A stretch of DNA of 64,000 bases from Flavobacteriales bacterium (GTDB taxonomy: Bacteria; Bacteroidota; Bacteroidia; UBA10329): NCBI GenBank assembly GCA_021739695.1, contig JAIPBM010000001.1, forward strand, positions 124,001 through 188,000, written 5' to 3'. Both the position numbers and the translations under genes were made by a program. Each line of letters begins with the position of its first letter. Within the stretch, counting starts at the first letter, position 1. This document shows, piece by piece, positions 1-64,000 of the stretch. The notes beneath the pieces are model-generated. The model saw only the letters and a list, made by a program, of their open reading frames with translations, was not told where the DNA came from and searched no databases.

Positions 1-214
1 TGCCAGAACGGATATTATCCCCATCCAAAACCTGAGTCAGTATGCCTTCTGCCGCCAACATTTGTTCTAAAGCAACGGCAATGGTGGTCTTTCCAGAACC
101 CGATAACCCTGTCATCCAAACCACCAGCCCCTTTTGGTGCAATAGTGTTTCCTTATCAGACCGCTGCAAAATGCAGTCGAACGTTGTATGGATGTTATCT
201 GGAGTGGTGCTCAT
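1..214 (-). CDS. cysC: Adenylylsulfate (APS) kinase, N-terminal part only
   Basis: Phosphorylates adenylylsulfate to PAPS in cytoplasmic sulfate activation. The reverse strand from the ATG at 214 gives about 71 residues running off the left edge of the window. A P-loop GLSGSGKTT near residues 37-45 follows the stretch GLVVWMT, and LDGDNIRSG follows, the arrangement typical of CysC. The C-terminal two thirds lie outside the window. A TACCTTCG promoter-like box lies 10 nt upstream, and the gene is divergent from deoC. CysQ and an SLC13 permease further along suggest that a sulfate-assimilation locus continues to the left (inference). Confidence 0.85.
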
Positions 215-223
215 TTGGGCGCG

Positions 224-231
224 CGAAGGTA
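224..231 (-). promoter_or_regulatory. Promoter -7 box of cysC
   Basis: Reads TACCTTCG on the minus strand, one base off the Bacteroidota TAnnTTTG box, 10 nt before the cysC ATG. No clear -33 element was found. Confidence 0.4.
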
Positions 232-287
232 AGCAATTGCTTGTTTTTAAACGAATTCGCGTTTGGATGCTGCGTAGTCCGAATACT

Positions 288-295
288 TAACTTCG
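288..295 (+). promoter_or_regulatory. Promoter -7 box of deoC
   Basis: TAACTTCG, one base off TAnnTTTG, 19 nt before the deoC ATG. It forms a divergent pair with the cysC box in a 100-bp intergenic gap. Confidence 0.4.
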
Positions 296-314
296 CATCA
301 TTCATTTTAGAAAA

Positions 315-1217
315 ATGACCAATAATGAACTGTTAGCGTTGAAACGGCCGATCGATCAGGTTGGTGTAGAGGAGCGCGTTGCCCGTTTTCAGACCAGAAG
401 CATCAAGAACGAGGCGAAAAACCAAGGCATGAAGATGGTCTTGAGCATGATTGACCTCACCACATTAGAAGGGAAAGACACTCCTGGAAAAGTGCGGCAG
501 ATGTGCTACAAAGCGGCTCATTTGCATGATGCTTTGCCCGGACTTCCAACCGTTGCGGCTGTCTGCGTCTATCCAACACACGTAGCTACAGCAGTTGATG
601 CGCTGAAAGGAACGGGTATCAAAGTAGCATCCGTTGCAACCGCTTTTCCATCAGGAAATTCATCCAGAGAAATCAAATTGGCTGACACCAAAATTGCGGT
701 TGATGCGGGTGCGGGTGAGGTGGATATGGTCATTTCCAGAGGTGAATTCCTTTCTGGGAATTACAGTTTTGTGTTTGATGAGATTGCAGCTATCAAAGAG
801 GCTTGTGGCAAAGCGCGCTTGAAAGTGATTCTGGAAACAGGCGAACTCTCTACCTTGGATAATGTGCGCCACGCAAGCGATATCGCCATGCTGGCCGGAG
901 CCGATTTCATTAAAACCTCCACGGGAAAGATCAGTCCAGCGGCTACAATGTCTGTTACTTTGGTGATGCTAGAGGCCATTCGCGATTTCTACTATGAAAC
1001 CGGCAAAATGGTTGGAATGAAACCCGCTGGTGGCATCAGCAAAAGCAAACTGGCTCTTCACAACCTCGTGATGGTGAAAGAAACATTGGGTGATGCATGG
1101 CTGAGCAACGAATGGTTCCGTTTTGGCGCCAGTAGCTTGGCCAATGATGTGCTGATGCAATTAGCACGACAGGCTGATGGACGATATCAAGGATTGGATT
1201 ATTTCAGTAAAGATTGA
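315..1217 (+). CDS. deoC: Deoxyribose-phosphate aldolase
   Basis: Splits 2-deoxyribose 5-phosphate into acetaldehyde and glyceraldehyde 3-phosphate. The 300-residue protein has the class I aldolase residues: Asp137 in EVDMVI, Schiff-base Lys200 in DFIKTSTGK and Lys236 in GMKPAGG. At 300 residues it resembles the longer, animal-type DERA group more than the roughly 220-250-residue form of many bacteria. It is first in an apparent operon: its TGA overlaps the ATG of the aldehyde dehydrogenase by one base. The dehydrogenase would oxidise the acetaldehyde released (inference from family and context). Confidence 0.93.
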   Translation: MTNNELLALKRPIDQVGVEERVARFQTRSIKNEAKNQGMKMVLSMIDLTTLEGKDTPGKVRQMCYKAAHLHDALPGLPTVAAVCVYPTHVATAVDALKGTGIKVASVATAFPSGNSSREIKLADTKIAVDAGAGEVDMVISRGEFLSGNYSFVFDEIAAIKEACGKARLKVILETGELSTLDNVRHASDIAMLAGADFIKTSTGKISPAATMSVTLVMLEAIRDFYYETGKMVGMKPAGGISKSKLALHNLVMVKETLGDAWLSNEWFRFGASSLANDVLMQLARQADGRYQGLDYFSKD

Positions 1218-2689
1218 TGACAAAAAAGACAGAAACTAAGCTCGATTTCGGTTCAAAATGGGATTATTCGGCTGCGCCAGAGAGTGCAGACCATGCTTCC
1301 ATCAAGGAGGAGTACAGCCTATTTATCAACGGGAAATTTGTGAAAGCGGAGGGCGGGAAGAAGTTCGCTTCCATCAGTCCGAGCACCGAAAAGCACATCG
1401 CTTATTTCGCGGAAGCTTCTGATAAAGATGTGGATAAAGCGGTGAAAGCTGCGCGGAAAGCCTACAATGAAGTTTGGAGCGTAATGCCTCCGAAAGAACG
1501 GGCGAAATACATCTATCGCATTGCTCGATTGATACAGGAAAGAGCTCGTGAATTCGCTGTCTTGGAAAGCATCGATGGTGGAAAACCGATCCGCGAAAGC
1601 CGCGATGTGGATGTGCCAATTGCGGCAAATCACTTCTTCTACTATGCGGGTTGGGCAGATAAATTAGAGTACGCTTTTCCAGGTAAAACGGCCACACCAG
1701 TTGGTGTTGCCGGGCAGATCATTCCGTGGAATTTCCCTTTGTTGATGGCCGCGTGGAAGATCGCGCCAGCATTGGCCTGCGGTAATACAGTCGTGCTTAA
1801 ACCAGCCGAAACAACTCCATTAACTGCCATGAAATTGGCCGAACTCATTCACGATAGTGGATTGCCCGCTGGTGTGGTGAATATCGTGACGGGGGCAGGT
1901 GCAACTGGTGCAGCGATTGTCAATCACCCCGATGTGGACAAAGTTGCTTTTACTGGTTCAACTGGCGTTGGAAAGATCATTCAGAAAGCAATTGCTGGCA
2001 CGAATAAGACCGCCACTTTGGAGCTAGGTGGAAAGGCAGCAAACATCATTTTTGATGATGCTCCAATTGATCAAGCAGTCGAAGGCATCATCAACGGGAT
2101 TTTCTTCAACCAAGGACATGTTTGCTGTGCTGGTTCTCGACTTTTCGTTCAGGAAAATGTGAAAGACATCGTTATCAAGAAATTGAAAGACCGATTGAGC
2201 ACACTGATCGTGGGCGATCCGATGGACAAGAACACGGATGTAGGCGCCATCAACTCGAAAGAGCAGCTCGACACCATTAACAAATACCTGAAGATCGGTG
2301 TGGAAGAAGGCGCAGAGATCTATCAACCCGATTGCACGCTTCCAAAGAAAGGAAACTGGTGCAAACCAACACTTTTCTTAGAAGCATCGCAAAGCCACCG
2401 AATTGTTCAGGAAGAGATTTTCGGACCTGTTCTCACTGTTCAGACTTTCCGAACCATTGATGAGGTGATTGATAAGGCGAACAACACCCCCTTCGGTCTT
2501 TCAGCAGGTGTGTGGACCGACAAAGGATCTAAAATCTTCAATCTTACCTCTAAGTTGAGAGCTGGAGTTATTTGGGCGAACACCTACAACAAATTTGACC
2601 CAACATCGCCTTTCGGTGGTTACAAGGAAAGCGGCTACGGACGCGAGGGTGGATTGCAAGGATTGTTGCCTTACGTACGATTAACTTAA
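1217..2689 (+). CDS. Aldehyde dehydrogenase, catalytically complete partner of an ALDH16-like pair
   Basis: NAD(P)-dependent oxidation of an aldehyde to an acid, probably the acetaldehyde made by DeoC. The ATG at 1217 (TGATG overlap with deoC) was preferred to a TTG three bases earlier; it gives 490 residues. Conserved residues are visible: Asn172 in PWNFP, Glu269 in LELGG and catalytic Cys303 in the GHVCCAGSR stretch. The protein ends just after the family's [12 protein letters not shown] segment. The TAA stop is supplied by the first bases of the inverted repeat that opens the GxxExxY cassette, so the original C-terminus may have differed by a few residues. The next aldehyde dehydrogenase-like gene supplies what looks like the second half of an ALDH16 protein. 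Confidence 0.92.
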
Positions 2690-3168
2690 CCGCAAAGACG
2701 CAAAGGTTTTTCGCAAAGGGCGCAGAGAAAATGATTAGTAATGCAGCAATATTGACTGAGAATGAACTCGCGAAAGAGGTCATAGGCTGTGCGATCACGG
2801 TTCATCGGAATTTGGGGCCAGGACTTTTGGAGAACGCGTATCAACAATGCTTAGCATATGAACTGCGAAATCATGGATTGAGTGTTGAAGTTGAAAAACC
2901 GATGCCTCTGATTTATGATGAAATTAAAATGGACTGCGGTTATCGGATTGACATTCTAGTTGAAAACAAACTAATTCTGGAATTGAAAGTGGTTGAGGAA
3001 CTGAATGACGTTCATCTTGCTCAAACCCTGACCTATTTAAAACTGAGCCGGTGCAAACTTGGTCTGCTTATGAACTTCGATGTTGCGATTCTCAAAAATG
3101 GAATTAAACGAGTAGTTAATGGATTATAACTCCGCGTTCTTTGCGCAACCTTTGCGCCTCCGCGGTTA
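2686..3168 (+). mobile_element. GxxExxY cassette bounded by inverted repeats
   Basis: A 483-bp unit opens with TTAACCGCAAAGACGCAAAG and closes with a sequence whose reverse complement opens TTAACCGCGGAGGCGCAAAG. The match continues inward through CGCAAAG and CGCAGAG/CGCGGAG blocks for about 40 bases. The only gene inside is the GxxExxY protein. There is no transposase and no convincing target duplication (left flank GATTAAC, right flank GATAAAC). The unit separates two genes that belong together, so it looks like an insertion. Mobility is inferred. Confidence 0.55.
2731..3129 (+). CDS. GxxExxY family protein (PD-(D/E)XK-like fold)
   Basis: A 132-residue protein of the GxxExxY family, whose biological role is unknown. 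The naming motif is GLLENAY at residues 31-37. The segment YRIDILVENK..LELK carries the Asp and Glu-x-Lys spacing expected of the PD-(D/E)XK nuclease fold, to which the family has been related. Length is normal for the family and the frame is intact. The gene fills the space between the two inverted repeats, with only short linkers on each side. It interrupts an otherwise tight operon of deoC and aldehyde dehydrogenases. Nuclease activity is a fold-based guess. Confidence 0.85.
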   Translation: MISNAAILTENELAKEVIGCAITVHRNLGPGLLENAYQQCLAYELRNHGLSVEVEKPMPLIYDEIKMDCGYRIDILVENKLILELKVVEELNDVHLAQTLTYLKLSRCKLGLLMNFDVAILKNGIKRVVNGL

Positions 3169-3178
3169 AAAGATAAAC

Positions 3179-4066
3179 ATGAGCAGATTGGAAGTACTCA
3201 AAACATACAAGATCTACATCGGAGGAGCTTTTCCGAGAACTGAAAGTGGCCGATTTTATCCAGTGACGCTGAAGAACGGAACAGTGACGAATATCTGCCT
3301 AAGTAGTAGAAAAGATCTACGGAATGCGGTAGTTGCGGCTCGGAATGCTTTTGAAGGCTGGAGCTCAAGGACTGCATTCAATCGAAGCCAGATTCTGTAC
3401 AGAATTGCTGAGATGTTGGAAGGTCGAAAAGCTCAGTTTGTAGAGGAATTGATGGCTGTTGGCACTTCGACAGGCTCAGTGACCGAGGCAGCTGCCGCGC
3501 AAGAAGTTGAGGCTTCGATTGACCGCTGCGTCTATTTTGCTGGCTGGTGCGATAAGTACACGCAGGTTTTCGGCAGCGTCAACCCCGTAGCGTCCTCCCA
3601 TTTCAATTTCAGCACGCAGGAGCCAACGGGCGTGGTGACCATCATCGCGCCTGAAAGTCCTTCTTTGCTTGGTCTGGTCAGTTGTGTGATGCCAGTAATC
3701 GCTGGCGGAAATACCTGCGTTGTTCTTGCTTCAGAGAACTCGCCACACGTGGCAGTCACCTTTGCTGAGGTTCTGAATTCATCCGATGTCCCAGGCGGAG
3801 TCATCAACATTCTCACTGGAAAAGAAGACGAATTGGCCGATCAATTCAGTTCGCATATGGATGTGAATGCCACCATCTACTGCCGCCAGAAATACCTCAA
3901 AAAGACGAAGGAAAATGGCGCGCTGAACGTAAAACGAATCATCGATTGGAGCGGAAAGGATTGGTATAAAGAAGGCGATGACCCTTATTTGCTTCTGGCT
4001 ACGCAAGAGGTGAAAACCACTTGGCACCCGATTGAAAACATTGCTGGCACCAAATCCGGTTATTGA
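3179..4066 (+). CDS. Non-catalytic aldehyde dehydrogenase-like protein (second half of an ALDH16-type pair)
   Basis: At 295 residues it covers only the coenzyme-binding part of the aldehyde dehydrogenase fold and stops before the catalytic domain. The LELGG glutamate and the Cys-containing loop are absent. The N-terminus (KTYKIYIGGAFPRTESGR) and the segment around residues 150-215 (GVVTIIAPESP, GGNTCVVLASE, PGGVINILTG) align with the family. ALDH16 enzymes carry such a degenerate second domain after an active one, and the two genes here total about 785 residues, close to the size of bacterial ALDH16. Seen: the missing catalytic part. Inferred: a structural partner of the upstream dehydrogenase rather than a pseudogene, since the frame is open and the end is followed closely by the next gene. 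Confidence 0.8.
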   Translation: MSRLEVLKTYKIYIGGAFPRTESGRFYPVTLKNGTVTNICLSSRKDLRNAVVAARNAFEGWSSRTAFNRSQILYRIAEMLEGRKAQFVEELMAVGTSTGSVTEAAAAQEVEASIDRCVYFAGWCDKYTQVFGSVNPVASSHFNFSTQEPTGVVTIIAPESPSLLGLVSCVMPVIAGGNTCVVLASENSPHVAVTFAEVLNSSDVPGGVINILTGKEDELADQFSSHMDVNATIYCRQKYLKKTKENGALNVKRIIDWSGKDWYKEGDDPYLLLATQEVKTTWHPIENIAGTKSGY

Positions 4067-4071
4067 GATAA

Positions 4072-5832
4072 ATGCCTGAATTTGCTCCGATATTAGTTGG
4101 GATCTCGGTCCTTTTTCTGCTGGTAGCGCTCTATTCGGGCAAGATCAGGGCTGAGGTTGCCTTCTTCTCAGCAGTAATGTTCCTCACGGTTTTTGGCGTT
4201 CTGACCCCGAAGGAAGCGATCAGCGGTTTTGCGAACGAGCAGTTGGCGGTCATAATCCTGTTGCTCATTCTCAGCGACACCATCCGAAAGACCAACGTGA
4301 TGGACGCGCTTTTCAACCGCCTGTTCAAAGGCACAAAAAGTCAGCGCTCGTTCGTTGCTAGAATGATGCTTTTCATTGCGCCTGCATCTGCCTTCTTCAA
4401 CAATACTCCACTTGTGGCCATGATGATGCCCTATGTGCATAGCTGGTCGAAGCGGAACGGAATGTCGCCTTCAAAGCTGCTCATACCGCTTTCGTATGTC
4501 ACCATTGTTGGTGGATGCATGACGTTGGTCGGCACAAGCACCAACCTGATCGTGAACGGAATGGCGGTAGATGCTGGCCTTCCTAGCTTGGGAATATTTG
4601 ACTTCACGTGGATCGGATTACCACTAGCCGTAGTTGGCGGTGTTTACATGTTTTTCTTTTCCGACAAATTGTTGAAAGACCACCGTGACGCCATTGATGA
4701 ATTTAAGGACGATTGGCGCGAATATTTTGTCGAAACAGAAGTGGGACAGACAACTGCTTTAATCGGAAAGTCCATTCAAGAGGCCGGATTGCGCAACCTG
4801 AAGGGGAACTTCTTGGTGGAAATTGTGCGCAACGACCGCATCATCACACCTGTTTCTCCCTCACATATACTTCGAGCGCACGATAGATTGATCTTCACTG
4901 GTGGTTTGGATACGATTCAGGAACTGGCTAAGGCAGACATGGGTCTCAGCTTGCCAAAAACCTGTGATGCTGATCACCTTTCCGATGTGGTGGAAGTGGT
5001 CATTTCCTACAACAGTTCGCTGATTGGAAAGACCGTTAAAGACTCTGATTTCCGTGGAAAGTATGATGCCGCCATTGTTGCCGTGCACCGAAACGGAGAG
5101 AAACTATCTGGCAAACTGGGAGATATTGAGTTGGAAGCGGGAGATGCACTTCTACTGTTTGCCGGTCGAGATTTCTACAAACGGGCTACAGAGAACGCGT
5201 TCTATACCATTTCGAAAAAACAGAATGTTCGGGTTCAAGGTAGAAAGGCCTTGATGGTGATCTTGGGTGTAATGGCCTCCATTATCATATCTGCACTTAC
5301 GCCTGTTCCATTGTTCACTTGCCTGCTTCTGGTACTTGCCGGATCACTTTTGGGAGGAATATTAACAACCACAGAAGTGCGTAAAGGGCTAGATGTGAAC
5401 CTTCTTGTGATCATGGCTTTTGGACTCGCGCTCGGAAAGGCACTGATAAACAGCGGTGCCGCAGATCTCATTGCCGATCAGGTTCTACTTCACGGAAAAT
5501 CGCTTGGTCCGGTGGCGGTCATTGCTGGCATCTTCACCGTTACAAACGTTCTTGGCGCTTACATGACCAACAAGGCGGCAGTGGCGCTCATATTCCCCAT
5601 TTCCATCAGCCTGGCGCAAAGCATGAACCTGCCCATTGAGCCCTTCATTCTTGTGGTAGCATTTGGTGGAGCGGCAAGCTTCATCACTCCCATCGGTTAT
5701 CAGACAAACCTGATGGTTTACGGTTCGGGCGGTTACAGCTTCGGAGATTTTATGCGCATCGGACTTCCACTCGCGCTCATATATATCATTCTGGGAACGC
5801 TACTGCTTTCTTGGCGGTATGGTCTTTTCTAA
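4072..5832 (+). CDS. SLC13 family permease with two TrkA-C (RCK_C) domains
   Basis: Inner-membrane anion/sodium-type symporter of 586 residues. The order is an N-terminal block of about five to six membrane helices (residues 5-200), two cytosolic RCK_C domains (about 215-290 and 300-380, each with a LIGK start), then a second membrane block (about 395-585). The family hallmarks NNTPLVAM and GTSTNLIVNG lie in the first half, and the pseudo-repeat SFITPIGYQTNLMV in the second. This architecture occurs in sulfate permeases, and the CysC and CysQ genes in the window make sulfate the best guess; substrate is not determined by sequence. It begins 5 nt after the aldehyde dehydrogenase-like gene, so it may also be co-transcribed with deoC. 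It is convergent with cphA, 11 bp apart. Confidence 0.85.
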   Translation: MPEFAPILVGISVLFLLVALYSGKIRAEVAFFSAVMFLTVFGVLTPKEAISGFANEQLAVIILLLILSDTIRKTNVMDALFNRLFKGTKSQRSFVARMMLFIAPASAFFNNTPLVAMMMPYVHSWSKRNGMSPSKLLIPLSYVTIVGGCMTLVGTSTNLIVNGMAVDAGLPSLGIFDFTWIGLPLAVVGGVYMFFFSDKLLKDHRDAIDEFKDDWREYFVETEVGQTTALIGKSIQEAGLRNLKGNFLVEIVRNDRIITPVSPSHILRAHDRLIFTGGLDTIQELAKADMGLSLPKTCDADHLSDVVEVVISYNSSLIGKTVKDSDFRGKYDAAIVAVHRNGEKLSGKLGDIELEAGDALLLFAGRDFYKRATENAFYTISKKQNVRVQGRKALMVILGVMASIIISALTPVPLFTCLLLVLAGSLLGGILTTTEVRKGLDVNLLVIMAFGLALGKALINSGAADLIADQVLLHGKSLGPVAVIAGIFTVTNVLGAYMTNKAAVALIFPISISLAQSMNLPIEPFILVVAFGGAASFITPIGYQTNLMVYGSGGYSFGDFMRIGLPLALIYIILGTLLLSWRYGLF

Positions 5833-5843
5833 AAAGGAGTTCC

Positions 5844-8498
5844 TTACATATTTGGAATGTCGCCTTTGTCGAAAGCACCGTAAAGATCTTTCACCTCGTC
5901 TTCCTTGAATTTCATGACCAGATCCAAGGCTGCAGGCACCACATCTGAACTGACAATGATCAAGGTTCCAGGGGTTGCGTTCTTCACCGCGTAGGTAATC
6001 GCTTCTTCTTCAGATCGGATCACTTTCCTTGGCTTGTTCGGGTCTACCGAATCGATGCCTGCCTCTAGTAGCGCGATCAACTCTGAGTCCGTTTTGCCAC
6101 GCAGGTTTCTATCCTGACGGATGATGATCTCGTCAAACATCTCAGCAGCAATGGCACCGAGGTCTTTCGTGTCCTCATCGCGTCTATCGCCCACACCTGC
6201 AATGATGCCCACTTTTGGAGAACCATCCATTTTGGCCACCAATTGCGCCAAGGCCCTGAAGCCAGCTGCATTGTGCGCATAATCCAGCATGATATTGAAA
6301 TTCTTGAACTGGAACAGGTTCAGTCGTCCAGGCGTTTGCGATGGCGAGGGAATGAACGACTCCAGCGCCACCTTGATATCTTCCACTGAAAATTCCCTCA
6401 AATAGGCCGTCAAAGTCGCAGGAAGCACGTTCTGAATCATGAAATCAGCTCGTCCGCCCATCGTCAACGGCACATTCACTGCCTTGGTGATGCGGATCTT
6501 CCATTCTCCTTTCATGATGGTGATGTATCCGTTCTCATAAATGGCCGAAATACCCCCGTTTGCCGCATGTTTCTTGATGCGCGGGCTGTTCTCGTCCATG
6601 GAGAAAAGTGCCACGTTGCTCTTCACGTTCTGTCGCATTTCGTACACACGGTCGTCATCGGCATTCAGAATGGCATATCCCGAAGGAAGAACCACTTCTG
6701 GAATGACGCCTTTCACTTTGGCCAATTGATCGAGTGTGTGAATTCCTTTCAATCCGAGATGATCAGAAGCTACGTTCGTCACAATGCCGATATCGCAGCG
6801 CTTGAAACCAAGACCCGCCCTGAGCAATCCGCCTCTTGCGCATTCGAGCACGGCAAAGTTGACAGTTGGGTCTTTCAGTACAAATTCGGCACTGGCCGGA
6901 CCCGTGCAATCGCCCTTCATCAAAAGTCTATTCTGAATATAAACGCCATCGGTGGTGGTGTAGCCGACCTTGAAGCCCTTGAGGCGCATCATGTGCGCTA
7001 TCAAACGCGTAGTTGTCGTTTTTCCATTTGTTCCGGTAACGGCCACAATTGGAATTCGGGCCGTTTCTCCCGGAGGATAAAGCATGTCCATGACATGTGC
7101 GGCCACATTTCGGCCCAAACCACTGCTTGGCGCCAAGTGCATTCGGAAGCCTGGTGCAGCATTCACTTCAAGCACCGCTCCACCTGTTTCGGTCAACGGA
7201 ACATCAATGGCGGTGGTCATGATATCGATGCCGCAGATGTCTAGACCAATGATACGGCTGATGCGTTCGGCCATGAAAACGTTGTAGGGATGAACGATAT
7301 CCGTCACATCCTCAGCCGTTCCACCTGTACTCAGGTTTCCTGTGTCCTTCAGTTTCACGAATTCCCCCTCCGGAGCGACCGTTTCGAGTGAATAACCCTT
7401 CGCCTTAAGAATGGCCAAGGTCATATCATTTACAGTGATCTCGGTCAGCACATTCTCGTGTCCGTAGCCTCTTCGCGGATCTCGGTTGGTTTCATCTATG
7501 AGTTGCTGAATGGTGCTTTTCCCGTCTCCAACCACATGGGCTGGCGTTCGCTTGGCGGCTGCCACCAATTTGTGGTCGATGACCAACAAGCGATAATCAT
7601 CTCCTGTGATGAATTTCTCCACAATCACCGAACGGCTGATCTCCTTAGCTGCTTCAAACGCCACAATGGCGTCTTCTGTGGTCATTATATCGGTGGTAAT
7701 TCCACGCCCGTGATTTCCATTGATCGGTTTTAGCACCAGCGGGAAACCGATGCGGGCAATGGCATCTTCCAATCCGCCAACAGAACGAACGATGTCGCCT
7801 TTTGGAACAGGAACCTCCGCAGCTTCCAACAGGAATTTCGTGTCTTCCTTATCGCAAGCAATTTCCACTCCGATGCTCGAAGTTTGGCTCGTTACCGTGG
7901 CCTGAATGCGTTTCTGATTGGCGCCATAACCCAATTGACAGAGTGAATATTTATTCAATCGAATCCAAGGAATGCCGCGGACCTGAGCTTCTTCCACAAT
8001 AGAACCTGTGCTAGGCCCGAGGCGTTCGCTTTCGCGGAGTTCGCGCATCTCGCGAACGTCCTTTTCGAGGTCATATTCTTCGCCTGTGATCAATGCTTCG
8101 GCAATGCTGACGGCTGCTTTGGCGGCATAACGACCCACCTTTTCTTCCATGTAGCTGAACACCACGAAATAGACGCCATCTTCTCCATAGGTTCTGGTTC
8201 TTCCGAAACCCGTGTCCATCCCCGCGAGGGTCTGTATTTCGAGGGCGATGTGTTCAATGACATGACCCATCCAAGTTCCTTCCTTCACTCGCATGAAGAA
8301 TCCTCCTTCCACGCTTTCGGAACAACGATGCGAGAACATGCTTGGGAACATGGCTTCCAAGCGGTCGCCAAACCCAGGGATCTTATCCGTAGGTTGTTGC
8401 TCCATTTCTTCCAGATCCAAGACCATCACGATCAACTTATCTCTATTCACCGACCAATAGTTTGGCCCTCTCATCGCATTGATCTCTCTAATTCTCAT
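5844..8498 (-). CDS. cphA: Cyanophycin synthetase
   Basis: Builds cyanophycin, a poly-aspartate backbone with arginine side chains, from Asp, Arg and ATP in the cytoplasm. The 884 residues show the CphA order. An N-terminal domain (about 1-160) precedes an ATP-grasp domain (about 215-475; SSIGVEIACDKEDTK, LKPINGNHGRG, VEVNAAPGFRMH). A Mur-ligase-like domain follows from about 485, with P-loop GTNGKTTTT and the later LDYAHN and GVGDRRDED motifs. Length matches known CphA enzymes. It is divergent from a cyanophycinase gene with about 100 bp between them, so storage and breakdown are encoded together. Known CphA proteins are mostly cyanobacterial and proteobacterial, with scattered examples elsewhere. 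Confidence 0.95.
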   Translation of the reverse strand: MRIREINAMRGPNYWSVNRDKLIVMVLDLEEMEQQPTDKIPGFGDRLEAMFPSMFSHRCSESVEGGFFMRVKEGTWMGHVIEHIALEIQTLAGMDTGFGRTRTYGEDGVYFVVFSYMEEKVGRYAAKAAVSIAEALITGEEYDLEKDVREMRELRESERLGPSTGSIVEEAQVRGIPWIRLNKYSLCQLGYGANQKRIQATVTSQTSSIGVEIACDKEDTKFLLEAAEVPVPKGDIVRSVGGLEDAIARIGFPLVLKPINGNHGRGITTDIMTTEDAIVAFEAAKEISRSVIVEKFITGDDYRLLVIDHKLVAAAKRTPAHVVGDGKSTIQQLIDETNRDPRRGYGHENVLTEITVNDMTLAILKAKGYSLETVAPEGEFVKLKDTGNLSTGGTAEDVTDIVHPYNVFMAERISRIIGLDICGIDIMTTAIDVPLTETGGAVLEVNAAPGFRMHLAPSSGLGRNVAAHVMDMLYPPGETARIPIVAVTGTNGKTTTTRLIAHMMRLKGFKVGYTTTDGVYIQNRLLMKGDCTGPASAEFVLKDPTVNFAVLECARGGLLRAGLGFKRCDIGIVTNVASDHLGLKGIHTLDQLAKVKGVIPEVVLPSGYAILNADDDRVYEMRQNVKSNVALFSMDENSPRIKKHAANGGISAIYENGYITIMKGEWKIRITKAVNVPLTMGGRADFMIQNVLPATLTAYLREFSVEDIKVALESFIPSPSQTPGRLNLFQFKNFNIMLDYAHNAAGFRALAQLVAKMDGSPKVGIIAGVGDRRDEDTKDLGAIAAEMFDEIIIRQDRNLRGKTDSELIALLEAGIDSVDPNKPRKVIRSEEEAITYAVKNATPGTLIIVSSDVVPAALDLVMKFKEDEVKDLYGAFDKGDIPNM

Positions 8499-8599
8499 TT
8501 TTTCGGTTGTTCAAATTCTTGGGGGAATTAACAAAAAAGAAGGGTCGATCGGACGAATTAAATGAGGAATATTGAAGTCTTGAAAATTCAACGACCATA

Positions 8600-9463
8600 A
8601 TGAGCAGTCATTCGAAGCCAAGGGGGGTTCTTGTTCCGATAGGAGGAGGAGAAGACAGGGGGGAAGAGACGGCACCAGCATTGCCATTTGAGAAGAAAGG
8701 CGTTCTGAAACACGTTCTTGATAAGGCGAAAGGAGCTCAGTCTAAGGTCGTTCTGGTCACTTCTGCTTCTAGCATTCCGAAGGAAGTGAGTGAGGCTTAC
8801 CGTGCCGGATTCAAGCGACTAGGCTGCGAGAATCTGGTTCATTATCACATGGTTGAAAAAGCAGAATGCAACGAAGAAACGTTGCTGAAAGATTTTGCTG
8901 AAGCGGATGTAGTCATGTTCAGTGGTGGAAATCAATCCAAGTTGCCCTTGAGGATCAGAAAGACCAAATTGCATCAGCTACTCAAAGAGCGATATTGGAA
9001 CGACACCTTGGTCATTGCTGGAACCAGCGCTGGAGCTATGGCCATGTCGGAATTCATGGTAGCTGGTGGGAGCGCTTCAGAAGCGTTTGTAAAAGGGGCC
9101 GTTCACATGCGGACTGGCCTTGGTTTCATTCCTGAGTTGATCATTGATACGCATTTTGTGCGAAGGGGTCGTTTCGGACGCTTGGCTGAGGCCGTTGCCA
9201 TTCATCCACAGTGCGTGGGCATTGGCTTGGCTGAAAACACGGGTGTGATCATTGAAGACGGAGACCATTTCACGGTCATCGGTTCAGGAATGGCCATTTT
9301 GATGGATCCGCGAAGCGTGAAGCACAACAACCATTCGATCTTGAAGGAAGGAACCTTGATGTCGATGACCAACCTGACCACCCATTTTCTATCGAACGGT
9401 GATAAGTTCCGCCTGTCGGACCACAGCACCGAGGTGTTGCCGATGGGACAGTCGTTTATCTAA
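8600..9463 (+). CDS. cphB: Cyanophycinase
   Basis: Serine peptidase of family S51 that cuts cyanophycin into beta-Asp-Arg dipeptides. At 287 residues it has the expected length. The nucleophile elbow GTSAGAMAMS places Ser143 as the catalytic residue. GGGEDR near residue 15, SGGNQSKL near 108 and the DTHFVRRGRFGRL motif near 178 are family signatures. No signal peptide is visible, so it should act on internal granules. It is divergent from cphA and convergent with the isoaspartyl peptidase gene (3 bp between the ends), completing a release pathway. Confidence 0.94.
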   Translation: MSSHSKPRGVLVPIGGGEDRGEETAPALPFEKKGVLKHVLDKAKGAQSKVVLVTSASSIPKEVSEAYRAGFKRLGCENLVHYHMVEKAECNEETLLKDFAEADVVMFSGGNQSKLPLRIRKTKLHQLLKERYWNDTLVIAGTSAGAMAMSEFMVAGGSASEAFVKGAVHMRTGLGFIPELIIDTHFVRRGRFGRLAEAVAIHPQCVGIGLAENTGVIIEDGDHFTVIGSGMAILMDPRSVKHNNHSILKEGTLMSMTNLTTHFLSNGDKFRLSDHSTEVLPMGQSFI

Positions 9464-9466
9464 AAC

Positions 9467-10396
9467 CTACTTGTAAATAGCGAGCTGCATCGCTTCACCC
9501 TCCTTCACGTAACCGCGATACATGCCGGCCGTGTTGAATTCCATGCTCAGGTTTCCTTGCTGATCGAGCGCAATGAGGCCGCCATCGCCACCTAGTTCCA
9601 ACACACGTTTTCGGATGACCTCCGCGCAAGCATCGACCAAGGAAATTCCTTTGAATTCAATGAGGGCAGAAACCTCGTACGCCACCACACCACGGATGAA
9701 GAACTCGCCACTACCCGTGCACGAAACAGCACAAGTATTATTGTTTGCGTAGGTTCCAGCCCCGATGATCGGGCTGTCTCCTACCCTTCCGTATTTTTTG
9801 TTGGTCATGCCGCCAGTAGATGTGGCTGCTGCGAGGTTGCCTTCCTTATCCAAGGCCACCGCGCCTACTGTTCCGAATTTTCGGTCGGGATTAATGTTGT
9901 GATCCAAGGCAATTTCATCCGTTCCACGAACAGAAAGCCACTGTTTTCTTCTCCATTCCTCGTCAAAATAAGATGCTGGCTCAAAGTCAACATTCATCTC
10001 TTTACCGAAGGCTTCAGCTCCTGCACCCGACAAGAGCACATGTTCCGATTTTTCCATCACCAAACGCGCCAGAGAAACCGGGTTTTTCACGCTTGTCACG
10101 CCACAGACTGCACCTGCCATCCGGTCCTTTCCGCTCATGATGGATGCGTCCATTTCGTGCAGACCATCAGCCGTAAAAACGGAACCTTTCCCTGCGTTGA
10201 AAAGCGGACTGTCTTCCATGATCTTCACCGCCAGTTCCACGGCATCCAAGGCCGAAGCACCTTTCGAAAGAAGGGCATTCCCTGCTTCCAAGGCCACTTT
10301 TAATGCTTCCAGATAGGCAGCTTCCTTCTCCGCACTCATCTCACTTTTTAGCAGCGTTCCTGCTCCACCATGAATGACCAATGTTGTCTTGTGCAT
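9467..10396 (-). CDS. Isoaspartyl peptidase / type 2 asparaginase
   Basis: Ntn-hydrolase that cleaves beta-aspartyl dipeptides; here it probably splits beta-Asp-Arg from cyanophycin into free Asp and Arg. The ATG at 10396 starts MHKTTLVIHGGAGT, the normal N-terminus; a longer reading from 10471 adds 25 unrelated residues and was rejected. The protein has 309 residues. Autocleavage would occur before Thr176 in FGTVGAVALD, with the following NLAAATSTGG motif. No export signal is seen, in keeping with a cytoplasmic role. An AAGGAG run touches the ATG directly and is too close to act as a normal ribosome site. Confidence 0.93.
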   Translation of the reverse strand: MHKTTLVIHGGAGTLLKSEMSAEKEAAYLEALKVALEAGNALLSKGASALDAVELAVKIMEDSPLFNAGKGSVFTADGLHEMDASIMSGKDRMAGAVCGVTSVKNPVSLARLVMEKSEHVLLSGAGAEAFGKEMNVDFEPASYFDEEWRRKQWLSVRGTDEIALDHNINPDRKFGTVGAVALDKEGNLAAATSTGGMTNKKYGRVGDSPIIGAGTYANNNTCAVSCTGSGEFFIRGVVAYEVSALIEFKGISLVDACAEVIRKRVLELGGDGGLIALDQQGNLSMEFNTAGMYRGYVKEGEAMQLAIYK

Positions 10397-10412
10397 CTCC
10401 TTGAATTTGAGG

Positions 10413-10420
10413 CGAAGATA
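10413..10420 (-). promoter_or_regulatory. Promoter -7 box of the isoaspartyl peptidase gene
   Basis: TATCTTCG on the minus strand, one base off TAnnTTTG, 16 nt before the ATG. Confidence 0.4.
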
Positions 10421-10479
10421 GTGGGCAAAGTTTGACCGAGGCGGCTCTCTTCCTCGACAAGGCAATCGCATAAAAATTT

Positions 10480-10644
10480 GATTAGCGAATAACGATTAGC
10501 GAACTGCGATTGACGATTTCTGCTACTTCAAGAACAGGGATTGATTGGCTTTCAGAATTTCATATTTCGGCTTGCCCAAAAAATGAATCCTATTGATTGC
10601 GACAATCGCATTTCGCTGATCGATAATCGTTGTTCGCAAATCAT
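10480..10644. repeat. Imperfect inverted repeat, MITE-like
   Basis: The 357-bp gap between the isoaspartyl peptidase and cysQ holds this element. The left arm at 10480-10518 is built of GCGAA and CGATTA blocks. The right arm at about 10596-10644 is its imperfect reverse complement with a short insertion. The roughly 80-bp middle has no open frame. A transcript could fold into one long hairpin. No target duplication was identified. Confidence 0.5.
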
Positions 10645-10741
10645 CTGAATCGAGAATAAACAAGTTTACTGATTCAGGGATTTAGTAGGCGATTGTTCTG
10701 TCCTCTTGGAAAGAAGGGGTTGGGAAAGGCCTTCAAAATCT

Positions 10742-10749
10742 TACTTTCG
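10742..10749 (+). promoter_or_regulatory. Promoter -7 box of cysQ, 4 nt from the start codon
   Basis: TACTTTCG ends 4 nt before the first ATG at 10754. With normal spacing, transcription would begin at or next to the start codon, giving a nearly leaderless message (inference). Confidence 0.4.
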
Positions 10750-10753
10750 CGGC

Positions 10754-11548
10754 ATGATGGAGCAAGCAATAAAAGGCGCCTACGAAGGCGGATTGGAGAT
10801 ACTGAAAGTGTACGGAACCGAGTTTTCGGTAGATGTGAAAGAGGATAAAAGTCCGCTGACCGAAGCCGACCGCAGAGCGCACAACAAGATCATGGAGTTT
10901 TTGGATGGAACCGGAATTCCTGTTTTGAGCGAAGAAGGAAAAGCACTTTCGTATGATGAGCGCAAAGCTTGGAGCCAATTCTGGCTCGTAGATCCGTTGG
11001 ATGGCACCAAGGAGTTCATCAAACGCAATGGCGAGTTCACCGTGAATATTGCTCTTATTGAGAATGGCGTGCCTGTTTCGGGTGTGATCTACGTTCCAGT
11101 GAAGGACGAAATGTACCTCGGAATAGAAGGAAAAGGCGCTTTCAAGATCAGCGAATATTCTAAGATTCACGCTTCTCACACCGATCTGGAAGACCTTCTA
11201 TCCAAAGGAAATAAACTGCCGATTGATACTGGAAGAACCACTTTCTCGATGGTAGGAAGCCGTTCGCACATGAGCGATGAAACGTTGGAGTACTTTGAAA
11301 AGATGAAGCAAGAGCATGGCGATGTGGAAATGGTTTCGATGGGAAGCTCTTTGAAACTGTGTTTGGTAGCCGAAGGCGCTGCCGATGTGTATCCTCGCTT
11401 TGCCCCAACCATGGAATGGGACACGGGTGCTGGCGATGCCATTGCCCGTAATGCAGGCTGCGTGGTGACCGAACAGGACGAAGTAACGCCACTGCGCTAC
11501 AATAAGGAGAACCTGCTAAACCCTTGGTTTATCGTAAAAGCTCCTTAA
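10754..11548 (+). CDS. cysQ: 3'(2'),5'-bisphosphate nucleotidase (PAP phosphatase)
   Basis: Removes the 3' phosphate from PAP, the by-product of PAPS use, and keeps sulfate assimilation running. The start at 10754 (MMEQAIKG) gives 264 residues; a second ATG follows at 10757. A reading from 10706 adds residues that cross the promoter box and is unlikely. Inositol-monophosphatase metal motifs are present: SEEGK near 59-63, WLVDPLDGTKEF at 78-88 and EWDTGAGDAI towards the C-terminus. The gene stands 10 kb from cysC, with the cyanophycin genes between them, which hints that the cassette entered a sulfate locus. Confidence 0.93.
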   Translation: MMEQAIKGAYEGGLEILKVYGTEFSVDVKEDKSPLTEADRRAHNKIMEFLDGTGIPVLSEEGKALSYDERKAWSQFWLVDPLDGTKEFIKRNGEFTVNIALIENGVPVSGVIYVPVKDEMYLGIEGKGAFKISEYSKIHASHTDLEDLLSKGNKLPIDTGRTTFSMVGSRSHMSDETLEYFEKMKQEHGDVEMVSMGSSLKLCLVAEGAADVYPRFAPTMEWDTGAGDAIARNAGCVVTEQDEVTPLRYNKENLLNPWFIVKAP

Positions 11549-11561
11549 ACACAAAACCAGC

Positions 11562-11590
11562 TAGGTTTTGGAAACCTAACAGGTTTCAGA
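11562..11590. repeat. Palindromic intergenic repeat, copy 1
   Basis: TAGGTTT-tgg-AAACCTA forms a 7-bp stem, followed by an AACAGGTTTCAGA tail. It lies between the convergent ends of cysQ and the phosphopantetheinyl transferase gene. A longer relative lies at 21289-21329. Confidence 0.55.
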
Positions 11591-12179
11591 CAGTCCAAAC
11601 CAGCATAGCTCCATCCAGTTTTTTCCACCCCAAGTTGAGTTCCGTTTTTACGTCTTCGTAAACGAAACTGCTTGGTAGAAACTCTTCCTCAATGGAATGA
11701 ATGGTGATCGGGTCGCGGAAATCCAACGCAGGCAAGGCGTTGTATTTGTAGATGGCCTCTTTGGCCGCCCAAAAGAGCGTAGTGGTTTCGATGTCTTGCG
11801 CCATTTGCAGTTCATTCTCATCCAGAAAACGGTCGCGCACTTTCAGCACATTGGGTTTGTAGTGCTGCACATCCACTCCCAATCTACCTTTACCTAGCAG
11901 GATGGCCGCATAACCTTCGGTGTGCGAAATGGAAACATCGAAGGGAAGATCGGGCAGCAGTGGTTTTCCGTGCTCATCTTTGGAAACCTTGGGCATGGCA
12001 CCCAGCATTTCGGCCAATAACAATCGCGAAGCATAGCGCTGCAACTGCGTGCGCGGATGCCTTACAGAAAGTGCTGCTGACAGTTCGGGGAAATCCTTCT
12101 CAAATCGATTCTCAGAACCGTCAATTCTCCAAAGCCCCAGTCGGTTTCTTCCGACCACTATTTCCTCTATAAGTGGCAC
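11586..12179 (-). CDS. 4'-phosphopantetheinyl transferase (Sfp-type)
   Basis: Moves phosphopantetheine from CoA to a carrier-protein serine. The 197 residues carry the three family signatures: DVSISHT at 81-87, GVDVQ at 101-105 and WAAKEAIYK at 137-145 (metal and catalytic residues Asp103, Glu141 and Lys145). The start is GTG at 12179, sharing one base with the TAG of the upstream hydrolase gene (TAGTG), so translation is probably coupled. No polyketide or peptide synthetase gene is in view, so it may serve the acyl carrier protein of fatty acid synthesis. Confidence 0.88.
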   Translation of the reverse strand: MPLIEEIVVGRNRLGLWRIDGSENRFEKDFPELSAALSVRHPRTQLQRYASRLLLAEMLGAMPKVSKDEHGKPLLPDLPFDVSISHTEGYAAILLGKGRLGVDVQHYKPNVLKVRDRFLDENELQMAQDIETTTLFWAAKEAIYKYNALPALDFRDPITIHSIEEEFLPSSFVYEDVKTELNLGWKKLDGAMLVWTV

Positions 12180-13087
12180 TATCTGTACTTGGCCAAATGT
12201 ATTTTAATGGGCTGGTAGCATCCATCAAATGCCTCTTGCATGAGCCAATGCCCAGCGGCCAATTCCAGGTATTCGTAAGGTCCTTTCATGTACTGTGCGG
12301 TGCCTTGCACGCCAACAGGTCCGATGGCAATGTCCTTATTACCCCAGATCATCAGGGTCGGAGTTTTCACCTCCAGGTATTGGTCTACTTTCTCCCCCTT
12401 CTTAAGCAATTTGTAATTGGCCCTATAGTAACCGAGTGATGCTTTCAGGGCGGGTTTATTCCCTATCACATCCAAGTAATCCTGTAATTCCTCTGGCGAA
12501 CTCTTTTTCCACACTTTCCGCAGGTTCTGCCTGTCTTTCTTCAGCAAGAACCATTCGGGAATGCCGCGCCATTGGAAAAAGGCCATGTACTGGCTCATTT
12601 TCTTTTGCTTCTTATCAAAACGAACAGCATCGCTGAAAGCCTTGAGATGCGGAACAGACATGGCCGTCCAACTTTTCACCCGCTCGGGATAAAGCCCCAC
12701 CACTGCCCAGCCAATGGCCGAGCCCCAATCGTGACCAATAAGTTGGAAACGCTTTATTCCGAATGCATCGGCAATTCCAACCACATCGCTCGCTAGTTTT
12801 TCTATCTCATATGCCTTCACGTCCGTTGGTCTGGCCTGCGGACTGAAACCGCGCTGATCGGGTGCAATGCAGTAGTAGCCTTCGGCAGAAAGTTTCTCCA
12901 TCAGCTCCGTCCACATATGCGAGGTTTCGGGCCAGCCGTGAAGCAATATCACAGGTTCATCTGTTGGTTTTCCAGCCACGCGGCATTTGAACGTGAGGCC
13001 GTTTACTTCTTTATTTACAATATCGATGGTTGCCATGGCGTTGAGGGTTGCGGTCAGAATGACCATTGACAAAAACAGTCGTTTCAT
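12179..13087 (-). CDS. Exported alpha/beta hydrolase, epoxide hydrolase-like
   Basis: A 302-residue protein with a likely signal peptide (residues 1-19, ending NAMA). It has the oxyanion motif HGWPE at 50-54 and the nucleophile elbow GHDWGSA with Asp120. The general base is His280 in AGHWLMQEA and the probable acid residue is in GNKDIAIG near 253. An Asp nucleophile plus HGWP is the pattern of epoxide hydrolases and haloalkane dehalogenases; substrate is unknown. It is coupled to the phosphopantetheinyl transferase gene by a one-base overlap. Its start lies only 27 bp from the divergent DUF1287 gene, so their promoters must overlap. Confidence 0.85.
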   Translation of the reverse strand: MKRLFLSMVILTATLNAMATIDIVNKEVNGLTFKCRVAGKPTDEPVILLHGWPETSHMWTELMEKLSAEGYYCIAPDQRGFSPQARPTDVKAYEIEKLASDVVGIADAFGIKRFQLIGHDWGSAIGWAVVGLYPERVKSWTAMSVPHLKAFSDAVRFDKKQKKMSQYMAFFQWRGIPEWFLLKKDRQNLRKVWKKSSPEELQDYLDVIGNKPALKASLGYYRANYKLLKKGEKVDQYLEVKTPTLMIWGNKDIAIGPVGVQGTAQYMKGPYEYLELAAGHWLMQEAFDGCYQPIKIHLAKYR

Positions 13088-13114
13088 TACTACAATACTA
13101 CGTTATTCATCAAG

Positions 13115-13681
13115 ATGAGAACATTCCTTACTCTCCTTTCCTTCTGGATTCTGGTGGGAAAAGCACAGAATCTGGCGCTTTCCAAAGCCGCCACAGCACT
13201 GACCGAGCAGAAAGTGATCTACGACCCAAGCTACTTCAAAATCAGTTATCCGAATGGGGATGTTCCAAGCGATAAGGGCGTTTGCACCGATGTGGTTATC
13301 CGTGCTTATCGCAAACTGGGCACCGACCTTCAGCAGCTGGTGCACGAAGACATGGCTGCCAATTTCAGTCTTTACCCGAAAAATTGGGGATTGAAATCGA
13401 CCGACAGGAACATTGATCATCGTAGAGTACCCAATCTGATGCGGTTCTTTGAGCGTCACGGAACATCATTACCGAAATCAAAAAAGCCTGAAGATTACTT
13501 GCCAGGCGACATCGTTACATGGAATTTGGGAGGTGGGCTAACACACATCGGGATAGTGGTTGACCAGACAAGCCTATTCGGCAAAACGCCATTGATCGTT
13601 CACAACATTGGTTCTGGACAAGTGGTGGAAGATTGCCTGTTCCGCTTCGAAATAACGGGGCACTATCGCTACGGAAACTAG
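13115..13681 (+). CDS. DUF1287 family exported protein
   Basis: A 188-residue protein with a short signal peptide (residues 1-17). The family's conserved cysteine (Cys57 in KGVCTDVVIRAY) and histidine (His144 in GLTHIGIVVD) give an NlpC/P60-like arrangement, suggesting a periplasmic papain-fold hydrolase or amidase. The stretch YPNGDVPSDKGVCTDV and the LPGDIVTW motif are typical of DUF1287. Its stop overlaps by 3-4 bases the end of a small convergent gene. Substrate is unknown; a link to peptidoglycan is only a guess. Confidence 0.82.
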   Translation: MRTFLTLLSFWILVGKAQNLALSKAATALTEQKVIYDPSYFKISYPNGDVPSDKGVCTDVVIRAYRKLGTDLQQLVHEDMAANFSLYPKNWGLKSTDRNIDHRRVPNLMRFFERHGTSLPKSKKPEDYLPGDIVTWNLGGGLTHIGIVVDQTSLFGKTPLIVHNIGSGQVVEDCLFRFEITGHYRYGN

Positions 13682-13836
13682 GCGCAGCCCTTCAGCGGAC
13701 ACGAACCGCAACGCGTGCCTTTGCGCTTATACTTCTCGCAGCAGCTTTTCTTTTTCTTCTTCTTGAATTCAAGAATTGGGAAAGACCACGGAGTTTCCTT
13801 TTCGGTGATGGAAGAAATAAGCGGAATTGTTTGCAC
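13678..13836 (-). CDS. Small cysteine-rich basic protein, 52 residues
   Basis: Read on the minus strand from a GTG at 13836. A tryptophan-containing segment (ETPWSFPILEF) is followed by six lysines and then a CC-x11-C-x2-C cluster ending CPLKGCA. The spaced cysteines suggest metal binding. The ordered layout of hydrophobic motif, lysine run and Cys cluster looks like a real protein rather than chance. A competing 73-codon frame over the same DNA is arginine-rich and shapeless. A TACTTTTA box sits 4 nt before the GTG, the same spacing as at cysQ and the acetyltransferase gene. Function unknown. Confidence 0.6.
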   Translation of the reverse strand: MQTIPLISSITEKETPWSFPILEFKKKKKKSCCEKYKRKGTRCGSCPLKGCA

Positions 13837-13892
13837 GGAATAAAAGTATCTGACCAATGGTCGGTGAGCAATACCCTATTTGGGCTATTCCT

Positions 13893-13900
13893 CATATTTG
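13893..13900 (+). promoter_or_regulatory. Promoter -7 box of the acetyltransferase gene, 4 nt from the start codon
   Basis: CATATTTG, one base off TAnnTTTG, ends 4 nt before the ATG at 13905. It supports that start and suggests a nearly leaderless transcript. Confidence 0.4.
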
Positions 13901-13904
13901 CAGG

Positions 13905-14429
13905 ATGAACCAAGTAGCTACATTTCTCGAAACCGAACGGCTTAGACTAAGACCACTCAGAGCCGATGACCTCGAACTTTTTGTGGATCTTGATAGCGAC
14001 CCCGAAGTAATGCGCTACCTGACAGGAGGTGCGCCACAATCGCGCGAGCATTATGAGAAGCGCGTACCCGAATTGCTGCTTTACATGTCCGAAAATCCTG
14101 GCCTCGGGCTTTGGCCCACCTATCTCAAAGACACGAATGAATTCATTGGTTGGTACATCTTAAAGCATTTGCCCGATAATGGCGAAGTGGAGGTCGGTTT
14201 CCGCATCAAGAAGAAATTCTGGAGCAAAGGCTATTCCACCGAAGCAGGAAAGGCACTCATCAAACACGGTTTCGAAACGGTCGGACTGGAGAAGATAGCC
14301 GCCATCGTTGACCCCGAAAATCTGGCTTCACAAGCGGTGATCAAGAAGATCGGCCTGAAGCAGAAAGGAACAGGCGTTTGGTATGGGGTGGAGTGTCTTT
14401 ATTTTGAGTTGAACCTCTCCTCTCTTTAG
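13905..14429 (+). CDS. GNAT family N-acetyltransferase (RimJ/RimL type)
   Basis: Acetyl-CoA-dependent acetyltransferase of 174 residues. The start at 13905 gives MNQVATFLETERLRLRPL, the usual N-terminal strand of RimJ/RimL proteins; a longer reading from 13857 adds 16 residues across the promoter box and was rejected. The acetyl-CoA motif is KKKFWSKGYSTEAGKAL, and the C-terminal NLASQAVIKKIG helix is typical. The substrate amine cannot be told from sequence. It is convergent with the YcxB-like gene, ending within 4 bp of it. Confidence 0.88.
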   Translation: MNQVATFLETERLRLRPLRADDLELFVDLDSDPEVMRYLTGGAPQSREHYEKRVPELLLYMSENPGLGLWPTYLKDTNEFIGWYILKHLPDNGEVEVGFRIKKKFWSKGYSTEAGKALIKHGFETVGLEKIAAIVDPENLASQAVIKKIGLKQKGTGVWYGVECLYFELNLSSL

Positions 14430-14887
14430 ACGCATTTTGCCTGAAGGGTTTCAATCGCCTGGTCTGAAAGGCTTTTAACTGGAAGATACACCTTACTCCT
14501 CTTACCAAGGCTCAAAACGAAATACTCAGGCCTTCTGCAAATTTTATCAAACTTCCCATAATCTATTTTTGTGAAGGCACCGTCTTCCTCAATCATCAGT
14601 TGGTTTTCTCCCAATTCCAATTGGAAGTCGATGGTTTTGAAGTTCTTCCAAAAAACAACTACCCACCAAACAGGTTTGAAAAAATAGTAAACGGATAATA
14701 CGACTAAAAAACCTCCAAAAGCAATTTCGAGTCTATCAGTGGCGAAATCATAGATTTTGAGTCCTATTACAAAATAAACTGGGCCACCAATAAAGCGTAC
14801 TAATCCAAGCCACTTGCTTACACCGAGATAATATTCGTAAACGAACATTTTGATTCGCTGCTTGCGGGTAATTGTTAGTTGCACCAT
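14426..14887 (-). CDS. Small membrane protein, YcxB-like
   Basis: A 153-residue protein starting at the ATG at 14887, which overlaps the stop of the desaturase gene by one base (TGATG). Two close hydrophobic segments (about residues 27-47 and 56-80, ending PVWWVVVFW) are followed by a soluble tail with an IDYGKFDKI..YFVL pattern. This resembles the YcxB-like C-terminal domain. No catalytic motif is visible. Being coupled to a desaturase suggests a membrane-related role, but the function is unknown. Confidence 0.6.
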   Translation of the reverse strand: MVQLTITRKQRIKMFVYEYYLGVSKWLGLVRFIGGPVYFVIGLKIYDFATDRLEIAFGGFLVVLSVYYFFKPVWWVVVFWKNFKTIDFQLELGENQLMIEEDGAFTKIDYGKFDKICRRPEYFVLSLGKRSKVYLPVKSLSDQAIETLQAKCV

Positions 14888-15936
14888 CAAACCAACTTTT
14901 CCTCAGGCAGCCTTTTCAATCTGGTTTTAAGGAACGCAATCACTTCTTCATCCGATTTGAAGGAATCATCCAAGCGCACGAAGTGTTTGGCGAGTGCTTT
15001 GTAATTGTGTGTCATGGCAAAAAACCAGACCATAAAGAAGTCGATGCCTTCGAACACAATGGCTTTTTCCTTCACGTAAGAGTCCAAGTTATCGCGGAAT
15101 TCCTTGGCCATATCCGTGTAGTGCATGGCGGGTTTGATGTGATGGATGATGTGGTAACCATCGTTAAAACACTGCTTGTTGTAGGCAACCTCGATGCAGG
15201 TAATGCTGTTGCGATAGCAATTGGCGGGCGCATCAGCATCTACAAAAGCGTGCTGTCCCCAGTTTCCGGCCATCATCGCGAAGCGAGTAAAAACGAACGG
15301 AATGATGAACACTACCAGAGTAGCCTGCCAGTTAAAAAAGCTCATTCCGATTACAAAAAGATACCAGGCCAACTCGCCTAGAACGGTGTTCTTGCGCAAC
15401 TTGAATCGTTTTTTCCGCGTGAAATAATTGGTCAGATCCACCATTCCCAAGGTGAAGAAGCGTAGGAAATACTTCATGAAATCGCCAAAGCTATCGCGCT
15501 GATACTCGATGGTGCTGCTCAGGTCTTCGCGCAGGTTATTCTCAGGATGGTGCATGCCCATGTGATGCCCGAAATAGGTTTCGGGCGTTTCTCCGAAAAA
15601 CGGTCCTAGAAACCATGGAATGATCTTGTTCATCCAGTCATAATCGCGCTTAAAAAGCGGTCGGTGACTGGTGCAATGCAGCATGAGAATGTAAGGTGGT
15701 GTGAAAAACGCCCAATTGATTCCCAGATAAATAGGTGCGATCCACCAACTGAATCTGCCCGGAATGTAGAGGTAGGCGGCAATCGGTATGATCACCAACA
15801 GGATCTTGATGATGAGATGGATGAAAACAATGTCGCGCTCATCGCGGATGAATTTCATCATGAACCGAGTGAAACTGCTTGTTTCCTTCGGAACAAACAC
15901 CGGATCAGTAAAAGGTATTTCGGCTACGTGTCTCAA
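14887..15936 (-). CDS. Membrane fatty acid desaturase
   Basis: Di-iron desaturase of the integral-membrane family, 349 residues from a TTG at 15936. No in-frame ATG lies near the N-terminus, and a TAATTTCG box ends 9 nt upstream, which favours this TTG over a longer reading from 16017. The histidine boxes are HCTSH, GHHMGMHHPEN and, near the C-terminus, DGYHIIHHIKP. Hydrophobic segments flank the boxes as expected. It should insert a double bond in acyl chains or modify a membrane lipid; the position is not predictable. It is coupled to the YcxB-like gene and divergent from the exporter operon. Confidence 0.85.
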   Translation of the reverse strand: MRHVAEIPFTDPVFVPKETSSFTRFMMKFIRDERDIVFIHLIIKILLVIIPIAAYLYIPGRFSWWIAPIYLGINWAFFTPPYILMLHCTSHRPLFKRDYDWMNKIIPWFLGPFFGETPETYFGHHMGMHHPENNLREDLSSTIEYQRDSFGDFMKYFLRFFTLGMVDLTNYFTRKKRFKLRKNTVLGELAWYLFVIGMSFFNWQATLVVFIIPFVFTRFAMMAGNWGQHAFVDADAPANCYRNSITCIEVAYNKQCFNDGYHIIHHIKPAMHYTDMAKEFRDNLDSYVKEKAIVFEGIDFFMVWFFAMTHNYKALAKHFVRLDDSFKSDEEVIAFLKTRLKRLPEEKLV

Positions 15937-15945
15937 TTTGCGAGG

Positions 15946-15953
15946 CGAAATTA
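15946..15953 (-). promoter_or_regulatory. Promoter -7 box of the desaturase gene
   Basis: TAATTTCG on the minus strand, one base off TAnnTTTG, 9 nt before the proposed TTG start. It argues against the longer reading frame. Confidence 0.4.
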
Positions 15954-16092
15954 ACGAAATGCAGCTGCGCCTTTGGTTATTGCTCGTCAGTTCGGTCTCT
16001 GGGCAGACACAAGCCAATTGGTTTGGCTACGCGATTTTCTTAGCTTCGCAGCCCGTTAAAAACAAGCAATTCGCTGACTTTCAGCATTGACC

Positions 16093-18492
16093 ATGTGGCA
16101 GACCATTGCTCGCATCATTCTTAGAAACCGTGTTGCTTTTTTGGTAGCGATAGGACTGATCACGGTAGTGATGGGCTACATGGCCACTTCCGTGAAGATC
16201 CGCTACGATTTTGCTGCGCTGCTGCCTGCCACAGATAGCACCTTGATCAATTACAAAGCCTTCAAACAGAAGTTCGGAGAGGATGGCGATGTGCTCATTA
16301 TCGGTATTGAACAAGAGCAGCTTTTCAGAAAAGATATTTATGATGCCTGGTATGATCTGGGTGAAGAAATCCGCCAATTGGAGGGAATTGACCAGGTGAT
16401 ATCCGCAGCCAGATGTTATCATTTGGTTAGGAATGACAGTTTGAAAAGGTTCGATTTTAAACTGCTGAGTGAAGGGAAACCGAGCACGCAGTCCGAACTG
16501 GATTCCATCAAGGCGGAGATCATCAAGCTTAAATTCTACGACAAGTTGATGTGGAATGAGGAATCGCACATTTCGGTGATGGCGATAACCATGAACGCCA
16601 AGGTGCTGGACAGCAAGAAGCGTGTGGCACTTACGGACAAGGTCGTAAAAGCAGGAAAGAAATATGAAAAGGCGCTGGGCACGAATCTGCGCTATTCGGG
16701 CATGCCGTACATCCGCAGTCTGTTGGCCAAAATAGTGGCCAGCGAGATGCTGCTGTTCATCCTTTACGCAGCATTGGTAACAGCACTTATCATGTTCATC
16801 TTTTTCCGCTCGTTCAAAGTGGTGATGGTGGCCATGTTGGTGGTTGGAATCGGTGCCATTTGGTCCATCGGATTGGTGTCAGTCTTCGGTTTCCAACTAT
16901 CAATCCTTACTGGCCTCGTGCCTCCCCTCATCATTGTGATCGGTGTGGCGAACTGCATCTTCCTGCTGAACAAGTATCATACAGAATACCGCTTGCACGG
17001 CAACAAGATCAAAGGGCTTTCGCGCGTGGTGCAAAAGGTGGGCAAAGCCACGCTTTTAACGAATGCTACCACGGCCGCAGGCTTCGCCACTTTCACAGTA
17101 GTAGAAAGCTCTGTAATGCGCGAATTCGGAGTGGTTGCATCCATTTCCATCATGCTCATTTTTGTTCTTTCTCTACTGATAGTTCCAATCGTGTTCAGCT
17201 TTTTGAAAGAACCGAAAGCGCGTCACGTAAAACATCTCGACCGCAAGTATTCTCAAACCTTCATCTCAAAAGTGGTAGAGATCGTTCTCTCCTATCGAAC
17301 ACGTGTTTACTGGTTTTTCGGAACAGTTGTGACAATTGGTATTTACGGCATCACGCTCATCACATCCAACGGAAATATTGTGGATGATTTTCCGAAAGAC
17401 AGCCCAGTACTTACAGATCTCGCATTTTTTGAAAAACACTTCAATGGCGTTATGCCGTTTGAAGTGGAAATAGATGCGCTTAAACCAGACAAGGCGCTTT
17501 CTCCAGCTACACTGAAGCGAATTGACGAGATGCAGGATGTCATTTCTGCCTATCCACAATTTTCGCGTGCGGTAAGTATGGCCGAAGTGGTGAAATCACT
17601 TAAGCAGGCCTATTACGGAGGAATGCCCTCTAAATACAGTTTACCAAATGGAAGTGAGCGCAGTTTCATCCTATCGTATGCAGATAACAATGGCGGAAAC
17701 GTGAGTGGTAACGACCTGCTGGCCAGTTTCATTGATAGCGCCAAACAGGTTACGCGTGTGAGTTTTCAGATGAAGGACGTAGGAACAGATGAAATGGACC
17801 GACTGTTGGCAGAAATCCGACCAAGAGTGGATAGCATTTTTGACCCGGAAAAGTATCGAACCGTACTTACAGGAACCTCCGTTGTTTACCTGCGTGGAAC
17901 AGATTACCTGGTAAAAAACCTGTTTATCAGCTTAGGAATTGCTGTTGTGCTCATTGCGCTGCTGATGGCATACATGTTCAAATCGTGGAAAATGGTGGTT
18001 GTTTCACTTATTCCCAACATCATTCCGCTGATCATCACCGGTGCGTTGATGGGATTTTTGGAGATCACCATCAAGCCTTCTACCATTCTTGTATTCAGCA
18101 TTGCCTTCGGTATTTCGGTTGATGATACCATCCATTTCTTGGCCAAATACCGACAGGAATTGGAAGTGAACAATTGGAAGATAAAACGAAGTGTGATTCT
18201 AGCACTTCACGAGGTCGGATTGAGCATGGCTTACACTTCCATCGTGCTGTTCTTCGGATTCTCGATCTTCAACATGAGCACATTTGGTGGAACCAAAGCG
18301 CTAGGGATGTTGGTTTCAATCACGCTGTTAGTGGCAATGTTCTCCAATTTGATCTTGCTACCGTCCCTATTACTTACATTAGAGCGTTCATTAACGACCA
18401 AAGACTTTAAAAACGCAGACCAAAATCCGATTGGTCCGACTGACGAAGATTCAGTCCCAAAAACACTAGACGTTAAAAATCATCCTGCATGA
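16093..18492 (+). CDS. RND superfamily (MMPL-type) exporter
   Basis: Inner-membrane RND-type transporter of 799 residues. Each half has one N-terminal helix, a large periplasmic loop and a five-helix sterol-sensing-like bundle. The helices are near residues 12-35 and 215-370 in the first half and near 395-420 and 610-770 in the second. The motif [15 protein letters not shown] in the second bundle and [18 protein letters not shown] in the first are typical of lipid-exporting members (MMPL/HpnN group). The ATG at 16093 is used; a TTG two codons earlier is also open. Its stop overlaps the rfbA start by 4 bases. The operon context of nucleotide-sugar and polyprenyl enzymes suggests envelope lipid or glycan traffic (inference). 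Confidence 0.85.
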
Positions 18493-19349
18493 AAGGTATT
18501 ATTCTGGCCGGTGGCTCCGGCACGAGGCTGCATCCACTTACACTTGCCGTGAGCAAGCAGTTGATGCCTGTGTACAACAAGCCGATGGTGTATTATCCGT
18601 TGAGTGTGTTGATGCTAGCTGGTATCCGGGAAATTCTCATCATCAGCACGCCTCACGATCTTCCACATTTTGAGCGTTTGTTCGGAACTGGAGAACAGAT
18701 AGGCTGTAAATTCTCTTATAAGGTTCAGGAAATTCCGAACGGACTGGCGCAGGCATTTGTGCTAGGCGAAGAATTCATTGGAGACGATAAGGTGGCGCTG
18801 GTTTTGGGCGACAATATTTTCTACGGTCACGGATTGGAGCAGCTTCTGAAATCGAACAATGATCCCGAAGGTGGTGTGGTTTACGCCTATCACGTAAGCG
18901 ACCCTGAAAGATACGGTGTGGTTGAGTTCGATGCCGAAATGAACGCCATTTCTATCGAGGAAAAACCGACTCAGCCAAAATCGAACTATGCGGTTCCAGG
19001 GCTTTATTTCTACGACAATACGGTGGTTGAAGTGGCCAAGAACCTGAAGCCAAGTGCAAGAGGTGAGTATGAAATTACCGACATCAACAAGTATTACCTG
19101 AAGGAAGGAAAACTGAAGGTCGGTCTTTTGGGACGCGGAACAGCTTGGTTGGATACCGGCACATTTGCCTCTTTGATGCAAGCAGGCCAGTACGTGCAAA
19201 CGATAGAGGAAAGACAAGGATTGGCCATCGGCTGCATCGAAGAAATAGCATATCGCCAAAAATTCATCACTGCCGATCAATTGAGAAAAATAGCCGAACC
19301 GTTGGTGAAAAGCGGCTACGGAGAATACCTTATGAAACTGCTGAAATAA
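18489..19349 (+). CDS. rfbA: Glucose-1-phosphate thymidylyltransferase
   Basis: Makes dTDP-glucose from glucose 1-phosphate and dTTP, the first step to dTDP-rhamnose and other deoxysugars. The 286 residues contain the nucleotide-binding signature [13 protein letters not shown] at 6-18, [11 protein letters not shown] near 28-38, [10 protein letters not shown] and the EKPTQPKS segment, all typical of RfbA. It begins with an ATGA overlap with the exporter gene and is followed 2 bp later by an epimerase gene. RfbB, RfbC and RfbD are not in the window. Confidence 0.95.
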
Positions 19350-19351
19350 AC

Positions 19352-20317
19352 ATGAAGTATCCAGCACAGATAAAGAATAAGATCCTGGTGACCGGTGGTG
19401 CCGGTTTCGTTGGTAGTGCCATGGCCGAAAAGCTATCGCAGAACCCAGACAATTATGTGGTGATCGTTGACAGTTTGCTGACAGGTTCAATCAAAAAAAT
19501 TCCAGAATCGGACCACAACAACATCCGTTTCATCAAGTGCGATGTGAACGATTTCAAAGACATTTCGAGCGTGTTCTATGCCTATACTTTCGATTACGTA
19601 TTCCATTACGCAGCCGTTGTTGGGGTGAAACGCACCTTGCAAAACCCAGTGATGGTTTTGAACGATATCACTGGTATCAACAACATTCTTTCTTTGAGTA
19701 AAAACACAGGCGTAAAACGCGTGTATTACTCCAGTTCATCGGAAGTTTATGGCGAACCTGTTGAGTTTCCACAGAATGAGGAAACCACTCCATTGAACTC
19801 ACGATTGCCGTACGCGATTGTAAAGAATGTGGGTGAAGCATACCTTAAATCGTATCAGCGAGAGTATGGATTGGAATACACCATTTTCCGATTCTTCAAC
19901 ACCTATGGACCAAAACAGAGCAAGGAATTCGTGATCTCAAGATTTCTGTCTTTGGCTCTTCAAAATCAAGACATTACGATTTACGGAGATGGTTCGCAGA
20001 CCAGAACTTTCTGCTACATCAATGATAATATTGATGCCTGTGTGTCTGCATTTTACAACGATCTGTATGTGAATGATGTGGTCAACATCGGTGGAAACGT
20101 GGAGATGCCGATTCTTGAACTGGCCAAAGTGGTCATCCGTGTTACCGGTTCAGAATCGAAGGTTATTCACCTTCCTGCTTTGGAAGAAGGCGATATGACA
20201 CGCAGATTGCCTGACACAAGCAAAATGCAAGAACTTCTAAAACGGGACGTGACCCCATTTGAAGAAGGTCTGAAACACGTTATCCAGCAAGGTCAGTTCA
20301 TTTCGCTGATCAAATAA
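19352..20317 (+). CDS. NAD-dependent nucleotide-sugar epimerase/dehydratase
   Basis: Extended short-chain dehydrogenase of 321 residues acting on a nucleotide sugar. The Rossmann motif GGAGFVG is at 15-21, the active-site serine is in YYSSSSEVYG, and the YxxxK pair is Tyr154/Lys158 in YAIVK. FFNTYGP and the late RTFCYINDN segment resemble UDP-glucuronate decarboxylases and UDP-glucose 4-epimerases. The ATG at 19352 is 2 bp after rfbA; a longer upstream reading overlaps rfbA and is rejected. The exact reaction is open. The next gene starts right after its stop. Confidence 0.88.
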   Translation: MKYPAQIKNKILVTGGAGFVGSAMAEKLSQNPDNYVVIVDSLLTGSIKKIPESDHNNIRFIKCDVNDFKDISSVFYAYTFDYVFHYAAVVGVKRTLQNPVMVLNDITGINNILSLSKNTGVKRVYYSSSSEVYGEPVEFPQNEETTPLNSRLPYAIVKNVGEAYLKSYQREYGLEYTIFRFFNTYGPKQSKEFVISRFLSLALQNQDITIYGDGSQTRTFCYINDNIDACVSAFYNDLYVNDVVNIGGNVEMPILELAKVVIRVTGSESKVIHLPALEEGDMTRRLPDTSKMQELLKRDVTPFEEGLKHVIQQGQFISLIK

Positions 20318-21286
20318 ATGGACGGAATTAAAGGTTTACAGAAGCTGTTTGACACAGCCTTGGATGCGTTGGAATTCCCCTCTGAACCCAAGTCGCTTTA
20401 CGAACCTATTTCTTATACGCTTGCCAACGGAGGAAAACGAATGCGTCCGCTGCTGGTTTTGCTTGGATGCCGAATTTTCAGCCGTTCAGTAGAAGAAGCC
20501 ATTCACCCTGCCATCGGCATCGAATTGTTCCACAATTTCACCCTACTGCATGACGACATCATGGATAATGCCCCGCTGCGCAGAGGCAAAAAAACCGTGC
20601 ATGAAAAGTGGAATAACCATGTGGCGATATTAGCGGGAGATGCCACATTCATCATAGCCTATCAGGAACTGATGCAAACGCGGCCAGAAGTGCTGGCAGA
20701 TATTCTCACTGAATTCAACAGAACGGCTCTCGAAATCTGTGAAGGACAACAGCTGGACATGGATTTTGAGACTCACGAAAATGTCTCAATCGATGATTAC
20801 TTGCATATGATCAGTCTGAAAACGGCTGTGCTGCTAGGGGCAAGCCTGAAGATCGGAGCCATCATTGGTGGTGCAAATGCTGAACAGGCGCAACTCCTTT
20901 ATGATTTCGGGTTGAATGCTGGAATTGCTTTCCAATTGCAGGATGATATGCTGGATGTATATGGAGAAAGCCACAAAGTAGGCAAGCAGAAAGGAGGCGA
21001 TATCATCTCAAGCAAAAAGACCTTTCTTCTGTTGAAAGCCATGGAATTGGCTGAAGGAAAAGAATCCAATTCACTCACAAATTGGATTGAAAGTGATTCT
21101 GATTTGGAAAAAGTGAGTGCGATAACGGATATCTACGATCGGCTCGGAATTCGAAAGCTTGCCGAAGAGCGCATGTGGGATTATTACAACAAAGGAATTT
21201 CGAGTTTGGATAAGGTGAAAGGTGACGATGAATGGATTGCAATCCTTCGCGCATTTTCCGAAAAACTCATGCACCGCGAATCGTGA
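20318..21286 (+). CDS. Polyprenyl diphosphate synthase
   Basis: Trans-isoprenyl chain elongation enzyme, 322 residues. The two aspartate-rich motifs are complete: DDIMD at 79-83 and DDMLD at 209-213. GGKRMRP at 38-44 binds isopentenyl diphosphate. Small residues before the first motif do not settle chain length; a geranylgeranyl to octaprenyl range is plausible. The ATG follows the epimerase stop with no gap, so it is the last gene of the exporter-RfbA-epimerase operon. The product could feed menaquinone or a lipid carrier. Confidence 0.92.
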   Translation: MDGIKGLQKLFDTALDALEFPSEPKSLYEPISYTLANGGKRMRPLLVLLGCRIFSRSVEEAIHPAIGIELFHNFTLLHDDIMDNAPLRRGKKTVHEKWNNHVAILAGDATFIIAYQELMQTRPEVLADILTEFNRTALEICEGQQLDMDFETHENVSIDDYLHMISLKTAVLLGASLKIGAIIGGANAEQAQLLYDFGLNAGIAFQLQDDMLDVYGESHKVGKQKGGDIISSKKTFLLLKAMELAEGKESNSLTNWIESDSDLEKVSAITDIYDRLGIRKLAEERMWDYYNKGISSLDKVKGDDEWIAILRAFSEKLMHRES

Positions 21287-21288
21287 AA

Positions 21289-21329
21289 AGACCTACTAGG
21301 TTTTGAAAACCTACTAGGTCTCAGAGACC
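21289..21329. repeat. Palindromic intergenic repeat, copy 2
   Basis: Arms of 16 bases, 21289-21304 and 21306-21321, are inverted copies with one mismatch around a single G; both contain CCTA and TAGG blocks. A second short palindrome, GGTCTC-a-GAGACC, overlaps the right end. It is related to the repeat at 11562-11590. It sits 2 bp before the next start codon, so it would form a hairpin next to that ribosome site. Confidence 0.65.
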
Positions 21330-21331
21330 AA

Positions 21332-21712
21332 ATGGATAATCTCCCGCTCTCCACATCCGATTTTGACCGCTACGAACGAAGCGTAGCCTTGCTACAAGAA
21401 GTGGTGGCTCAAATAAACAAGGATTTCCGATTGAACGGATTTGATGTGGCGTTTTCTGGTTCGGGCGATACGGCTTACCAAGAACTATCATCCCAACTGG
21501 CTCCAGTCATCGATTACATGCTCGAACATCAGACCGAGACTTTTTGGAACCTCATTTATAGCATCGACCTGAACGAGAATAAAGTGAAGCGCATTCTGTT
21601 TGGCGATGATGAGAACATTGATGCCATTCACGAACTCACCGACCTCATTCTCAAACGCGAGTTGCAAAAGGTAGTCATCCGCCATTTTTATTCGGGAAAA
21701 CAACTACCTTGA
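21332..21712 (+). CDS. Hypothetical protein of 126 residues
   Basis: A soluble, acidic protein with no signal peptide and no motif I recognise. The sequence alternates helical stretches (RSVALLQEVVAQINKDF, ALTDLILKREL-like). The start at 21332 directly follows the palindromic repeat. Its last 17 codons plus stop (21659-21712) recur at 23505-23558 with the same amino acids but six silent base changes, so this 3' end is one border of an apparent insertion. No function is proposed. Confidence 0.65.
   Translation: MDNLPLSTSDFDRYERSVALLQEVVAQINKDFRLNGFDVAFSGSGDTAYQELSSQLAPVIDYMLEHQTETFWNLIYSIDLNENKVKRILFGDDENIDAIHELTDLILKRELQKVVIRHFYSGKQLP
21659..21712 (+). repeat. 54-bp direct repeat, left copy
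   Basis: The last 17 codons and stop of the 126-residue gene. The right copy at 23505-23558 differs at six bases, all silent. Together they bound a 1.8-kb two-gene islet, like the attachment repeats of elements that restore a target gene's 3' end. Confidence 0.75.
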
Positions 21713-21792
21713 ATTTTCGTTCCCTGTTCCATTGATTTGCGCTCAAATTAAACCATTGGGAGAGACGTCTGTCTTACACCAAATCCTCACTC

Positions 21793-22245
21793 ATGAAAAC
21801 CCCCATTTCTATCCTTATATTAGTTATTATCTGTACGTTGAGCCATGCTCAGACCAAAGTGATTGCCCACAAAAGTCATAGTGGGTCAAATCATTCATTC
21901 GCAAAGGCTTATCACCATAATTTGTTCGAAATAAACGATTCGAACTTTGGCTTAGGCCCCATGCCATACCGAATAACCCTCCTTGATACAGTTGTCGCGG
22001 TAAATGATACTACTACTTTGCTACGGTTTAGGGCATCAATGGATTATTTTACCAAAGAAAAAGAACCTGACTATACGGATTTAGTGGAATTAGAATTCGA
22101 ATCTATGATTGACACCATAGTTAACGATACGGTGTTTACAAGAAAAAAACCTCTAAGCATTATAAAGGCTATAGATCAGCATCGTTACCCAATCTTGTTC
22201 AGAAACCCAATTGAGGAGGTTGTATTTATCGGGTTTAAGGAATGA
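21793..22245 (+). CDS. Exported hypothetical protein, 150 residues
   Basis: Begins with a clear signal peptide (hydrophobic residues 5-17, cut near SHAQ). The mature part is rich in Asp, Thr and His and shows no family I recognise. It ends with a 4-base ATGA overlap with the next membrane-protein gene, so the two are probably made together. Both lie between the 54-bp direct repeats and appear more AT-rich than the neighbouring operons. No function is proposed. Confidence 0.6.
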   Translation: MKTPISILILVIICTLSHAQTKVIAHKSHSGSNHSFAKAYHHNLFEINDSNFGLGPMPYRITLLDTVVAVNDTTTLLRFRASMDYFTKEKEPDYTDLVELEFESMIDTIVNDTVFTRKKPLSIIKAIDQHRYPILFRNPIEEVVFIGFKE

Positions 22246-23453
22246 ATCATATTGGAACTACGGCACACCGATCACTGCTGTTTTTCGCGCTTTTCGGAGT
22301 ACTCTTTATTCCATTTTCCTTCAGCACTTTTCGGTTTCAAACAGAACTGACCCGATACATTTTTCAAGACTTAATTCTTTTTGCCTCACGGCATTTTGAA
22401 ATTCTTGATGTGACCAATCCTGAGATCTCCTCGGATTCCGCTGCGCTGTACTGGTTGTTTCTAATGCTATTGATTTTAGCTGTCATCGCGACAACCGTTC
22501 TCTCATTTTTCACGTTCGAGGAAAAGCAGCTTCAACGAATGTTCGGGGCAATCCAGATTATCTTGACCTACTATCTATCCGTTATAATGTTGAAGTACGG
22601 TTTTGACAAGATTTTTGGTATTCAATTCTACATCCCCGAGCCAAACACGTTGTACACCCCATTAGGAATGCTCGATAGGGACATTGCGTTTTGGAGCGTA
22701 ATGGGAACATCATATTCCTACAGTCTTTTCATGGGAATGATGGAAGTTGTACCATCTCTCATGTTATGGTTCAGGAGAACTAGAATCTTGGGAATTATTA
22801 TTCTACTTGGTGTCCTTACTCATGTAGTTTTCGTCAATCTCTGTTTCGATATTTCGGTAAAGCTGTTCTCGTCATTTCTGTTACTCCAGTGTTTCATATT
22901 GCTTATACCTCATTTTAAATCTCTGGCTCGGTTTCTTATTCTGAAAAAGGCGGCTGTTTTGTTCAGCTTCTCAGGTATTGATATCGTTAAATCAAGAAAG
23001 GTTCGCTATGCGATAAAAACCACTGTGCTGATCCTTATCTCTTTCGAATCGATTTATCCTCATATCGAAAACGGGCATTCTCATAATGCAAATCAAATTG
23101 TGGACGGCTTGCATGGAGCTTATGAAATTGTCAAAATCGAATCAGATTCTGACAATACTAATTTGCCAAACATGAAACGGTTTTTCGTTCATCGTTCCAG
23201 CTACCTGATTTTTCAATATCAGGATGACTCAATGGAGGATTATCGCTTGGAAGCTTCCCAAAGCAGCAACACCCTGATATTGACCGATTATGATGGGCAG
23301 ATGAGGATATTCCATTATCAGTACTCTACCGTTTCTGATACTTTGGAACTTAAGTCAAACGAACTAGGTATCACAATCTATTCTAAACCAATACCATGGC
23401 ATGAACTGCCAATACTCCAACCGCTGTTTCATTTCACGGTAGATGAAATTTGA
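22242..23453 (+). CDS. Multi-pass membrane protein, DoxX-like N-terminal half
   Basis: A 403-residue protein with about seven hydrophobic segments in residues 12-280 (for example 68-90, 100-120, 150-170, 175-200 and 205-225). A soluble C-terminal domain of about 120 residues follows. The motif YYLSVIMLKYGFDKIFGIQF resembles the DoxX/SURF4-type quinone-reducing membrane families, but the match is loose. The C-terminal part (HRSSYLIFQYQDD..DYRLE) looks like a small beta domain, perhaps outside the cell. It is coupled to the upstream exported protein. Membership of the islet between direct repeats suggests an accessory function. Confidence 0.6.
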   Translation: MNHIGTTAHRSLLFFALFGVLFIPFSFSTFRFQTELTRYIFQDLILFASRHFEILDVTNPEISSDSAALYWLFLMLLILAVIATTVLSFFTFEEKQLQRMFGAIQIILTYYLSVIMLKYGFDKIFGIQFYIPEPNTLYTPLGMLDRDIAFWSVMGTSYSYSLFMGMMEVVPSLMLWFRRTRILGIIILLGVLTHVVFVNLCFDISVKLFSSFLLLQCFILLIPHFKSLARFLILKKAAVLFSFSGIDIVKSRKVRYAIKTTVLILISFESIYPHIENGHSHNANQIVDGLHGAYEIVKIESDSDNTNLPNMKRFFVHRSSYLIFQYQDDSMEDYRLEASQSSNTLILTDYDGQMRIFHYQYSTVSDTLELKSNELGITIYSKPIPWHELPILQPLFHFTVDEI

Positions 23454-23504
23454 TTACCAGTTCAAAATAGGCGATTGCAACACATATGCGTGTGATTGGG
23501 CGGG

Positions 23505-23558
23505 GAATTACAAAAGGTGGTCATCCGTCATTTTTATTCGGGAAAACAACTCCCATGA
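23505..23558 (+). repeat. 54-bp direct repeat, right copy (remnant of a gene 3' end)
   Basis: Encodes the same 17 C-terminal residues plus stop as the left copy at 21659-21712. The open frame starts only three codons earlier, after a TGA, so it is a remnant and not a gene. Differences are silent third-position (or Leu first-position) changes, so this copy diverged while under coding selection or came from another strain. Confidence 0.75.
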
Positions 23559-23608
23559 AAATGCTGTTAAGCTGTTGGTAACCTGTGCTTAACCCGAAGC
23601 GATAATCT

Positions 23609-23616
23609 TATCTTTG
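23609..23616 (+). promoter_or_regulatory. Promoter -7 box of sucA
   Basis: TATCTTTG, an exact TAnnTTTG match, 35 nt before the sucA ATG. No convincing -33 TTTG at normal spacing. Confidence 0.5.
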
Positions 23617-23651
23617 CGCAAACTTTCAGAATAGGTACCGTCCCCGAACAA

Positions 23652-26387
23652 ATGGATAAGTTCTCTTACCTCTCTAACATGGATGTCTCTGCAGTAGAAC
23701 ATCTCTATCAATCTTACAAATCCGAACCATCATCTGTAAGCACAGATTGGCAGCAATTTTTTGCTGGTTTCGACTTTGCGGAACAGCTTTATGACCAAGA
23801 CGATGCGTCTTTTGGTATTCCGGCCAATGTGAAGAAGGAGTTCGATGTGATCAACCTTATTGATGGTTATCGAAAGAACGGTCACTTGTTTACCCGAACA
23901 AATCCAGTTCGCGAACGAAGAAAATATGCTCCAACGCTGGCCAAAGAGAATTTTGAGCTTCGCGATGCCGATCTTGAAACCACGTTCCGCGCGGGGACAA
24001 TGATCGGAATCGGTCCGGCCACGTTGCGCCAGATCATCGAACATTTGGATGCTACCTATTGCCAAAGCATTGGGGTAGAATACATGTATATGCGAAGGCC
24101 CGAAGTGGTTGAGTGGATGCAGAAAATGTTGGAATCGAACCGAAATCAACCTAATTTCTCGTTGGAAGAGAAAAAGCAGGTGCTGAAGAAATTGAGCCAA
24201 GCTGTGCTTTTCGAAGAGTTTCTTGGAAAGAAATTCACGGGACAAAAACGCTTTTCGTTAGAAGGTGCAGAATCGCTGATTCCTGCCTTGGATATGGTGG
24301 TTGAGGAAGGTGCCGATCTTGGAATTGAGGAATTTGTGATAGGAATGGCGCACCGTGGACGTTTGAACGTGCTGGCCAACATTCTGAATAAGACCTACAA
24401 AGAGATCTTCTCCGAATTTGAAGGGAAAGATTACGAAGATGCAGACATTGAAGGAGACGTGAAGTACCACATGGGCTACACTTCGTTCATGACCTGCGAT
24501 AATGGCAAGGATGTGAAGATGAATCTTTGCCCAAACCCATCACATCTTGAAGCTGTTGGTCCTGTTGTAGAAGGAATTTCTCGCGCTAAGATCGACCGTA
24601 AATTCAAGGGCGATAACAGCAAACTGTGTTCAATTCTTATTCATGGCGATGCGGCAATAGCTGGTCAAGGCGTTGTTTACGAAGTGGTGCAAATGGCCAA
24701 ATTGGATGGCTATAAAACAGGCGGAACAATCCATATTGTCATCAACAACCAAGTTGGTTTTACCACCAACTACACCGATGGCCGTTCAAGTATCTATTGC
24801 ACCGATGTGGCCAAAGTGACACATTCACCGGTTTTCCACGTGAATGGAGACGATGCTGAAGCTGTTTCGCACACCATGCGTATGGCCATGAAATTCCGTC
24901 AGCATTTCAAAGGAGATGTGTTTGTGGATCTGCTTTGCTACCGAAAATACGGTCACAACGAAGGTGATGAACCACGATTCACGCAACCGAAACTGTACGA
25001 CATCATTGCCAAACATGAGAATCCACTGACGATTTACGCGCAAAAACTCACCTCTTCGGGGTTGGTTGGTGCCGATCTGGTCAAGAGTATGGAGCAGGAT
25101 TTCAGCGATATGCTTCAAGAACGTTTGATAGAGGCAAAAGAAATTCAGAAAGCCACAGTCACCCAATTTTTGGAAGACACTTGGAAAGGTTATCGCTTTG
25201 CCAAGAAGGAAGATTTTGAGTTTTCCATTGAAACAGGCGTAAATGAAAATACGCTGAAGGAGATTTCCAGAGTGCTGACAACTGTTCCGAAAGAGATCAA
25301 GGTTTTCCGAAAAATGCAGAAGATCCTGAAAGACCGTGAAGACATGGTTTTTGAAACGGACAAGTTGGATTGGGGAATGGCTGAATTGCTTGCCTATGGT
25401 TCGCTGCTAAAAGAAGGTCACGAAGTGCGTATTTCAGGTCAAGATGTGGAACGCGGAACATTTTCTCACCGCCATGCTGTGCTTATCGTTGAAGAGTCTG
25501 GACAAGAATACGTTCCGCTCGATCACCTAGGCGAAGGCCAAGGCGAATTCAACATTTTCAACTCGTTCCTTTCGGAATATGCCGTACTCGGGTTTGATTA
25601 CGGTTACGCTTTCGGATGCCCTAATTGCCTACCGATTTGGGAAGCGCAGTTCGGAGATTTCAACAATGGAGCGCAGATCATCATCGACCAGTTCATTTCT
25701 TCTGCTGAGGAGAAATGGAAAGGAATGAACGGAATCGTCATGCTTCTTCCGCACGGATACGAAGGCATGGGAGCGGAGCACAGCAGCGCACGTATGGAAC
25801 GTTTCCTTATGCTTTGTGCAGACGATAACATGCAAATCGTAAACTGCTCTACGCCTGCCAACTTCTTCCACGTGCTGAGACGACAGATGAAGCGCGAATT
25901 CCGCAAACCGTTAGTGGTTTTCACACCGAAGAGTCTACTTCGTCATCCACGTTGCGTTTCATCGCTGAAAGAACTGGCCACTGGCGGTTTCCAAGAAGTG
26001 ATAGATGATGTAACTGCTGATGCCAAGAAAGTGACTCGCGTACTGCTTTGCAGCGGAAAAGTATATTACGATCTGCTTGAGAAGAAAGAAGAACTGAATG
26101 CAGAAGAAGTGGCCATCGTTCGTTTAGAACAATTGGATCCATTGCCACGCAAGCAAATTGCCAAACTTCAGGAGAAATACAGCAACGCCAAATGGGTTTG
26201 GGTACAAGAAGAACCTGCAAACATGGGTGCTTGGGCTCACTTACTGCGTAAACTACGCCAAGTGAATCTTGAACTCGTTTCGCGCCCATCTTCAGGCGCT
26301 CCGGCCACAGGATCTGGCCAACGCCATAGAGCAGAACAAGCAAAATTGATGAATCAAGCGTTTGCCGATATTGCGGTGACCGCTTAA
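23652..26387 (+). CDS. sucA: 2-oxoglutarate dehydrogenase E1 component
   Basis: Thiamine diphosphate-dependent decarboxylase of the TCA-cycle oxoglutarate dehydrogenase complex. The 911 residues match the family length. The N-terminus (YLSNMDVSAVEHLYQSYKSEP, then VSTDWQQFF) is the E2-binding segment seen in SucA proteins. Active-site and cofactor motifs follow: GMAHRGRLNVLAN, HLEAVGPVVEG, and the ThDP motif IHGDAAIAGQGVVYE, then GHNEGDEP. The C-terminal half has HGYEGMGAEHSSARMERFL. It is followed 20 bp later by sucB. A consensus promoter box precedes it. Confidence 0.97.
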   Translation: MDKFSYLSNMDVSAVEHLYQSYKSEPSSVSTDWQQFFAGFDFAEQLYDQDDASFGIPANVKKEFDVINLIDGYRKNGHLFTRTNPVRERRKYAPTLAKENFELRDADLETTFRAGTMIGIGPATLRQIIEHLDATYCQSIGVEYMYMRRPEVVEWMQKMLESNRNQPNFSLEEKKQVLKKLSQAVLFEEFLGKKFTGQKRFSLEGAESLIPALDMVVEEGADLGIEEFVIGMAHRGRLNVLANILNKTYKEIFSEFEGKDYEDADIEGDVKYHMGYTSFMTCDNGKDVKMNLCPNPSHLEAVGPVVEGISRAKIDRKFKGDNSKLCSILIHGDAAIAGQGVVYEVVQMAKLDGYKTGGTIHIVINNQVGFTTNYTDGRSSIYCTDVAKVTHSPVFHVNGDDAEAVSHTMRMAMKFRQHFKGDVFVDLLCYRKYGHNEGDEPRFTQPKLYDIIAKHENPLTIYAQKLTSSGLVGADLVKSMEQDFSDMLQERLIEAKEIQKATVTQFLEDTWKGYRFAKKEDFEFSIETGVNENTLKEISRVLTTVPKEIKVFRKMQKILKDREDMVFETDKLDWGMAELLAYGSLLKEGHEVRISGQDVERGTFSHRHAVLIVEESGQEYVPLDHLGEGQGEFNIFNSFLSEYAVLGFDYGYAFGCPNCLPIWEAQFGDFNNGAQIIIDQFISSAEEKWKGMNGIVMLLPHGYEGMGAEHSSARMERFLMLCADDNMQIVNCSTPANFFHVLRRQMKREFRKPLVVFTPKSLLRHPRCVSSLKELATGGFQEVIDDVTADAKKVTRVLLCSGKVYYDLLEKKEELNAEEVAIVRLEQLDPLPRKQIAKLQEKYSNAKWVWVQEEPANMGAWAHLLRKLRQVNLELVSRPSSGAPATGSGQRHRAEQAKLMNQAFADIAVTA

Positions 26388-26407
26388 CCACATAATACGA
26401 TAAAAGC

Positions 26408-27676
26408 ATGCCGATTGTAGAGATCAAAGTACCAAGTCCGGGAGAGTCGATAACCGAAGTAGAAATTGCCACTTTATTGAAGCAAGATGGCGATTACGTA
26501 TTTCTTGATGAGGAGATATGCGAAGTAGATTCTGATAAGGCCACATTGGCCATTCCAGCGGAGCAGGCGGGCACCATCATTTGGAAAGTTGCCGAAGGCG
26601 ATGCCGTGAATGTTGGCGGTGTGATCTGCACCATTGATACGGATGCTAAAGCTCCAGAGGGAAGTGCCCCAAAAGCAGAGAAAAAAGAGGCTGCTCCAGC
26701 GGCAGCTGTAGCTGCTCCAGTTGCTGAAACAGCCAAACCTGCTGCCGCTCCTGCTGCGAAGAACACTGATTCCTATGCAAGTGGAACGCCATCTCCAGCA
26801 GCCAAGAAAATGATGGCTGAAAACGGCATTTCAAGCAACCAGGTGAAAGCATCTGGCAAAGACGGTCGCATTACCAAGCAAGATGTCCTTTCGGCCATGT
26901 CTTCAGGATTTTCGTTGGGCGATGCTGGAAAAAGCTGGTCAGGCGGACGAGAACAACGACCTGAGAAAATGAGCATGCTCCGCAGGAAAGTGGCCGAGCG
27001 CTTGGTTTCTGTAAAGAACGAAACGGCCATGCTCACTACCTTCAATGAGGTGAACATGAAACCGATCATGGACCTGAGAGACAAATACAAAGGCAAGTTT
27101 GCCGATTCTCACGGTGTGAATCTTGGTTTCATGAGCTTCTTCACAAAAGCCGTTACCGAAGCACTGTATCATTTCCCTGCAGTGAATGCGATGATTGATG
27201 GTCAAGAGATCATCTATCACGATTACTGCGACATAGGCATTGCCGTAAGTTCTCCTAAAGGACTTATGGTTCCTGTGGTTCGCAATGCGGAGCAAATGAG
27301 TTTGGCCGAAATTGAGGCAGAGATCAAACGATTAGCCATCAAAGCAAGGGACGGAAAGATCAGCGTGGAAGACATGACCGGAGGAACATTCACCATCACA
27401 AATGGTGGTGTTTTCGGTTCAATGATGAGCACACCGATCATCAACCCTCCACAGAGCGCCATCCTTGGAATGCACAATATTGTTGACCGTGCTGTGGTAG
27501 AAAATGGAGAAATTGTTGCTCGACCTATGATGTATCTCGCTTTGAGCTACGATCATCGAATTATTGACGGAAAAGAGTCTGTTTCTTTCTTGGTAAAAGT
27601 GAAAAACATGCTCGAAAACCCTGCAACTATGTTGTTTGGTGGTAAAACCGGAGAAGAGGTGCTTTTGGGTCTCTAG
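26408..27676 (+). CDS. sucB: 2-oxoglutarate dehydrogenase E2 (dihydrolipoyl succinyltransferase)
   Basis: Core acyltransferase of the oxoglutarate dehydrogenase complex. The 422 residues are arranged as a lipoyl domain (1-77; lipoylated Lys44 in [11 protein letters not shown]), an Ala/Pro-rich linker (about 80-118), a peripheral-subunit-binding domain (about 122-158; [17 protein letters not shown]), and the catalytic domain from about 190. The active-site motif YDHRIIDG places the catalytic histidine near 383. It forms an operon with sucA and is followed by a strong terminator. No E3 gene is nearby. Confidence 0.96.
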
Positions 27677-27694
27677 ACATCTAAATTTTTACTG

Positions 27695-27730
27695 AAAAGC
27701 CACAACCTAGCCACAGGTTGTGGCTTTCTT
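27695..27730 (+). terminator. Rho-independent terminator after sucAB
   Basis: A GCCACAACCT stem pairs exactly with AGGTTGTGGC around a 5-nt loop. It is preceded by AAAA and followed by TTTCTTG, 18 bp after the sucB stop. Confidence 0.85.
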
Positions 27731-27817
27731 GTAAAAAAGAATCAGATAGCAGAACCTAAGCTACGTGTTTCGCGTAAGTCAGTAGCAGCTTGCAAAGCGC
27801 CAAACTGAAACGCACCG

Positions 27818-29215
27818 TTGATCGAAAAACATCTATTAGAGAAAGCCTTAGAGGAAAAAATGTTCACCTCCGAAAAACGGGTGTCCATTTTACGTGTGCT
27901 CCTGTTTGCGCTGAACACAGTTGTGTTCGTGTGGTTCATGGATCATACGTACACCAACGATCCATTAGCATATGGCGTTTTGGCAATAGCTAATGTCTAT
28001 GCCCTCATTACATTGGTTTTCCAGCCTTACAAGAAATTCAAAGTCCTGCGTAGCATCTACTTCACCACCGTGAGTGACGGTGCGCTGGCCACATTGCTCA
28101 TTGTGGCTACAGGATACATGGATTCGCCCTATTATCTCATTTGGTACATCTCACTGGTATCAATCGCATTCAGATATACGCTGCAACAGACGGTTATTAC
28201 CACTTTCATCTACCTGTTGCTGTACATGTGCGTTTTCATACTAGATGGAAACAGTACGATTGAGCTGAGTGATTTTATGCTTAGGCTAGGTTACATTCCT
28301 TTGGCTGGTATGCTTGGCATGTTCGTTTCGCTAGAAATTACCGATCAACTTGATGGCAAAATGTCCATTATAAGGGCGGAAAATGCTCTGAAACAGGCGC
28401 ACCACGAATTGGAAATGAAAGTGGAGACACGAACTAATGAATTGCGTCTGATCAATAAAGATCTGACAGACAGCATTAGTTATGCGCATCGGATACAGAG
28501 CGCTATTCTTCCCAAACTAGAAGACATTGCCGCTCAGTTTGAGCAATTCTTTGTCATTCATCTACCGAAGGATATTGTAAGTGGCGACTTCTATTGGTTT
28601 CACCATCGGGATGGAATCTCGCATCTTGCCGTGGTTGACTGTACAGGACACGGAGTTCCTGGAGCAATGATGTCGATGATCGGAAACAATCTGCTTAATA
28701 GCGCCATTATACAGCAGCGCATTGTATCGCCAAGCGAAGTGCTTCAAAACATGGACAAATCCATAGGTAAACTGCTTAAAGATGATGAACAAGGCTTGGC
28801 GGTTAATGACGGAATGGACCTTTCGCTCTGCATGATAGACCATCGGAACAACATCATTGAATTTGCTGGTGCGCAAAGCATGGCGCTGTTCTTACGAAAT
28901 GGAGAATTATTAGAGATTCGAGGAAACAAGTTTTCAATTGGCGGTTTTGGTTTTGATTCGGCCAAAGAATACCAAACCACTCGACACACTTTTAGCGCCA
29001 ACGATCAACTCTTTCTTTTCTCAGATGGATTTCAGGATCAGTTTGGTGGAATGAAAGGCAAAAAGTTTTACCGAAAAAACCTGATAAACCTTATTGACAG
29101 TTGTTCCGATAGGCCGATGAAAGAACAACGGGAAACCATCAATTCCACGTTCTTTAACTGGAAAGGAAACGAGACACAAATGGATGACGTGACCGTTCTT
29201 GGAGTAAAATTCTAA
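27818..29215 (+). CDS. Membrane-bound SpoIIE-type serine phosphatase
   Basis: PP2C-like phosphatase with an N-terminal membrane sensor. About six hydrophobic segments occupy residues 20-185. A coiled coil follows (about 190-235; AENALKQAHHELEMKVETR), then the SpoIIE catalytic domain from about 240 to the end. Metal-binding aspartates lie in DIVSGDFYW, VVDCTGHGVPGAMMS and late FSDGFQDQFGG and MDDVTVLGV. The TTG at 27818 keeps a charged N-terminus that looks conserved; an ATG at 27860 with GAGGAA in front is an alternative start. Such proteins commonly dephosphorylate STAS or SiaC-type partners. A SiaC-like gene at 60803 is a candidate partner (inference). Confidence 0.88.
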   Translation: MIEKHLLEKALEEKMFTSEKRVSILRVLLFALNTVVFVWFMDHTYTNDPLAYGVLAIANVYALITLVFQPYKKFKVLRSIYFTTVSDGALATLLIVATGYMDSPYYLIWYISLVSIAFRYTLQQTVITTFIYLLLYMCVFILDGNSTIELSDFMLRLGYIPLAGMLGMFVSLEITDQLDGKMSIIRAENALKQAHHELEMKVETRTNELRLINKDLTDSISYAHRIQSAILPKLEDIAAQFEQFFVIHLPKDIVSGDFYWFHHRDGISHLAVVDCTGHGVPGAMMSMIGNNLLNSAIIQQRIVSPSEVLQNMDKSIGKLLKDDEQGLAVNDGMDLSLCMIDHRNNIIEFAGAQSMALFLRNGELLEIRGNKFSIGGFGFDSAKEYQTTRHTFSANDQLFLFSDGFQDQFGGMKGKKFYRKNLINLIDSCSDRPMKEQRETINSTFFNWKGNETQMDDVTVLGVKF

Positions 29216-29224
29216 CTCTTAGAG

Positions 29225-29698
29225 CTAGACTTTAGTCGGCATAACCTTGCTTGAAACTTCCTTCAATACTTGCTCTACGGCTGGGCAGATGGATGCATTC
29301 TTCAAATGAAGACCAAGTAATTGATGTTGCTTTACTCTATCTGTATGAGGATAATCTCTGCAAGCTTTGGGTCTGTTATCATAGATTGAGCAGTAATTAT
29401 CGGAGCCAAGGAATGGACAGGGCATCGACTTAAAAACCTGATCACCATCTTCATCAACGCGCACATATTGGCTTACAAAATCCACTTCCTTCATCCGAAG
29501 ATGTTTTGCAACCCGATGAATGTCCCTATCGGTCAGAAGTGGTCCTGTGGTAGTGCAGCAATTGGCACATTGCAAGCAATCGATGCACGAAAATGCCTTA
29601 TTGTGTGCTTCATGGAACAGATCATCCAATTGACGCGGATTCTTGCGCTTTAATTGAAGCATCAATGGTTCAAATTCCGAACGCGATCTCTTAGCCAT
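29225..29698 (-). CDS. YkgJ family cysteine-cluster protein
   Basis: A 157-residue protein with eight cysteines in the family layout: CIDCLQCANCC near residues 36-46, then CPFLGSDNYCSIYDNRPKAC and a further cysteine near the C-terminus. The pattern suggests zinc or Fe-S binding. The biochemical role of the family is not settled. It is the last gene of a minus-strand run downstream of the thioredoxin gene (18 bp gap) and is convergent with the SpoIIE gene. Confidence 0.85.
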   Translation of the reverse strand: MAKRSRSEFEPLMLQLKRKNPRQLDDLFHEAHNKAFSCIDCLQCANCCTTTGPLLTDRDIHRVAKHLRMKEVDFVSQYVRVDEDGDQVFKSMPCPFLGSDNYCSIYDNRPKACRDYPHTDRVKQHQLLGLHLKNASICPAVEQVLKEVSSKVMPTKV

Positions 29699-29716
29699 TC
29701 AGTGAGAATATGCCTC

Positions 29717-30436
29717 TCAGTTTAATACAACCTTACCGCTGAATCGATGCCCTTGCTCATCCTGCATTTGATAAACATAAATTCCTTGTAAGTGAGTGAC
29801 GTCAATTTGTTCTTGACCTTGAACCAATCTCGACACGATAATTCGGCCACTCAAATCACTGATGGTCAATACCGCTCGAGAATTTGAAGGTGCCTGCCAA
29901 GAAAGACCATTTGTTGTAACTTGTAGTGCTGCCAATTTAACTTCATCTTCCTGAACACTGGCTGCGACAGATTCCAACGCAGCATCCACTTCTGTTTGCA
30001 TCGAACTATAGCCTATCTGCTGAACAAAGGTTCGGTCTGGAGAGATGATATAATATTCGGGTTGATAGACAACGCCATATTGCTGTGCAACCGAATATGC
30101 CTCACCAATTACAGGAAACGGAATGCTGTGGTTGTTTCTGTAAGTGGTAGCATCTGCATTGGTTTCGTTCTGGTCGCGATCAAGCGCCCAAAAAGTAACC
30201 GCATCACCATTTGTCTGATATTCATTATAGATTGCCACGACCTCATCTGCCGTATTGTTGCAAACTGAGCACCAGTTAGTAAAGAATTTCAGAACAACGA
30301 TATTTCCCGCATCCAACTCATCATACAGGTGACGACTGTTCCCGTCAATATCGTTTATGGTAAAATCAGGAGCCGTCTGTGCAATAGAGCCAATACTTAA
30401 TAACAACAGCAATATGTTGCTTCGAATACTTTTCAT
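29717..30436 (-). CDS. Secreted thioredoxin-like protein with a T9SS sorting tail
   Basis: A 239-residue protein. It has a signal peptide (residues 1-19), a TlpA/AhpC-like thioredoxin domain (about 21-155) with the redox pair Cys56/Cys59 in NWCSVCN and a late cis-proline region QPEYYIISP, then a C-terminal domain of about 70 residues. This tail (AVLTISDLSGRIIVS, LQGIYVYQM, GKVVLN) matches the type A T9SS sorting domain. Export across the outer membrane is therefore likely, unusual for a thiol enzyme that usually works in the periplasm. It lies between the Nfu-like and YkgJ genes on the same strand. Confidence 0.85.
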   Translation of the reverse strand: MKSIRSNILLLLLSIGSIAQTAPDFTINDIDGNSRHLYDELDAGNIVVLKFFTNWCSVCNNTADEVVAIYNEYQTNGDAVTFWALDRDQNETNADATTYRNNHSIPFPVIGEAYSVAQQYGVVYQPEYYIISPDRTFVQQIGYSSMQTEVDAALESVAASVQEDEVKLAALQVTTNGLSWQAPSNSRAVLTISDLSGRIIVSRLVQGQEQIDVTHLQGIYVYQMQDEQGHRFSGKVVLN

Positions 30437-30507
30437 GAACTGTTTTCTTAATTGAAAAGCAAGTTAGGCAATGACAAGCTGCGAGAATATCGCCTGTCCG
30501 ACAAACC

Positions 30508-31113
30508 TTAACCGTTCACTGCAACCACTTCACGGATTTCTCCTGGAAGTCGATTCTTGAGAAGGGTTTCAATTCCATTCTTCAGCGTTACGGTGGAAGA
30601 TGGGCAACCGCTGCATGATCCGCGTAGTACTACATTCACCACTCCATTTTCAAGTCCTTTGAACGTGATGTTACCACCGTCTTGGGCAACTGCAGGGGCA
30701 ATTTCGCTATCAAGAATTGCAATGATCTGTTCTTCCAATTCATTCGCTGGGGTGCTATGAACCGTGGTTGCTGCCACTTCAGCATCAGTTAACACGTTTG
30801 AATCCACAAAGTCAGTTACAATCGCACCGCCATCATTCAGATAATCGCGAATGAATTCTCTCAACTCAAGCACTACGTCTTGCCAACTGATCATGTCAGA
30901 TTTCATGACCGTGATAAAATTGTACTGAATGAAAACGCCTGTTACAAAAGGAAACCCAAAGAGCTTCATTGCCAACGGGCTTCCCTTTGCGTCATCCATG
31001 TTGGTGTACTCGGCCAAACCAGATTCGAGCAAGACCCGATTGGCCACGAATTTCATGGTGGTTGGGTTAGGGGTGCTTTCTGCGTAAAGCGAGTATGGGA
31101 TGGTTTTTTCCAT
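30508..31113 (-). CDS. Nfu-type Fe-S cluster scaffold/carrier protein
   Basis: A 201-residue protein with two domains. The N-terminal Nfu domain (about 1-90; AESTPNPTTMKFVANR) is followed by a C-terminal NifU-like domain (about 125-200) with the cluster-binding Cys-x2-Cys in GSCSGCPSSTVTLKNGIE. It should carry 4Fe-4S clusters to target enzymes in the cytoplasm. The start ATG lies only 2 bp after the stop of the giant glycine-rich gene on the same strand, so they may share a transcript, though the functions look unrelated. Confidence 0.92.
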   Translation of the reverse strand: MEKTIPYSLYAESTPNPTTMKFVANRVLLESGLAEYTNMDDAKGSPLAMKLFGFPFVTGVFIQYNFITVMKSDMISWQDVVLELREFIRDYLNDGGAIVTDFVDSNVLTDAEVAATTVHSTPANELEEQIIAILDSEIAPAVAQDGGNITFKGLENGVVNVVLRGSCSGCPSSTVTLKNGIETLLKNRLPGEIREVVAVNG

Positions 31114-31115
31114 GT

Positions 31116-34100
31116 TTAGTCTATGATCACCTTTCGTTGCATTACGCCACTATCTGTAGATATCCTGAGTAGATAAACGCCTTTCACATACGAGCTCAGG
31201 TCAAATTCCTTGCGCCAATAGCTGCGTGATTCCACGTTTGTCTGATAAACCCGCTGACCCAAGACATTGTTCAGTTCCACTGCAATTTCTGATGGCGAAT
31301 CCAATTCCAACTCTACTGTGAACAATCCTGTATTTGGGTTTGGATAAACAGACAACTGATCTCGTAAGCCAAGCTCATTAATTCCTACCCCGAATTCTAA
31401 CACGACTATTGACTGTGTGGTTGTGGTGGTGCAATTATAATTGATGGCTGTCAAGGTGATTGTGTAGGTTCCTGGACTGGTATACGCATGAATTAGGCTA
31501 TCCTCGGAAGATGTGGCTGTGCCATCGCCAAAATCCCAAACGTATTCAACCGCGTTTTGGCTAGTGTTGGTCACCTGCACGGTTCCTGCACCGGAAAGCA
31601 CGACTGGATTCGGATTCATTGTGAATCCTGCAGTAAGACCAATTTGTGGACAGTTCCAATTCACGTCAACTTCAGCGTAAGCCGTATCCGAACAGATTCC
31701 GTTGGAAGCTATCAAGAACACTGGCCGTACGCCAACAGCAATAAAGGCATGACTTGGATTCTGCTGATTGACCAATCCTGTTCCATCCCCAAAGTTCCAA
31801 GTCCATGGATTGTTCATTGATATGTTCAGAGGTGGCGTGGTCTGATCTTGGAATGATACTGAACTGCCTACAGTAGCGCTTGCGGGCCCTGAAAAAGCAG
31901 CATTCAGTGCTGGGAATGTATCTATCTCCAATTGATCCATGGCTTGACAACCATAAATATTGGTGATCACCACATCATAAGTACCGCCCTGCGTGGTCTG
32001 CAAGGTCTGCTCCGTTTCGCCTGGAATCAAATTGCCACTATGGAACCATTCGTAAGTTGATCCTTGATTCAGTGCGTTTAGGATAGGATAAGCCTCATTC
32101 GCGCATACGTTAATGTCGGCTCCGAGAAAAACACTTGGTTCGCTCACCAAAACCACCACATCATCTTCGCCAGAACATCCGTCTTCTTCGATAACAGAAA
32201 CACCATAAGTGCCCGGAAGATTTACTTCCAATTCAATGTCGTTCGTTCCAATTGGGTTTCCGCCAACAGTCCAAGCGTAATCTGCATTATCGATTCCTGC
32301 ATTGAGGATCGGTAATGGATTTCCCGGACAGATAGCTTGATCTGGTCCGAGATCAACTGGCGTGATCGTATAAATTTCAACCTCCACTTCATCCGTTCCT
32401 GAACAATTTGGCCCGTAACTGACCTGAACACCATAGGTTCCTGTAATGGTTGCATCCAAATATTGTTGTGGAAGTCCTGTTGGAAATCCATTCAAGGTCC
32501 AAGCATAGGTTGCTCCATCATTTCCATTGCCATCTAGCACTGGAAGGTCGCCAAGGAAACAGGCACGGAGGTCTTCTCCAAGATCAACCACCACCTGATC
32601 GAGCACATGAATGGTATCTGTGGTCTTAGATGTTCCGCAACAGCTGGTTGTGATCAATTCTATGATGTAATCTCCTGCATTGGCAAATGAAACTGTTCCT
32701 GGATTTTGATCGGCAGAAGAAGTGATTGAGCCACCAGGAATTGTCCATTGGTAAGTGTCTCCAATAAAGGTTGTGGTTAGGTCGGTTGATTCTCCTACGC
32801 AGATGGTTGTGCGCGTGGCATCGATAACTGGAGGAACAAAATCCTCTTCAACAAGGATATAATTGGCGTAGAAATACGGTACACCATCAACAATCAATGT
32901 CAGGTTTCTTGAACCTAAAAGTCCTGAGTACTGAACCGTATCTACCTGTAGTGTACTGTTCTGAGGTTCGGCACCGAAGCCAAAGATCCAGTTGATGACG
33001 CCCGTTGCATCTGTTTCTACACGCACATTGGAATTGGTACATCCGAAATACTCGACCCTTACCTCAGGCTCCCATGGATTGTAAATGTTGGGGTCGAGCA
33101 CAAGAGTACCGTCAATCTGTTCAAGTCCTTTCCTTGCTCCATCAGAACCTTTTCCTCCTTGGCCACCAAAACCGCCAACACCACCATCACCACCATCACC
33201 GCCTTCGCCATTGTTACAGCTGTTGTTCGGACCATTGTCACCAATAAATCCACCAATACCTCCGATTCCTCCTGGGCCGCCAGGTCCACCAGCGCCTCCT
33301 TGCCCACCTTGTCCACCATATCCAGGAAGATATCGGTTATCTTGAATCACTCCGTTTGTTCCATTATTGTAGGTGAAAATGCAGAAAACTCCGCCTCCAC
33401 CTTCGCCACCAAGGCCGCCAAAGCCATTCTGTCCGCCTTCGCCACCTCCGCCTCCACCTCCGCCAGTACCAGCGGTATTATAGGCAGTATCTCCGTTGTA
33501 CGGAGACGAACCAGTGCTTGGAAAGTACGGTTGAAGCGCTGCTGGTTCGCAGCCTTTGGCGCCACCGCCACCGCCACCGCCACCACCAGCTCCGTTGGTC
33601 TGGCCTGGGTCTCCGGTCTCTCCTAATCCTGGAAGATAAAAACCGCCTCCATAACTTGCGTATCCTTGAATACCAGGGCCGCCATCAATCCCCTCAATTC
33701 CATCCGTGCCGTCATCTCCATTATTCAAGGGAGCCACCGCGCAATTTGAATTGGCGTAAGTAAGTTCGCACAGACCTGTACCATGCTGGCCTCCTTGACC
33801 AGAGCCAGAGCCCTGACCATCTTGCCCATCTTCACCTGGATTGGTGAACTCACTATCTGGAGTGATGATCCATTGACAAAGGTTTACGATTGGCACACAA
33901 ACCTCCTGAACCTCAAAACCGCCCCATTCTCCTCCATTGCCTCCGTTTCCTCCGGCATTACTGCCCGGGAAAGATCCAGAAGCGCCAGCGCCACCAGCTC
34001 TGCAACATGAACCTTCATCCTCGCCTGTTTCGCCATTCGCTCCGTTTGCTCCGGGCAATCCCTGTTGACCTGTTTGTCCGGGAATTCCATCCGAACCATT

Positions 34101-34616
34101 TCCTGTTATCACAATACAACGAGACACGTAATAATCGGAGCAGCCCGCTATGTACATGCCGTAGATGCTGACTCCATTGGCCGGAGCATCGTCCACTTTA
34201 ATGGTTACATCTTGAAATCTGAAATTGGATCGGTTGATGGCGCGGACTGCTACGAGTGCCTTATTCACCGCATCGTAGTTGCTTGCATCGCGATGAAGAA
34301 TGGTGGAATCAGCATTGGTCTTGTACCAAGTGCCTGCTTCAAAACCTCCTTCAATTACAATATCCGATGGAATTTCGAGCGGCTCGGTGAGTTCGTAAAC
34401 ACCATGCGCCAACCGCATATGGTTATTTGCTGGATTGACCAGGCCGAAGGCGTATTGAAAGTCGGCCGGATTATCGCGCGTGCCTGTTGTGCCGCTGGTA
34501 GCGCCATTTGGAGCCACGTAAATGATACCGCACTCTTGAGCAAACAGGTTTGCATTGATGCCTAGAAAGGCTACAATGAGCCCAATTATCGGATATGTGA
34601 AGCACTTGTTTCTCAC
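31116..34616 (-). CDS. Giant secreted glycine-rich beta-helix protein, type A T9SS tail
   Basis: A 1166-residue surface or secreted protein from a GTG at 34616. The order is: signal peptide (1-26), a pectate-lyase-like beta-helix start (about 28-170; CGIIYVAPNGA, IVIEGGFEAGTWY), a glycine-rich region of about 330 residues with GGxGG and GxxG repeats (about 172-500), about three Ig-like repeats each opening with a DLG..C pattern (about 650-890), two PKD domains (about 900-1065; WNFGDGTG, WDFGDGTA), and a type A T9SS sorting domain (last 80; LSVYPNPNTGLF). It is a paralog of the 52801-56898 gene, sharing N-terminus and Gly-rich part but not the tail. A surface adhesive or structural role is inferred; no enzyme residues were recognised. 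Confidence 0.85.
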   Translation of the reverse strand: MRNKCFTYPIIGLIVAFLGINANLFAQECGIIYVAPNGATSGTTGTRDNPADFQYAFGLVNPANNHMRLAHGVYELTEPLEIPSDIVIEGGFEAGTWYKTNADSTILHRDASNYDAVNKALVAVRAINRSNFRFQDVTIKVDDAPANGVSIYGMYIAGCSDYYVSRCIVITGNGSDGIPGQTGQQGLPGANGANGETGEDEGSCCRAGGAGASGSFPGSNAGGNGGNGGEWGGFEVQEVCVPIVNLCQWIITPDSEFTNPGEDGQDGQGSGSGQGGQHGTGLCELTYANSNCAVAPLNNGDDGTDGIEGIDGGPGIQGYASYGGGFYLPGLGETGDPGQTNGAGGGGGGGGGAKGCEPAALQPYFPSTGSSPYNGDTAYNTAGTGGGGGGGGEGGQNGFGGLGGEGGGGVFCIFTYNNGTNGVIQDNRYLPGYGGQGGQGGAGGPGGPGGIGGIGGFIGDNGPNNSCNNGEGGDGGDGGVGGFGGQGGKGSDGARKGLEQIDGTLVLDPNIYNPWEPEVRVEYFGCTNSNVRVETDATGVINWIFGFGAEPQNSTLQVDTVQYSGLLGSRNLTLIVDGVPYFYANYILVEEDFVPPVIDATRTTICVGESTDLTTTFIGDTYQWTIPGGSITSSADQNPGTVSFANAGDYIIELITTSCCGTSKTTDTIHVLDQVVVDLGEDLRACFLGDLPVLDGNGNDGATYAWTLNGFPTGLPQQYLDATITGTYGVQVSYGPNCSGTDEVEVEIYTITPVDLGPDQAICPGNPLPILNAGIDNADYAWTVGGNPIGTNDIELEVNLPGTYGVSVIEEDGCSGEDDVVVLVSEPSVFLGADINVCANEAYPILNALNQGSTYEWFHSGNLIPGETEQTLQTTQGGTYDVVITNIYGCQAMDQLEIDTFPALNAAFSGPASATVGSSVSFQDQTTPPLNISMNNPWTWNFGDGTGLVNQQNPSHAFIAVGVRPVFLIASNGICSDTAYAEVDVNWNCPQIGLTAGFTMNPNPVVLSGAGTVQVTNTSQNAVEYVWDFGDGTATSSEDSLIHAYTSPGTYTITLTAINYNCTTTTTQSIVVLEFGVGINELGLRDQLSVYPNPNTGLFTVELELDSPSEIAVELNNVLGQRVYQTNVESRSYWRKEFDLSSYVKGVYLLRISTDSGVMQRKVIID
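33110..34105 (-). repeat. Glycine-rich repeat region in the 1166-residue protein
   Basis: About 330 residues with GGxGG, GxxGxxG and short collagen-like triplets. It is interrupted once by a beta-helix-like segment (VIQDNRYLPG) that also occurs in the paralog. In DNA it gives purine-rich GGN tracts on the coding strand, which explains several spurious antisense frames. Confidence 0.75.
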
Positions 34617-34720
34617 GAGCTACAATTTTACGGAAAAACTATCGCCTTTCGGGTCATTAACACGTCTCTTCGGCAAGGGATTCGTTTATTTAACGGCAAT
34701 ATCCATAAGAGGTTGTTTTC

Positions 34721-35242
34721 ATGGGACTTATAAGAACATTGAGAGGAGTGACGCCAACGCTCGGCAAAGATTGTTTCGTTGCCGAAAATGCAACGCTGAT
34801 CGGCCACGTGATTGCAGGAGACAATTGCAGTTTCTGGTACAATTGTGTGCTTAGAGGTGATGTGAATGAGCTGATCCTAGGCGATAGGGTGAATATTCAG
34901 GATGGAGCGGTGGTTCATGGAACGTACCAGAAAAGCCCCACGCGGATAGGAAATGATGTGACGGTTGGCCACAACGCCATTGTGCATGGATGCGTTTTAC
35001 ATGATAATGTGCTGATAGGCATGGGAGCGATCGTGATGGATGATGCGGTGGTGCATTCGGGCGCTATTGTAGCCGCTGGAGCGGTGGTGTTGGAAAGAAC
35101 GGTGGTTGAGCCCCATTGTATCTATGCCGGTGCGCCCGCCAAAAAGGTCAAACAACTTGACCCTGATACTTCGGAAGAAATGCTGAAAGAGATTGCCAGT
35201 AAGTATGTGATGTATTCGGGCTGGTACGCCAGTGGAAAGTGA
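34721..35242 (+). CDS. Gamma carbonic anhydrase family protein
   Basis: Left-handed beta-helix hexapeptide protein, 173 residues. The three metal-ligand histidines of the family are His66 (VVHG), His84 and His89 (VGHNAIVHG). The conserved RGDVN motif is at 45-49. Carbonic anhydrase activity is not certain for every member; several are metal-binding acyl-carnitine or ferripyochelin-type homologues. It is divergent from the giant glycine-rich gene, with about 100 bp between, and convergent with murI. Confidence 0.9.
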   Translation: MGLIRTLRGVTPTLGKDCFVAENATLIGHVIAGDNCSFWYNCVLRGDVNELILGDRVNIQDGAVVHGTYQKSPTRIGNDVTVGHNAIVHGCVLHDNVLIGMGAIVMDDAVVHSGAIVAAGAVVLERTVVEPHCIYAGAPAKKVKQLDPDTSEEMLKEIASKYVMYSGWYASGK

Positions 35243-35300
35243 TCCAGTCTGTGCTCCTTCAACTTAAGCTTATCTCGGGATGGAAATGATTAAAGTCCAC

Positions 35301-36137
35301 TCACCTGATATGTGAAATGGAGCAGAATTCAGACCGGATATCACTACCGAAGAAGATGGACGCATGTTCATCGAACGTATTCGTATCATCCGTGGTCAGA
35401 AACCTGCGCGAGCCGCCTTGGCCGCATGAAAGTTCCATTTCGGGGTGCCGATGTAGGTAATCCTCTAGACTTGCCGCCACAATCTCTCCCTGCGAAACGA
35501 TGCTGACCCCTTTGGGGATGTATTGCTCAATCTTATCTGCCAAAAGCGGGTAATGGGTACATCCAAGCAGGATCGTGTCGATTTCGGAATCCTTTTGCAT
35601 GAGCTGCTCTACATACTTTTCCACGAAATACTCCGCTCCAGCGCCAAGGTGTTCATTATTCTCGATGAGTGGCACCCACATGGGGCAAGCCTGCTGATGC
35701 ACTACCAAATGAGGGAAGGTCTTGCTAATTTCGATGGGATACGATTCTGAGGCAACCGTACCCACTGTTCCCAGCACGCCTACCTTACCTGTGGTGGAAT
35801 AATTGCCAATTACCTCTGCTGTAGGCCGTATCACCCCAAGCACCCGAAGCTTCGGGTCCATGTTTGGCAGGTCTTTCTGTTGAATGGTTCTAAGCGCTTT
35901 GGCCGATGCCGTGTTGCAGGCCAAAATGACCAGCGGACAACCAGCATCGAACAATTTGAACACGCATTCGCGCGTGTATGTATAGACACTTTCAAAAGAG
36001 CGCGTTCCGTAAGGCGAACGCGCATTATCACCTAGGTAAAGATAATCGTACTGTGGAAGGAGGGCTACCATTTCGCGCAGAACTGTGAGGCCTCCGTAGC
36101 CTGAATCGAATACGCCTATTGGTCCTTGCATGTTCAT
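35301..36137 (-). CDS. murI: Glutamate racemase
   Basis: Converts L-glutamate to D-glutamate for peptidoglycan. At 278 residues it has the family length. The two catalytic cysteines are Cys74 in ACNTAS and Cys193 in LGCTHYPLL. The opening GVFDSGYGGLTVL and YLGDNARSPYG are signature segments. The gene lies just downstream of the terminator of the Skp-BamA cluster on the same strand, so it is probably transcribed separately, though its neighbourhood is all envelope biogenesis. Confidence 0.95.
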   Translation of the reverse strand: MNMQGPIGVFDSGYGGLTVLREMVALLPQYDYLYLGDNARSPYGTRSFESVYTYTRECVFKLFDAGCPLVILACNTASAKALRTIQQKDLPNMDPKLRVLGVIRPTAEVIGNYSTTGKVGVLGTVGTVASESYPIEISKTFPHLVVHQQACPMWVPLIENNEHLGAGAEYFVEKYVEQLMQKDSEIDTILLGCTHYPLLADKIEQYIPKGVSIVSQGEIVAASLEDYLHRHPEMELSCGQGGSRRFLTTDDTNTFDEHASIFFGSDIRSEFCSISHIR

Positions 36138-36236
36138 TTCGTTTTCGCTATCACCCTGATCTCCATTTGAGCTATCTGTTCAGGTGCCTGATCTGCCTAA
36201 ATCGGACGGCTGGAACCAGTTTATCAAATTCTGATC

Positions 36237-36268
36237 AAAAAAAAGACCCGCCTTTGTAAGACGGGTCT
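36237..36268 (-). terminator. Rho-independent terminator of the BamA-Skp cluster
   Basis: On the minus strand AGACCCG pairs with CGGGTCT around an 11-nt loop and is followed by eight T. It lies about 47 bp after the stop of the second Skp gene. Confidence 0.85.
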
Positions 36269-36314
36269 AATGTTAATCATTTGTTCTGTGTGTCCTTCGA
36301 AGGACGGTCAAAAA

Positions 36315-36812
36315 TCAAAGGCCAAGTTTGGTCTTAACGTCTGCCATGATGTCTTCAGAGTCCTTTGTGAAAAGCAGGAATCCTAAGGAGCTATCGAACA
36401 CATACGTGTATCCTTTTGCTTCTGCCACATCATCAATTGCCTTCTTAGCCTTATCGATGATCGGTGTCAACACTTCTTGCTCTTTCTTAGAAATTTCATC
36501 CTGAGCTTGTTGTTGAAACTCTTGGATTCTTCTTTCCAACTCAGAAATCTCACGAACCTTGGTATTTCGAACCGTTGGAATCATGTCTTTCTCTGTTTGT
36601 TGAAATGAAGCCACTTTTCCTTCATATTCTTTGGCCATTGCCTCCAATGCTGTTTGGAATTCTTTGGCAAATGCCTCCAATTCTTTTTCGGCCTGTGCTT
36701 TTTCTGGCATCAATTCCAAAAGGGCAGCAGAATCGATATGACCCAATTTTTGTTGGGCAAAGGTTGGCACTGCCATGGCAAGTGCAATAATCGCAACTAG
36801 TATCTTCTTCAT
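36315..36812 (-). CDS. OmpH/Skp family periplasmic chaperone (second of two)
   Basis: A 165-residue periplasmic chaperone for unfolded outer-membrane proteins. It has a signal peptide (1-19, AQQ after cleavage), a start typical of the family (KLGHIDSAALLELMPE) and a long charged coiled coil (about 35-130). The C-terminal strand (GYTYVFDSSLGFLLF) caps the trimer body. It is 32 bp downstream of a sister Skp gene, itself directly after bamA, in the usual Bacteroidota order. Two adjacent Skp copies may differ in clients. Confidence 0.9.
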   Translation of the reverse strand: MKKILVAIIALAMAVPTFAQQKLGHIDSAALLELMPEKAQAEKELEAFAKEFQTALEAMAKEYEGKVASFQQTEKDMIPTVRNTKVREISELERRIQEFQQQAQDEISKKEQEVLTPIIDKAKKAIDDVAEAKGYTYVFDSSLGFLLFTKDSEDIMADVKTKLGL

Positions 36813-36844
36813 TTTTCGTGTTTTTCGGGGCGCAATATTAGAAA

Positions 36845-37369
36845 TTATTTATCCGTCTTAACTGAGTAACCCAACTCGTCAAGAATGTCTTCGCTTAGGT
36901 CGTATTTTTCTGATGTATAGAGCATTGTAAGCGTTCCTGCTTTATCGAAGATGACTGCGTAACCTCTGGCATCAGCAATCTCCTTGATGGCGGCATACAC
37001 CTTATCTTGAATAGGTTTGGTGAAATCTTGGCGTTTTTGGAAAAGATCGCCTTGAAAACCAAATCGCTGCTTTTGCTTCTCCTTCGCTTCCTTTTCTTTT
37101 TCTATGATCTGTTCTTCCCGCTTGCGTTTCATATCATCAGTAAGCAATATCTGCTCTGCCTGAAAATCTTTGTACATCCGGTCTATTTCAGCATACATCT
37201 TCTCAATCTCTTGTTGCCACTGAACAGAAATTTCGTTGAGCTCCTGTTGTTTCTGCTGATATTCTGGAATGTTCTCGAGAATGTAATTTGAATCTACGTA
37301 GCCAAAGCGCTGAGCCATTGAACTGAACGTAAAACTTAAAGCGATAAGAGTAAAAACGACTCGTTTCAT
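36845..37369 (-). CDS. OmpH/Skp family periplasmic chaperone (first of two)
   Basis: A 174-residue member with signal peptide 1-19 (SSMAQ). The family opening QRFGYVDSNYILENIPEYQ is followed by a long, strongly charged coiled coil (about 40-130; KRKREEQIIEKEKEAKEK) and the C-terminal GYAVIFDKAGTLTMLY strand. It lies 12 bp after bamA, so it is surely in the same transcript and should deliver barrel proteins to the BamA machine. Confidence 0.9.
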   Translation of the reverse strand: MKRVVFTLIALSFTFSSMAQRFGYVDSNYILENIPEYQQKQQELNEISVQWQQEIEKMYAEIDRMYKDFQAEQILLTDDMKRKREEQIIEKEKEAKEKQKQRFGFQGDLFQKRQDFTKPIQDKVYAAIKEIADARGYAVIFDKAGTLTMLYTSEKYDLSEDILDELGYSVKTDK

Positions 37370-37381
37370 GTTATTGAAATA

Positions 37382-39889
37382 TTAGAATTGTTGTCCGATT
37401 GAGAAACTGAATTGTCCTGGCGCCATGTCGGGTCTACCTGGCACATCGTCAAACCTCCATCCATAATCGAGCCCAAGTAGTCCGAACATGGGCAGGAAGA
37501 TACGGACTCCAACCCCAGCAGATTTCTTAAGTTGATAAGGTTTGAACTCGTTGAATGTGAGCCATGAATCTCCTGCTTCTGCAAATGCAAGAACGTACAC
37601 AGTTGCCTGCGGATTTGGTGAAATTCTATAACGGAGTTCGGCAGCATATTTTGTAAAGATCGTTCCTCCTACTTGCACGCCACTGACTGTTGGTGTAAGC
37701 GAATTGTTGTCGTAACCTCTCATTGCAATGATCTCTCTTCCATCCAGGGCAAATCCACTTAAACCACTACCTCCAACAAAAAACCGTTCGAATGGGGCAA
37801 TGCCCAACTGGCGATTATAAAGACCGAGGAATCCGAATTGCATCTTGGTCTCGATAACCAAATTCTTTGCCAAACTCACATACCACTTGGCATCGAACCT
37901 CCATTTATGATACTCAATGAGCTTATACTTGGTTGGTGCGTCAGCATTTGCATAATCAATATTGGAGAATGCAGAAAACGGTGGTGTAAGCTCCAAACTA
38001 CCGGAAAGAATCGAACCTTTCGTTGGGAAGATAGGTTCGTTGATGGAGTTTCTTGAAACAGTGATCTTGTAGCTTACCGTGTTGGAATTTCCATTGTTGA
38101 AACCGGAAATGAGCTGATAATTATCCAAGATATAGTTTTGGTAGCTGATTTCCTGTTGCAGAACAAAAAAGTCATCTGGCCACTTCATTCGCTTTCCAAG
38201 CCCAACGGTTACCCCGGTGATACGAATAGCTTGTCTACCATCTTGATTTTTAGGAATTCCATTTGATTGTACCGAATGATAGGCTGAAAGGCTCAGGGCA
38301 TTTGGTTTATTTCCTCCCAACCATGGTTCCATGAAAGAGAAGTTATACGACTGAAAATACAATCCGTTGGATTGCGCACGAATACTCAGACGCTGACCGT
38401 CTCCAGCAGGTAGTGGTCTCCAAGCTCCTTTTTTAACCGTATTTCTCAATGAGAAATTGTTGAAGGTTACACCAAGTGTTCCAACAATTCTGCCTGCTCC
38501 CCAACCACCTGAAAGTTCAATCTGATCAGAAGGTTTTTCCTCAACCGTGTACTCGATATCAACCGTTCCATCTACTGGATTCGGCTTTGGCTCAACACCC
38601 AATGTTTCTGGGTTGAAATAACCCAATTGCGACAACTCCCGTTGTGAACGGATGATATCTGCCCGGCTGAAAAGCTGCCCTGGTTTTGTTCGTAATTCAC
38701 GAAGAATAACGTGATCGTTGGTCTTGGTGTTTCCGACAACAGTAACCTTATTGATCGTTGCCTGCTTTCCTTCGCGAACACGCATTTCCAGGTCAATACT
38801 ATCATTGACAACTAGAATTTCAATTGGCTCAACATTGAAGAAAAGGTAGCCATCATCCAAATAAAGTGAGCTGACATCTCTGCCGTTCGGGTTCATGAAA
38901 AGATTGGCATCCAAACGCGATTGGTCAAATACTTCACCTTTCTTAATTCCCAAAACCTTATCCAACACATCGCTAGGGTATTTTGTATTTCCTGACCACG
39001 TTATGTTTCTGAAATAGTACTTGCGGCCTTCTTCAAGATTCATCTCCACATTGATGGAGCCATCACGATTGGCGTAAATGGTATCGCTTATGATGCGCGC
39101 ATCGCGATAGCCCATTTGGTTGTACTTGGCGATAATGGCTTTCTTATCATTCTCGTATTCGAAATCGAGGAATTTCGAACCTTTCCAAACTCTCCACCAC
39201 TGGCGCTGTTTGGTCTCTTTCATTGATCGGATAAGCTTGCCTTTTTTCACTTCCTCATTTCCGCGAAAAATGATCTTGTTGATCTTTACTTTTTTGCCTT
39301 TGGCAACATTGAATTTCAGAATGACGCTGTTCGGAAGCGTTGTGTCATTCTCTTCAATCGTTTCCACATTCACATTCAGAAAACCCTTGTCGATAAAGTG
39401 GTCTTTGATGATGTTTTCCGTAGAAACGATCAGGTTTTCGTTCACCACTTTCCCTTTGATGAGCCTTATTGACTCCCGAATGTCGTTCGCGTCACCTTTC
39501 TTCACGCCTTTCAGCGCGTATTTGCTCAAACGCGGACGTTCCTGTAAATGGATGTTCAGAAAGATCTTGCCGTCAATGATCTTGGTTGCTGTAATATCAA
39601 TATCGCTGAAAAGCCCTTGGTCCCAAAGTTTGTGGATTGCTTCGGTGATGGCTTCTCCCGGAACTTGAACTTTATCTCCTTCAGAAAGACCGGAAAGCAG
39701 AACCAGCACCTTCTTATCAAGATATTTTGTGCCGCTTACCGTAATAGGCCCGATCTCGTATTCCTTGGGTGCCGAATAATCAATCTTCGTGTCGCCACCG
39801 ACCACGATAGAATTCTGTGCGGAAACGGAAGCTGAGAACAGCAACAGTACCGACACTAAGGCTAACAATATTTGACTGCGCCTAGGCAC
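37382..39889 (-). CDS. bamA: Outer-membrane protein assembly factor BamA
   Basis: Inserts beta-barrel proteins in the outer membrane. The GTG at 39889 gives 835 residues with a clean signal peptide (PRRSQILLALVSVLLLFSASVSAQ region). A reading from 39940 adds 17 residues inside uppS and hides the signal, so it is less likely. Five POTRA domains occupy roughly residues 40-455 (repeated G-N-T-K patterns such as VVGNTKTNDHVILRELRT). The 16-strand barrel follows from about 470, with the loop 6 motif GLSGFALDGREI-like and a terminal FSFSIGQQF. The start overlaps the uppS stop by 8 bases, coupling the two genes. Confidence 0.93.
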   Translation of the reverse strand: MPRRSQILLALVSVLLLFSASVSAQNSIVVGGDTKIDYSAPKEYEIGPITVSGTKYLDKKVLVLLSGLSEGDKVQVPGEAITEAIHKLWDQGLFSDIDITATKIIDGKIFLNIHLQERPRLSKYALKGVKKGDANDIRESIRLIKGKVVNENLIVSTENIIKDHFIDKGFLNVNVETIEENDTTLPNSVILKFNVAKGKKVKINKIIFRGNEEVKKGKLIRSMKETKQRQWWRVWKGSKFLDFEYENDKKAIIAKYNQMGYRDARIISDTIYANRDGSINVEMNLEEGRKYYFRNITWSGNTKYPSDVLDKVLGIKKGEVFDQSRLDANLFMNPNGRDVSSLYLDDGYLFFNVEPIEILVVNDSIDLEMRVREGKQATINKVTVVGNTKTNDHVILRELRTKPGQLFSRADIIRSQRELSQLGYFNPETLGVEPKPNPVDGTVDIEYTVEEKPSDQIELSGGWGAGRIVGTLGVTFNNFSLRNTVKKGAWRPLPAGDGQRLSIRAQSNGLYFQSYNFSFMEPWLGGNKPNALSLSAYHSVQSNGIPKNQDGRQAIRITGVTVGLGKRMKWPDDFFVLQQEISYQNYILDNYQLISGFNNGNSNTVSYKITVSRNSINEPIFPTKGSILSGSLELTPPFSAFSNIDYANADAPTKYKLIEYHKWRFDAKWYVSLAKNLVIETKMQFGFLGLYNRQLGIAPFERFFVGGSGLSGFALDGREIIAMRGYDNNSLTPTVSGVQVGGTIFTKYAAELRYRISPNPQATVYVLAFAEAGDSWLTFNEFKPYQLKKSAGVGVRIFLPMFGLLGLDYGWRFDDVPGRPDMAPGQFSFSIGQQF

Positions 39890-40625
39890 TGACCTGCTCA
39901 CTGATCTTTCCAAATCTTCTTTCTCGTCCTTGATAGTCAATTATTGCCTGCTCAAAATCTGTCCGTTCAAAATCAGGCCATAGTTTGTCGGTGAAATACA
40001 GTTCCGCATAGGCAATTTGCCAAAGCAGAAAGTTGGAGATACGGTGCTCTCCACTTGTACGAATAAGTAATTCTGGGTCAGGAATTCCAAGCGTGCAAAG
40101 ATGCTGATCGATGATTGATTCATCAATTTGATCTGGCTCCAAATTTCCTGATTTAACATTTTTTGCAATCGCTCGTACTGCCTCTATCATTTCCCACCTT
40201 GACGAATAGCTGAGTGCCAACGTCAAAGTCATTCGCGTATTGTGCTTGGTCTTTTCAATCGCCTCATTCAGTTCTTTGAAGCAGCTTTTAGGTAGACTTT
40301 TTAGATCGCCAATCGCATTCAACTTGATATTGTTGTCTGTAAGCGTTTTCGTCTCCTTATTTATTGTCTTGACCAACAGCGTCATCAGTGCATTTATCTC
40401 GTACTGAGGTCTGTTCCAATTTTCTGTAGAGAATGCATAAAGCGTGAGATATTCAACTCCAATTTCTGCTGCACATTCAACCGTTTCTCTTACTGCTTTC
40501 ACTCCTTTACCATGTCCAAAGGTTCGCAGTTTGCCGCGCTGCTTTGCCCATCGCCCGTTTCCGTCCATAATAACGGCAACGTGCTTAGGTAATTTACTTT
40601 GATCTATTCGTTTATCGATGGCCAT
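39882..40625 (-). CDS. uppS: Undecaprenyl diphosphate synthase
   Basis: Cis-prenyltransferase that makes the C55 lipid carrier for peptidoglycan and O-antigen. The 247 residues carry the catalytic Asp21 in IMDGNGRWAK, FSTENWNRP, and the C-terminal RTSGEHRISNFLLWQIAYAE-like signature. The 3' end overlaps bamA, linking carrier synthesis to outer-membrane assembly. A consensus promoter box and a hairpin lie upstream, so the uppS-bamA-skp unit can be transcribed independently of the genes before it. Confidence 0.95.
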   Translation of the reverse strand: MAIDKRIDQSKLPKHVAVIMDGNGRWAKQRGKLRTFGHGKGVKAVRETVECAAEIGVEYLTLYAFSTENWNRPQYEINALMTLLVKTINKETKTLTDNNIKLNAIGDLKSLPKSCFKELNEAIEKTKHNTRMTLTLALSYSSRWEMIEAVRAIAKNVKSGNLEPDQIDESIIDQHLCTLGIPDPELLIRTSGEHRISNFLLWQIAYAELYFTDKLWPDFERTDFEQAIIDYQGRERRFGKISEQVSA

Positions 40626-40635
40626 AGAAATGAAA

Positions 40636-40653
40636 ATCGCCCCGAAAGGCGAT
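40636..40653 (-). promoter_or_regulatory. Hairpin in the uppS leader
   Basis: ATCGCC pairs with GGCGAT around a 6-nt loop, 10 nt before the uppS start and just after the promoter box. There is no T tract, so it is more likely a stability or translation element than a terminator. Confidence 0.4.
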
Positions 40654-40654
40654 G

Positions 40655-40662
40655 CAAATGTA
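40655..40662 (-). promoter_or_regulatory. Promoter -7 box of the uppS-bamA-skp unit
   Basis: TACATTTG on the minus strand, an exact TAnnTTTG match, 29 nt before the uppS start. Confidence 0.5.
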
Positions 40663-40678
40663 CTTTACTGAATGAGAC

Positions 40679-41503
40679 TTATTGATAAGCTGGACATTTG
40701 GCTGGTCTGGCCTTGATATTCATGGAAATAGAAATGAGTGCAAACGAGTACCAATCATTGGTTTTTGAATTGCCACGTTGGCGTCCTTCCAACTGGTCAT
40801 CGTTCAATGTCGACCTATTGGCCAATTCATATGCGATGTTTCCTCTCTCTGCCTGAATCACGTCAGGAGAAGCATATGTTCCGCTTACGTCATCGAGGTA
40901 ATCGGTGAACGTATATCGCATTCCCCATTCCAATCCGACCGAAAACGTTTTAGATATGTTCGCCTTCATGCCAAGACCAAATGGAATGGACGCTGTGGTA
41001 AGCGAATATTTTTTTCTGTCCGGATAAAAGGTCGTGCCCTGACCTTCAGTCCCTAGTGGCTGCAACTCATATTTGTTCCCGTCAGCAGCTTTAGTGGTTG
41101 GGTTGAACTTGAAAACAGCAATCCCTCCAAAAAGAAATGGTGTGATCGGATGATGCATGTCTCCAGGAGCGTATTTAAAAAAGTTGAACTCGCCAGTTAT
41201 TGCAAAGTCATATACCCACGACTGAAAATTCAGATTGCGCTCTAATTGTGATGCAACTTTAGACTTGGCATCATCTCCTCTTAAATAGCCTAAAGTGAAT
41301 GCGCCTCGCAGTGAAAAGCGTTCGTTAAAATTGTAACGATAGAAAGCCCCTCCTGCTGGCATTACTTGCTTAAAGGGAATGTCAGGATTCAAGTCTCCCA
41401 TATAAAACGACACGCCACCCATTACCCCGAACTCAGAGAACTGAGCCTTGAGTGAAGTATTGAACAGAAGAACAAAAAGGATTAAACCACCTACTTTTTT
41501 CAT
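40679..41503 (-). CDS. DUF6089-like outer-membrane barrel protein (second of two)
   Basis: From the ATG at 41503 the protein has 274 residues with a signal peptide (MKKVGGLILFVLLFNTSLKAQ). The rest is amphipathic beta strands with aromatic ends (FSEFGVMGGVSFYMGDLN, SVGLEWGMRYTFTDYLDDVSGTY), fitting a small outer-membrane barrel. DUF6089 proteins are common in Bacteroidota next to the NadK-UppS-BamA cluster; the molecular role is unknown. The upstream paralog shares the G-E-x-G-x-R-x-TFTDYLDDVS block. A reading from 41524 adds seven residues and was rejected. Confidence 0.75.
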   Translation of the reverse strand: MKKVGGLILFVLLFNTSLKAQFSEFGVMGGVSFYMGDLNPDIPFKQVMPAGGAFYRYNFNERFSLRGAFTLGYLRGDDAKSKVASQLERNLNFQSWVYDFAITGEFNFFKYAPGDMHHPITPFLFGGIAVFKFNPTTKAADGNKYELQPLGTEGQGTTFYPDRKKYSLTTASIPFGLGMKANISKTFSVGLEWGMRYTFTDYLDDVSGTYASPDVIQAERGNIAYELANRSTLNDDQLEGRQRGNSKTNDWYSFALISISMNIKARPAKCPAYQ

Positions 41504-41524
41504 GACGACTATTGCCCTTCGCAA

Positions 41525-42487
41525 TTAGAACTTCGGAAGTCCTTTTCTTGTTGTGCGTATTTTTCGTTGATAGGTAATGGTCAAAAACATATACGAGTCC
41601 AGATCGGATGGGTCTCCACGTTGCTGACCTGGACAAGTAGAACAAGCTCCAGGGAATGTATCAACCCCTCCGGGCACTGGGGCTAAGGATGGGTCTGCAA
41701 GTCCCTTGGCGATATTATCATAGCCCAAGGCATTGCTGATTATCTGTGCACCTACAGGGTCTCTTCTTTCGCCTTCTTTTGTGTATACATAAGTAGTACT
41801 TACGTCATCCATGTAATCTGTGAATGTCTTTCTAAGTCCATATTCCAAGCCGATACTGCTCTTCTTATCTAGAGCGTACTTCATACCAACGCCAAATGGT
41901 ATTACAAATTGCCAATTAGAGTATTCATTTCTAGAAGGCACGAATCCTTGACCTTCGGTATGATACTTTTTGAGCGAATACCACTTGCCATCATATCTAC
42001 CCATCGGATTCATATATGTCAAACCGACTCCCGCAAAACCATACAGGTAAAGATTACTTCCTTTCTTTCCTCTACCGCGGACACGCCTGATCTTGTAACG
42101 GCTTCCAACAGTCTCGCGCATCCAAGACACCTCAATTTGAGTAGCCCATTCAACGATAGGAGACCTGAATTGCAAGTTTCTATTGTTCCTAAAAGGCTCT
42201 TGGGTGAATTTGTCATTTCCCGCAATTTCTCCAAAACTGAAACCCGTCTTTGCAGATACGTATTGAGAAATCTTATATCGGAAACCAAGATTCACTATGT
42301 ATCTGGTTGAAGCTGCATCCAAATCGAAGAACCAATCTGAACCGATTTGATTACGCCCACCAAGATCGCCTAGAAACTGAGTAGCTCCAATTCCGCTTAC
42401 CCACTCGTAACGCTGTCTTTTCCAGCGTTGACCACTGACGAACATCGGCAGTATAATCAAACAAAGTAAGATCGTTCTTATGCGCAT
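41525..42487 (-). CDS. DUF6089-like outer-membrane barrel protein (first of two)
   Basis: A 320-residue paralog of the next gene. It has a signal peptide (1-19, FVSGQ) and beta-barrel-like strands throughout. The shared signature is SSIGLEYGLRKTFTDYMDDVSTTY near residue 213. A basic loop (RRVRGRGKKG) and a Pro/Cys-rich insert (about 265-290; ACSTCPGQ) are absent from the paralog. A consensus promoter box lies 35 nt upstream. It sits between nadK and the second copy; function is unknown. Confidence 0.75.
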   Translation of the reverse strand: MRIRTILLCLIILPMFVSGQRWKRQRYEWVSGIGATQFLGDLGGRNQIGSDWFFDLDAASTRYIVNLGFRYKISQYVSAKTGFSFGEIAGNDKFTQEPFRNNRNLQFRSPIVEWATQIEVSWMRETVGSRYKIRRVRGRGKKGSNLYLYGFAGVGLTYMNPMGRYDGKWYSLKKYHTEGQGFVPSRNEYSNWQFVIPFGVGMKYALDKKSSIGLEYGLRKTFTDYMDDVSTTYVYTKEGERRDPVGAQIISNALGYDNIAKGLADPSLAPVPGGVDTFPGACSTCPGQQRGDPSDLDSYMFLTITYQRKIRTTRKGLPKF

Positions 42488-42521
42488 TTCAATTGATTCC
42501 TAGACGGTTAGGCTAAGATTG

Positions 42522-42529
42522 CAAATATA
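42522..42529 (-). promoter_or_regulatory. Promoter -7 box of the DUF6089-like pair
   Basis: TATATTTG on the minus strand, an exact TAnnTTTG match, 34 nt before the first DUF6089-like start. Confidence 0.5.
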
Positions 42530-42565
42530 GCCATATTATCATGGAACATATCGTTTTACGCACGA

Positions 42566-43429
42566 TCAGTTACGCATATCATGTCCCCACATGAGCTTTC
42601 CGCGCAAAGTGTCGAAATAATCATGTGGCCCGAACCGTACCAAACCAACCTTGAAATCAGCTTTTGAAACTCTGATTTCAACTTTAGAATTCAGAATTCG
42701 TGACTGTGAATCGAGCGAAATCATGAAGTTTGGATCGGTTTGATCAATTCGTAATGTCACTTTGCGATCATCACCAATAACCAGCGGTCGAACGTTCAGA
42801 TTATGTGGGGCAATTGGCGTAATGATGAAATTACTTGTACTCGGAGCAACGATTGGTCCACCAGTGCTCAGAGAATATCCAGTAGAGCCTGTAGGAGTGG
42901 AAATGATCAATCCATCGGCCCAATAAGTGTTCAGGAAAAAATCATCTAAATACGTTCTTACCACAAGCATGGATGATGTGGCGTTCTTATGTACACTTAC
43001 TTCGTTCAACGCAAAGTTGTCTACTCCAAAAAGATCAGAGTCAGCTTCTGCCTGGACCAATGTCCTTTGATCTACCTGAAAACTACCGGCTTTGAGTTTC
43101 TCCAATGCTTGTTCAAGCTCCTCAAAAGGCGTACTGGCCAAAAACCCTAATCTTCCAACATTCACACCAAGAATTGGGATTTCAGAACTGCCCACTTTCC
43201 TCACAGACTCCAAAATGGTTCCGTCTCCGCCAATGCTGATCAGCGCATCAAATTCGCCTTTCTGAAACTTTCTGTTTTCCATTACAGCGCCCTCTTCTAC
43301 GGCACCAATGGAAGCGAGATCTTGAGTAAACGAAACAGATTCAAATTTGCTCAGTAGTGAATTTATAACGGATTCTAGCCTACGCTTATCGGCTTCAAAT
43401 CGTAATCTCCCATGAACAGCGATTCTCAT
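42566..43429 (-). CDS. nadK: NAD kinase
   Basis: Phosphorylates NAD to NADP. The 287 residues contain the catalytic GGDG motif at 67-70, the NE motif (ALNEVSVHKN) and the ribose-binding WADGLIISTPTGSTGYSLSTGG stretch followed by APHNLNVRPLV. The start ATG lies 3 bp after the stop of the TamA/BamA-like gene, so it continues the same minus-strand run. Placement beside UppS and BamA is the usual Bacteroidota arrangement. Confidence 0.95.
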   Translation of the reverse strand: MRIAVHGRLRFEADKRRLESVINSLLSKFESVSFTQDLASIGAVEEGAVMENRKFQKGEFDALISIGGDGTILESVRKVGSSEIPILGVNVGRLGFLASTPFEELEQALEKLKAGSFQVDQRTLVQAEADSDLFGVDNFALNEVSVHKNATSSMLVVRTYLDDFFLNTYWADGLIISTPTGSTGYSLSTGGPIVAPSTSNFIITPIAPHNLNVRPLVIGDDRKVTLRIDQTDPNFMISLDSQSRILNSKVEIRVSKADFKVGLVRFGPHDYFDTLRGKLMWGHDMRN

Positions 43430-43432
43430 AAA

Positions 43433-44824
43433 CTAAATGTGCTTGGTGAAATGTACAAAGAAACCATGTTGAAGATTTTTGTTCATCGAATACTCAAACC
43501 TCCATGCAATATTGTAGAAAGTGACCATGTCTAATCCAAGCCCTCCGCCCATAAGCAATGAGCCAGCGAGCGGGTTTCCTTTATTGAACTGATTGTCTAT
43601 CACGTATCCCATGTCGAAGTTAGCATTCAGGTAAAATGCCAAGGGAAGTGTGTTGAACCTGTCAGACTTGAGAAATTTCAGTTTCACTTTACGAAACGGG
43701 AAAGCAGCCCACCTCAACGATGTTTTTAGCAAGCCATACTGCTGTCCATCAATCACATACAATTCGTAGCCCCGAACAAAATCCTGTTCATATCCCAGCC
43801 CTTGTTGCAACGAATAAGGTTGTTCGTTTATGGAAGAAACCTTGATCTTTTGCCCATGAGCAAAATACCACCGTTTATGAATCTGCCAATATTTGGCAAA
43901 TTCCAATTCCAAGGACCACATGTCAATCGGGCTATCGAAAATCCGCAGACCATCTTTTCTAAGTCTAAATTCAAGTCTGTAACCTTTCAATGGATATTGG
44001 GAGAAGTCGGTCAGGTCACGTTTTACCTCGTACTCTATCGAAAAATATCGGCTCGTATGTTCCCCTGCCCCATAATATTCTGGCTGCAATTTGACAACGG
44101 AATCGGTCACCCAAGCATGTGTGTACCGAAGTTCTAGCTTATGCGTGTTGTAGAGATTTGGTCGCCATCGTGGTGTGATTGCACCATAAGACTCTTTCCG
44201 AATGTGCACATCCGAGTTTTTATAGAAAAGCCGTTTATTATCTACAGATCTGTAAGCCACCTGATGCGATTGCTCGTAGCCGCCTTTGAATTCAATTCCC
44301 CACTTTTGAGCCTTATCAAGGTAAGGAATCTCATACCTGAGTTCATATCGATTGTTGTAACCGAAGCGAAGCTGGAGCACCAACCTTTCGTTCATTCCTC
44401 GAAAGTTGTTCCACTTGATAAGTGTCCCGAAATCCAACCTGTCCCAGCGTTTGGTTTGCCACCATTCGCTCAGATTCCGATCGGCAAATTCGACAAACGG
44501 AATCGGCCACAGATACCATTGCTCTGTGACGCGGACCACCACATCAATCTCATTATAACTTACCCAACAGGTGTCGATATCAACAAAATTGAAGAGTTCT
44601 AAGTTCCAAACGTTGCTTCGCGAACGGGCCAAATTGTAGGACAGATTCTCTCTCGGAATGGATTGACCTTCCCTAAATGTGATTTCGCGAAGCAGGATTC
44701 GTTCTCGCGTTATCTTGTTCCCTTCAAACGTGAGCGAGCTTATCAGAACCTCGTCTTGAGCCAAGGCCGAAAAGGAAATGATGATTGAGAGAAAAAGCGC
44801 GAGCGGTCTAAAAAATCCTGTCAC
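43433..44824 (-). CDS. POTRA-containing outer-membrane barrel protein (BamA/TamA-like, short)
   Basis: A 463-residue relative of BamA from a GTG at 44824. A signal peptide (1-22) is followed by one POTRA domain (about 25-105; ISSLTFEGNKITRERILLREITF) and a barrel of about 350 residues ending HGFFVHFTKHI. It has a single POTRA, unlike the five in BamA, so it is a secretion- or translocation-type member and not a duplicate of bamA. Its start shares one base with the CBS gene stop (TAGTG), showing translational coupling. The exact client is unknown. Confidence 0.82.
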   Translation of the reverse strand: MTGFFRPLALFLSIIISFSALAQDEVLISSLTFEGNKITRERILLREITFREGQSIPRENLSYNLARSRSNVWNLELFNFVDIDTCWVSYNEIDVVVRVTEQWYLWPIPFVEFADRNLSEWWQTKRWDRLDFGTLIKWNNFRGMNERLVLQLRFGYNNRYELRYEIPYLDKAQKWGIEFKGGYEQSHQVAYRSVDNKRLFYKNSDVHIRKESYGAITPRWRPNLYNTHKLELRYTHAWVTDSVVKLQPEYYGAGEHTSRYFSIEYEVKRDLTDFSQYPLKGYRLEFRLRKDGLRIFDSPIDMWSLELEFAKYWQIHKRWYFAHGQKIKVSSINEQPYSLQQGLGYEQDFVRGYELYVIDGQQYGLLKTSLRWAAFPFRKVKLKFLKSDRFNTLPLAFYLNANFDMGYVIDNQFNKGNPLAGSLLMGGGLGLDMVTFYNIAWRFEYSMNKNLQHGFFVHFTKHI

Positions 44825-45483
44825 TAGATATTGATGTACCGCATCAATTCATCGTAGCGGCCTTTAAGGTCCTCAAGATGGGCACTTTCTTGGAAATACG
44901 CAATTACCTGATAACCGTATCGTTCCAAACTTTGGACGATTGCCCCAACTTCCTCACGATTCACTTTCAGCGTAAGTTCAAGCATGCCCGTTTCGGGACG
45001 TTCAAAAACGTAACTGCTAAGGATTTTAGCGTTGTTCGATTCTACCACATGCGCGACTTGCGCAAGGGAATAATCGTTCTTATTCAAATTGAGTACAATA
45101 ATTCCTCCTGGCTGATTGATCACGGCCAACTCTTCAAACTTGGTAACCAGATCTAAAAGTGTGATACAACCTAGATAACGTTCGTTGGCATCAAGTACAG
45201 CAACTACCGAAAGATCGGAAGCCGACATCTTTCTGATAACGTAATAGATGTGCTGCGATTCGAGTACAAAAGCACGATTGAAGACCTCTTTAGATGCAAT
45301 GACGGTATCGTCCTTCGCCCCATCCAAAATATTGTCTTCGCTAATCAGACCTAAAAAATTCTCGCCATCCACAACTGGCAGATGCGAGACTTTGAACTCG
45401 TCCATCCACGCCAAAGCCCTAGCCACTTCATCATTTGGTCTGAGAGGTGGGACAATTTTCGATATGAGTTCTCGAGCAAGCAT
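44824..45483 (-). CDS. CBS-domain protein
   Basis: A 219-residue cytoplasmic protein. The ATG at 45483 was chosen over one at 45519, because the latter adds residues across a promoter-like box. Two CBS motifs occupy about residues 8-115 (SHLPVVDGENFLGLISEDN; LSVVAVLDANERYLGCITLLDLV). An ACT-like C-terminal domain follows (about 125-215; GGIIVLNLNKNDYSLAQVAHVV). The fold suggests adenosyl-nucleotide sensing. It is coupled to the POTRA barrel gene and divergent from pdxJ. Confidence 0.85.
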   Translation of the reverse strand: MLARELISKIVPPLRPNDEVARALAWMDEFKVSHLPVVDGENFLGLISEDNILDGAKDDTVIASKEVFNRAFVLESQHIYYVIRKMSASDLSVVAVLDANERYLGCITLLDLVTKFEELAVINQPGGIIVLNLNKNDYSLAQVAHVVESNNAKILSSYVFERPETGMLELTLKVNREEVGAIVQSLERYGYQVIAYFQESAHLEDLKGRYDELMRYINI

Positions 45484-45572
45484 TTCCTTCGTTGGCGTGC
45501 AAAGTAAACGTATCTGCACCGTTTTTGTTATACATACGGAACTTTGAATCGTTCAGGTTCATTCATGAAACC

Positions 45573-45580
45573 TAATTTTG
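45573..45580 (+). promoter_or_regulatory. Promoter -7 box of pdxJ
   Basis: TAATTTTG, an exact TAnnTTTG match, 24 nt before the pdxJ ATG at 45605, supporting that start over one at 45578. Confidence 0.5.
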
Positions 45581-45604
45581 ACCACTTTCCAATTGCTATT
45601 GATC

Positions 45605-46324
45605 ATGAATCGGACCAAACTAAGCGTCAACATCAACAAGATCGCAACCCTGCGCAATAGTCGTGGTGGCGATAACCCAAGCGTGGTAGAAGCCGCCATC
45701 AAGGCACAGCAGTTTGGGGCGGATGGCATCACTGTTCATCCACGGCCAGATGAAAGACACATTCGATATCAGGATGTATATGAGTTGAAGCCTGTTGTCT
45801 CGACCGAATTCAACATTGAAGGATATCCGAACTCAGCATTCATGAAAATGGTATTGGATGTGAAACCAACTCAGGTAACATTGGTGCCAGACCCTCCAGG
45901 CGTGCTAACATCAAATGCGGGTTGGAATACGGTCGTTCATGCCGATTTTCTGAAAAAAGTCATCGGAGAATTAAAGGCTGCTGGAATTCGAACATCCATA
46001 TTTATTGAAACGGATGAAGACCTGATCCGAGCGGCCAAACTTACCGGAACAGACAGAATAGAACTTTACACGGAGAGCTACGCAATTGGGTTTCCGAAAG
46101 ACCGAGAAATAGCGATTGCGCCATTTATTGAAGCAGCAAAAATTGCACACAAAGTCGGTTTGGGAATCAATGCGGGCCACGATCTGAGTTTGGAGAACCT
46201 TGCATTTTTCAATCAGAACATTCCTGAGCTTTTAGAGGTTTCCATTGGACACGCTTTAATTTCAGATGCCTTGTATTTCGGGATGAGCAACGTGATAAAA
46301 ATGTATAAGAACGCGCTTCAATGA
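45605..46324 (+). CDS. pdxJ: Pyridoxine 5'-phosphate synthase
   Basis: Condenses 1-deoxyxylulose 5-phosphate with 3-amino-2-oxopropyl phosphate to form pyridoxine phosphate. From the ATG at 45605 it has 239 residues (MNRTKLSVNINKIATLRNSRGG), the normal start of PdxJ. The TIM-barrel signatures DGITVHPRPDERHI, TLVPDPP and GLGINAGHDLSLENL are present. It overlaps the following hydrolase gene by 4 bases. The DXP-dependent vitamin B6 route is thus present. Confidence 0.95.
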   Translation: MNRTKLSVNINKIATLRNSRGGDNPSVVEAAIKAQQFGADGITVHPRPDERHIRYQDVYELKPVVSTEFNIEGYPNSAFMKMVLDVKPTQVTLVPDPPGVLTSNAGWNTVVHADFLKKVIGELKAAGIRTSIFIETDEDLIRAAKLTGTDRIELYTESYAIGFPKDREIAIAPFIEAAKIAHKVGLGINAGHDLSLENLAFFNQNIPELLEVSIGHALISDALYFGMSNVIKMYKNALQ

Positions 46325-47088
46325 AGCTGAATTACAAAGAATATGGTGAAGGAAAACCGTTGGTCATTCTTCACGGACTGTTCGGTTCGTTAGACAATTG
46401 GTTTTCGCTGGCCAAAGCCTTTACAGACCATCATCATGTTTACCTGATCGACCAGCGGAACCACGCACAATCTCCACATAGCGACACTCACACCTATGAT
46501 GAAATGGCTGATGATCTTTTTGAGTTCTTCAGCGCGCACGGGGTAAAAGACGCTGTTCTGATAGGGCATTCAATGGGAGGTAAAACAGCCATGAAATTTG
46601 CGGCACTCCATTCGGAACTATTGGAAAAGCTGATTATTGTGGACATGGGAATCAAACAATATCCCGTGCATCACGACCTCATCATTCGGTCCATGCAGGC
46701 CTTGGATCTGGATGCCATGACATCTCGGAAAGAGGCCGAAGCCTTCCTAAGTCACATGCTTGATGAAGATGCAGACACGATTCAATTCCTGCTCAAGAAC
46801 ATCTATCGACAAACGAAAGACGATGGCTCGGTAGGCTACGCTTGGAGATTCAATCTACCCGTGCTGGCACAAGACATTGAAGAGATGGGATTGCCGATTC
46901 TTTCGGGGTCCGAAGTGCCTACGCTTTTCATTAACGGAACAAAATCCAAATACATCGTAGATGAAGACAAATCTGCGATTCTAGACCTTTTCCCGAACGC
47001 TCAATTCAAAGCCTTGAACACTGGTCATTGGGTTCATGCGCAAGATCCTGAAGGATTTGTAAATGCAGTGAAAGCGTTTATTGATTGA
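46321..47088 (+). CDS. Alpha/beta hydrolase (YbfF-like)
   Basis: A 255-residue cytoplasmic hydrolase. The oxyanion segment LHGLFGS is at 18-24, the nucleophile elbow GHSMGG places Ser84, and the catalytic histidine is His236 in TGHWVHAQ. DQRNHAQSPHS near 44-54 is typical of the YbfF esterase group. It overlaps pdxJ by ATGA and should be co-transcribed with it, as often seen in Bacteroidota. Substrate not predictable. Confidence 0.88.
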   Translation: MKLNYKEYGEGKPLVILHGLFGSLDNWFSLAKAFTDHHHVYLIDQRNHAQSPHSDTHTYDEMADDLFEFFSAHGVKDAVLIGHSMGGKTAMKFAALHSELLEKLIIVDMGIKQYPVHHDLIIRSMQALDLDAMTSRKEAEAFLSHMLDEDADTIQFLLKNIYRQTKDDGSVGYAWRFNLPVLAQDIEEMGLPILSGSEVPTLFINGTKSKYIVDEDKSAILDLFPNAQFKALNTGHWVHAQDPEGFVNAVKAFID

Positions 47089-47113
47089 TCTCTTAAACCA
47101 AGCTTTTCCATTC

Positions 47114-47180
47114 TTGGCAAAACGCTGCTCAAAACAAACGAGCAGTGCTGATTTGGATTTACGCTGCAGTTTGCCAAAAG
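47114..47180. repeat. Nested stem-loop element, possibly a dispersed repeat
   Basis: An outer stem TTGGCAAA/TTTGCCAA encloses an inner hairpin GCTGCTC/GAGCAG. It lies in the 158-bp gap before the sigma-factor gene. Its minus-strand frame reads a basic peptide of the kind repeatedly seen as short hypothetical proteins in related genomes (from memory, unverified). Read here as a non-coding structured repeat. Confidence 0.35.
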
Positions 47181-47246
47181 CCATTTCTACAACATCCACA
47201 CACTTTTTGGCTTACTTCGGAGTTCTAAGTCACCGTCAACCAACCA

Positions 47247-47801
47247 ATGCTAAGTCGCGAACAGGAGGCCGAAATCATCCGCAAGGCGCAGAAGGACATC
47301 AATGCCTTCGGCCCGCTCTACGATGCGCATTTCAGCACCGTTTTCGGCTTCATTTTCAAACGTATCCGCGATCAAGCGATCACAGGCGAACTCACCTCCG
47401 TGGTCTTCATGAAGGCTCTGAATTCGCTTCCGAAATACACCATCACAGGCGCACCGTTCTCATCGTGGCTCATTCAGATCGCGCTCAACGAGGTTCGACA
47501 GTACCATCGAAGGACAAACAAGCATTCATCCGTTCCGCTCAGCGAAGCCGACCTGCTCTCGGTTTACGAAGAATTAGACGAAAAACAGGAGCACGAACGC
47601 AATCTGGAACAACTGCTCAAAGGCCTCAACCAGCTCGATGAAGAGGCAGCCATCTACATCGAAATGCGTTTTTTTGAAGGAAGGTCATTCAAAGAAATGG
47701 CAGAGATCTTGAGCATTTCTGCCGACAACGCCAAGGTGCGCACCTACCGCGCCCTCGACCGATTACGAACAATAATGACCAACTTCGGCACCGCAAAATG
47801 A
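47247..47801 (+). CDS. ECF-type RNA polymerase sigma factor
   Basis: A 184-residue sigma-70 family protein with region 2 (about 10-85; YDAHFSTVFGFIFKRI, SVVFMKALNSLPKY) and region 4 (about 125-180; MRFFEGRSFKEMAEILSISADNAKVRTYRALDRL). There is no region 3. It overlaps by 4 bases a small membrane protein gene, the usual place for an anti-sigma factor, although that protein lacks a recognised anti-sigma domain. Its regulon is unknown. Confidence 0.85.
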   Translation: MLSREQEAEIIRKAQKDINAFGPLYDAHFSTVFGFIFKRIRDQAITGELTSVVFMKALNSLPKYTITGAPFSSWLIQIALNEVRQYHRRTNKHSSVPLSEADLLSVYEELDEKQEHERNLEQLLKGLNQLDEEAAIYIEMRFFEGRSFKEMAEILSISADNAKVRTYRALDRLRTIMTNFGTAK

Positions 47802-48022
47802 CGCGCTACCACGCAAATACCGACACCGAAAAGAAGAGCTCCTTCAACGAGGTTCCTTCCCAAGAGGAAATGAACCGCTACAAGGATTTCGGCAAACTCA
47901 CGCACAATTACCAGCGCATGACCAGGCCGCTCTACAAGCGCCCCATTTACCGCTACCGCAAAGGATTTCTCATCATCCTACTCGTGCTCCTCGTCCTTTG
48001 GTTGATCATGGAGTTCGGTTAA
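47798..48022 (+). CDS. Small single-pass membrane protein, 74 residues
   Basis: Starts inside the sigma-factor stop (ATGA overlap). A charged N-terminal part (about 1-50) contains EVPSQEEMNRYKDFGKLTHNYQ. A single hydrophobic helix at about 55-72 ends the protein close to the C-terminus (LIILLVLLVLWLIMEFG). The coupling to an ECF sigma gene suggests an anchor or anti-sigma-like partner. No zinc motif or cupin is seen, so this stays an inference. Confidence 0.65.
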   Translation: MTRYHANTDTEKKSSFNEVPSQEEMNRYKDFGKLTHNYQRMTRPLYKRPIYRYRKGFLIILLVLLVLWLIMEFG

Positions 48023-48067
48023 GCGTTTCGAATTTCTTCAGTTAGGATTTAGTGCTTTTTTCTTTGG

Positions 48068-48154
48068 GCGTTCCCGCAATGCTTCGCAAAGCGGTCGGGC
48101 TTTCCGCTTTTACTCCTCGCTTCGCTGCGGGGTAACCGCTGCAATCCCTAACGC
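48068..48154 (-). repeat. Structured intergenic element, copy C
   Basis: Read on the minus strand, an outer stem GCGTT/AACGC encloses an AGCGG motif, a hairpin with TTAC/GTAA ends, the core GCGGAAAGCCCGACC and a GC-rich hairpin, then CCCAAA. Two relatives lie at 57034 and 62684. The 314-bp gap between the small membrane protein and gldM holds this element, a CCTGC/GCAGG palindrome near 48231 and a hairpin near 48287. Confidence 0.6.
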
Positions 48155-48286
48155 GATCCGATCCGCGAACATCAGTCCGATCAGTTAAATCTGTGTTCTC
48201 ACAAAAAAGTTTGTTCCCTTTTTCTTTTCCTGCATTCTATTAGCAGGACACCCAGATCTCCGGCCGGTTATCAGTCCAAAAAACCA

Positions 48287-48304
48287 CCACGCCAAAAGGC
48301 GTGG
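48287..48304 (+). promoter_or_regulatory. Strong hairpin in the gldM leader
   Basis: CCACGCC pairs exactly with GGCGTGG around AAAA, 32 nt before the gldM ATG. No T tract follows, so it is not a standard terminator. It may affect message stability or translation. Confidence 0.4.
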
Positions 48305-48336
48305 ACAAGGATTGTATTAACCAAAACTCAACTATA

Positions 48337-49950
48337 ATGGCTGGACAGCAAGAATCACCAAGACAAAAAATGATCGGGATGATGTATCTCGTTCTCACCG
48401 CCCTTTTGGCGCTCAACATTTCAAAGGACATTCTCGATGCCTTTGTCATTGTCAACGAAAGCCTCGCGGCCAGTTCCGAGACCACGGGCAAAAAGATGGA
48501 TGCGCTCTATTCCGACTTCGAATTGGCGCGCAGTATCGACCCCGAAAAGGTGGATAATTATTGGGCACGTTCGCAAGAAGCCCGCAGGCGAGCGACTGAG
48601 TTGAACACGTTTATCGATAGCCTCAAGACTACCATCATCGCCAAAACCGAAAAAGTGGAACGTTCGGTTGCCGATACACTTTCGATGGACCTCATTTCCA
48701 AGAAAGACGACTACGATACTCCAACGAATATTCTTGTGGGCGAGAAGGAAGATGGTTCTGGAGGATTGGCCAATATTCTCAAGAACAAAGTGGCTGAATA
48801 TCAGGAGTCAATGCGTGAGTTGCTGAGCGAGGAAGATAAAAAGTACTTCAACGACCGCATTGATCTTTCCGATCGAAAGTTGGCTGACCAGACCTCAACG
48901 TGGGAAACCAACAACTTTTACCACACACCTTTGGTCGCTTCGCTGGTCATCCTCTCCAAGCTGCAAATGGATGTGGCCGATGTGGAATATGATGTGGTGA
49001 GCAAACTCTACCGCTCGTTCAATAAGAAGGATTTCTTCTTTGATACGATTGCCGCAACCGTGCTTCCGCAAAGCAATTATGTGCTTTTGGGAGAGGAATA
49101 TCAGTCCGACATCATTGTGGCGGCATACAGCACCACACGTTCGCCCAAGATCCGAATTGGAAAACTCAACGCAGACGGAACGCAGCTCGTTTCAAGCAAC
49201 GACACGGTTGCCACCCAGAACGGCAAAGGCCTTTTCCGAAAACGAGCCACGGCCGAAGGCATTTTCTCCTATGAAGGCATGGTCGACCTCGTGAACAGCG
49301 AAGGCGGAACGCAGAGCTATCCGTTCCGATCGGAATACATCGTAGCGCGGCCATCATTGGTGGTGTCGCCAACGCAGATGAATGTGCTTTACAAAGGCAT
49401 TGACAATCCTGTGGCCATCTCGGTTCCTGGTGTTCCTTCCGAAAAGATTTCCGCCACTATCACCGGAGGAAACAAACTTAGAAGAACGGGTTCAGGTCAG
49501 TATGTCGTTGAAATGAGCCCACAATCTCCGAACACGGTTAACATCGTTGTTTCAGCCACAATGGCTGATGGAACCGTACGGAATATGGGCAAAATGGAGT
49601 TTCGAGCGAAACGTTTACCGACTCCGTTTTCAGAGATCAATCGGAAATCTGGGTCCATCAGAATGTCTGAAGGAGAACTCGCGGCTCAGCTCGGATTATC
49701 AGCAAAATATGATGAGGAATTTGTGTTCAAACTTAATTGTCGCGTCAAGAAGTATCGGGTTTTCATTCAAGACCGTCAGAACCAGATTATCATGAACGAT
49801 GGTTTTGAAGGGAGCACTTTTCCACCTGAAGTCAAAGCGGCTCTTTCGAAAGCAAAGAAGGGTTATCGTGTCCAGTTTGAGGAAATCGAAGGAGTTGGTG
49901 ACGATGAGGTTCGCCACAAACTAGCTCCAATCATCATAACCGTAATGTGA
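48337..49950 (+). CDS. gldM: Gliding motility / T9SS motor protein GldM
   Basis: GldM spans the inner membrane and periplasm and, with GldL, forms the proton-driven motor of T9SS and gliding. The ATG at 48337 gives 537 residues (MAGQQESPRQKMIGMMYLVLTALLALN). The single membrane helix is at about 12-33, with the conserved MMYLV core. The periplasmic part (about 35-537) has the expected length and ends VRHKLAPIIITVM. GldK, GldL and GldN are not adjacent, although these genes usually form one operon. The neighbours are a structured RNA-like element and a papain-like lipoprotein. It may be a second, stand-alone copy (inference). Confidence 0.9.
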   Translation: MAGQQESPRQKMIGMMYLVLTALLALNISKDILDAFVIVNESLAASSETTGKKMDALYSDFELARSIDPEKVDNYWARSQEARRRATELNTFIDSLKTTIIAKTEKVERSVADTLSMDLISKKDDYDTPTNILVGEKEDGSGGLANILKNKVAEYQESMRELLSEEDKKYFNDRIDLSDRKLADQTSTWETNNFYHTPLVASLVILSKLQMDVADVEYDVVSKLYRSFNKKDFFFDTIAATVLPQSNYVLLGEEYQSDIIVAAYSTTRSPKIRIGKLNADGTQLVSSNDTVATQNGKGLFRKRATAEGIFSYEGMVDLVNSEGGTQSYPFRSEYIVARPSLVVSPTQMNVLYKGIDNPVAISVPGVPSEKISATITGGNKLRRTGSGQYVVEMSPQSPNTVNIVVSATMADGTVRNMGKMEFRAKRLPTPFSEINRKSGSIRMSEGELAAQLGLSAKYDEEFVFKLNCRVKKYRVFIQDRQNQIIMNDGFEGSTFPPEVKAALSKAKKGYRVQFEEIEGVGDDEVRHKLAPIIITVM

Positions 49951-49957
49951 TTATCCA

Positions 49958-50647
49958 ATGTCAAACGAAAAAAGAAATTGCATAATCGCGGTCTTGGTTC
50001 TCTTATTGACCCAATCAGGATGCTCACAGACTAAGCTGGATTACAACACGGTGAAGTCAGAGATTGCGAAACGGAAGCGTGAGCTGAGCTCTGCTTACAG
50101 CGACCCAAAGTGTGATAAGGATTCTGTTGTGCAATGTGCGCAGCAGTTCCTTTTCACCACCATGACAAGCAAGGTTTTCCCTTGTTGGTATGGCACGAGG
50201 TGGGATTATAACGGAACCACCGAAGAACCCCGAAAAGGGAGCATTGCCTGTGGCTATTTCGTTACCACCACGCTTCGCGATCTTGGTTTCGATATTCCAC
50301 GTGTGCGTTGGGCGCAACTTGCTTCAGAGAGTATGATTCGGGAAATGACGGGTTCTGAATACATCAAGCGCTACCGCTTTGCAGACATTAGTCACATCGA
50401 AAGCGAGATCAGAGCTTGGGACGATGGACTGTATGTGGTCGGCATGGATTCGCATGTCGGTTTCATTGTGAACTCAAATGGAAAATGTGCCTTTGTTCAT
50501 TCTGACTATTTCAACCCACTGAGCGGAGTGATTTCCGAAGCGCTTGATTCAGATAATCCGCTGAAAACCTCTAAGTATCGGGTCATCGGTAAAATTCTAA
50601 CCAAGGAAATGACGCGTAAATGGTTAGAAAATGAACGTTTTCCTTGA
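49958..50647 (+). CDS. Lipoprotein with papain-like Cys/His pair
   Basis: A 229-residue protein with a lipoprotein signal (hydrophobic 9-18; probable lipidated Cys22, with a slightly non-standard LTQSGC box). Cys98 in GSIACGYFVTTTLRDLG and His166 in GMDSHVGFIV are spaced as in NlpC/P60-like or CHAP-like papain folds, suggesting an amidase or peptidase acting on cell wall or exported peptides. No precise family is recognised. It starts 7 bp after gldM, so the two are probably co-transcribed; a link to T9SS is possible but unproven. Confidence 0.7.
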   Translation: MSNEKRNCIIAVLVLLLTQSGCSQTKLDYNTVKSEIAKRKRELSSAYSDPKCDKDSVVQCAQQFLFTTMTSKVFPCWYGTRWDYNGTTEEPRKGSIACGYFVTTTLRDLGFDIPRVRWAQLASESMIREMTGSEYIKRYRFADISHIESEIRAWDDGLYVVGMDSHVGFIVNSNGKCAFVHSDYFNPLSGVISEALDSDNPLKTSKYRVIGKILTKEMTRKWLENERFP

Positions 50648-50690
50648 TCAGAAACAGTTCAGATCCATCCATTTCTAATTACTTCGCGTC

Positions 50691-52811
50691 ATGCAAAACA
50701 AGATTGCCACAGAAGTTGGTTGCAGACCTGAACAGGTCAAAAGCACATTGAGTTTGATGGATGGCGGAGCAACGGTTCCCTTCATTTCGAGATACAGAAA
50801 GGAGGCGACAGGCGGCTTGGATGAAGTACAGATTGAGCGGATAAAGGAACTTTTTGACCGCTATTCTGAACTGGAGAAGCGCAGAGCGACCATTCTGGCT
50901 TCGTTGAAAGAACAGAATGTGTTGACTCCTGATTTGAAGAAAAAGGTGGAGGAAGCCGCCACTTCTCAGGAGTTGGAAGATCTGTACTTGCCATATCGTC
51001 CAAAACGGAAAACGCGTGCCACAATGGCCATTGCCTTGGGGTTGGAACCATTGGCAAAAATCCTGATGGCGCAGAACGAGCGCTTTCCTGAACGTGCGGC
51101 AGAACGGTTTGTGAAAGGCGAAGTGAATTCCGTTGAAGAAGCGTTGCAAGGTGCACGTGACATCATTGCCGAATGGATGAGCGAAAATGCTGCGTTGCGA
51201 TCACGATTAAGGCCGCTTTTCCTTCGCGAAGCGATGATCAGCTCTAAAATGGTGAGGGGAAAAGAAGAGGAGGGCGAGAAGTTCCGTGATTATTTCAAAC
51301 ACGAAGAACAGCTCAAACGCATTCCATCGCATCGCTTTTTGGCCATTATGCGAGGCGAAAAAGAAGGGTTTTTAAGAGTGAATATTGCTCCGAATGAAGA
51401 GAATGCACAACAATTGATGGAGCGCTTTTTTGTGAAAGGCGAAACTGCCAGTTCTGACGAAGTGCGAACAGCTGGCAAAGACGCTTACAAACGTCTATTG
51501 CAGCCATCGCTCGAAACCGAGATGCGAAACACCTTCAAAGGGCAATCGGATGAACAGGCCATCAAGGTTTTTGCGGAAAACCTGCGGCAATTGCTGATGC
51601 TTCCGCCATTGGGCGAGAAGCGCGTATTGGCCATTGATCCTGGTTACCGAACGGGTTGCAAGGTGGTTTGCTTGAGCGCGCAGGGAGACCTGTTGCATAA
51701 CGAGAACATCTATCCGCATCCACCTCGCAACGAACGAACCCAGGCGATGAAAAAACTGTCAACGTTGGTGGAACAACATAAGATTGAAGCCATCGCCATT
51801 GGAAACGGAACCGCCAGCCGCGAAACGGAAGCATTGGTCAAAGCCATTCACTTTGATCGGAAAGTGCAGGTTTTTGTGGTGAGTGAAGCGGGAGCTTCGG
51901 TCTATTCAGCAAGTAAAGTGGCGCGCGATGAATTCCCTCAGTTTGATGTGACGGTTCGTGGTTCAGTGAGCATAGGAAGAAGGCTGATCGATCCTTTGGC
52001 GGAATTGGTGAAGATTGATCCAGCAGCCATCGGTGTTGGTCAATATCAGCATGATGTAGATCAGAAACAGTTGCTAGCATCGCTGGAACGGGTTACCGAA
52101 AGCTGCGTGAACCAGGTGGGTGTCAATTTGAATACGGCAAGCAAATTCCTTCTCCATCACGTTTCAGGTCTTGGGCCACAATTGGCGGATAATATTTTGG
52201 AGTTCCGAAGTGAAAATGGCCCATTTTCTTCGCGAGAGCAACTCAAAAGCGTTCCCAGATTAGGAGCCAAAGCCTTCGAACAAGCCGCTGGATTTCTTCG
52301 AATACCACAAGCGAATGACCCATTGGATAATTCTGCCGTTCACCCAGAGCGCTATGGTTTAGTGAAAAAAATAACGAAGGATTTGAAAATTTCAGTCGCA
52401 GATATGTTGGGAAATGAAGAACTCGTCAACTCCATCAACTTATCCAACTATATTACTGAGGATGTCGGTCTGCCAACGCTTCAGGACATCAAAGAGGAAC
52501 TCCTCAAGCCTGGTCGAGACCCTAGAAGGATCATCAAAGTGTTTGAGTTTGAAAAGGGAATTGAGAAGATTTCTGACCTGATCGTTGGCATGGAACTTCC
52601 TGGAATCGTAACCAACATCACGGCTTTCGGTGCGTTTGTGGATGTAGGCGTGAAGCAGGATGGCTTGGTTCATATCTCGCAATTGGCCGACCGTTTCATC
52701 AAAGAACCGACCGATGTAGTATCAGTTCATCAGCATGTACGGGTAAAGGTTTTGGAAGTAGATGCTGCCCGAAAGCGGATTGCATTGAGCATGAAAGGTC
52801 TTAACGGATAA
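50691..52811 (+). CDS. tex: Tex-family RNA-binding transcription accessory protein
   Basis: A 706-residue cytoplasmic nucleic-acid-binding protein. The N-terminal Tex helical domain (about 1-180; ATVPFISRYRKEATGGLDE and LYLPYRPKRKTRATMA) is followed by a YqgF-like RNase H fold (about 310-440; VLAIDPGYRTGCKVV, AIGNGTASRETE). A helix-hairpin-helix domain comes next (about 475-560; GVNLNTASKFLLHHVSGLGP), and a C-terminal S1 domain (about 635-703; GIVTNITAFGAFVDVGVKQDGLVHISQL). Length and order are typical. Its stop overlaps by 11 bases the end of the convergent giant gene. Confidence 0.95.
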   Translation: MQNKIATEVGCRPEQVKSTLSLMDGGATVPFISRYRKEATGGLDEVQIERIKELFDRYSELEKRRATILASLKEQNVLTPDLKKKVEEAATSQELEDLYLPYRPKRKTRATMAIALGLEPLAKILMAQNERFPERAAERFVKGEVNSVEEALQGARDIIAEWMSENAALRSRLRPLFLREAMISSKMVRGKEEEGEKFRDYFKHEEQLKRIPSHRFLAIMRGEKEGFLRVNIAPNEENAQQLMERFFVKGETASSDEVRTAGKDAYKRLLQPSLETEMRNTFKGQSDEQAIKVFAENLRQLLMLPPLGEKRVLAIDPGYRTGCKVVCLSAQGDLLHNENIYPHPPRNERTQAMKKLSTLVEQHKIEAIAIGNGTASRETEALVKAIHFDRKVQVFVVSEAGASVYSASKVARDEFPQFDVTVRGSVSIGRRLIDPLAELVKIDPAAIGVGQYQHDVDQKQLLASLERVTESCVNQVGVNLNTASKFLLHHVSGLGPQLADNILEFRSENGPFSSREQLKSVPRLGAKAFEQAAGFLRIPQANDPLDNSAVHPERYGLVKKITKDLKISVADMLGNEELVNSINLSNYITEDVGLPTLQDIKEELLKPGRDPRRIIKVFEFEKGIEKISDLIVGMELPGIVTNITAFGAFVDVGVKQDGLVHISQLADRFIKEPTDVVSVHQHVRVKVLEVDAARKRIALSMKGLNG

Positions 52812-55800
52812 GCGAAACGCGACCGAGCTTTTTGTACTGCCTACCTCGATAATCCTCGTAAAGAATCTGGTAAACATAAAGGCCTGGTTTCACTTCATTT
52901 CCGGTTTTCATATCACGGCCATCCCAACCAACAAGGATGTCATCAGTCACGAACAGTTCTTTCCCCCAGCGATCGAAGACGCGGAAATCGAACCAGAAAA
53001 TATCTTTGCCATAAGCGTAAAAACCATCATTGATCCTGTCCTTATCAGGCGTAAATGCTGATGGCACGTATAGGGTTGTGTACGGAGCAATGTAAACCGA
53101 ATCGCGAACAGTGTCAGTGCAACTATATTGATTGTAAGTAACCAAGGTAATGACCTGCATTCCTGTGTCTGCATATGCGTGCGAAGGGTTCTCTTCGTCC
53201 GAAAATGGAGTGAAATCTCCAAAATCCCATTCCCACGTAACTGCATTAACCGAGAGGTCTTCGAAATTGATCAGTGGCTCTATGGCGGTGGTATATTCAG
53301 GAGTCGCCAAGAAAGAAGATATCGGGCGCGGATTGACCGTTGCTGTGTTGGTGGCTTCGGCAGAACAATTTCCCCAAGTGACTTGCAGCGTCACATCAAA
53401 ATCCCCTGCTCCTTGATAGAGCACAGATGGCATCGTATCTGTTGAAGTCTGACCATCGCCAAAACTCCACAGATAGGTAATACCAGAGGTTGGAGCCGAA
53501 GTATTCACAAAAAGTGAAGTGTCGTCAACGCAAACCGCATCAACCGTAAAACTCACGGTAGGAATCGGTTCAACAGTCATCGTTGTTGCACTAGAATTGA
53601 CGCAGCCGTTGGCATCCGTTCCCGTAACCGTATATGTGAACGAGCCTGCCGCTGAAGGAGTGAAAACAGGGTTTGCAATGGTTGCACTGCTCAGTTCCGT
53701 TGTTGGGTCCCAAACGTAACTGACCGCGCCAGACGCGTTCAAGTCAACACTTTCCAGTAAGCAGATCGGGTTGTAATTGCCTGCATCTACAAGAGGCAGA
53801 TCATGAACAATCGAAAGAATACTGTCGGTTGTGGTGCAGTTTGCATTGGAAGCCTGATAATAGAGATAATAGCTTCCAACGCCTGCGGTGGAAGGAGAAA
53901 ACACGCCCGTGGCATTGGTGATTCCCGCGCCAGACCAAGTTCCGCCAGCAGGTGTAAATCCTGCTAGGGTTACATCAGCAGCATCGATGCAATTTTCAAT
54001 ATCCGAACCTGGATTGACAACAGGAGCGGCAATCAGCGTAATGGTCACTGCATTACTTGCAACACTGGTACAACCAAGGTTTGTGGCTTCAACTGTGATG
54101 CTGTTTCCAGCGACCAATCCAGTGGTGGTCCAAGTTGCAGAAGCACCGTTCTGAACGGTTGTCGCTCCATCAAAGAATTCATAGCCTTCCAGTCCAGCAG
54201 GATTTGCCGTGAATGAAATCGATTCGCCCTCACAAATTTGACTTACCGGAGCGCTTAGCGTGACGCTTGGATAAGGACTAACAACTGTTGTAATGATATT
54301 GCTTTGTCCACCAACGCAACCTTCTACAGATGTTCCTATCACAAACACATTGGTTCCTGTTGCAAGCGAACTCGTTTGATAAATGTTCGAGACACCTGAT
54401 TGCACCGCAGCTACTCCTTCAAAAAACTGGTAGTCTGCCAGACCGAGAGGAAGAGCCGTGAAGATGATATCATCGCCATCGCAGATGCTATCGTTCAGAT
54501 CAGAGCTGGTAATTGTCACAAACGGAAGTGGATTAACCTGAGTGACAATGGCAGCACTTGCCACGCTCGGACAACCATTGTCCGTTGCTACAACGGTGAT
54601 GCTGTTATTGACAGGAACGGTTCCGAATAAAATGTTGCTTGCGCCATTTTGCAATGAATTGTTTCCATTGAAAAATTCGTAGCTATCAAGCCCTGCTGGT
54701 GATGCGGTGAACGTGACCGTCTCACCTGCGCAGATTGTGTTGTCCAGATCATCCGAAGTAAGGGTAACAGTTGGAATTGGGTTGACCGTTGGCACAATCG
54801 TATCACTTGGATTGGCGAAACAACTTCCGACAAAAGCCTCTATATAAATGCTGTCTCCTTGCTGTATGCTTGAACTGGTATACACAGGCAAAGCACCATT
54901 CTGTACCGACACTCCGTTTATGAAAAACTCGTAGTTATCGTATGTTGGCGGTGTGGCAGTGAAAATGATCGGGTCGCCTTCGCAAATGCTTGTTGAACTC
55001 GCGCTAAGCGTCACATTATACACGTTCGATTGTACGGTTACCTGAGTGGAATCGGTAACTGGCCCGCAACAGGCAGTTAGAACAGTCACTTTTACCCAAT
55101 AGGTTCCGGGCGTGCTGAAGTAAACATCTGAAGTGGTGGTTACGGAAGCTCCAGATTCGGTTGGAGGAGATGCAACTGGACCGAAATCCCAATCGTATTG
55201 ACTCCCAACGAGTGTGGTTGAAAATTGATTCGGACAACCCGCGTCTACTGTTGGGTTTGCAGGAGAAATGGTTGGAAGTGTTGGTCCGTTATTGAAAATT
55301 CCTACGAAATCAGTGAAGGTCGTTCCTCCATATGTGATTGTTCTCCTTCCCGTTGTCGGATAGGTAACTGCAAATGGACCGTTGCCATTTGCTGTCTGTG
55401 GATTTGCGCCTGAGCCGAAATTCCAAGCTGCGTTTCCACCAGTTGCGCTAAACGTCACTTCGGAATTGGTACAACCATAATTGTCGACAGAAATAATAGG
55501 TGGGTTGCCTGGCACACCATTGTTGTTTGATGCAGACACAGGAGTTCCTGCTGATTCCAAAAGAGGCATTGAAACCCCATCTGAACCATTACCGCCATTG
55601 CCACCGTTACCACCATCGCCTCCATTGCCACCGTTGCCGCCAGAACCAACATCGCAACTACCTCCTCCACCAATACCCCCAAAACCACCTGAACCGCCAA
55701 TACCACCTACGCCTCCTATCCCGCCATATCCTGCGTTACCAGAAATTAACGAGCAATCTTGTATCACTCCGCTAGGACCATTATTCACTAAAAAGACGGA

Positions 55801-56898
55801 AAACGAAGAGCCTCCACCAAACCCACCAGTACCACCAGTACCACCACTTCCTCCTCCGCCTCCAGCTCCACCATCAGCACCAGATCCATCATTGCAGAAC
55901 AGGCCAGACTCTGAGCCACCTCCGCCTCCGCCTCCGCCTCCAGTTCCGCAACCACCTGCCATACCGGTACCCGCCTGTGTGGGAGTCCAATAGCCATTGA
56001 TAACCAGCCCAGAAAATCCGGTAAGCCCATTTGTTCCAGTTGTACCGTTGCTTCCACTGGCTCCATTACCACCGTTTGACCCCGCAGGATGACTGCAATT
56101 AGAGGAACAAAATTCAGAACCACCAACACCACCGGTTCCTCCGCCACAAGCGCCTTGTTGAGCGTCTGTCCCAGCACGATTTCCGTTCCAACCTCCATTT
56201 CCTCCGTTTCCTCCATTACAGCCACACATGGAGATTCCCCCAGTTGCAATGGAAGCATCTGTATTGAAGTTTTGATTGTCCGGATCGCCATCTCCACCGT
56301 TTTGCCCATCACCGCCTCCTTGTCCTGTCACTCCAGCCTCGCCCGGTTGTCCGTTACTGCCGTTCCCTGCAGTGACAAAACATCGAACTATGTTATAGTT
56401 GGAACAGCCGTTGAGATATATTCCGTAAACTGATGCTCCAAAAGGACTCGTAGTGGTGGATGCAGGGGCGTCTGCTACATCGATTGTAAGGTCTTGAAGA
56501 CGGAATCCTGATGCATTAAGTCCTGCCAATGCAACAAGTGTATTGGCAGGTGTAGGCAACGGATTTGCTGCGGTGCGACTGATGACGCTAGGCGTACTGT
56601 TGCTCTTTATCCAGGTTGAAGGATTAAACCCTCCTTCAATAGTCACATTATTAGGAATGGCAATGCTGCTACTAATGGTATACGTTCCAGAAGCCAGCCA
56701 AAGCACATTATTTGTTGCGTTAGCTAAGGTCAGGGCATAAGAAAGAGATGCGGGATTGATCCGTGTGCCAGTGAGTCCTCCAGCAGCTCCAGAAGGGGAA
56801 ACGTAAATGATTCCGCATTCTTGACCATTGCTAGAGGCAAAGAACAACAAGACAAGAATGATACTTAGAAAAAATGTCTTGATACGATTCATTTTCAA
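52801..56898 (-). CDS. Giant secreted glycine-rich beta-helix protein, type B T9SS tail
   Basis: A 1365-residue paralog of the 31116-34616 gene. The order is: signal peptide (1-25, SSNGQ), beta-helix opening CGIIYVSPSGAAGG and VTIEGGFNPSTWI (about 26-175), a glycine-rich region with GGxGG repeats (about 185-455), PKD-like domain (about 545-625), four tandem Ig-like units of about 85 residues each (about 626-965; CEGDPIIFTA / CAGETVTFTA / CDGDDIIFTA / CEGESISFTA), further PKD domains (about 1110-1270; WSFGDGQT, WDFGDFTP), and a gliding-motility-type C-terminal sorting domain (last 90; FTPDKDRINDGF, VFDRWGKELF). The tail is type B, unlike the type A tail of its paralog. Function is inferred to be surface display or adhesion. 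Confidence 0.85.
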   Translation of the reverse strand: MKMNRIKTFFLSIILVLLFFASSNGQECGIIYVSPSGAAGGLTGTRINPASLSYALTLANATNNVLWLASGTYTISSSIAIPNNVTIEGGFNPSTWIKSNSTPSVISRTAANPLPTPANTLVALAGLNASGFRLQDLTIDVADAPASTTTSPFGASVYGIYLNGCSNYNIVRCFVTAGNGSNGQPGEAGVTGQGGGDGQNGGDGDPDNQNFNTDASIATGGISMCGCNGGNGGNGGWNGNRAGTDAQQGACGGGTGGVGGSEFCSSNCSHPAGSNGGNGASGSNGTTGTNGLTGFSGLVINGYWTPTQAGTGMAGGCGTGGGGGGGGGSESGLFCNDGSGADGGAGGGGGSGGTGGTGGFGGGSSFSVFLVNNGPSGVIQDCSLISGNAGYGGIGGVGGIGGSGGFGGIGGGGSCDVGSGGNGGNGGDGGNGGNGGNGSDGVSMPLLESAGTPVSASNNNGVPGNPPIISVDNYGCTNSEVTFSATGGNAAWNFGSGANPQTANGNGPFAVTYPTTGRRTITYGGTTFTDFVGIFNNGPTLPTISPANPTVDAGCPNQFSTTLVGSQYDWDFGPVASPPTESGASVTTTSDVYFSTPGTYWVKVTVLTACCGPVTDSTQVTVQSNVYNVTLSASSTSICEGDPIIFTATPPTYDNYEFFINGVSVQNGALPVYTSSSIQQGDSIYIEAFVGSCFANPSDTIVPTVNPIPTVTLTSDDLDNTICAGETVTFTASPAGLDSYEFFNGNNSLQNGASNILFGTVPVNNSITVVATDNGCPSVASAAIVTQVNPLPFVTITSSDLNDSICDGDDIIFTALPLGLADYQFFEGVAAVQSGVSNIYQTSSLATGTNVFVIGTSVEGCVGGQSNIITTVVSPYPSVTLSAPVSQICEGESISFTANPAGLEGYEFFDGATTVQNGASATWTTTGLVAGNSITVEATNLGCTSVASNAVTITLIAAPVVNPGSDIENCIDAADVTLAGFTPAGGTWSGAGITNATGVFSPSTAGVGSYYLYYQASNANCTTTDSILSIVHDLPLVDAGNYNPICLLESVDLNASGAVSYVWDPTTELSSATIANPVFTPSAAGSFTYTVTGTDANGCVNSSATTMTVEPIPTVSFTVDAVCVDDTSLFVNTSAPTSGITYLWSFGDGQTSTDTMPSVLYQGAGDFDVTLQVTWGNCSAEATNTATVNPRPISSFLATPEYTTAIEPLINFEDLSVNAVTWEWDFGDFTPFSDEENPSHAYADTGMQVITLVTYNQYSCTDTVRDSVYIAPYTTLYVPSAFTPDKDRINDGFYAYGKDIFWFDFRVFDRWGKELFVTDDILVGWDGRDMKTGNEVKPGLYVYQILYEDYRGRQYKKLGRVSLIR
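54010..55025 (-). repeat. Four tandem ~255-bp units coding Ig-like repeats
   Basis: Four consecutive units, each with an IC-E/A/D-G opening and a YEFF- or YQFF-type core followed by VQ/LQ-NG. They are diverged enough that the DNA repeat is weak, but the protein pattern is regular. They lie inside the 1365-residue protein. Confidence 0.7.
55530..56345 (-). repeat. Glycine-rich repeat region in the 1365-residue protein
   Basis: About 270 residues of GGxGG and Gly runs of up to nine. Cys-rich islands (MCGCNGG, FCSSNCSH) may cross-link. It is interrupted by a beta-helix-like coil (GVIQDCSLISGN) that also occurs in the paralog as VIQDNRYLPG. Antisense frames here give proline-rich shadows. Confidence 0.75.
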
Positions 56899-56914
56899 GC
56901 CTTACATGAACGCG

Positions 56915-56922
56915 CGAAAGTA
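56915..56922 (-). promoter_or_regulatory. Promoter -7 box of the 1365-residue protein gene
   Basis: TACTTTCG on the minus strand, one base off TAnnTTTG, 16 nt before the gene start. It lies in a 392-bp gap that also holds the copy A element and the OmpA promoter. Confidence 0.4.
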
Positions 56923-57033
56923 AATGGGGTTGCTGGTTTCTTTGGTCATTTCATGTTACCAAACGGTTATCGAGAAAAGAATAGGTATTTGTACCGTAGA
57001 AACACCTTAAAAAAGCAGCCCTTAAATGGCTGC

Positions 57034-57172
57034 GCGTGAAGTATGGAAGCGGCATCCCTTTCTTTTCCATGGTTTGCGCTTCGAGATCCTCAGTGACCGC
57101 TGGGAAAAGAAAAGATACAGCGGATAGCCTGACCCGATTGCGGGAAGTAATGCGCAGTGGCGAGGGACACGC
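57034..57172 (+). repeat. Structured intergenic element, copy A
   Basis: An outer stem GCGTG/CACGC encloses ATGGAAGCGGCATCC, a hairpin whose 10-bp stem is TTTCTTTTCC/GGAAAAGAAA, the core AGCGGATAGCCTGACC and a CCCG/CGGG hairpin. CCCAAA follows the closing stem. Copy B has GCGTT/AACGC and CTTTTTTCTG/CAGAAAAAAG at the same places, so base changes preserve pairing. Confidence 0.65.
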
Positions 57173-57263
57173 CCAAAAAGTCAATCTCTACGAACGGAAA
57201 GCTATGAAACGAGCGTAGTGGATAACATTCTTGTGTAACGCCCATTTAGGGGTTGCATCGGGA

Positions 57264-57271
57264 TAATTTTG
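57264..57271 (+). promoter_or_regulatory. Promoter -7 box of the OmpA lipoprotein gene
   Basis: TAATTTTG, an exact TAnnTTTG match, 19 nt before the ATG at 57291. Confidence 0.5.
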
Positions 57272-57290
57272 ATTCTCAAACCTTAAGGTC

Positions 57291-58226
57291 ATGAAAACCA
57301 ATTTCGCACACGTATTTTTTATCTGCGCACTTTCTGTATTTCTGATGTCGTCTTGCGCATCGGTAAAACCATGCGGAGAAGCGTACACTGAACAACAACA
57401 ATTTTTCCAGTCAAAGAAATTCAAAGAGGCCGTAGGACAACGCGATTCGCTTTGCGAACGAACTACTGACCTTGAAAATGTATTGGCTACAACTGAGAAG
57501 GATCTGGCTAAGACCAAAGAAGAGTTGGCCAGCGAAAAAAAGAATGTTGATGCCTTGAATACTGAAATTGCTGCCAACAAGAAAGCGTACGATCAATTGA
57601 AGCTTTCGTCTGGGGCGCAAGTGGCGGGTCTGAGCAGCGATCTAGCAGCTAAGCAGGCAGAGCTTGCGGATAAAGAGCGTTTGCTGCAAAACCGCGAAGA
57701 GCGATTGAAAATGCTCGAAGAAATTGTGAAGAAACAGGATGAGTTGATGAACGCGCTTTCGAACAGGGTTAAAGATGCGCTGATGGGTTTTGATGCCGAT
57801 GAGCTTACCGTTGAAATGAGAGATGGGAAAGTTTATGTTTCGATGAGCGACAAACTTTTGTTCAAATCGGGTAGCGATGGTGTGGAGCCAAAAGGCGTGG
57901 AAGCACTGGAAAAAATAGCTGGTGTCATGAAGAAGAACACCGACATTTTTATGGCGATTGAAGGCCATACAGACAGTATTCCTATCAAGACCAATCGATT
58001 TAAAGATAACTGGGATCTGAGTGTTGCACGTGCCACATCAGTGGTTCGTATTCTAACTGGAAATGGTGTAGATGCTACACGCTTAACGGCATCAGGAAAA
58101 GGCGAATTCTCGCCAAAAGCAAGCAATTCTACCAAAGAAGGCCGTGCTACCAACCGAAGAACAGAGTTAGTACTTTCTCCTAAATTGAATGAGTTGATGG
58201 ATCTGCTTGGGCAGTATAATCGCTAG
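57291..58226 (+). CDS. OmpA-family outer-membrane lipoprotein
   Basis: A 311-residue lipoprotein that ties the outer membrane to peptidoglycan. The lipobox ends at Cys22 (LMSSC). A long coiled coil covers about residues 55-160 (DLENVLATTEKDLAKTKEELASEKK). A C-terminal OmpA domain spans about 170-300, with the peptidoglycan-binding signature IEGHTDSIPIKTNRFKDNW and VARATSVVRIL followed by GKGEFSPKASN and NRRTELVL. It is convergent with the PAP2 gene, 1 bp apart, and preceded by a promoter box and the copy A element. Confidence 0.92.
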   Translation: MKTNFAHVFFICALSVFLMSSCASVKPCGEAYTEQQQFFQSKKFKEAVGQRDSLCERTTDLENVLATTEKDLAKTKEELASEKKNVDALNTEIAANKKAYDQLKLSSGAQVAGLSSDLAAKQAELADKERLLQNREERLKMLEEIVKKQDELMNALSNRVKDALMGFDADELTVEMRDGKVYVSMSDKLLFKSGSDGVEPKGVEALEKIAGVMKKNTDIFMAIEGHTDSIPIKTNRFKDNWDLSVARATSVVRILTGNGVDATRLTASGKGEFSPKASNSTKEGRATNRRTELVLSPKLNELMDLLGQYNR

Positions 58227-58227
58227 C

Positions 58228-59034
58228 TCAAAGTTCGTAGCTGAGATACAAACCTGCTCCGTTTCCTGTTGAAAATGGCGCAATACTCAAGCCTTTGGTG
58301 AGTGGCTTTCTTCGATGCAGCCAAGGCACAAGATATCCAACGGTTGCACCCACAAAATATCCAGCAATGATGTCGCTTGGGAAGTGCTTTCCGGCTTCGT
58401 ACCTAAGAAATCCGGTAACGGCTGGTAGAATCACTGCTCCGGTCCAAACCAATGCCTCGTGCGTTCGGTTATCCGAGTAATCGGAAAAGACTTTAGCGGT
58501 GGTAAAACACAAGGCTGCTGTCAGTGAAGTGTGGCCAGAAAAGAACGATTGTCGGGCGTCTTTACTTGTCCGCTCGCTCATATCAACATCCGAATTGTAA
58601 ACAAATGGTCGCGGACGCTTGGCCAAGCCTTTCGTCATTTCGGTTACTCCCAAGGTCAGCATAGCTGTTTCAGCATAAATGAAGCCGACCACAAGAAAAT
58701 CTTTTCGGGCCCGTTTATTTATCATCAAAAACGCTGGCAGCGTCACACTTCCATAAAGCAGAATGTCGCTGGCAAAATCGGCTTTCGGGCTCCAATGGTC
58801 TGTAGCGCTACGGTCAAAACCCGGTAGTTCATATCGGTCAAGCGAATTGACCTGTGCGACCGTGAGGGGCCGAATCTGATAACTGGTAAAAAGCCCTCCG
58901 GCTGCCAATAGCCCAGAACCTGAAGCATAAACCAATTCCCGCTTCCAATTGAAGTTATAGGGGCTTTCAGCCTCTTGAGCACTGCTGGTTAAAACCGCAA
59001 GCATCAACACGAGGAAGAACGAGGTCTGTTTCAT
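58228..59034 (-). CDS. PAP2-superfamily membrane phosphatase
   Basis: A 268-residue lipid phosphatase. The ATG at 59034 starts MKQTSFFLVLMLAVL, a signal peptide ending SSAQ; a reading from 59049 is possible but the shorter start fits better. The three PAP2 signature motifs are visible: KGLAKRPRPF, FFSGHTSL and RYEAGKHFPSDIIAGYFVG. Several hydrophobic helices surround them. It could dephosphorylate undecaprenyl diphosphate or lipid A-like substrates (inference). It ends 1 bp from the convergent OmpA gene. Confidence 0.88.
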   Translation of the reverse strand: MKQTSFFLVLMLAVLTSSAQEAESPYNFNWKRELVYASGSGLLAAGGLFTSYQIRPLTVAQVNSLDRYELPGFDRSATDHWSPKADFASDILLYGSVTLPAFLMINKRARKDFLVVGFIYAETAMLTLGVTEMTKGLAKRPRPFVYNSDVDMSERTSKDARQSFFSGHTSLTAALCFTTAKVFSDYSDNRTHEALVWTGAVILPAVTGFLRYEAGKHFPSDIIAGYFVGATVGYLVPWLHRRKPLTKGLSIAPFSTGNGAGLYLSYEL

Positions 59035-59047
59035 TATTCTGAGATAC

Positions 59048-59074
59048 AAAAAAGGCGACCTCGGGTCGCCTTTT
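59048..59074 (-). terminator. Bidirectional terminator hairpin after the 219-residue protein gene
   Basis: GGCGACC pairs exactly with GGTCGCC around TCG, with six A on the left and TTTT on the right. It serves the minus-strand gene ending at 59091, 17 bp away, and could work in both directions. Confidence 0.85.
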
Positions 59075-59090
59075 GCTTTGTGTTGATTGC

Positions 59091-59750
59091 TTACTTTATT
59101 GCGTTGAGTTTTATTTCAAGCTCAGTGAGTGCAGCTTTCATGCCCTCAATTTCTTTCTGCTTGGTGGCTTGGGCCGCAACATTTTTTTCAATGCTTCCTT
59201 GCGCTTCTTCGATCTTCTTGTTGTAGTCGGCAATGTCCTTCTCCAAGCCTTCCTTATCCTTGGCCATTGACACCAATTCCTTCTCAAAACCACCTAGAAC
59301 CTTGCCCGCATTCTCAATCTCTCTTCTTACAACTTCTTTCGATTGTTCTACGGCAAAATCGTAAACGATCTTTTCGCCAGCAGGGTATTTATCTGGATGA
59401 TTTGCCGTGCTCAAATATGCACCTCCAAGATCAAACGCAACAATAAGCTCCACTCCTTCATCGGTTGCTTCTTGCACAACGGAATAAACGTCAAAGGAAT
59501 TGTCGCCCATGCTTTTAGCTTGGCAGTCGTCACCAAAGATCACTGTCTTATCACTGACCTTTCCTTTAAGGTCTTTCAATTGTTTTTTCCAAGCCTTCTT
59601 TATGTCTTCTGCATTGGCTCCTGTAATAGTAACAGAGAGACTGTTGCGACTACTGCCGTCAATGGCAGCCATTTTTTCAGTAACGGTTATCTTATTCTGA
59701 GCCATTGCCACGGATGACAATAACAACATTGGAAGGATCAATTTTCTCAT
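59091..59750 (-). CDS. Exported hypothetical protein with C-terminal coiled coil
   Basis: A 219-residue protein with a signal peptide (1-17, VAMAQ). The N-terminal half has an alternating beta pattern (ITVTEKMAAIDGSSRNSLSVTITG). Residues 145-219 form a strong coiled coil (LVSMAKDKEGLEKDIADYNKKIEEAQ). No known family is recognised. It may be a periplasmic or outer-membrane-associated structural protein. A promoter-like box TTTCTTTG lies about 25 nt upstream, and a clear terminator follows it. Confidence 0.65.
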   Translation of the reverse strand: MRKLILPMLLLSSVAMAQNKITVTEKMAAIDGSSRNSLSVTITGANAEDIKKAWKKQLKDLKGKVSDKTVIFGDDCQAKSMGDNSFDVYSVVQEATDEGVELIVAFDLGGAYLSTANHPDKYPAGEKIVYDFAVEQSKEVVRREIENAGKVLGGFEKELVSMAKDKEGLEKDIADYNKKIEEAQGSIEKNVAAQATKQKEIEGMKAALTELEIKLNAIK

Positions 59751-59826
59751 TTGATGTGCTTAATTGTTAAGGCGCAAAGAAAATAAATAATCAAGGCTTA
59801 TCTGATCTTGGCGGGATTCAATCCCA

Positions 59827-60684
59827 TTAATCAATGCCTTCTTCTCCAACCTTTTTACCTGCCTGATAAACGATGGTTTTGACGACTTTGCCGTTTTCGT
59901 ATACATAAACCTTACCGTCAATCAATTTCTTGTCCTTGAAGGTTCCTTCCTTTGAAACCGTTCCGTCTGCATTCATCAACTTGTTGAATCCGTCCACAAA
60001 TTCGCCTTTACCAAGTTGCTTCGGAGCTGGTTTTCCAGAATATTTCTTGATGTTTTCGTCAAAAGCTTTCCCTTCAACCAAATTCACCGTTTTATCAGGA
60101 ATAACGTTTCCACCATCAAAGTAGCGCTTGGCCTTGATGGATCCATTCTCGTAATATTCTACCAACTCGCCAGCCTCTTTTCCTCCTTTCCAGTCTCCGA
60201 TATATTGTAGCATTCCGTTTTCGTGGAAGTACAGCTGCTGTCCTTCGCGCTTGCCTGATGAGTTGTAACTCCAATCGTACTTAAGCACGCCATTTTCGTA
60301 GTAATATTTATACTGTCCTGCCCAACGATTCATTTGCCAAATTCCTTCTTCCTGAATCTGTCCGGTTCGGTAATAGATCTTTGCATAACCGTTGGCAATG
60401 TTGTTGGCGAAAGTCAATTCGTGCTTCTTATTTCCGTTCGGATAGTATTTGGTCCAAACACCTGTCTTCTTATTGTCCACGTATAGACCTTCCTCTACCA
60501 ACTGGTTGGTTTCGTAGCCTTGATACTTTCCATCATCATTATAGACCTTCCACCAACCTTGTTTTTGGTTGTTGGAATCTTTGGCATTGATCGTATCGCC
60601 ACTGGCAGACTGTGACGACTGCGCACTGGTTACCATAAAAGTGGTCAGTAGAAAAATGTAAGTGAGTAAACTTTTCGCCTGCAT
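59827..60684 (-). CDS. Exported MORN-like repeat protein (YwqK family)
   Basis: A 285-residue protein with a signal peptide (1-21). At least six repeats of about 23 residues follow a G-x-x-x-Y-Y-x-N-G-x pattern, for example GVWTKYYPNGNK, GQYKYYYENGVLK, GQQLYFHENGMLQ and GELVEYYENGSIK, typical of MORN_2/YwqK proteins. Automated labels as a toxin-antitoxin component are not supported: no toxin gene is adjacent and the protein is exported. A scaffold or surface-binding role is possible. It precedes the divergent siaC-like gene. Confidence 0.8.
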   Translation of the reverse strand: MQAKSLLTYIFLLTTFMVTSAQSSQSASGDTINAKDSNNQKQGWWKVYNDDGKYQGYETNQLVEEGLYVDNKKTGVWTKYYPNGNKKHELTFANNIANGYAKIYYRTGQIQEEGIWQMNRWAGQYKYYYENGVLKYDWSYNSSGKREGQQLYFHENGMLQYIGDWKGGKEAGELVEYYENGSIKAKRYFDGGNVIPDKTVNLVEGKAFDENIKKYSGKPAPKQLGKGEFVDGFNKLMNADGTVSKEGTFKDKKLIDGKVYVYENGKVVKTIVYQAGKKVGEEGID

Positions 60685-60786
60685 ATCAATCTTCTCTCGT
60701 TGGGAGGTTTATACTCTCTAAACAATATTTTGTTCCAAGTCGTTTATCGAATTCTAGCGAGACATCTCTTTATCTCGAACGATTCT

Positions 60787-60794
60787 TACATTTG
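60787..60794 (+). promoter_or_regulatory. Promoter -7 box of the SiaC-like gene
   Basis: TACATTTG, an exact TAnnTTTG match, 8 nt before the ATG at 60803. Confidence 0.5.
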
Positions 60795-60802
60795 AGAAGC
60801 CT

Positions 60803-61186
60803 ATGGAAAAATGGATAATTGAATCTTCTGACCGCAGTCCAAGTGTGGTTTTAGATAGACAGGAATCAATATTAAAGATTGACGGCAGGTCTTATCCTGA
60901 AGAAGGAATGGATTTTTTCGATCCTATTATTCTCCGCTTCAGAACCTTACAAGATTCTGAAAGTCCTATTCGTACGGTTCATATCAGATTGGAGTATTAC
61001 AATTCTGCCACAACAAAGGCCATTGCAGAGCTGCTTACTTCACTTGTTAAGGCAACTCAAAGAGGCTTTGAGACCAAGGTAATTTGGGAGTACGAAGAAG
61101 ATGATGACGGTATTTTAGAGGATATCGACATGTTCATCGAAACCTTTGACCTGAAATTTGAGATCCGCTATACGGAATTCAAATAA
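60803..61186 (+). CDS. SiaC-like regulatory phosphoprotein (DUF1987)
   Basis: A 127-residue protein of the DUF1987/SiaC family. The signature YYNSATTKAIAELL at 65-78 holds the residues (Ser68, Thr70, Thr71) around the site phosphorylated in Pseudomonas SiaC. The C-terminal WEYEEDDDGILEDIDMF segment is also family-typical. In characterised systems a SpoIIE-type phosphatase (SiaA) and a kinase (SiaB) set its state and it acts on a diguanylate cyclase. No kinase is beside it; a membrane SpoIIE phosphatase occurs at 27818. It ends 8 bases inside the convergent threonine dehydrogenase gene. Confidence 0.82.
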   Translation: MEKWIIESSDRSPSVVLDRQESILKIDGRSYPEEGMDFFDPIILRFRTLQDSESPIRTVHIRLEYYNSATTKAIAELLTSLVKATQRGFETKVIWEYEEDDDGILEDIDMFIETFDLKFEIRYTEFK

Positions 61187-62135
61187 GTTGATGGCTCAAA
61201 TGGCCGATCATATCGGCTGTCATCATTTCCAACGAATAATCGTTTTTCCATCCCCAATCATTTCGGGCATCGGTATCGTCTATTGAACCGGGCCATCCGT
61301 CAGCAATTGCTTGTCTGAAATCGGGTTTGTATGAAATAGAAAAATCAGGAATGTGACGTTGAATTTGCAGCGCAATTTCGGCCGGAGTAAAATCTACTCC
61401 AGAAATGTTGTAGCTAGAACGAATCTTGACCTTTTCGCTTTCAGCTTCCATAATGCCGATTGTGGCTTTTATGGCGTCCGGCATATACATCATAGGTAAT
61501 CGGGTGTTTTCAGACAGAAAACACTCGAACGATTGACCGGCAACGGCTTTGTGAAAAATATCAACTGCATAGTCAGTTGTTCCTCCGCCCGGATTGCTTT
61601 TGTAACCGATAAGTCCAGGATAGCGAAGACTTCGCACATCTACGCCATAGCGATGGTGATAATAATCGCACCATCTTTCGCCAGCCAATTTGCTGATACC
61701 GTAAACCGTTGTAGGTTCGGTAATGGTTGATTGAGGCGTATTCAGTTTAGGTGTATTTGGACCAAAAACGGCAATAGAGCTTGGCCAATAAACCTTGTCT
61801 ATCAACCCTTCTTTGGCCATTTCCAGCACATACAAAAGCCCGTACATATTCAAATTCCACGCAGGCATGACCTTTTGTTCGGCAGTAGCCGAAAGCAGTG
61901 CTGCAAGCAAATAGATCTGACCAATGTTGTATTGAACTACCAATTGGTGCAAACGGTCGCGGTCCATTACATCAAGCAACTCGAATGGGCCGCTTTCCTT
62001 CACTTCTTGCGATGCTGTTTTGAGGTCGGAGGCAACAACATTTTTACTGCCGTAAATTGAGCGAAGCTCCATTACGAGTTCGGTACCGATCTGGCCCGAA
62101 GCTCCAATCACCAAAATGCCTTTTTTCTTTGTCAT
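61179..62135 (-). CDS. SDR-type L-threonine 3-dehydrogenase
   Basis: NAD-dependent oxidation of L-threonine to 2-amino-3-oxobutyrate, which is then cleaved to glycine. The 318 residues form an extended short-chain dehydrogenase: Rossmann motif GASGQIG at 11-17, Ser in WPSSIAVFG near 118, and Tyr145/Lys149 in YGISK. The segments GPNTPK and RSLRYPGLIGYKSNPGGGTTDYAV are characteristic of the epimerase-like TDH group rather than the zinc alcohol dehydrogenase type. No kbl gene is adjacent. The RidA gene is divergent, 116 bp away. Confidence 0.9.
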   Translation of the reverse strand: MTKKKGILVIGASGQIGTELVMELRSIYGSKNVVASDLKTASQEVKESGPFELLDVMDRDRLHQLVVQYNIGQIYLLAALLSATAEQKVMPAWNLNMYGLLYVLEMAKEGLIDKVYWPSSIAVFGPNTPKLNTPQSTITEPTTVYGISKLAGERWCDYYHHRYGVDVRSLRYPGLIGYKSNPGGGTTDYAVDIFHKAVAGQSFECFLSENTRLPMMYMPDAIKATIGIMEAESEKVKIRSSYNISGVDFTPAEIALQIQRHIPDFSISYKPDFRQAIADGWPGSIDDTDARNDWGWKNDYSLEMMTADMIGHLSHQLI

Positions 62136-62157
62136 TCGTTGCGTGTTCGCAGGTGGG

Positions 62158-62165
62158 CAAATGTA
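62158..62165 (-). promoter_or_regulatory. Promoter -7 box of the threonine dehydrogenase gene
   Basis: TACATTTG on the minus strand, an exact TAnnTTTG match, 22 nt before the start. Paired with the divergent RidA box. Confidence 0.5.
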
Positions 62166-62225
62166 TCATTTTTCGAAGCCTGAAACGGAACACGAACAGT
62201 TCCAATTTGCTTTGGAAGTGGTGTT

Positions 62226-62233
62226 TATATTTG
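62226..62233 (+). promoter_or_regulatory. Promoter -7 box of the RidA gene
   Basis: TATATTTG, an exact TAnnTTTG match, 18 nt before the ATG at 62252. It excludes a longer reading that begins at 62057. Confidence 0.5.
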
Positions 62234-62251
62234 GGCAAAATTGCGAGAGAA

Positions 62252-62668
62252 ATGAGTGCTTCAAAATTTGATTCGAACCGTGCGCCAGAACCTGTTGGCC
62301 TTTATCCGCATGCCCGAAAGGTCGGCCAACTGTTGTTCCTTTCTGGAGTTGGGCCACGAGAGCGCGGAACCAAACAAATTCCTGGAGTGGAATTGGATGA
62401 GGGCGGAAATATTCTCTCTTACGATATTGAGAAACAGTGCCATTCGGTATTCAATAATGTGCGAATGATACTGGAAGATGCTGGTTCGAGTTGGGATCAA
62501 ATTGTTGATGTAACGGTTTTCCTGACCAACATGAAAGATGATTTCAAGACATACAACCGTGTTTATGCGGAATATTTCAAGGATAATTTGCCTTGCCGTA
62601 CTACGGTTGAGATAAACTGTTTGCCAACTCCGATAGGAATTGAGCTGAAGGTGATTGCGACTGTTTAG
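62252..62668 (+). CDS. RidA family protein, possibly 2-aminomuconate deaminase-like
   Basis: A 138-residue YjgF/RidA fold protein, a trimeric enamine/imine deaminase. From the ATG at 62252 it starts MSASKFDSNRAPEPVGLYPHARKV. The conserved arginine lies in CRTTVEI near residue 117. The opening LFLSGVGPRERG and IPGVELDEGGN segment resemble the 2-aminomuconate deaminase branch of tryptophan breakdown more than housekeeping RidA. Neither assignment is firm. Divergence from threonine dehydrogenase also fits a role in removing reactive enamines. A longer reading from 62057 crosses the neighbouring gene start and was rejected. Confidence 0.85.
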   Translation: MSASKFDSNRAPEPVGLYPHARKVGQLLFLSGVGPRERGTKQIPGVELDEGGNILSYDIEKQCHSVFNNVRMILEDAGSSWDQIVDVTVFLTNMKDDFKTYNRVYAEYFKDNLPCRTTVEINCLPTPIGIELKVIATV

Positions 62669-62683
62669 TCGGCTAGCGCGCTT

Positions 62684-62800
62684 GCGTTAAGGATGGAAGC
62701 GGCATCCTTTTTTCTGACCTCCGCCATCGACTGCGCTCAGGCATCGGCCAGAAAAAAGATATAGCGGACAGCCTGACCCCGATCTTTATCGGGGAAACGC
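62684..62800 (+). repeat. Structured intergenic element, copy B
   Basis: An outer stem GCGTT/AACGC, then GGATGGAAGCGGCATCC, a 10-bp stem CTTTTTTCTG/CAGAAAAAAG with a GC-rich loop, core AGCGGACAGCCTGACC, and a CCCCGAT/ATCGGGG hairpin; CCCAAA follows. It is placed 15 bp after the RidA stop and before the convergent pyruvate kinase stop, filling that 153-bp gap. Confidence 0.65.
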
Positions 62801-62821
62801 CCAAACAGAATCAATCATAGA

Positions 62822-64000
62822 TCAATTGACCATGCTCAATTTCATCATGTTTGATTGCCCGCGTTCGGTAATTGGCATGCTGGCAATGTTGATGACGAGG
62901 TCGCCTTCTTTTACGAGGCCTTCGCGTTTGAGGCGCAGTTTGAGGTCGGCAATGGTGTGATCGGTGCTTACGTATTTATCGTAAAAGAAGCCGCGAACGC
63001 CCCAAACGAGGCTGAGCATGTTGAGTATGGATCGATTGTCGGTGAAAACGAAGACGTTTGCTTTTGGCCGATAACTGGCAATTTTGAATGCCGTGTAGCC
63101 CGAATTTGTCATTGTGATGATTCCTTTTGCATCTGACTGTTCGGCCAAGCTGACGGACGTTTGGCAAATGGCATCGGTGATGGTGCGGTCGATGCTGGCA
63201 ATGTGATTCACTTTTCTGTAGTAGATGTCGCCTTTGTTCTCTAAATGGCGGATGATGCTGTACATGGCTTTGATAACCATTGTTGGATGATCTCCAACGC
63301 TGGTCTCGCCACTCAGCATAAGTGCATCGGCACCATCGAGAACAGAATTTGCCACATCGTTCACTTCGGCCCGAGTTGGTGCCGGATTGGTGATCATGCT
63401 TTCCATCATTTGCGTGGCAATGATGACCGGCTTCGATTCGTTGAGGCATTTTTTGACGATCTGCTTCTGAACAACGGGAACTTCTTGCATTGGAATTTCC
63501 ACACCCAGATCGCCACGTGCCACCATCACAGCATCTGTTTCGCGAATGATGTTATTGAGGTCTTTAACAGCTTCTGGCTTCTCAATTTTGGCGACCACTT
63601 TGGCTGTTCCGTTGTGCTTTTTGATAAGTTCTTTCAGTTCAATAACATCTTCAGCCTTCCGGACAAACGAAAGTCCAATCCATTCTACATTGTGCTGCAG
63701 GGCAAATTCCAGATCGGCAATATCCTTCTCCGTCAAACAAGGCATTGAGATCTTTGTGTTCGGAAGGTTGACTCCTTTTCTGGATTCCATCATTCCGCCA
63801 TGCTCAACCGATGCGGTAACCTCCGTTTTTCGGTCGGTTCCAGTTACCTGTAAGATCAGTTTTCCATCGTTGATCAGAATGGTGTCGCCTTCTGCCACAT
63901 CTTTCGGAAACTCGGGATAAGAGAGATAGACTTTCTGTGCCGTGCCAACACATTTTTTTGTGGTGATAGTGATCTGATGTCCGCTCCTTATCTCCACTCC
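62822..64000 (-). CDS. pyk: Pyruvate kinase, N-terminus outside the window
   Basis: Makes pyruvate and ATP from phosphoenolpyruvate in glycolysis. About 392 codons are present and the frame is open to the right edge, so the N-terminal catalytic strand and start are missing; the GTG at 63997 is internal. Visible signatures are AKIEKPEAV, MVARGDLGVEIP, ATQMMESMI and NPAPTRAEVNDVANSVLDGADALMLSGETSVG. The C-terminal allosteric domain follows (about 270 to the end), with TMTNSGYTAFKIASYRP. It is convergent with RidA. Confidence 0.95.
   Translation of the reverse strand, partial: GVEIRSGHQITITTKKCVGTAQKVYLSYPEFPKDVAEGDTILINDGKLILQVTGTDRKTEVTASVEHGGMMESRKGVNLPNTKISMPCLTEKDIADLEFALQHNVEWIGLSFVRKAEDVIELKELIKKHNGTAKVVAKIEKPEAVKDLNNIIRETDAVMVARGDLGVEIPMQEVPVVQKQIVKKCLNESKPVIIATQMMESMITNPAPTRAEVNDVANSVLDGADALMLSGETSVGDHPTMVIKAMYSIIRHLENKGDIYYRKVNHIASIDRTITDAICQTSVSLAEQSDAKGIITMTNSGYTAFKIASYRPKANVFVFTDNRSILNMLSLVWGVRGFFYDKYVSTDHTIADLKLRLKREGLVKEGDLVINIASMPITERGQSNMMKLSMVN

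Follow-up and report, generated by a model that had tools for sequence, protein, structure and literature searches.

A two-gene islet between p126 and sucA in a Flavobacteriales genome is flanked by silently diverged copies of the p126 3′ tail

We analysed a 64,000-nt window of DNA from Flavobacteriales bacterium (GTDB lineage Bacteria; Bacteroidota; Bacteroidia; UBA10329), comprising positions 124,001 to 188,000 of contig JAIPBM010000001.1 in assembly GCA_021739695.1, and compared the locus described here in eight congeners besides this genome (G000), nine in total. A conserved gene for a 126-amino acid protein, which we denote p126, is separated by a two-gene islet from the gene that we take, from its sequence, the gene order and general knowledge, to be sucA. 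A second copy of the p126 3′ tail stands on the far side of the islet (Table 1). The p126 protein matched no Pfam family; its C terminus is nearly invariant (LTDLI..RELQKVVIR) and the gene is widespread in Bacteroidia. The polyprenyl synthetase encoded upstream diverges faster among congeners (57–71% amino acid identity) than its rmlA and rmlB-like neighbours (75–98%).

Table 1. Features of the p126–sucA locus, in coordinates of the 64,000-nt window.
Feature	Coordinates	Strand	Evidence or remarks
Polyprenyl synthetase gene	20318–21286	+	Pfam PF00348, E 2.6e-74; synteny in genus; upstream neighbour of p126
p126, 126-aa protein, ending in tail copy 1	21332–21712	+	Conserved across Bacteroidia; sucA often follows directly
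Tail copy 1 (last 17 codons of p126, stop, one base)	21659–21713	+	Repeat alignment
Islet	21713–23504		GC 39.6% (contig, 44.9%); not present in eight congeners
Exported 150-aa protein, AQTK-IAxxSHSG family	21793–22245	+	Conserved motif after a signal peptide; homologues beside the membrane-protein gene in G052, G108, G116, G176 and G388
403-aa membrane protein	22242–23453	+	Homologues 31–37% identical in other families; predicted DoxX-like helices and C-terminal eight-strand β barrel
Tail copy 2 (p126 3′ tail without the gene)	23505–23559	+	Repeat alignment; native distance from sucA
Native p126–sucA spacer, presumed sucA promoter TATCTTTG	23560–23651	+	Homologous to spacer of empty-site congeners
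sucA (presumably 2-oxoglutarate dehydrogenase E1), downstream anchor	23652–26387	+	Sequence and gene order

The repeat unit consists of the final 17 codons of p126 with the stop (54 nt) and one extra base. Its two 55-nt copies are direct repeats at an offset of 1,846 nt and align without gaps at 49 of 55 positions; the longest exact block is 23 nt, located in the middle of the repeat, and the homology ends sharply at 23505. On the 298-kb contig, the second-best match of the tail 55-mer is 31/55 and random 55-mers match elsewhere at 40/55 or less (median 30). When the DNA upstream of sucA was shuffled, no shuffle approached the match of copy 2. Chance matches on the contig thus fall far below 49/55, and the repeat is real. 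No further scar of this type was found on the contig (298 kb of the 4.24-Mb genome scanned), where the other repeat matches were rejected as scars, being internally repetitive proteins, tandem paralogues and a tRNA-like inverted match.

The six mismatches all lie at third codon positions (GAG/GAA, TTG/TTA, GTA/GTG, CGC/CGT, CTA/CTC and CCT/CCA) and every one is silent; the TGA stop is intact in each copy and there is no indel. A sequence-only reading of the window had described 17 codons and a stop repeated with six silent differences, and the alignment confirms it. Of random changes across the 51 tail bases, about 25% are silent, and free drift would give six silent changes out of six with p of about 3e-4 if all six arose in the drifting copy, or about 0.016 if three did. 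This pattern, with the stop kept and no indel, argues that neither copy has long been adrift as an orphan. The two tails are also nearer each other than to any congener tail, including both of those in G004, a congener with two p126 genes. Silent-only differences and mutual closeness together suggest that both tails were recently part of working genes within one species complex. The earlier reading had allowed either divergence while both copies were selected or the arrival of one from another strain; divergence of the two tails while both were selected stands, one of them probably stemming from another strain.

Empty sites, which the same reading had proposed to look for in relatives, are present in congeners. 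G002, G008, G006 and G005 each carry a single p126 followed by roughly 90–120 bp (about 95) and then sucA. The gap in G007 is longer and consists of short-repeat DNA, so the empty sites number four or five; this spacer (L037:5690-6085) is enlarged by a GC-rich tandem repeat with a unit of roughly 36–38 nt (GCAGGTGCATCCGTGCAAGTGCACGGG...). Many other Bacteroidia also have sucA immediately after p126 and, as the adjacency is seen in them and in the congeners, it is ancestral. The native spacer, with its conserved TATCTTTG box, aligns with the 92 bp that follow copy 2 but not with the DNA that follows copy 1, which identifies copy 2 as the resident 3′ end, still in place. The newcomers are therefore the islet and, most likely, the tail now on p126.

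The two islet genes overlap by 4 nt (ATGA, 22242–22245), in agreement with the earlier description of exported- and membrane-protein genes coupled by overlap. The signal peptide of the 150-aa protein ends, as read by eye, in ...TLSHA-QT. By GC content, the exported-protein gene ranks among the bottom 1% of the genes of the contig, and the membrane-protein gene among the bottom 4%. The pair was not found in the eight congeners, which gave distant, unpaired matches only, and it is present at other sites in five genomes of other Bacteroidia families (those named in Table 1). In these five, the homologue of the membrane protein adjoins one or two secreted proteins that start AQTK-IAxxSHSG; the gene for the SHSG exported protein forms a tandem pair beside the membrane-protein gene in G176 and G388 (L163:419-1472; L172:2748-3692). 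PHROGs, PADLOC, Rfam and PDB sequences gave no matches and no viral contig carries the pair, plasmids gave distant matches only (24–30% identity), and the edge sequences of the islet recur in the genus only as p126 itself and as chance matches. The pair is a portable functional module, and the 298-kb contig carries no integrase.

The 403-aa protein itself has no Pfam match and its homologues match DoxX/MauE weakly, at 15.8–18.9 bits against a Pfam DoxX cut-off of 23.6, and we do not assign it to the DoxX family. A structure model (pLDDT 72.6) shows a helix bundle followed by a C-terminal eight-strand barrel, which in Foldseek weakly resembles lipocalin-like folds (best E 0.02). We would tentatively expect an envelope role for the pair, with the exported protein as a partner of the membrane protein.

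We propose that the islet is a non-mobile portable module that was brought in by allelic import from a sister lineage, through one-sided homologous and illegitimate recombination, and that the resident tail was left behind as a scar; we rate this reading at about an even chance. In the donor, p126 would have been followed by the module in place of sucA. The incoming DNA would have paired by homology with the resident p126, or with genes further upstream, and crossed over there, while its other end, lacking homology, would have become attached by an illegitimate joint within the resident p126, 54 bp short of its 3′ end. The product would be a whole p126 with the donor tail (copy 1), the module, and the resident tail (copy 2) on the native spacer and promoter of sucA. 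Such a joint may have been tolerable because p126 remained whole and sucA kept the promoter within its 95-bp spacer. Copy 1 would thus represent the donor allele, the right junction would be the illegitimate one, and the donor would be a congener. Import is the simplest account, explaining in one step the whole p126, the foreign module, the resident tail in place and the silent divergence. ComEC, a DNA-uptake channel, is encoded in eight of the nine genomes, which permits DNA uptake without being proof of competence. Nucleotide identity in the upstream genes gave no signal of recent exchange, because silent sites are saturated between species.

Recombination that is homologous at one end and illegitimate at the other has been described (PMC3240628; PMC5361080); it is termed homology-facilitated illegitimate recombination and was first shown in three naturally competent species, with E. 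coli conjugation as a further setting (PMC3240628). The illegitimate joint in its products usually has a few bases of microhomology. As there, the insert here is foreign, absent from relatives and located at an otherwise conserved junction; it would be anchored by homology on one side only, where the copy 1 tail is a diverged allele, and would need no recombinase. In contrast to those cases, the joint would lie inside the anchor gene, the resident tail is duplicated, and the event is known from its footprint alone. The effector/immunity arrays of the Vibrio cholerae type VI secretion system (T6SS; PMC5361080) and orphan Rhs tails are similar in that the upstream anchor through which a new module enters is conserved and the resident 3′ part is shifted downstream. 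The present locus differs from them in having no toxin–immunity relation and in that a conserved gene's 54-bp tail, not a selected immunity gene, was displaced. Small variable segments, or microdiversity loci, are likewise short variable stretches ascribed to illegitimate recombination and were found in one study to be especially abundant in membrane-protein genes (PMC2884548); unlike them, the p126 locus has a diverged coding repeat at its edge that reveals the direction and order of events. Read as an import, the locus is a clear, if rather unexceptional, case of a process already known. When a coding tail is displaced and differs only silently, it forms a footprint that shows which side is resident, points to a working allele of a close relative as the source and indicates that no recombinase is needed, and such footprints could be used for counting integrase-free gene gain in uncultured Bacteroidota.

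A restored 3′ end with the displaced original end on the far side is also the layout that integrative elements leave, and the sequence-only reading had pointed to elements that target gene 3′ ends. On this account, a small, degenerate element carrying its own p126 3′ end would have entered p126 around codon 110 and left the gene restored, with the integrase of the element since lost or acting in trans. Known elements do swap a gene end for a diverged, in-frame version, as dusA islands and SXT at prfC do (PMC8409611), and a PF00589 search found ten tyrosine recombinases in the genome. None of these ten lies on the 298-kb contig and the ORFs of the islet hold no integrase, as the earlier reading had rightly said. 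The longest identical block in the repeat is the mid-repeat one of 23 nt, other inserts between p126 and sucA show no evident integrase or duplicated tail when their ORFs are read, and the viral contigs hold no such module. That reading had also proposed looking for the same islet at other 3′ ends, and in the five genomes that carry the pair elsewhere its immediate flanks show no second copy of the 3′ end of an adjacent gene. The dusA islands and SXT, moreover, act at 5′ ends, and the p126 site has neither an integrase nor a recurring element. We conclude that targeting of the p126 3′ end by an element is unsupported and regard the account as improbable.

The two p126 genes of G004 bear on another explanation, in which an old duplication of p126 left two selected copies that diverged silently, with the module already lying or later landing between them, before a recent deletion left no more than the final 54 bp of the copy on the sucA side. 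The G004 genes are full length, share 87% DNA and 97% protein identity and are sisters in the tree; the divergence between them resembles that between the tails described here (88% identity). They belong to a shared block of roughly 735 bp that extends into the polyprenyl synthetase gene, covering its 3′ third, and they flank a chromosome break (L035:7067-8467; L034:6902-7758), their homology ending a few bases past the p126 stop. The gene order of our contig from 135.6 to 145.7 kb stops in G004 exactly after the first copy. On the other G004 contig, the order from sucA on is kept; next come an insert of 4.1 kb made up of genes for secreted proteins, the second copy with the 3′ third of the synthetase gene and, after it, the region that lies at 235 kb here. 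A match to a decayed tail before sucA in G004 was not above chance. The G004 copies may include a strain mixture, as this is a metagenome assembly with 4% contamination. Because p126 precedes other genes in G004, donors with p126 beside something else do exist.

Decayed p126 tails before sucA in G001, and probably in G003, would also fit an old duplication. However, no genome has two copies around the module: tandem full-length copies on either side of the islet, which the sequence-only reading had named as its refutation, were not found, and only G004 has two, at a different break, so that the duplication account is weakened but not dead. Each of copies 1 and 2 resembles the other more than it does either G004 copy, which leaves a shared ancient duplication unsupported. 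The account also demands long selection on two copies followed by a very recent truncation without any non-silent change. We consider it unlikely, if a serious contender, and the choice of import over it rests on parsimony.

Fusion of two strains' versions of the locus during assembly would give a similar picture, and the genome is in 53 contigs, with the nameable congeners being metagenome-assembled. We consider such an artefact very unlikely, since the contig is 298 kb long with native gene order on both sides, contamination is 0.16%, no exact repeat block longer than 23 nt is available to mis-join, and the module is a coherent, overlapping gene pair.

Counting G000, the p126–sucA junction is broken in four of the nine congeners. 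In G001, a gene that we take from reading its sequence to be arsC, a short ORF and a decayed p126 tail stand, in that order, ahead of sucA (L154:3520-3656). This tail is identical at 22 of 24 nt, a match that none of 1,000 shuffles equalled, and it has lost its stop and has changed codons. In G003, what we likewise read as murI is followed by a probable remnant of the p126 tail and then by sucA (L155:1413-1600, reverse strand). This remnant is weaker than that of G001, as 6 of 1,000 shuffles were as good, yet its distance to sucA is the same. The persistence of tails before sucA in G000, G001 and perhaps G003 might mean that the tail has a function for sucA, as an element in DNA or RNA, and is repeated for that reason. 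We find this extremely unlikely: the changes are codon-silent in G000, but the G001 and G003 tails have lost the stop and the sequence, it is the spacer and not the tail that holds the presumed promoter, no Rfam family is matched, and G004 has no tail there. It is also conceivable, although we doubt it strongly, that the 3′ end of p126 is a breakpoint hot spot of the genus, where an unrecognised integrase-free process would leave diverged, silently evolving copies or tails on both sides of inserts and breaks (1.8 kb in G000, large-scale in G004, and also in G001 and perhaps G003). Recurrent breaks at this one junction make it a natural test case.
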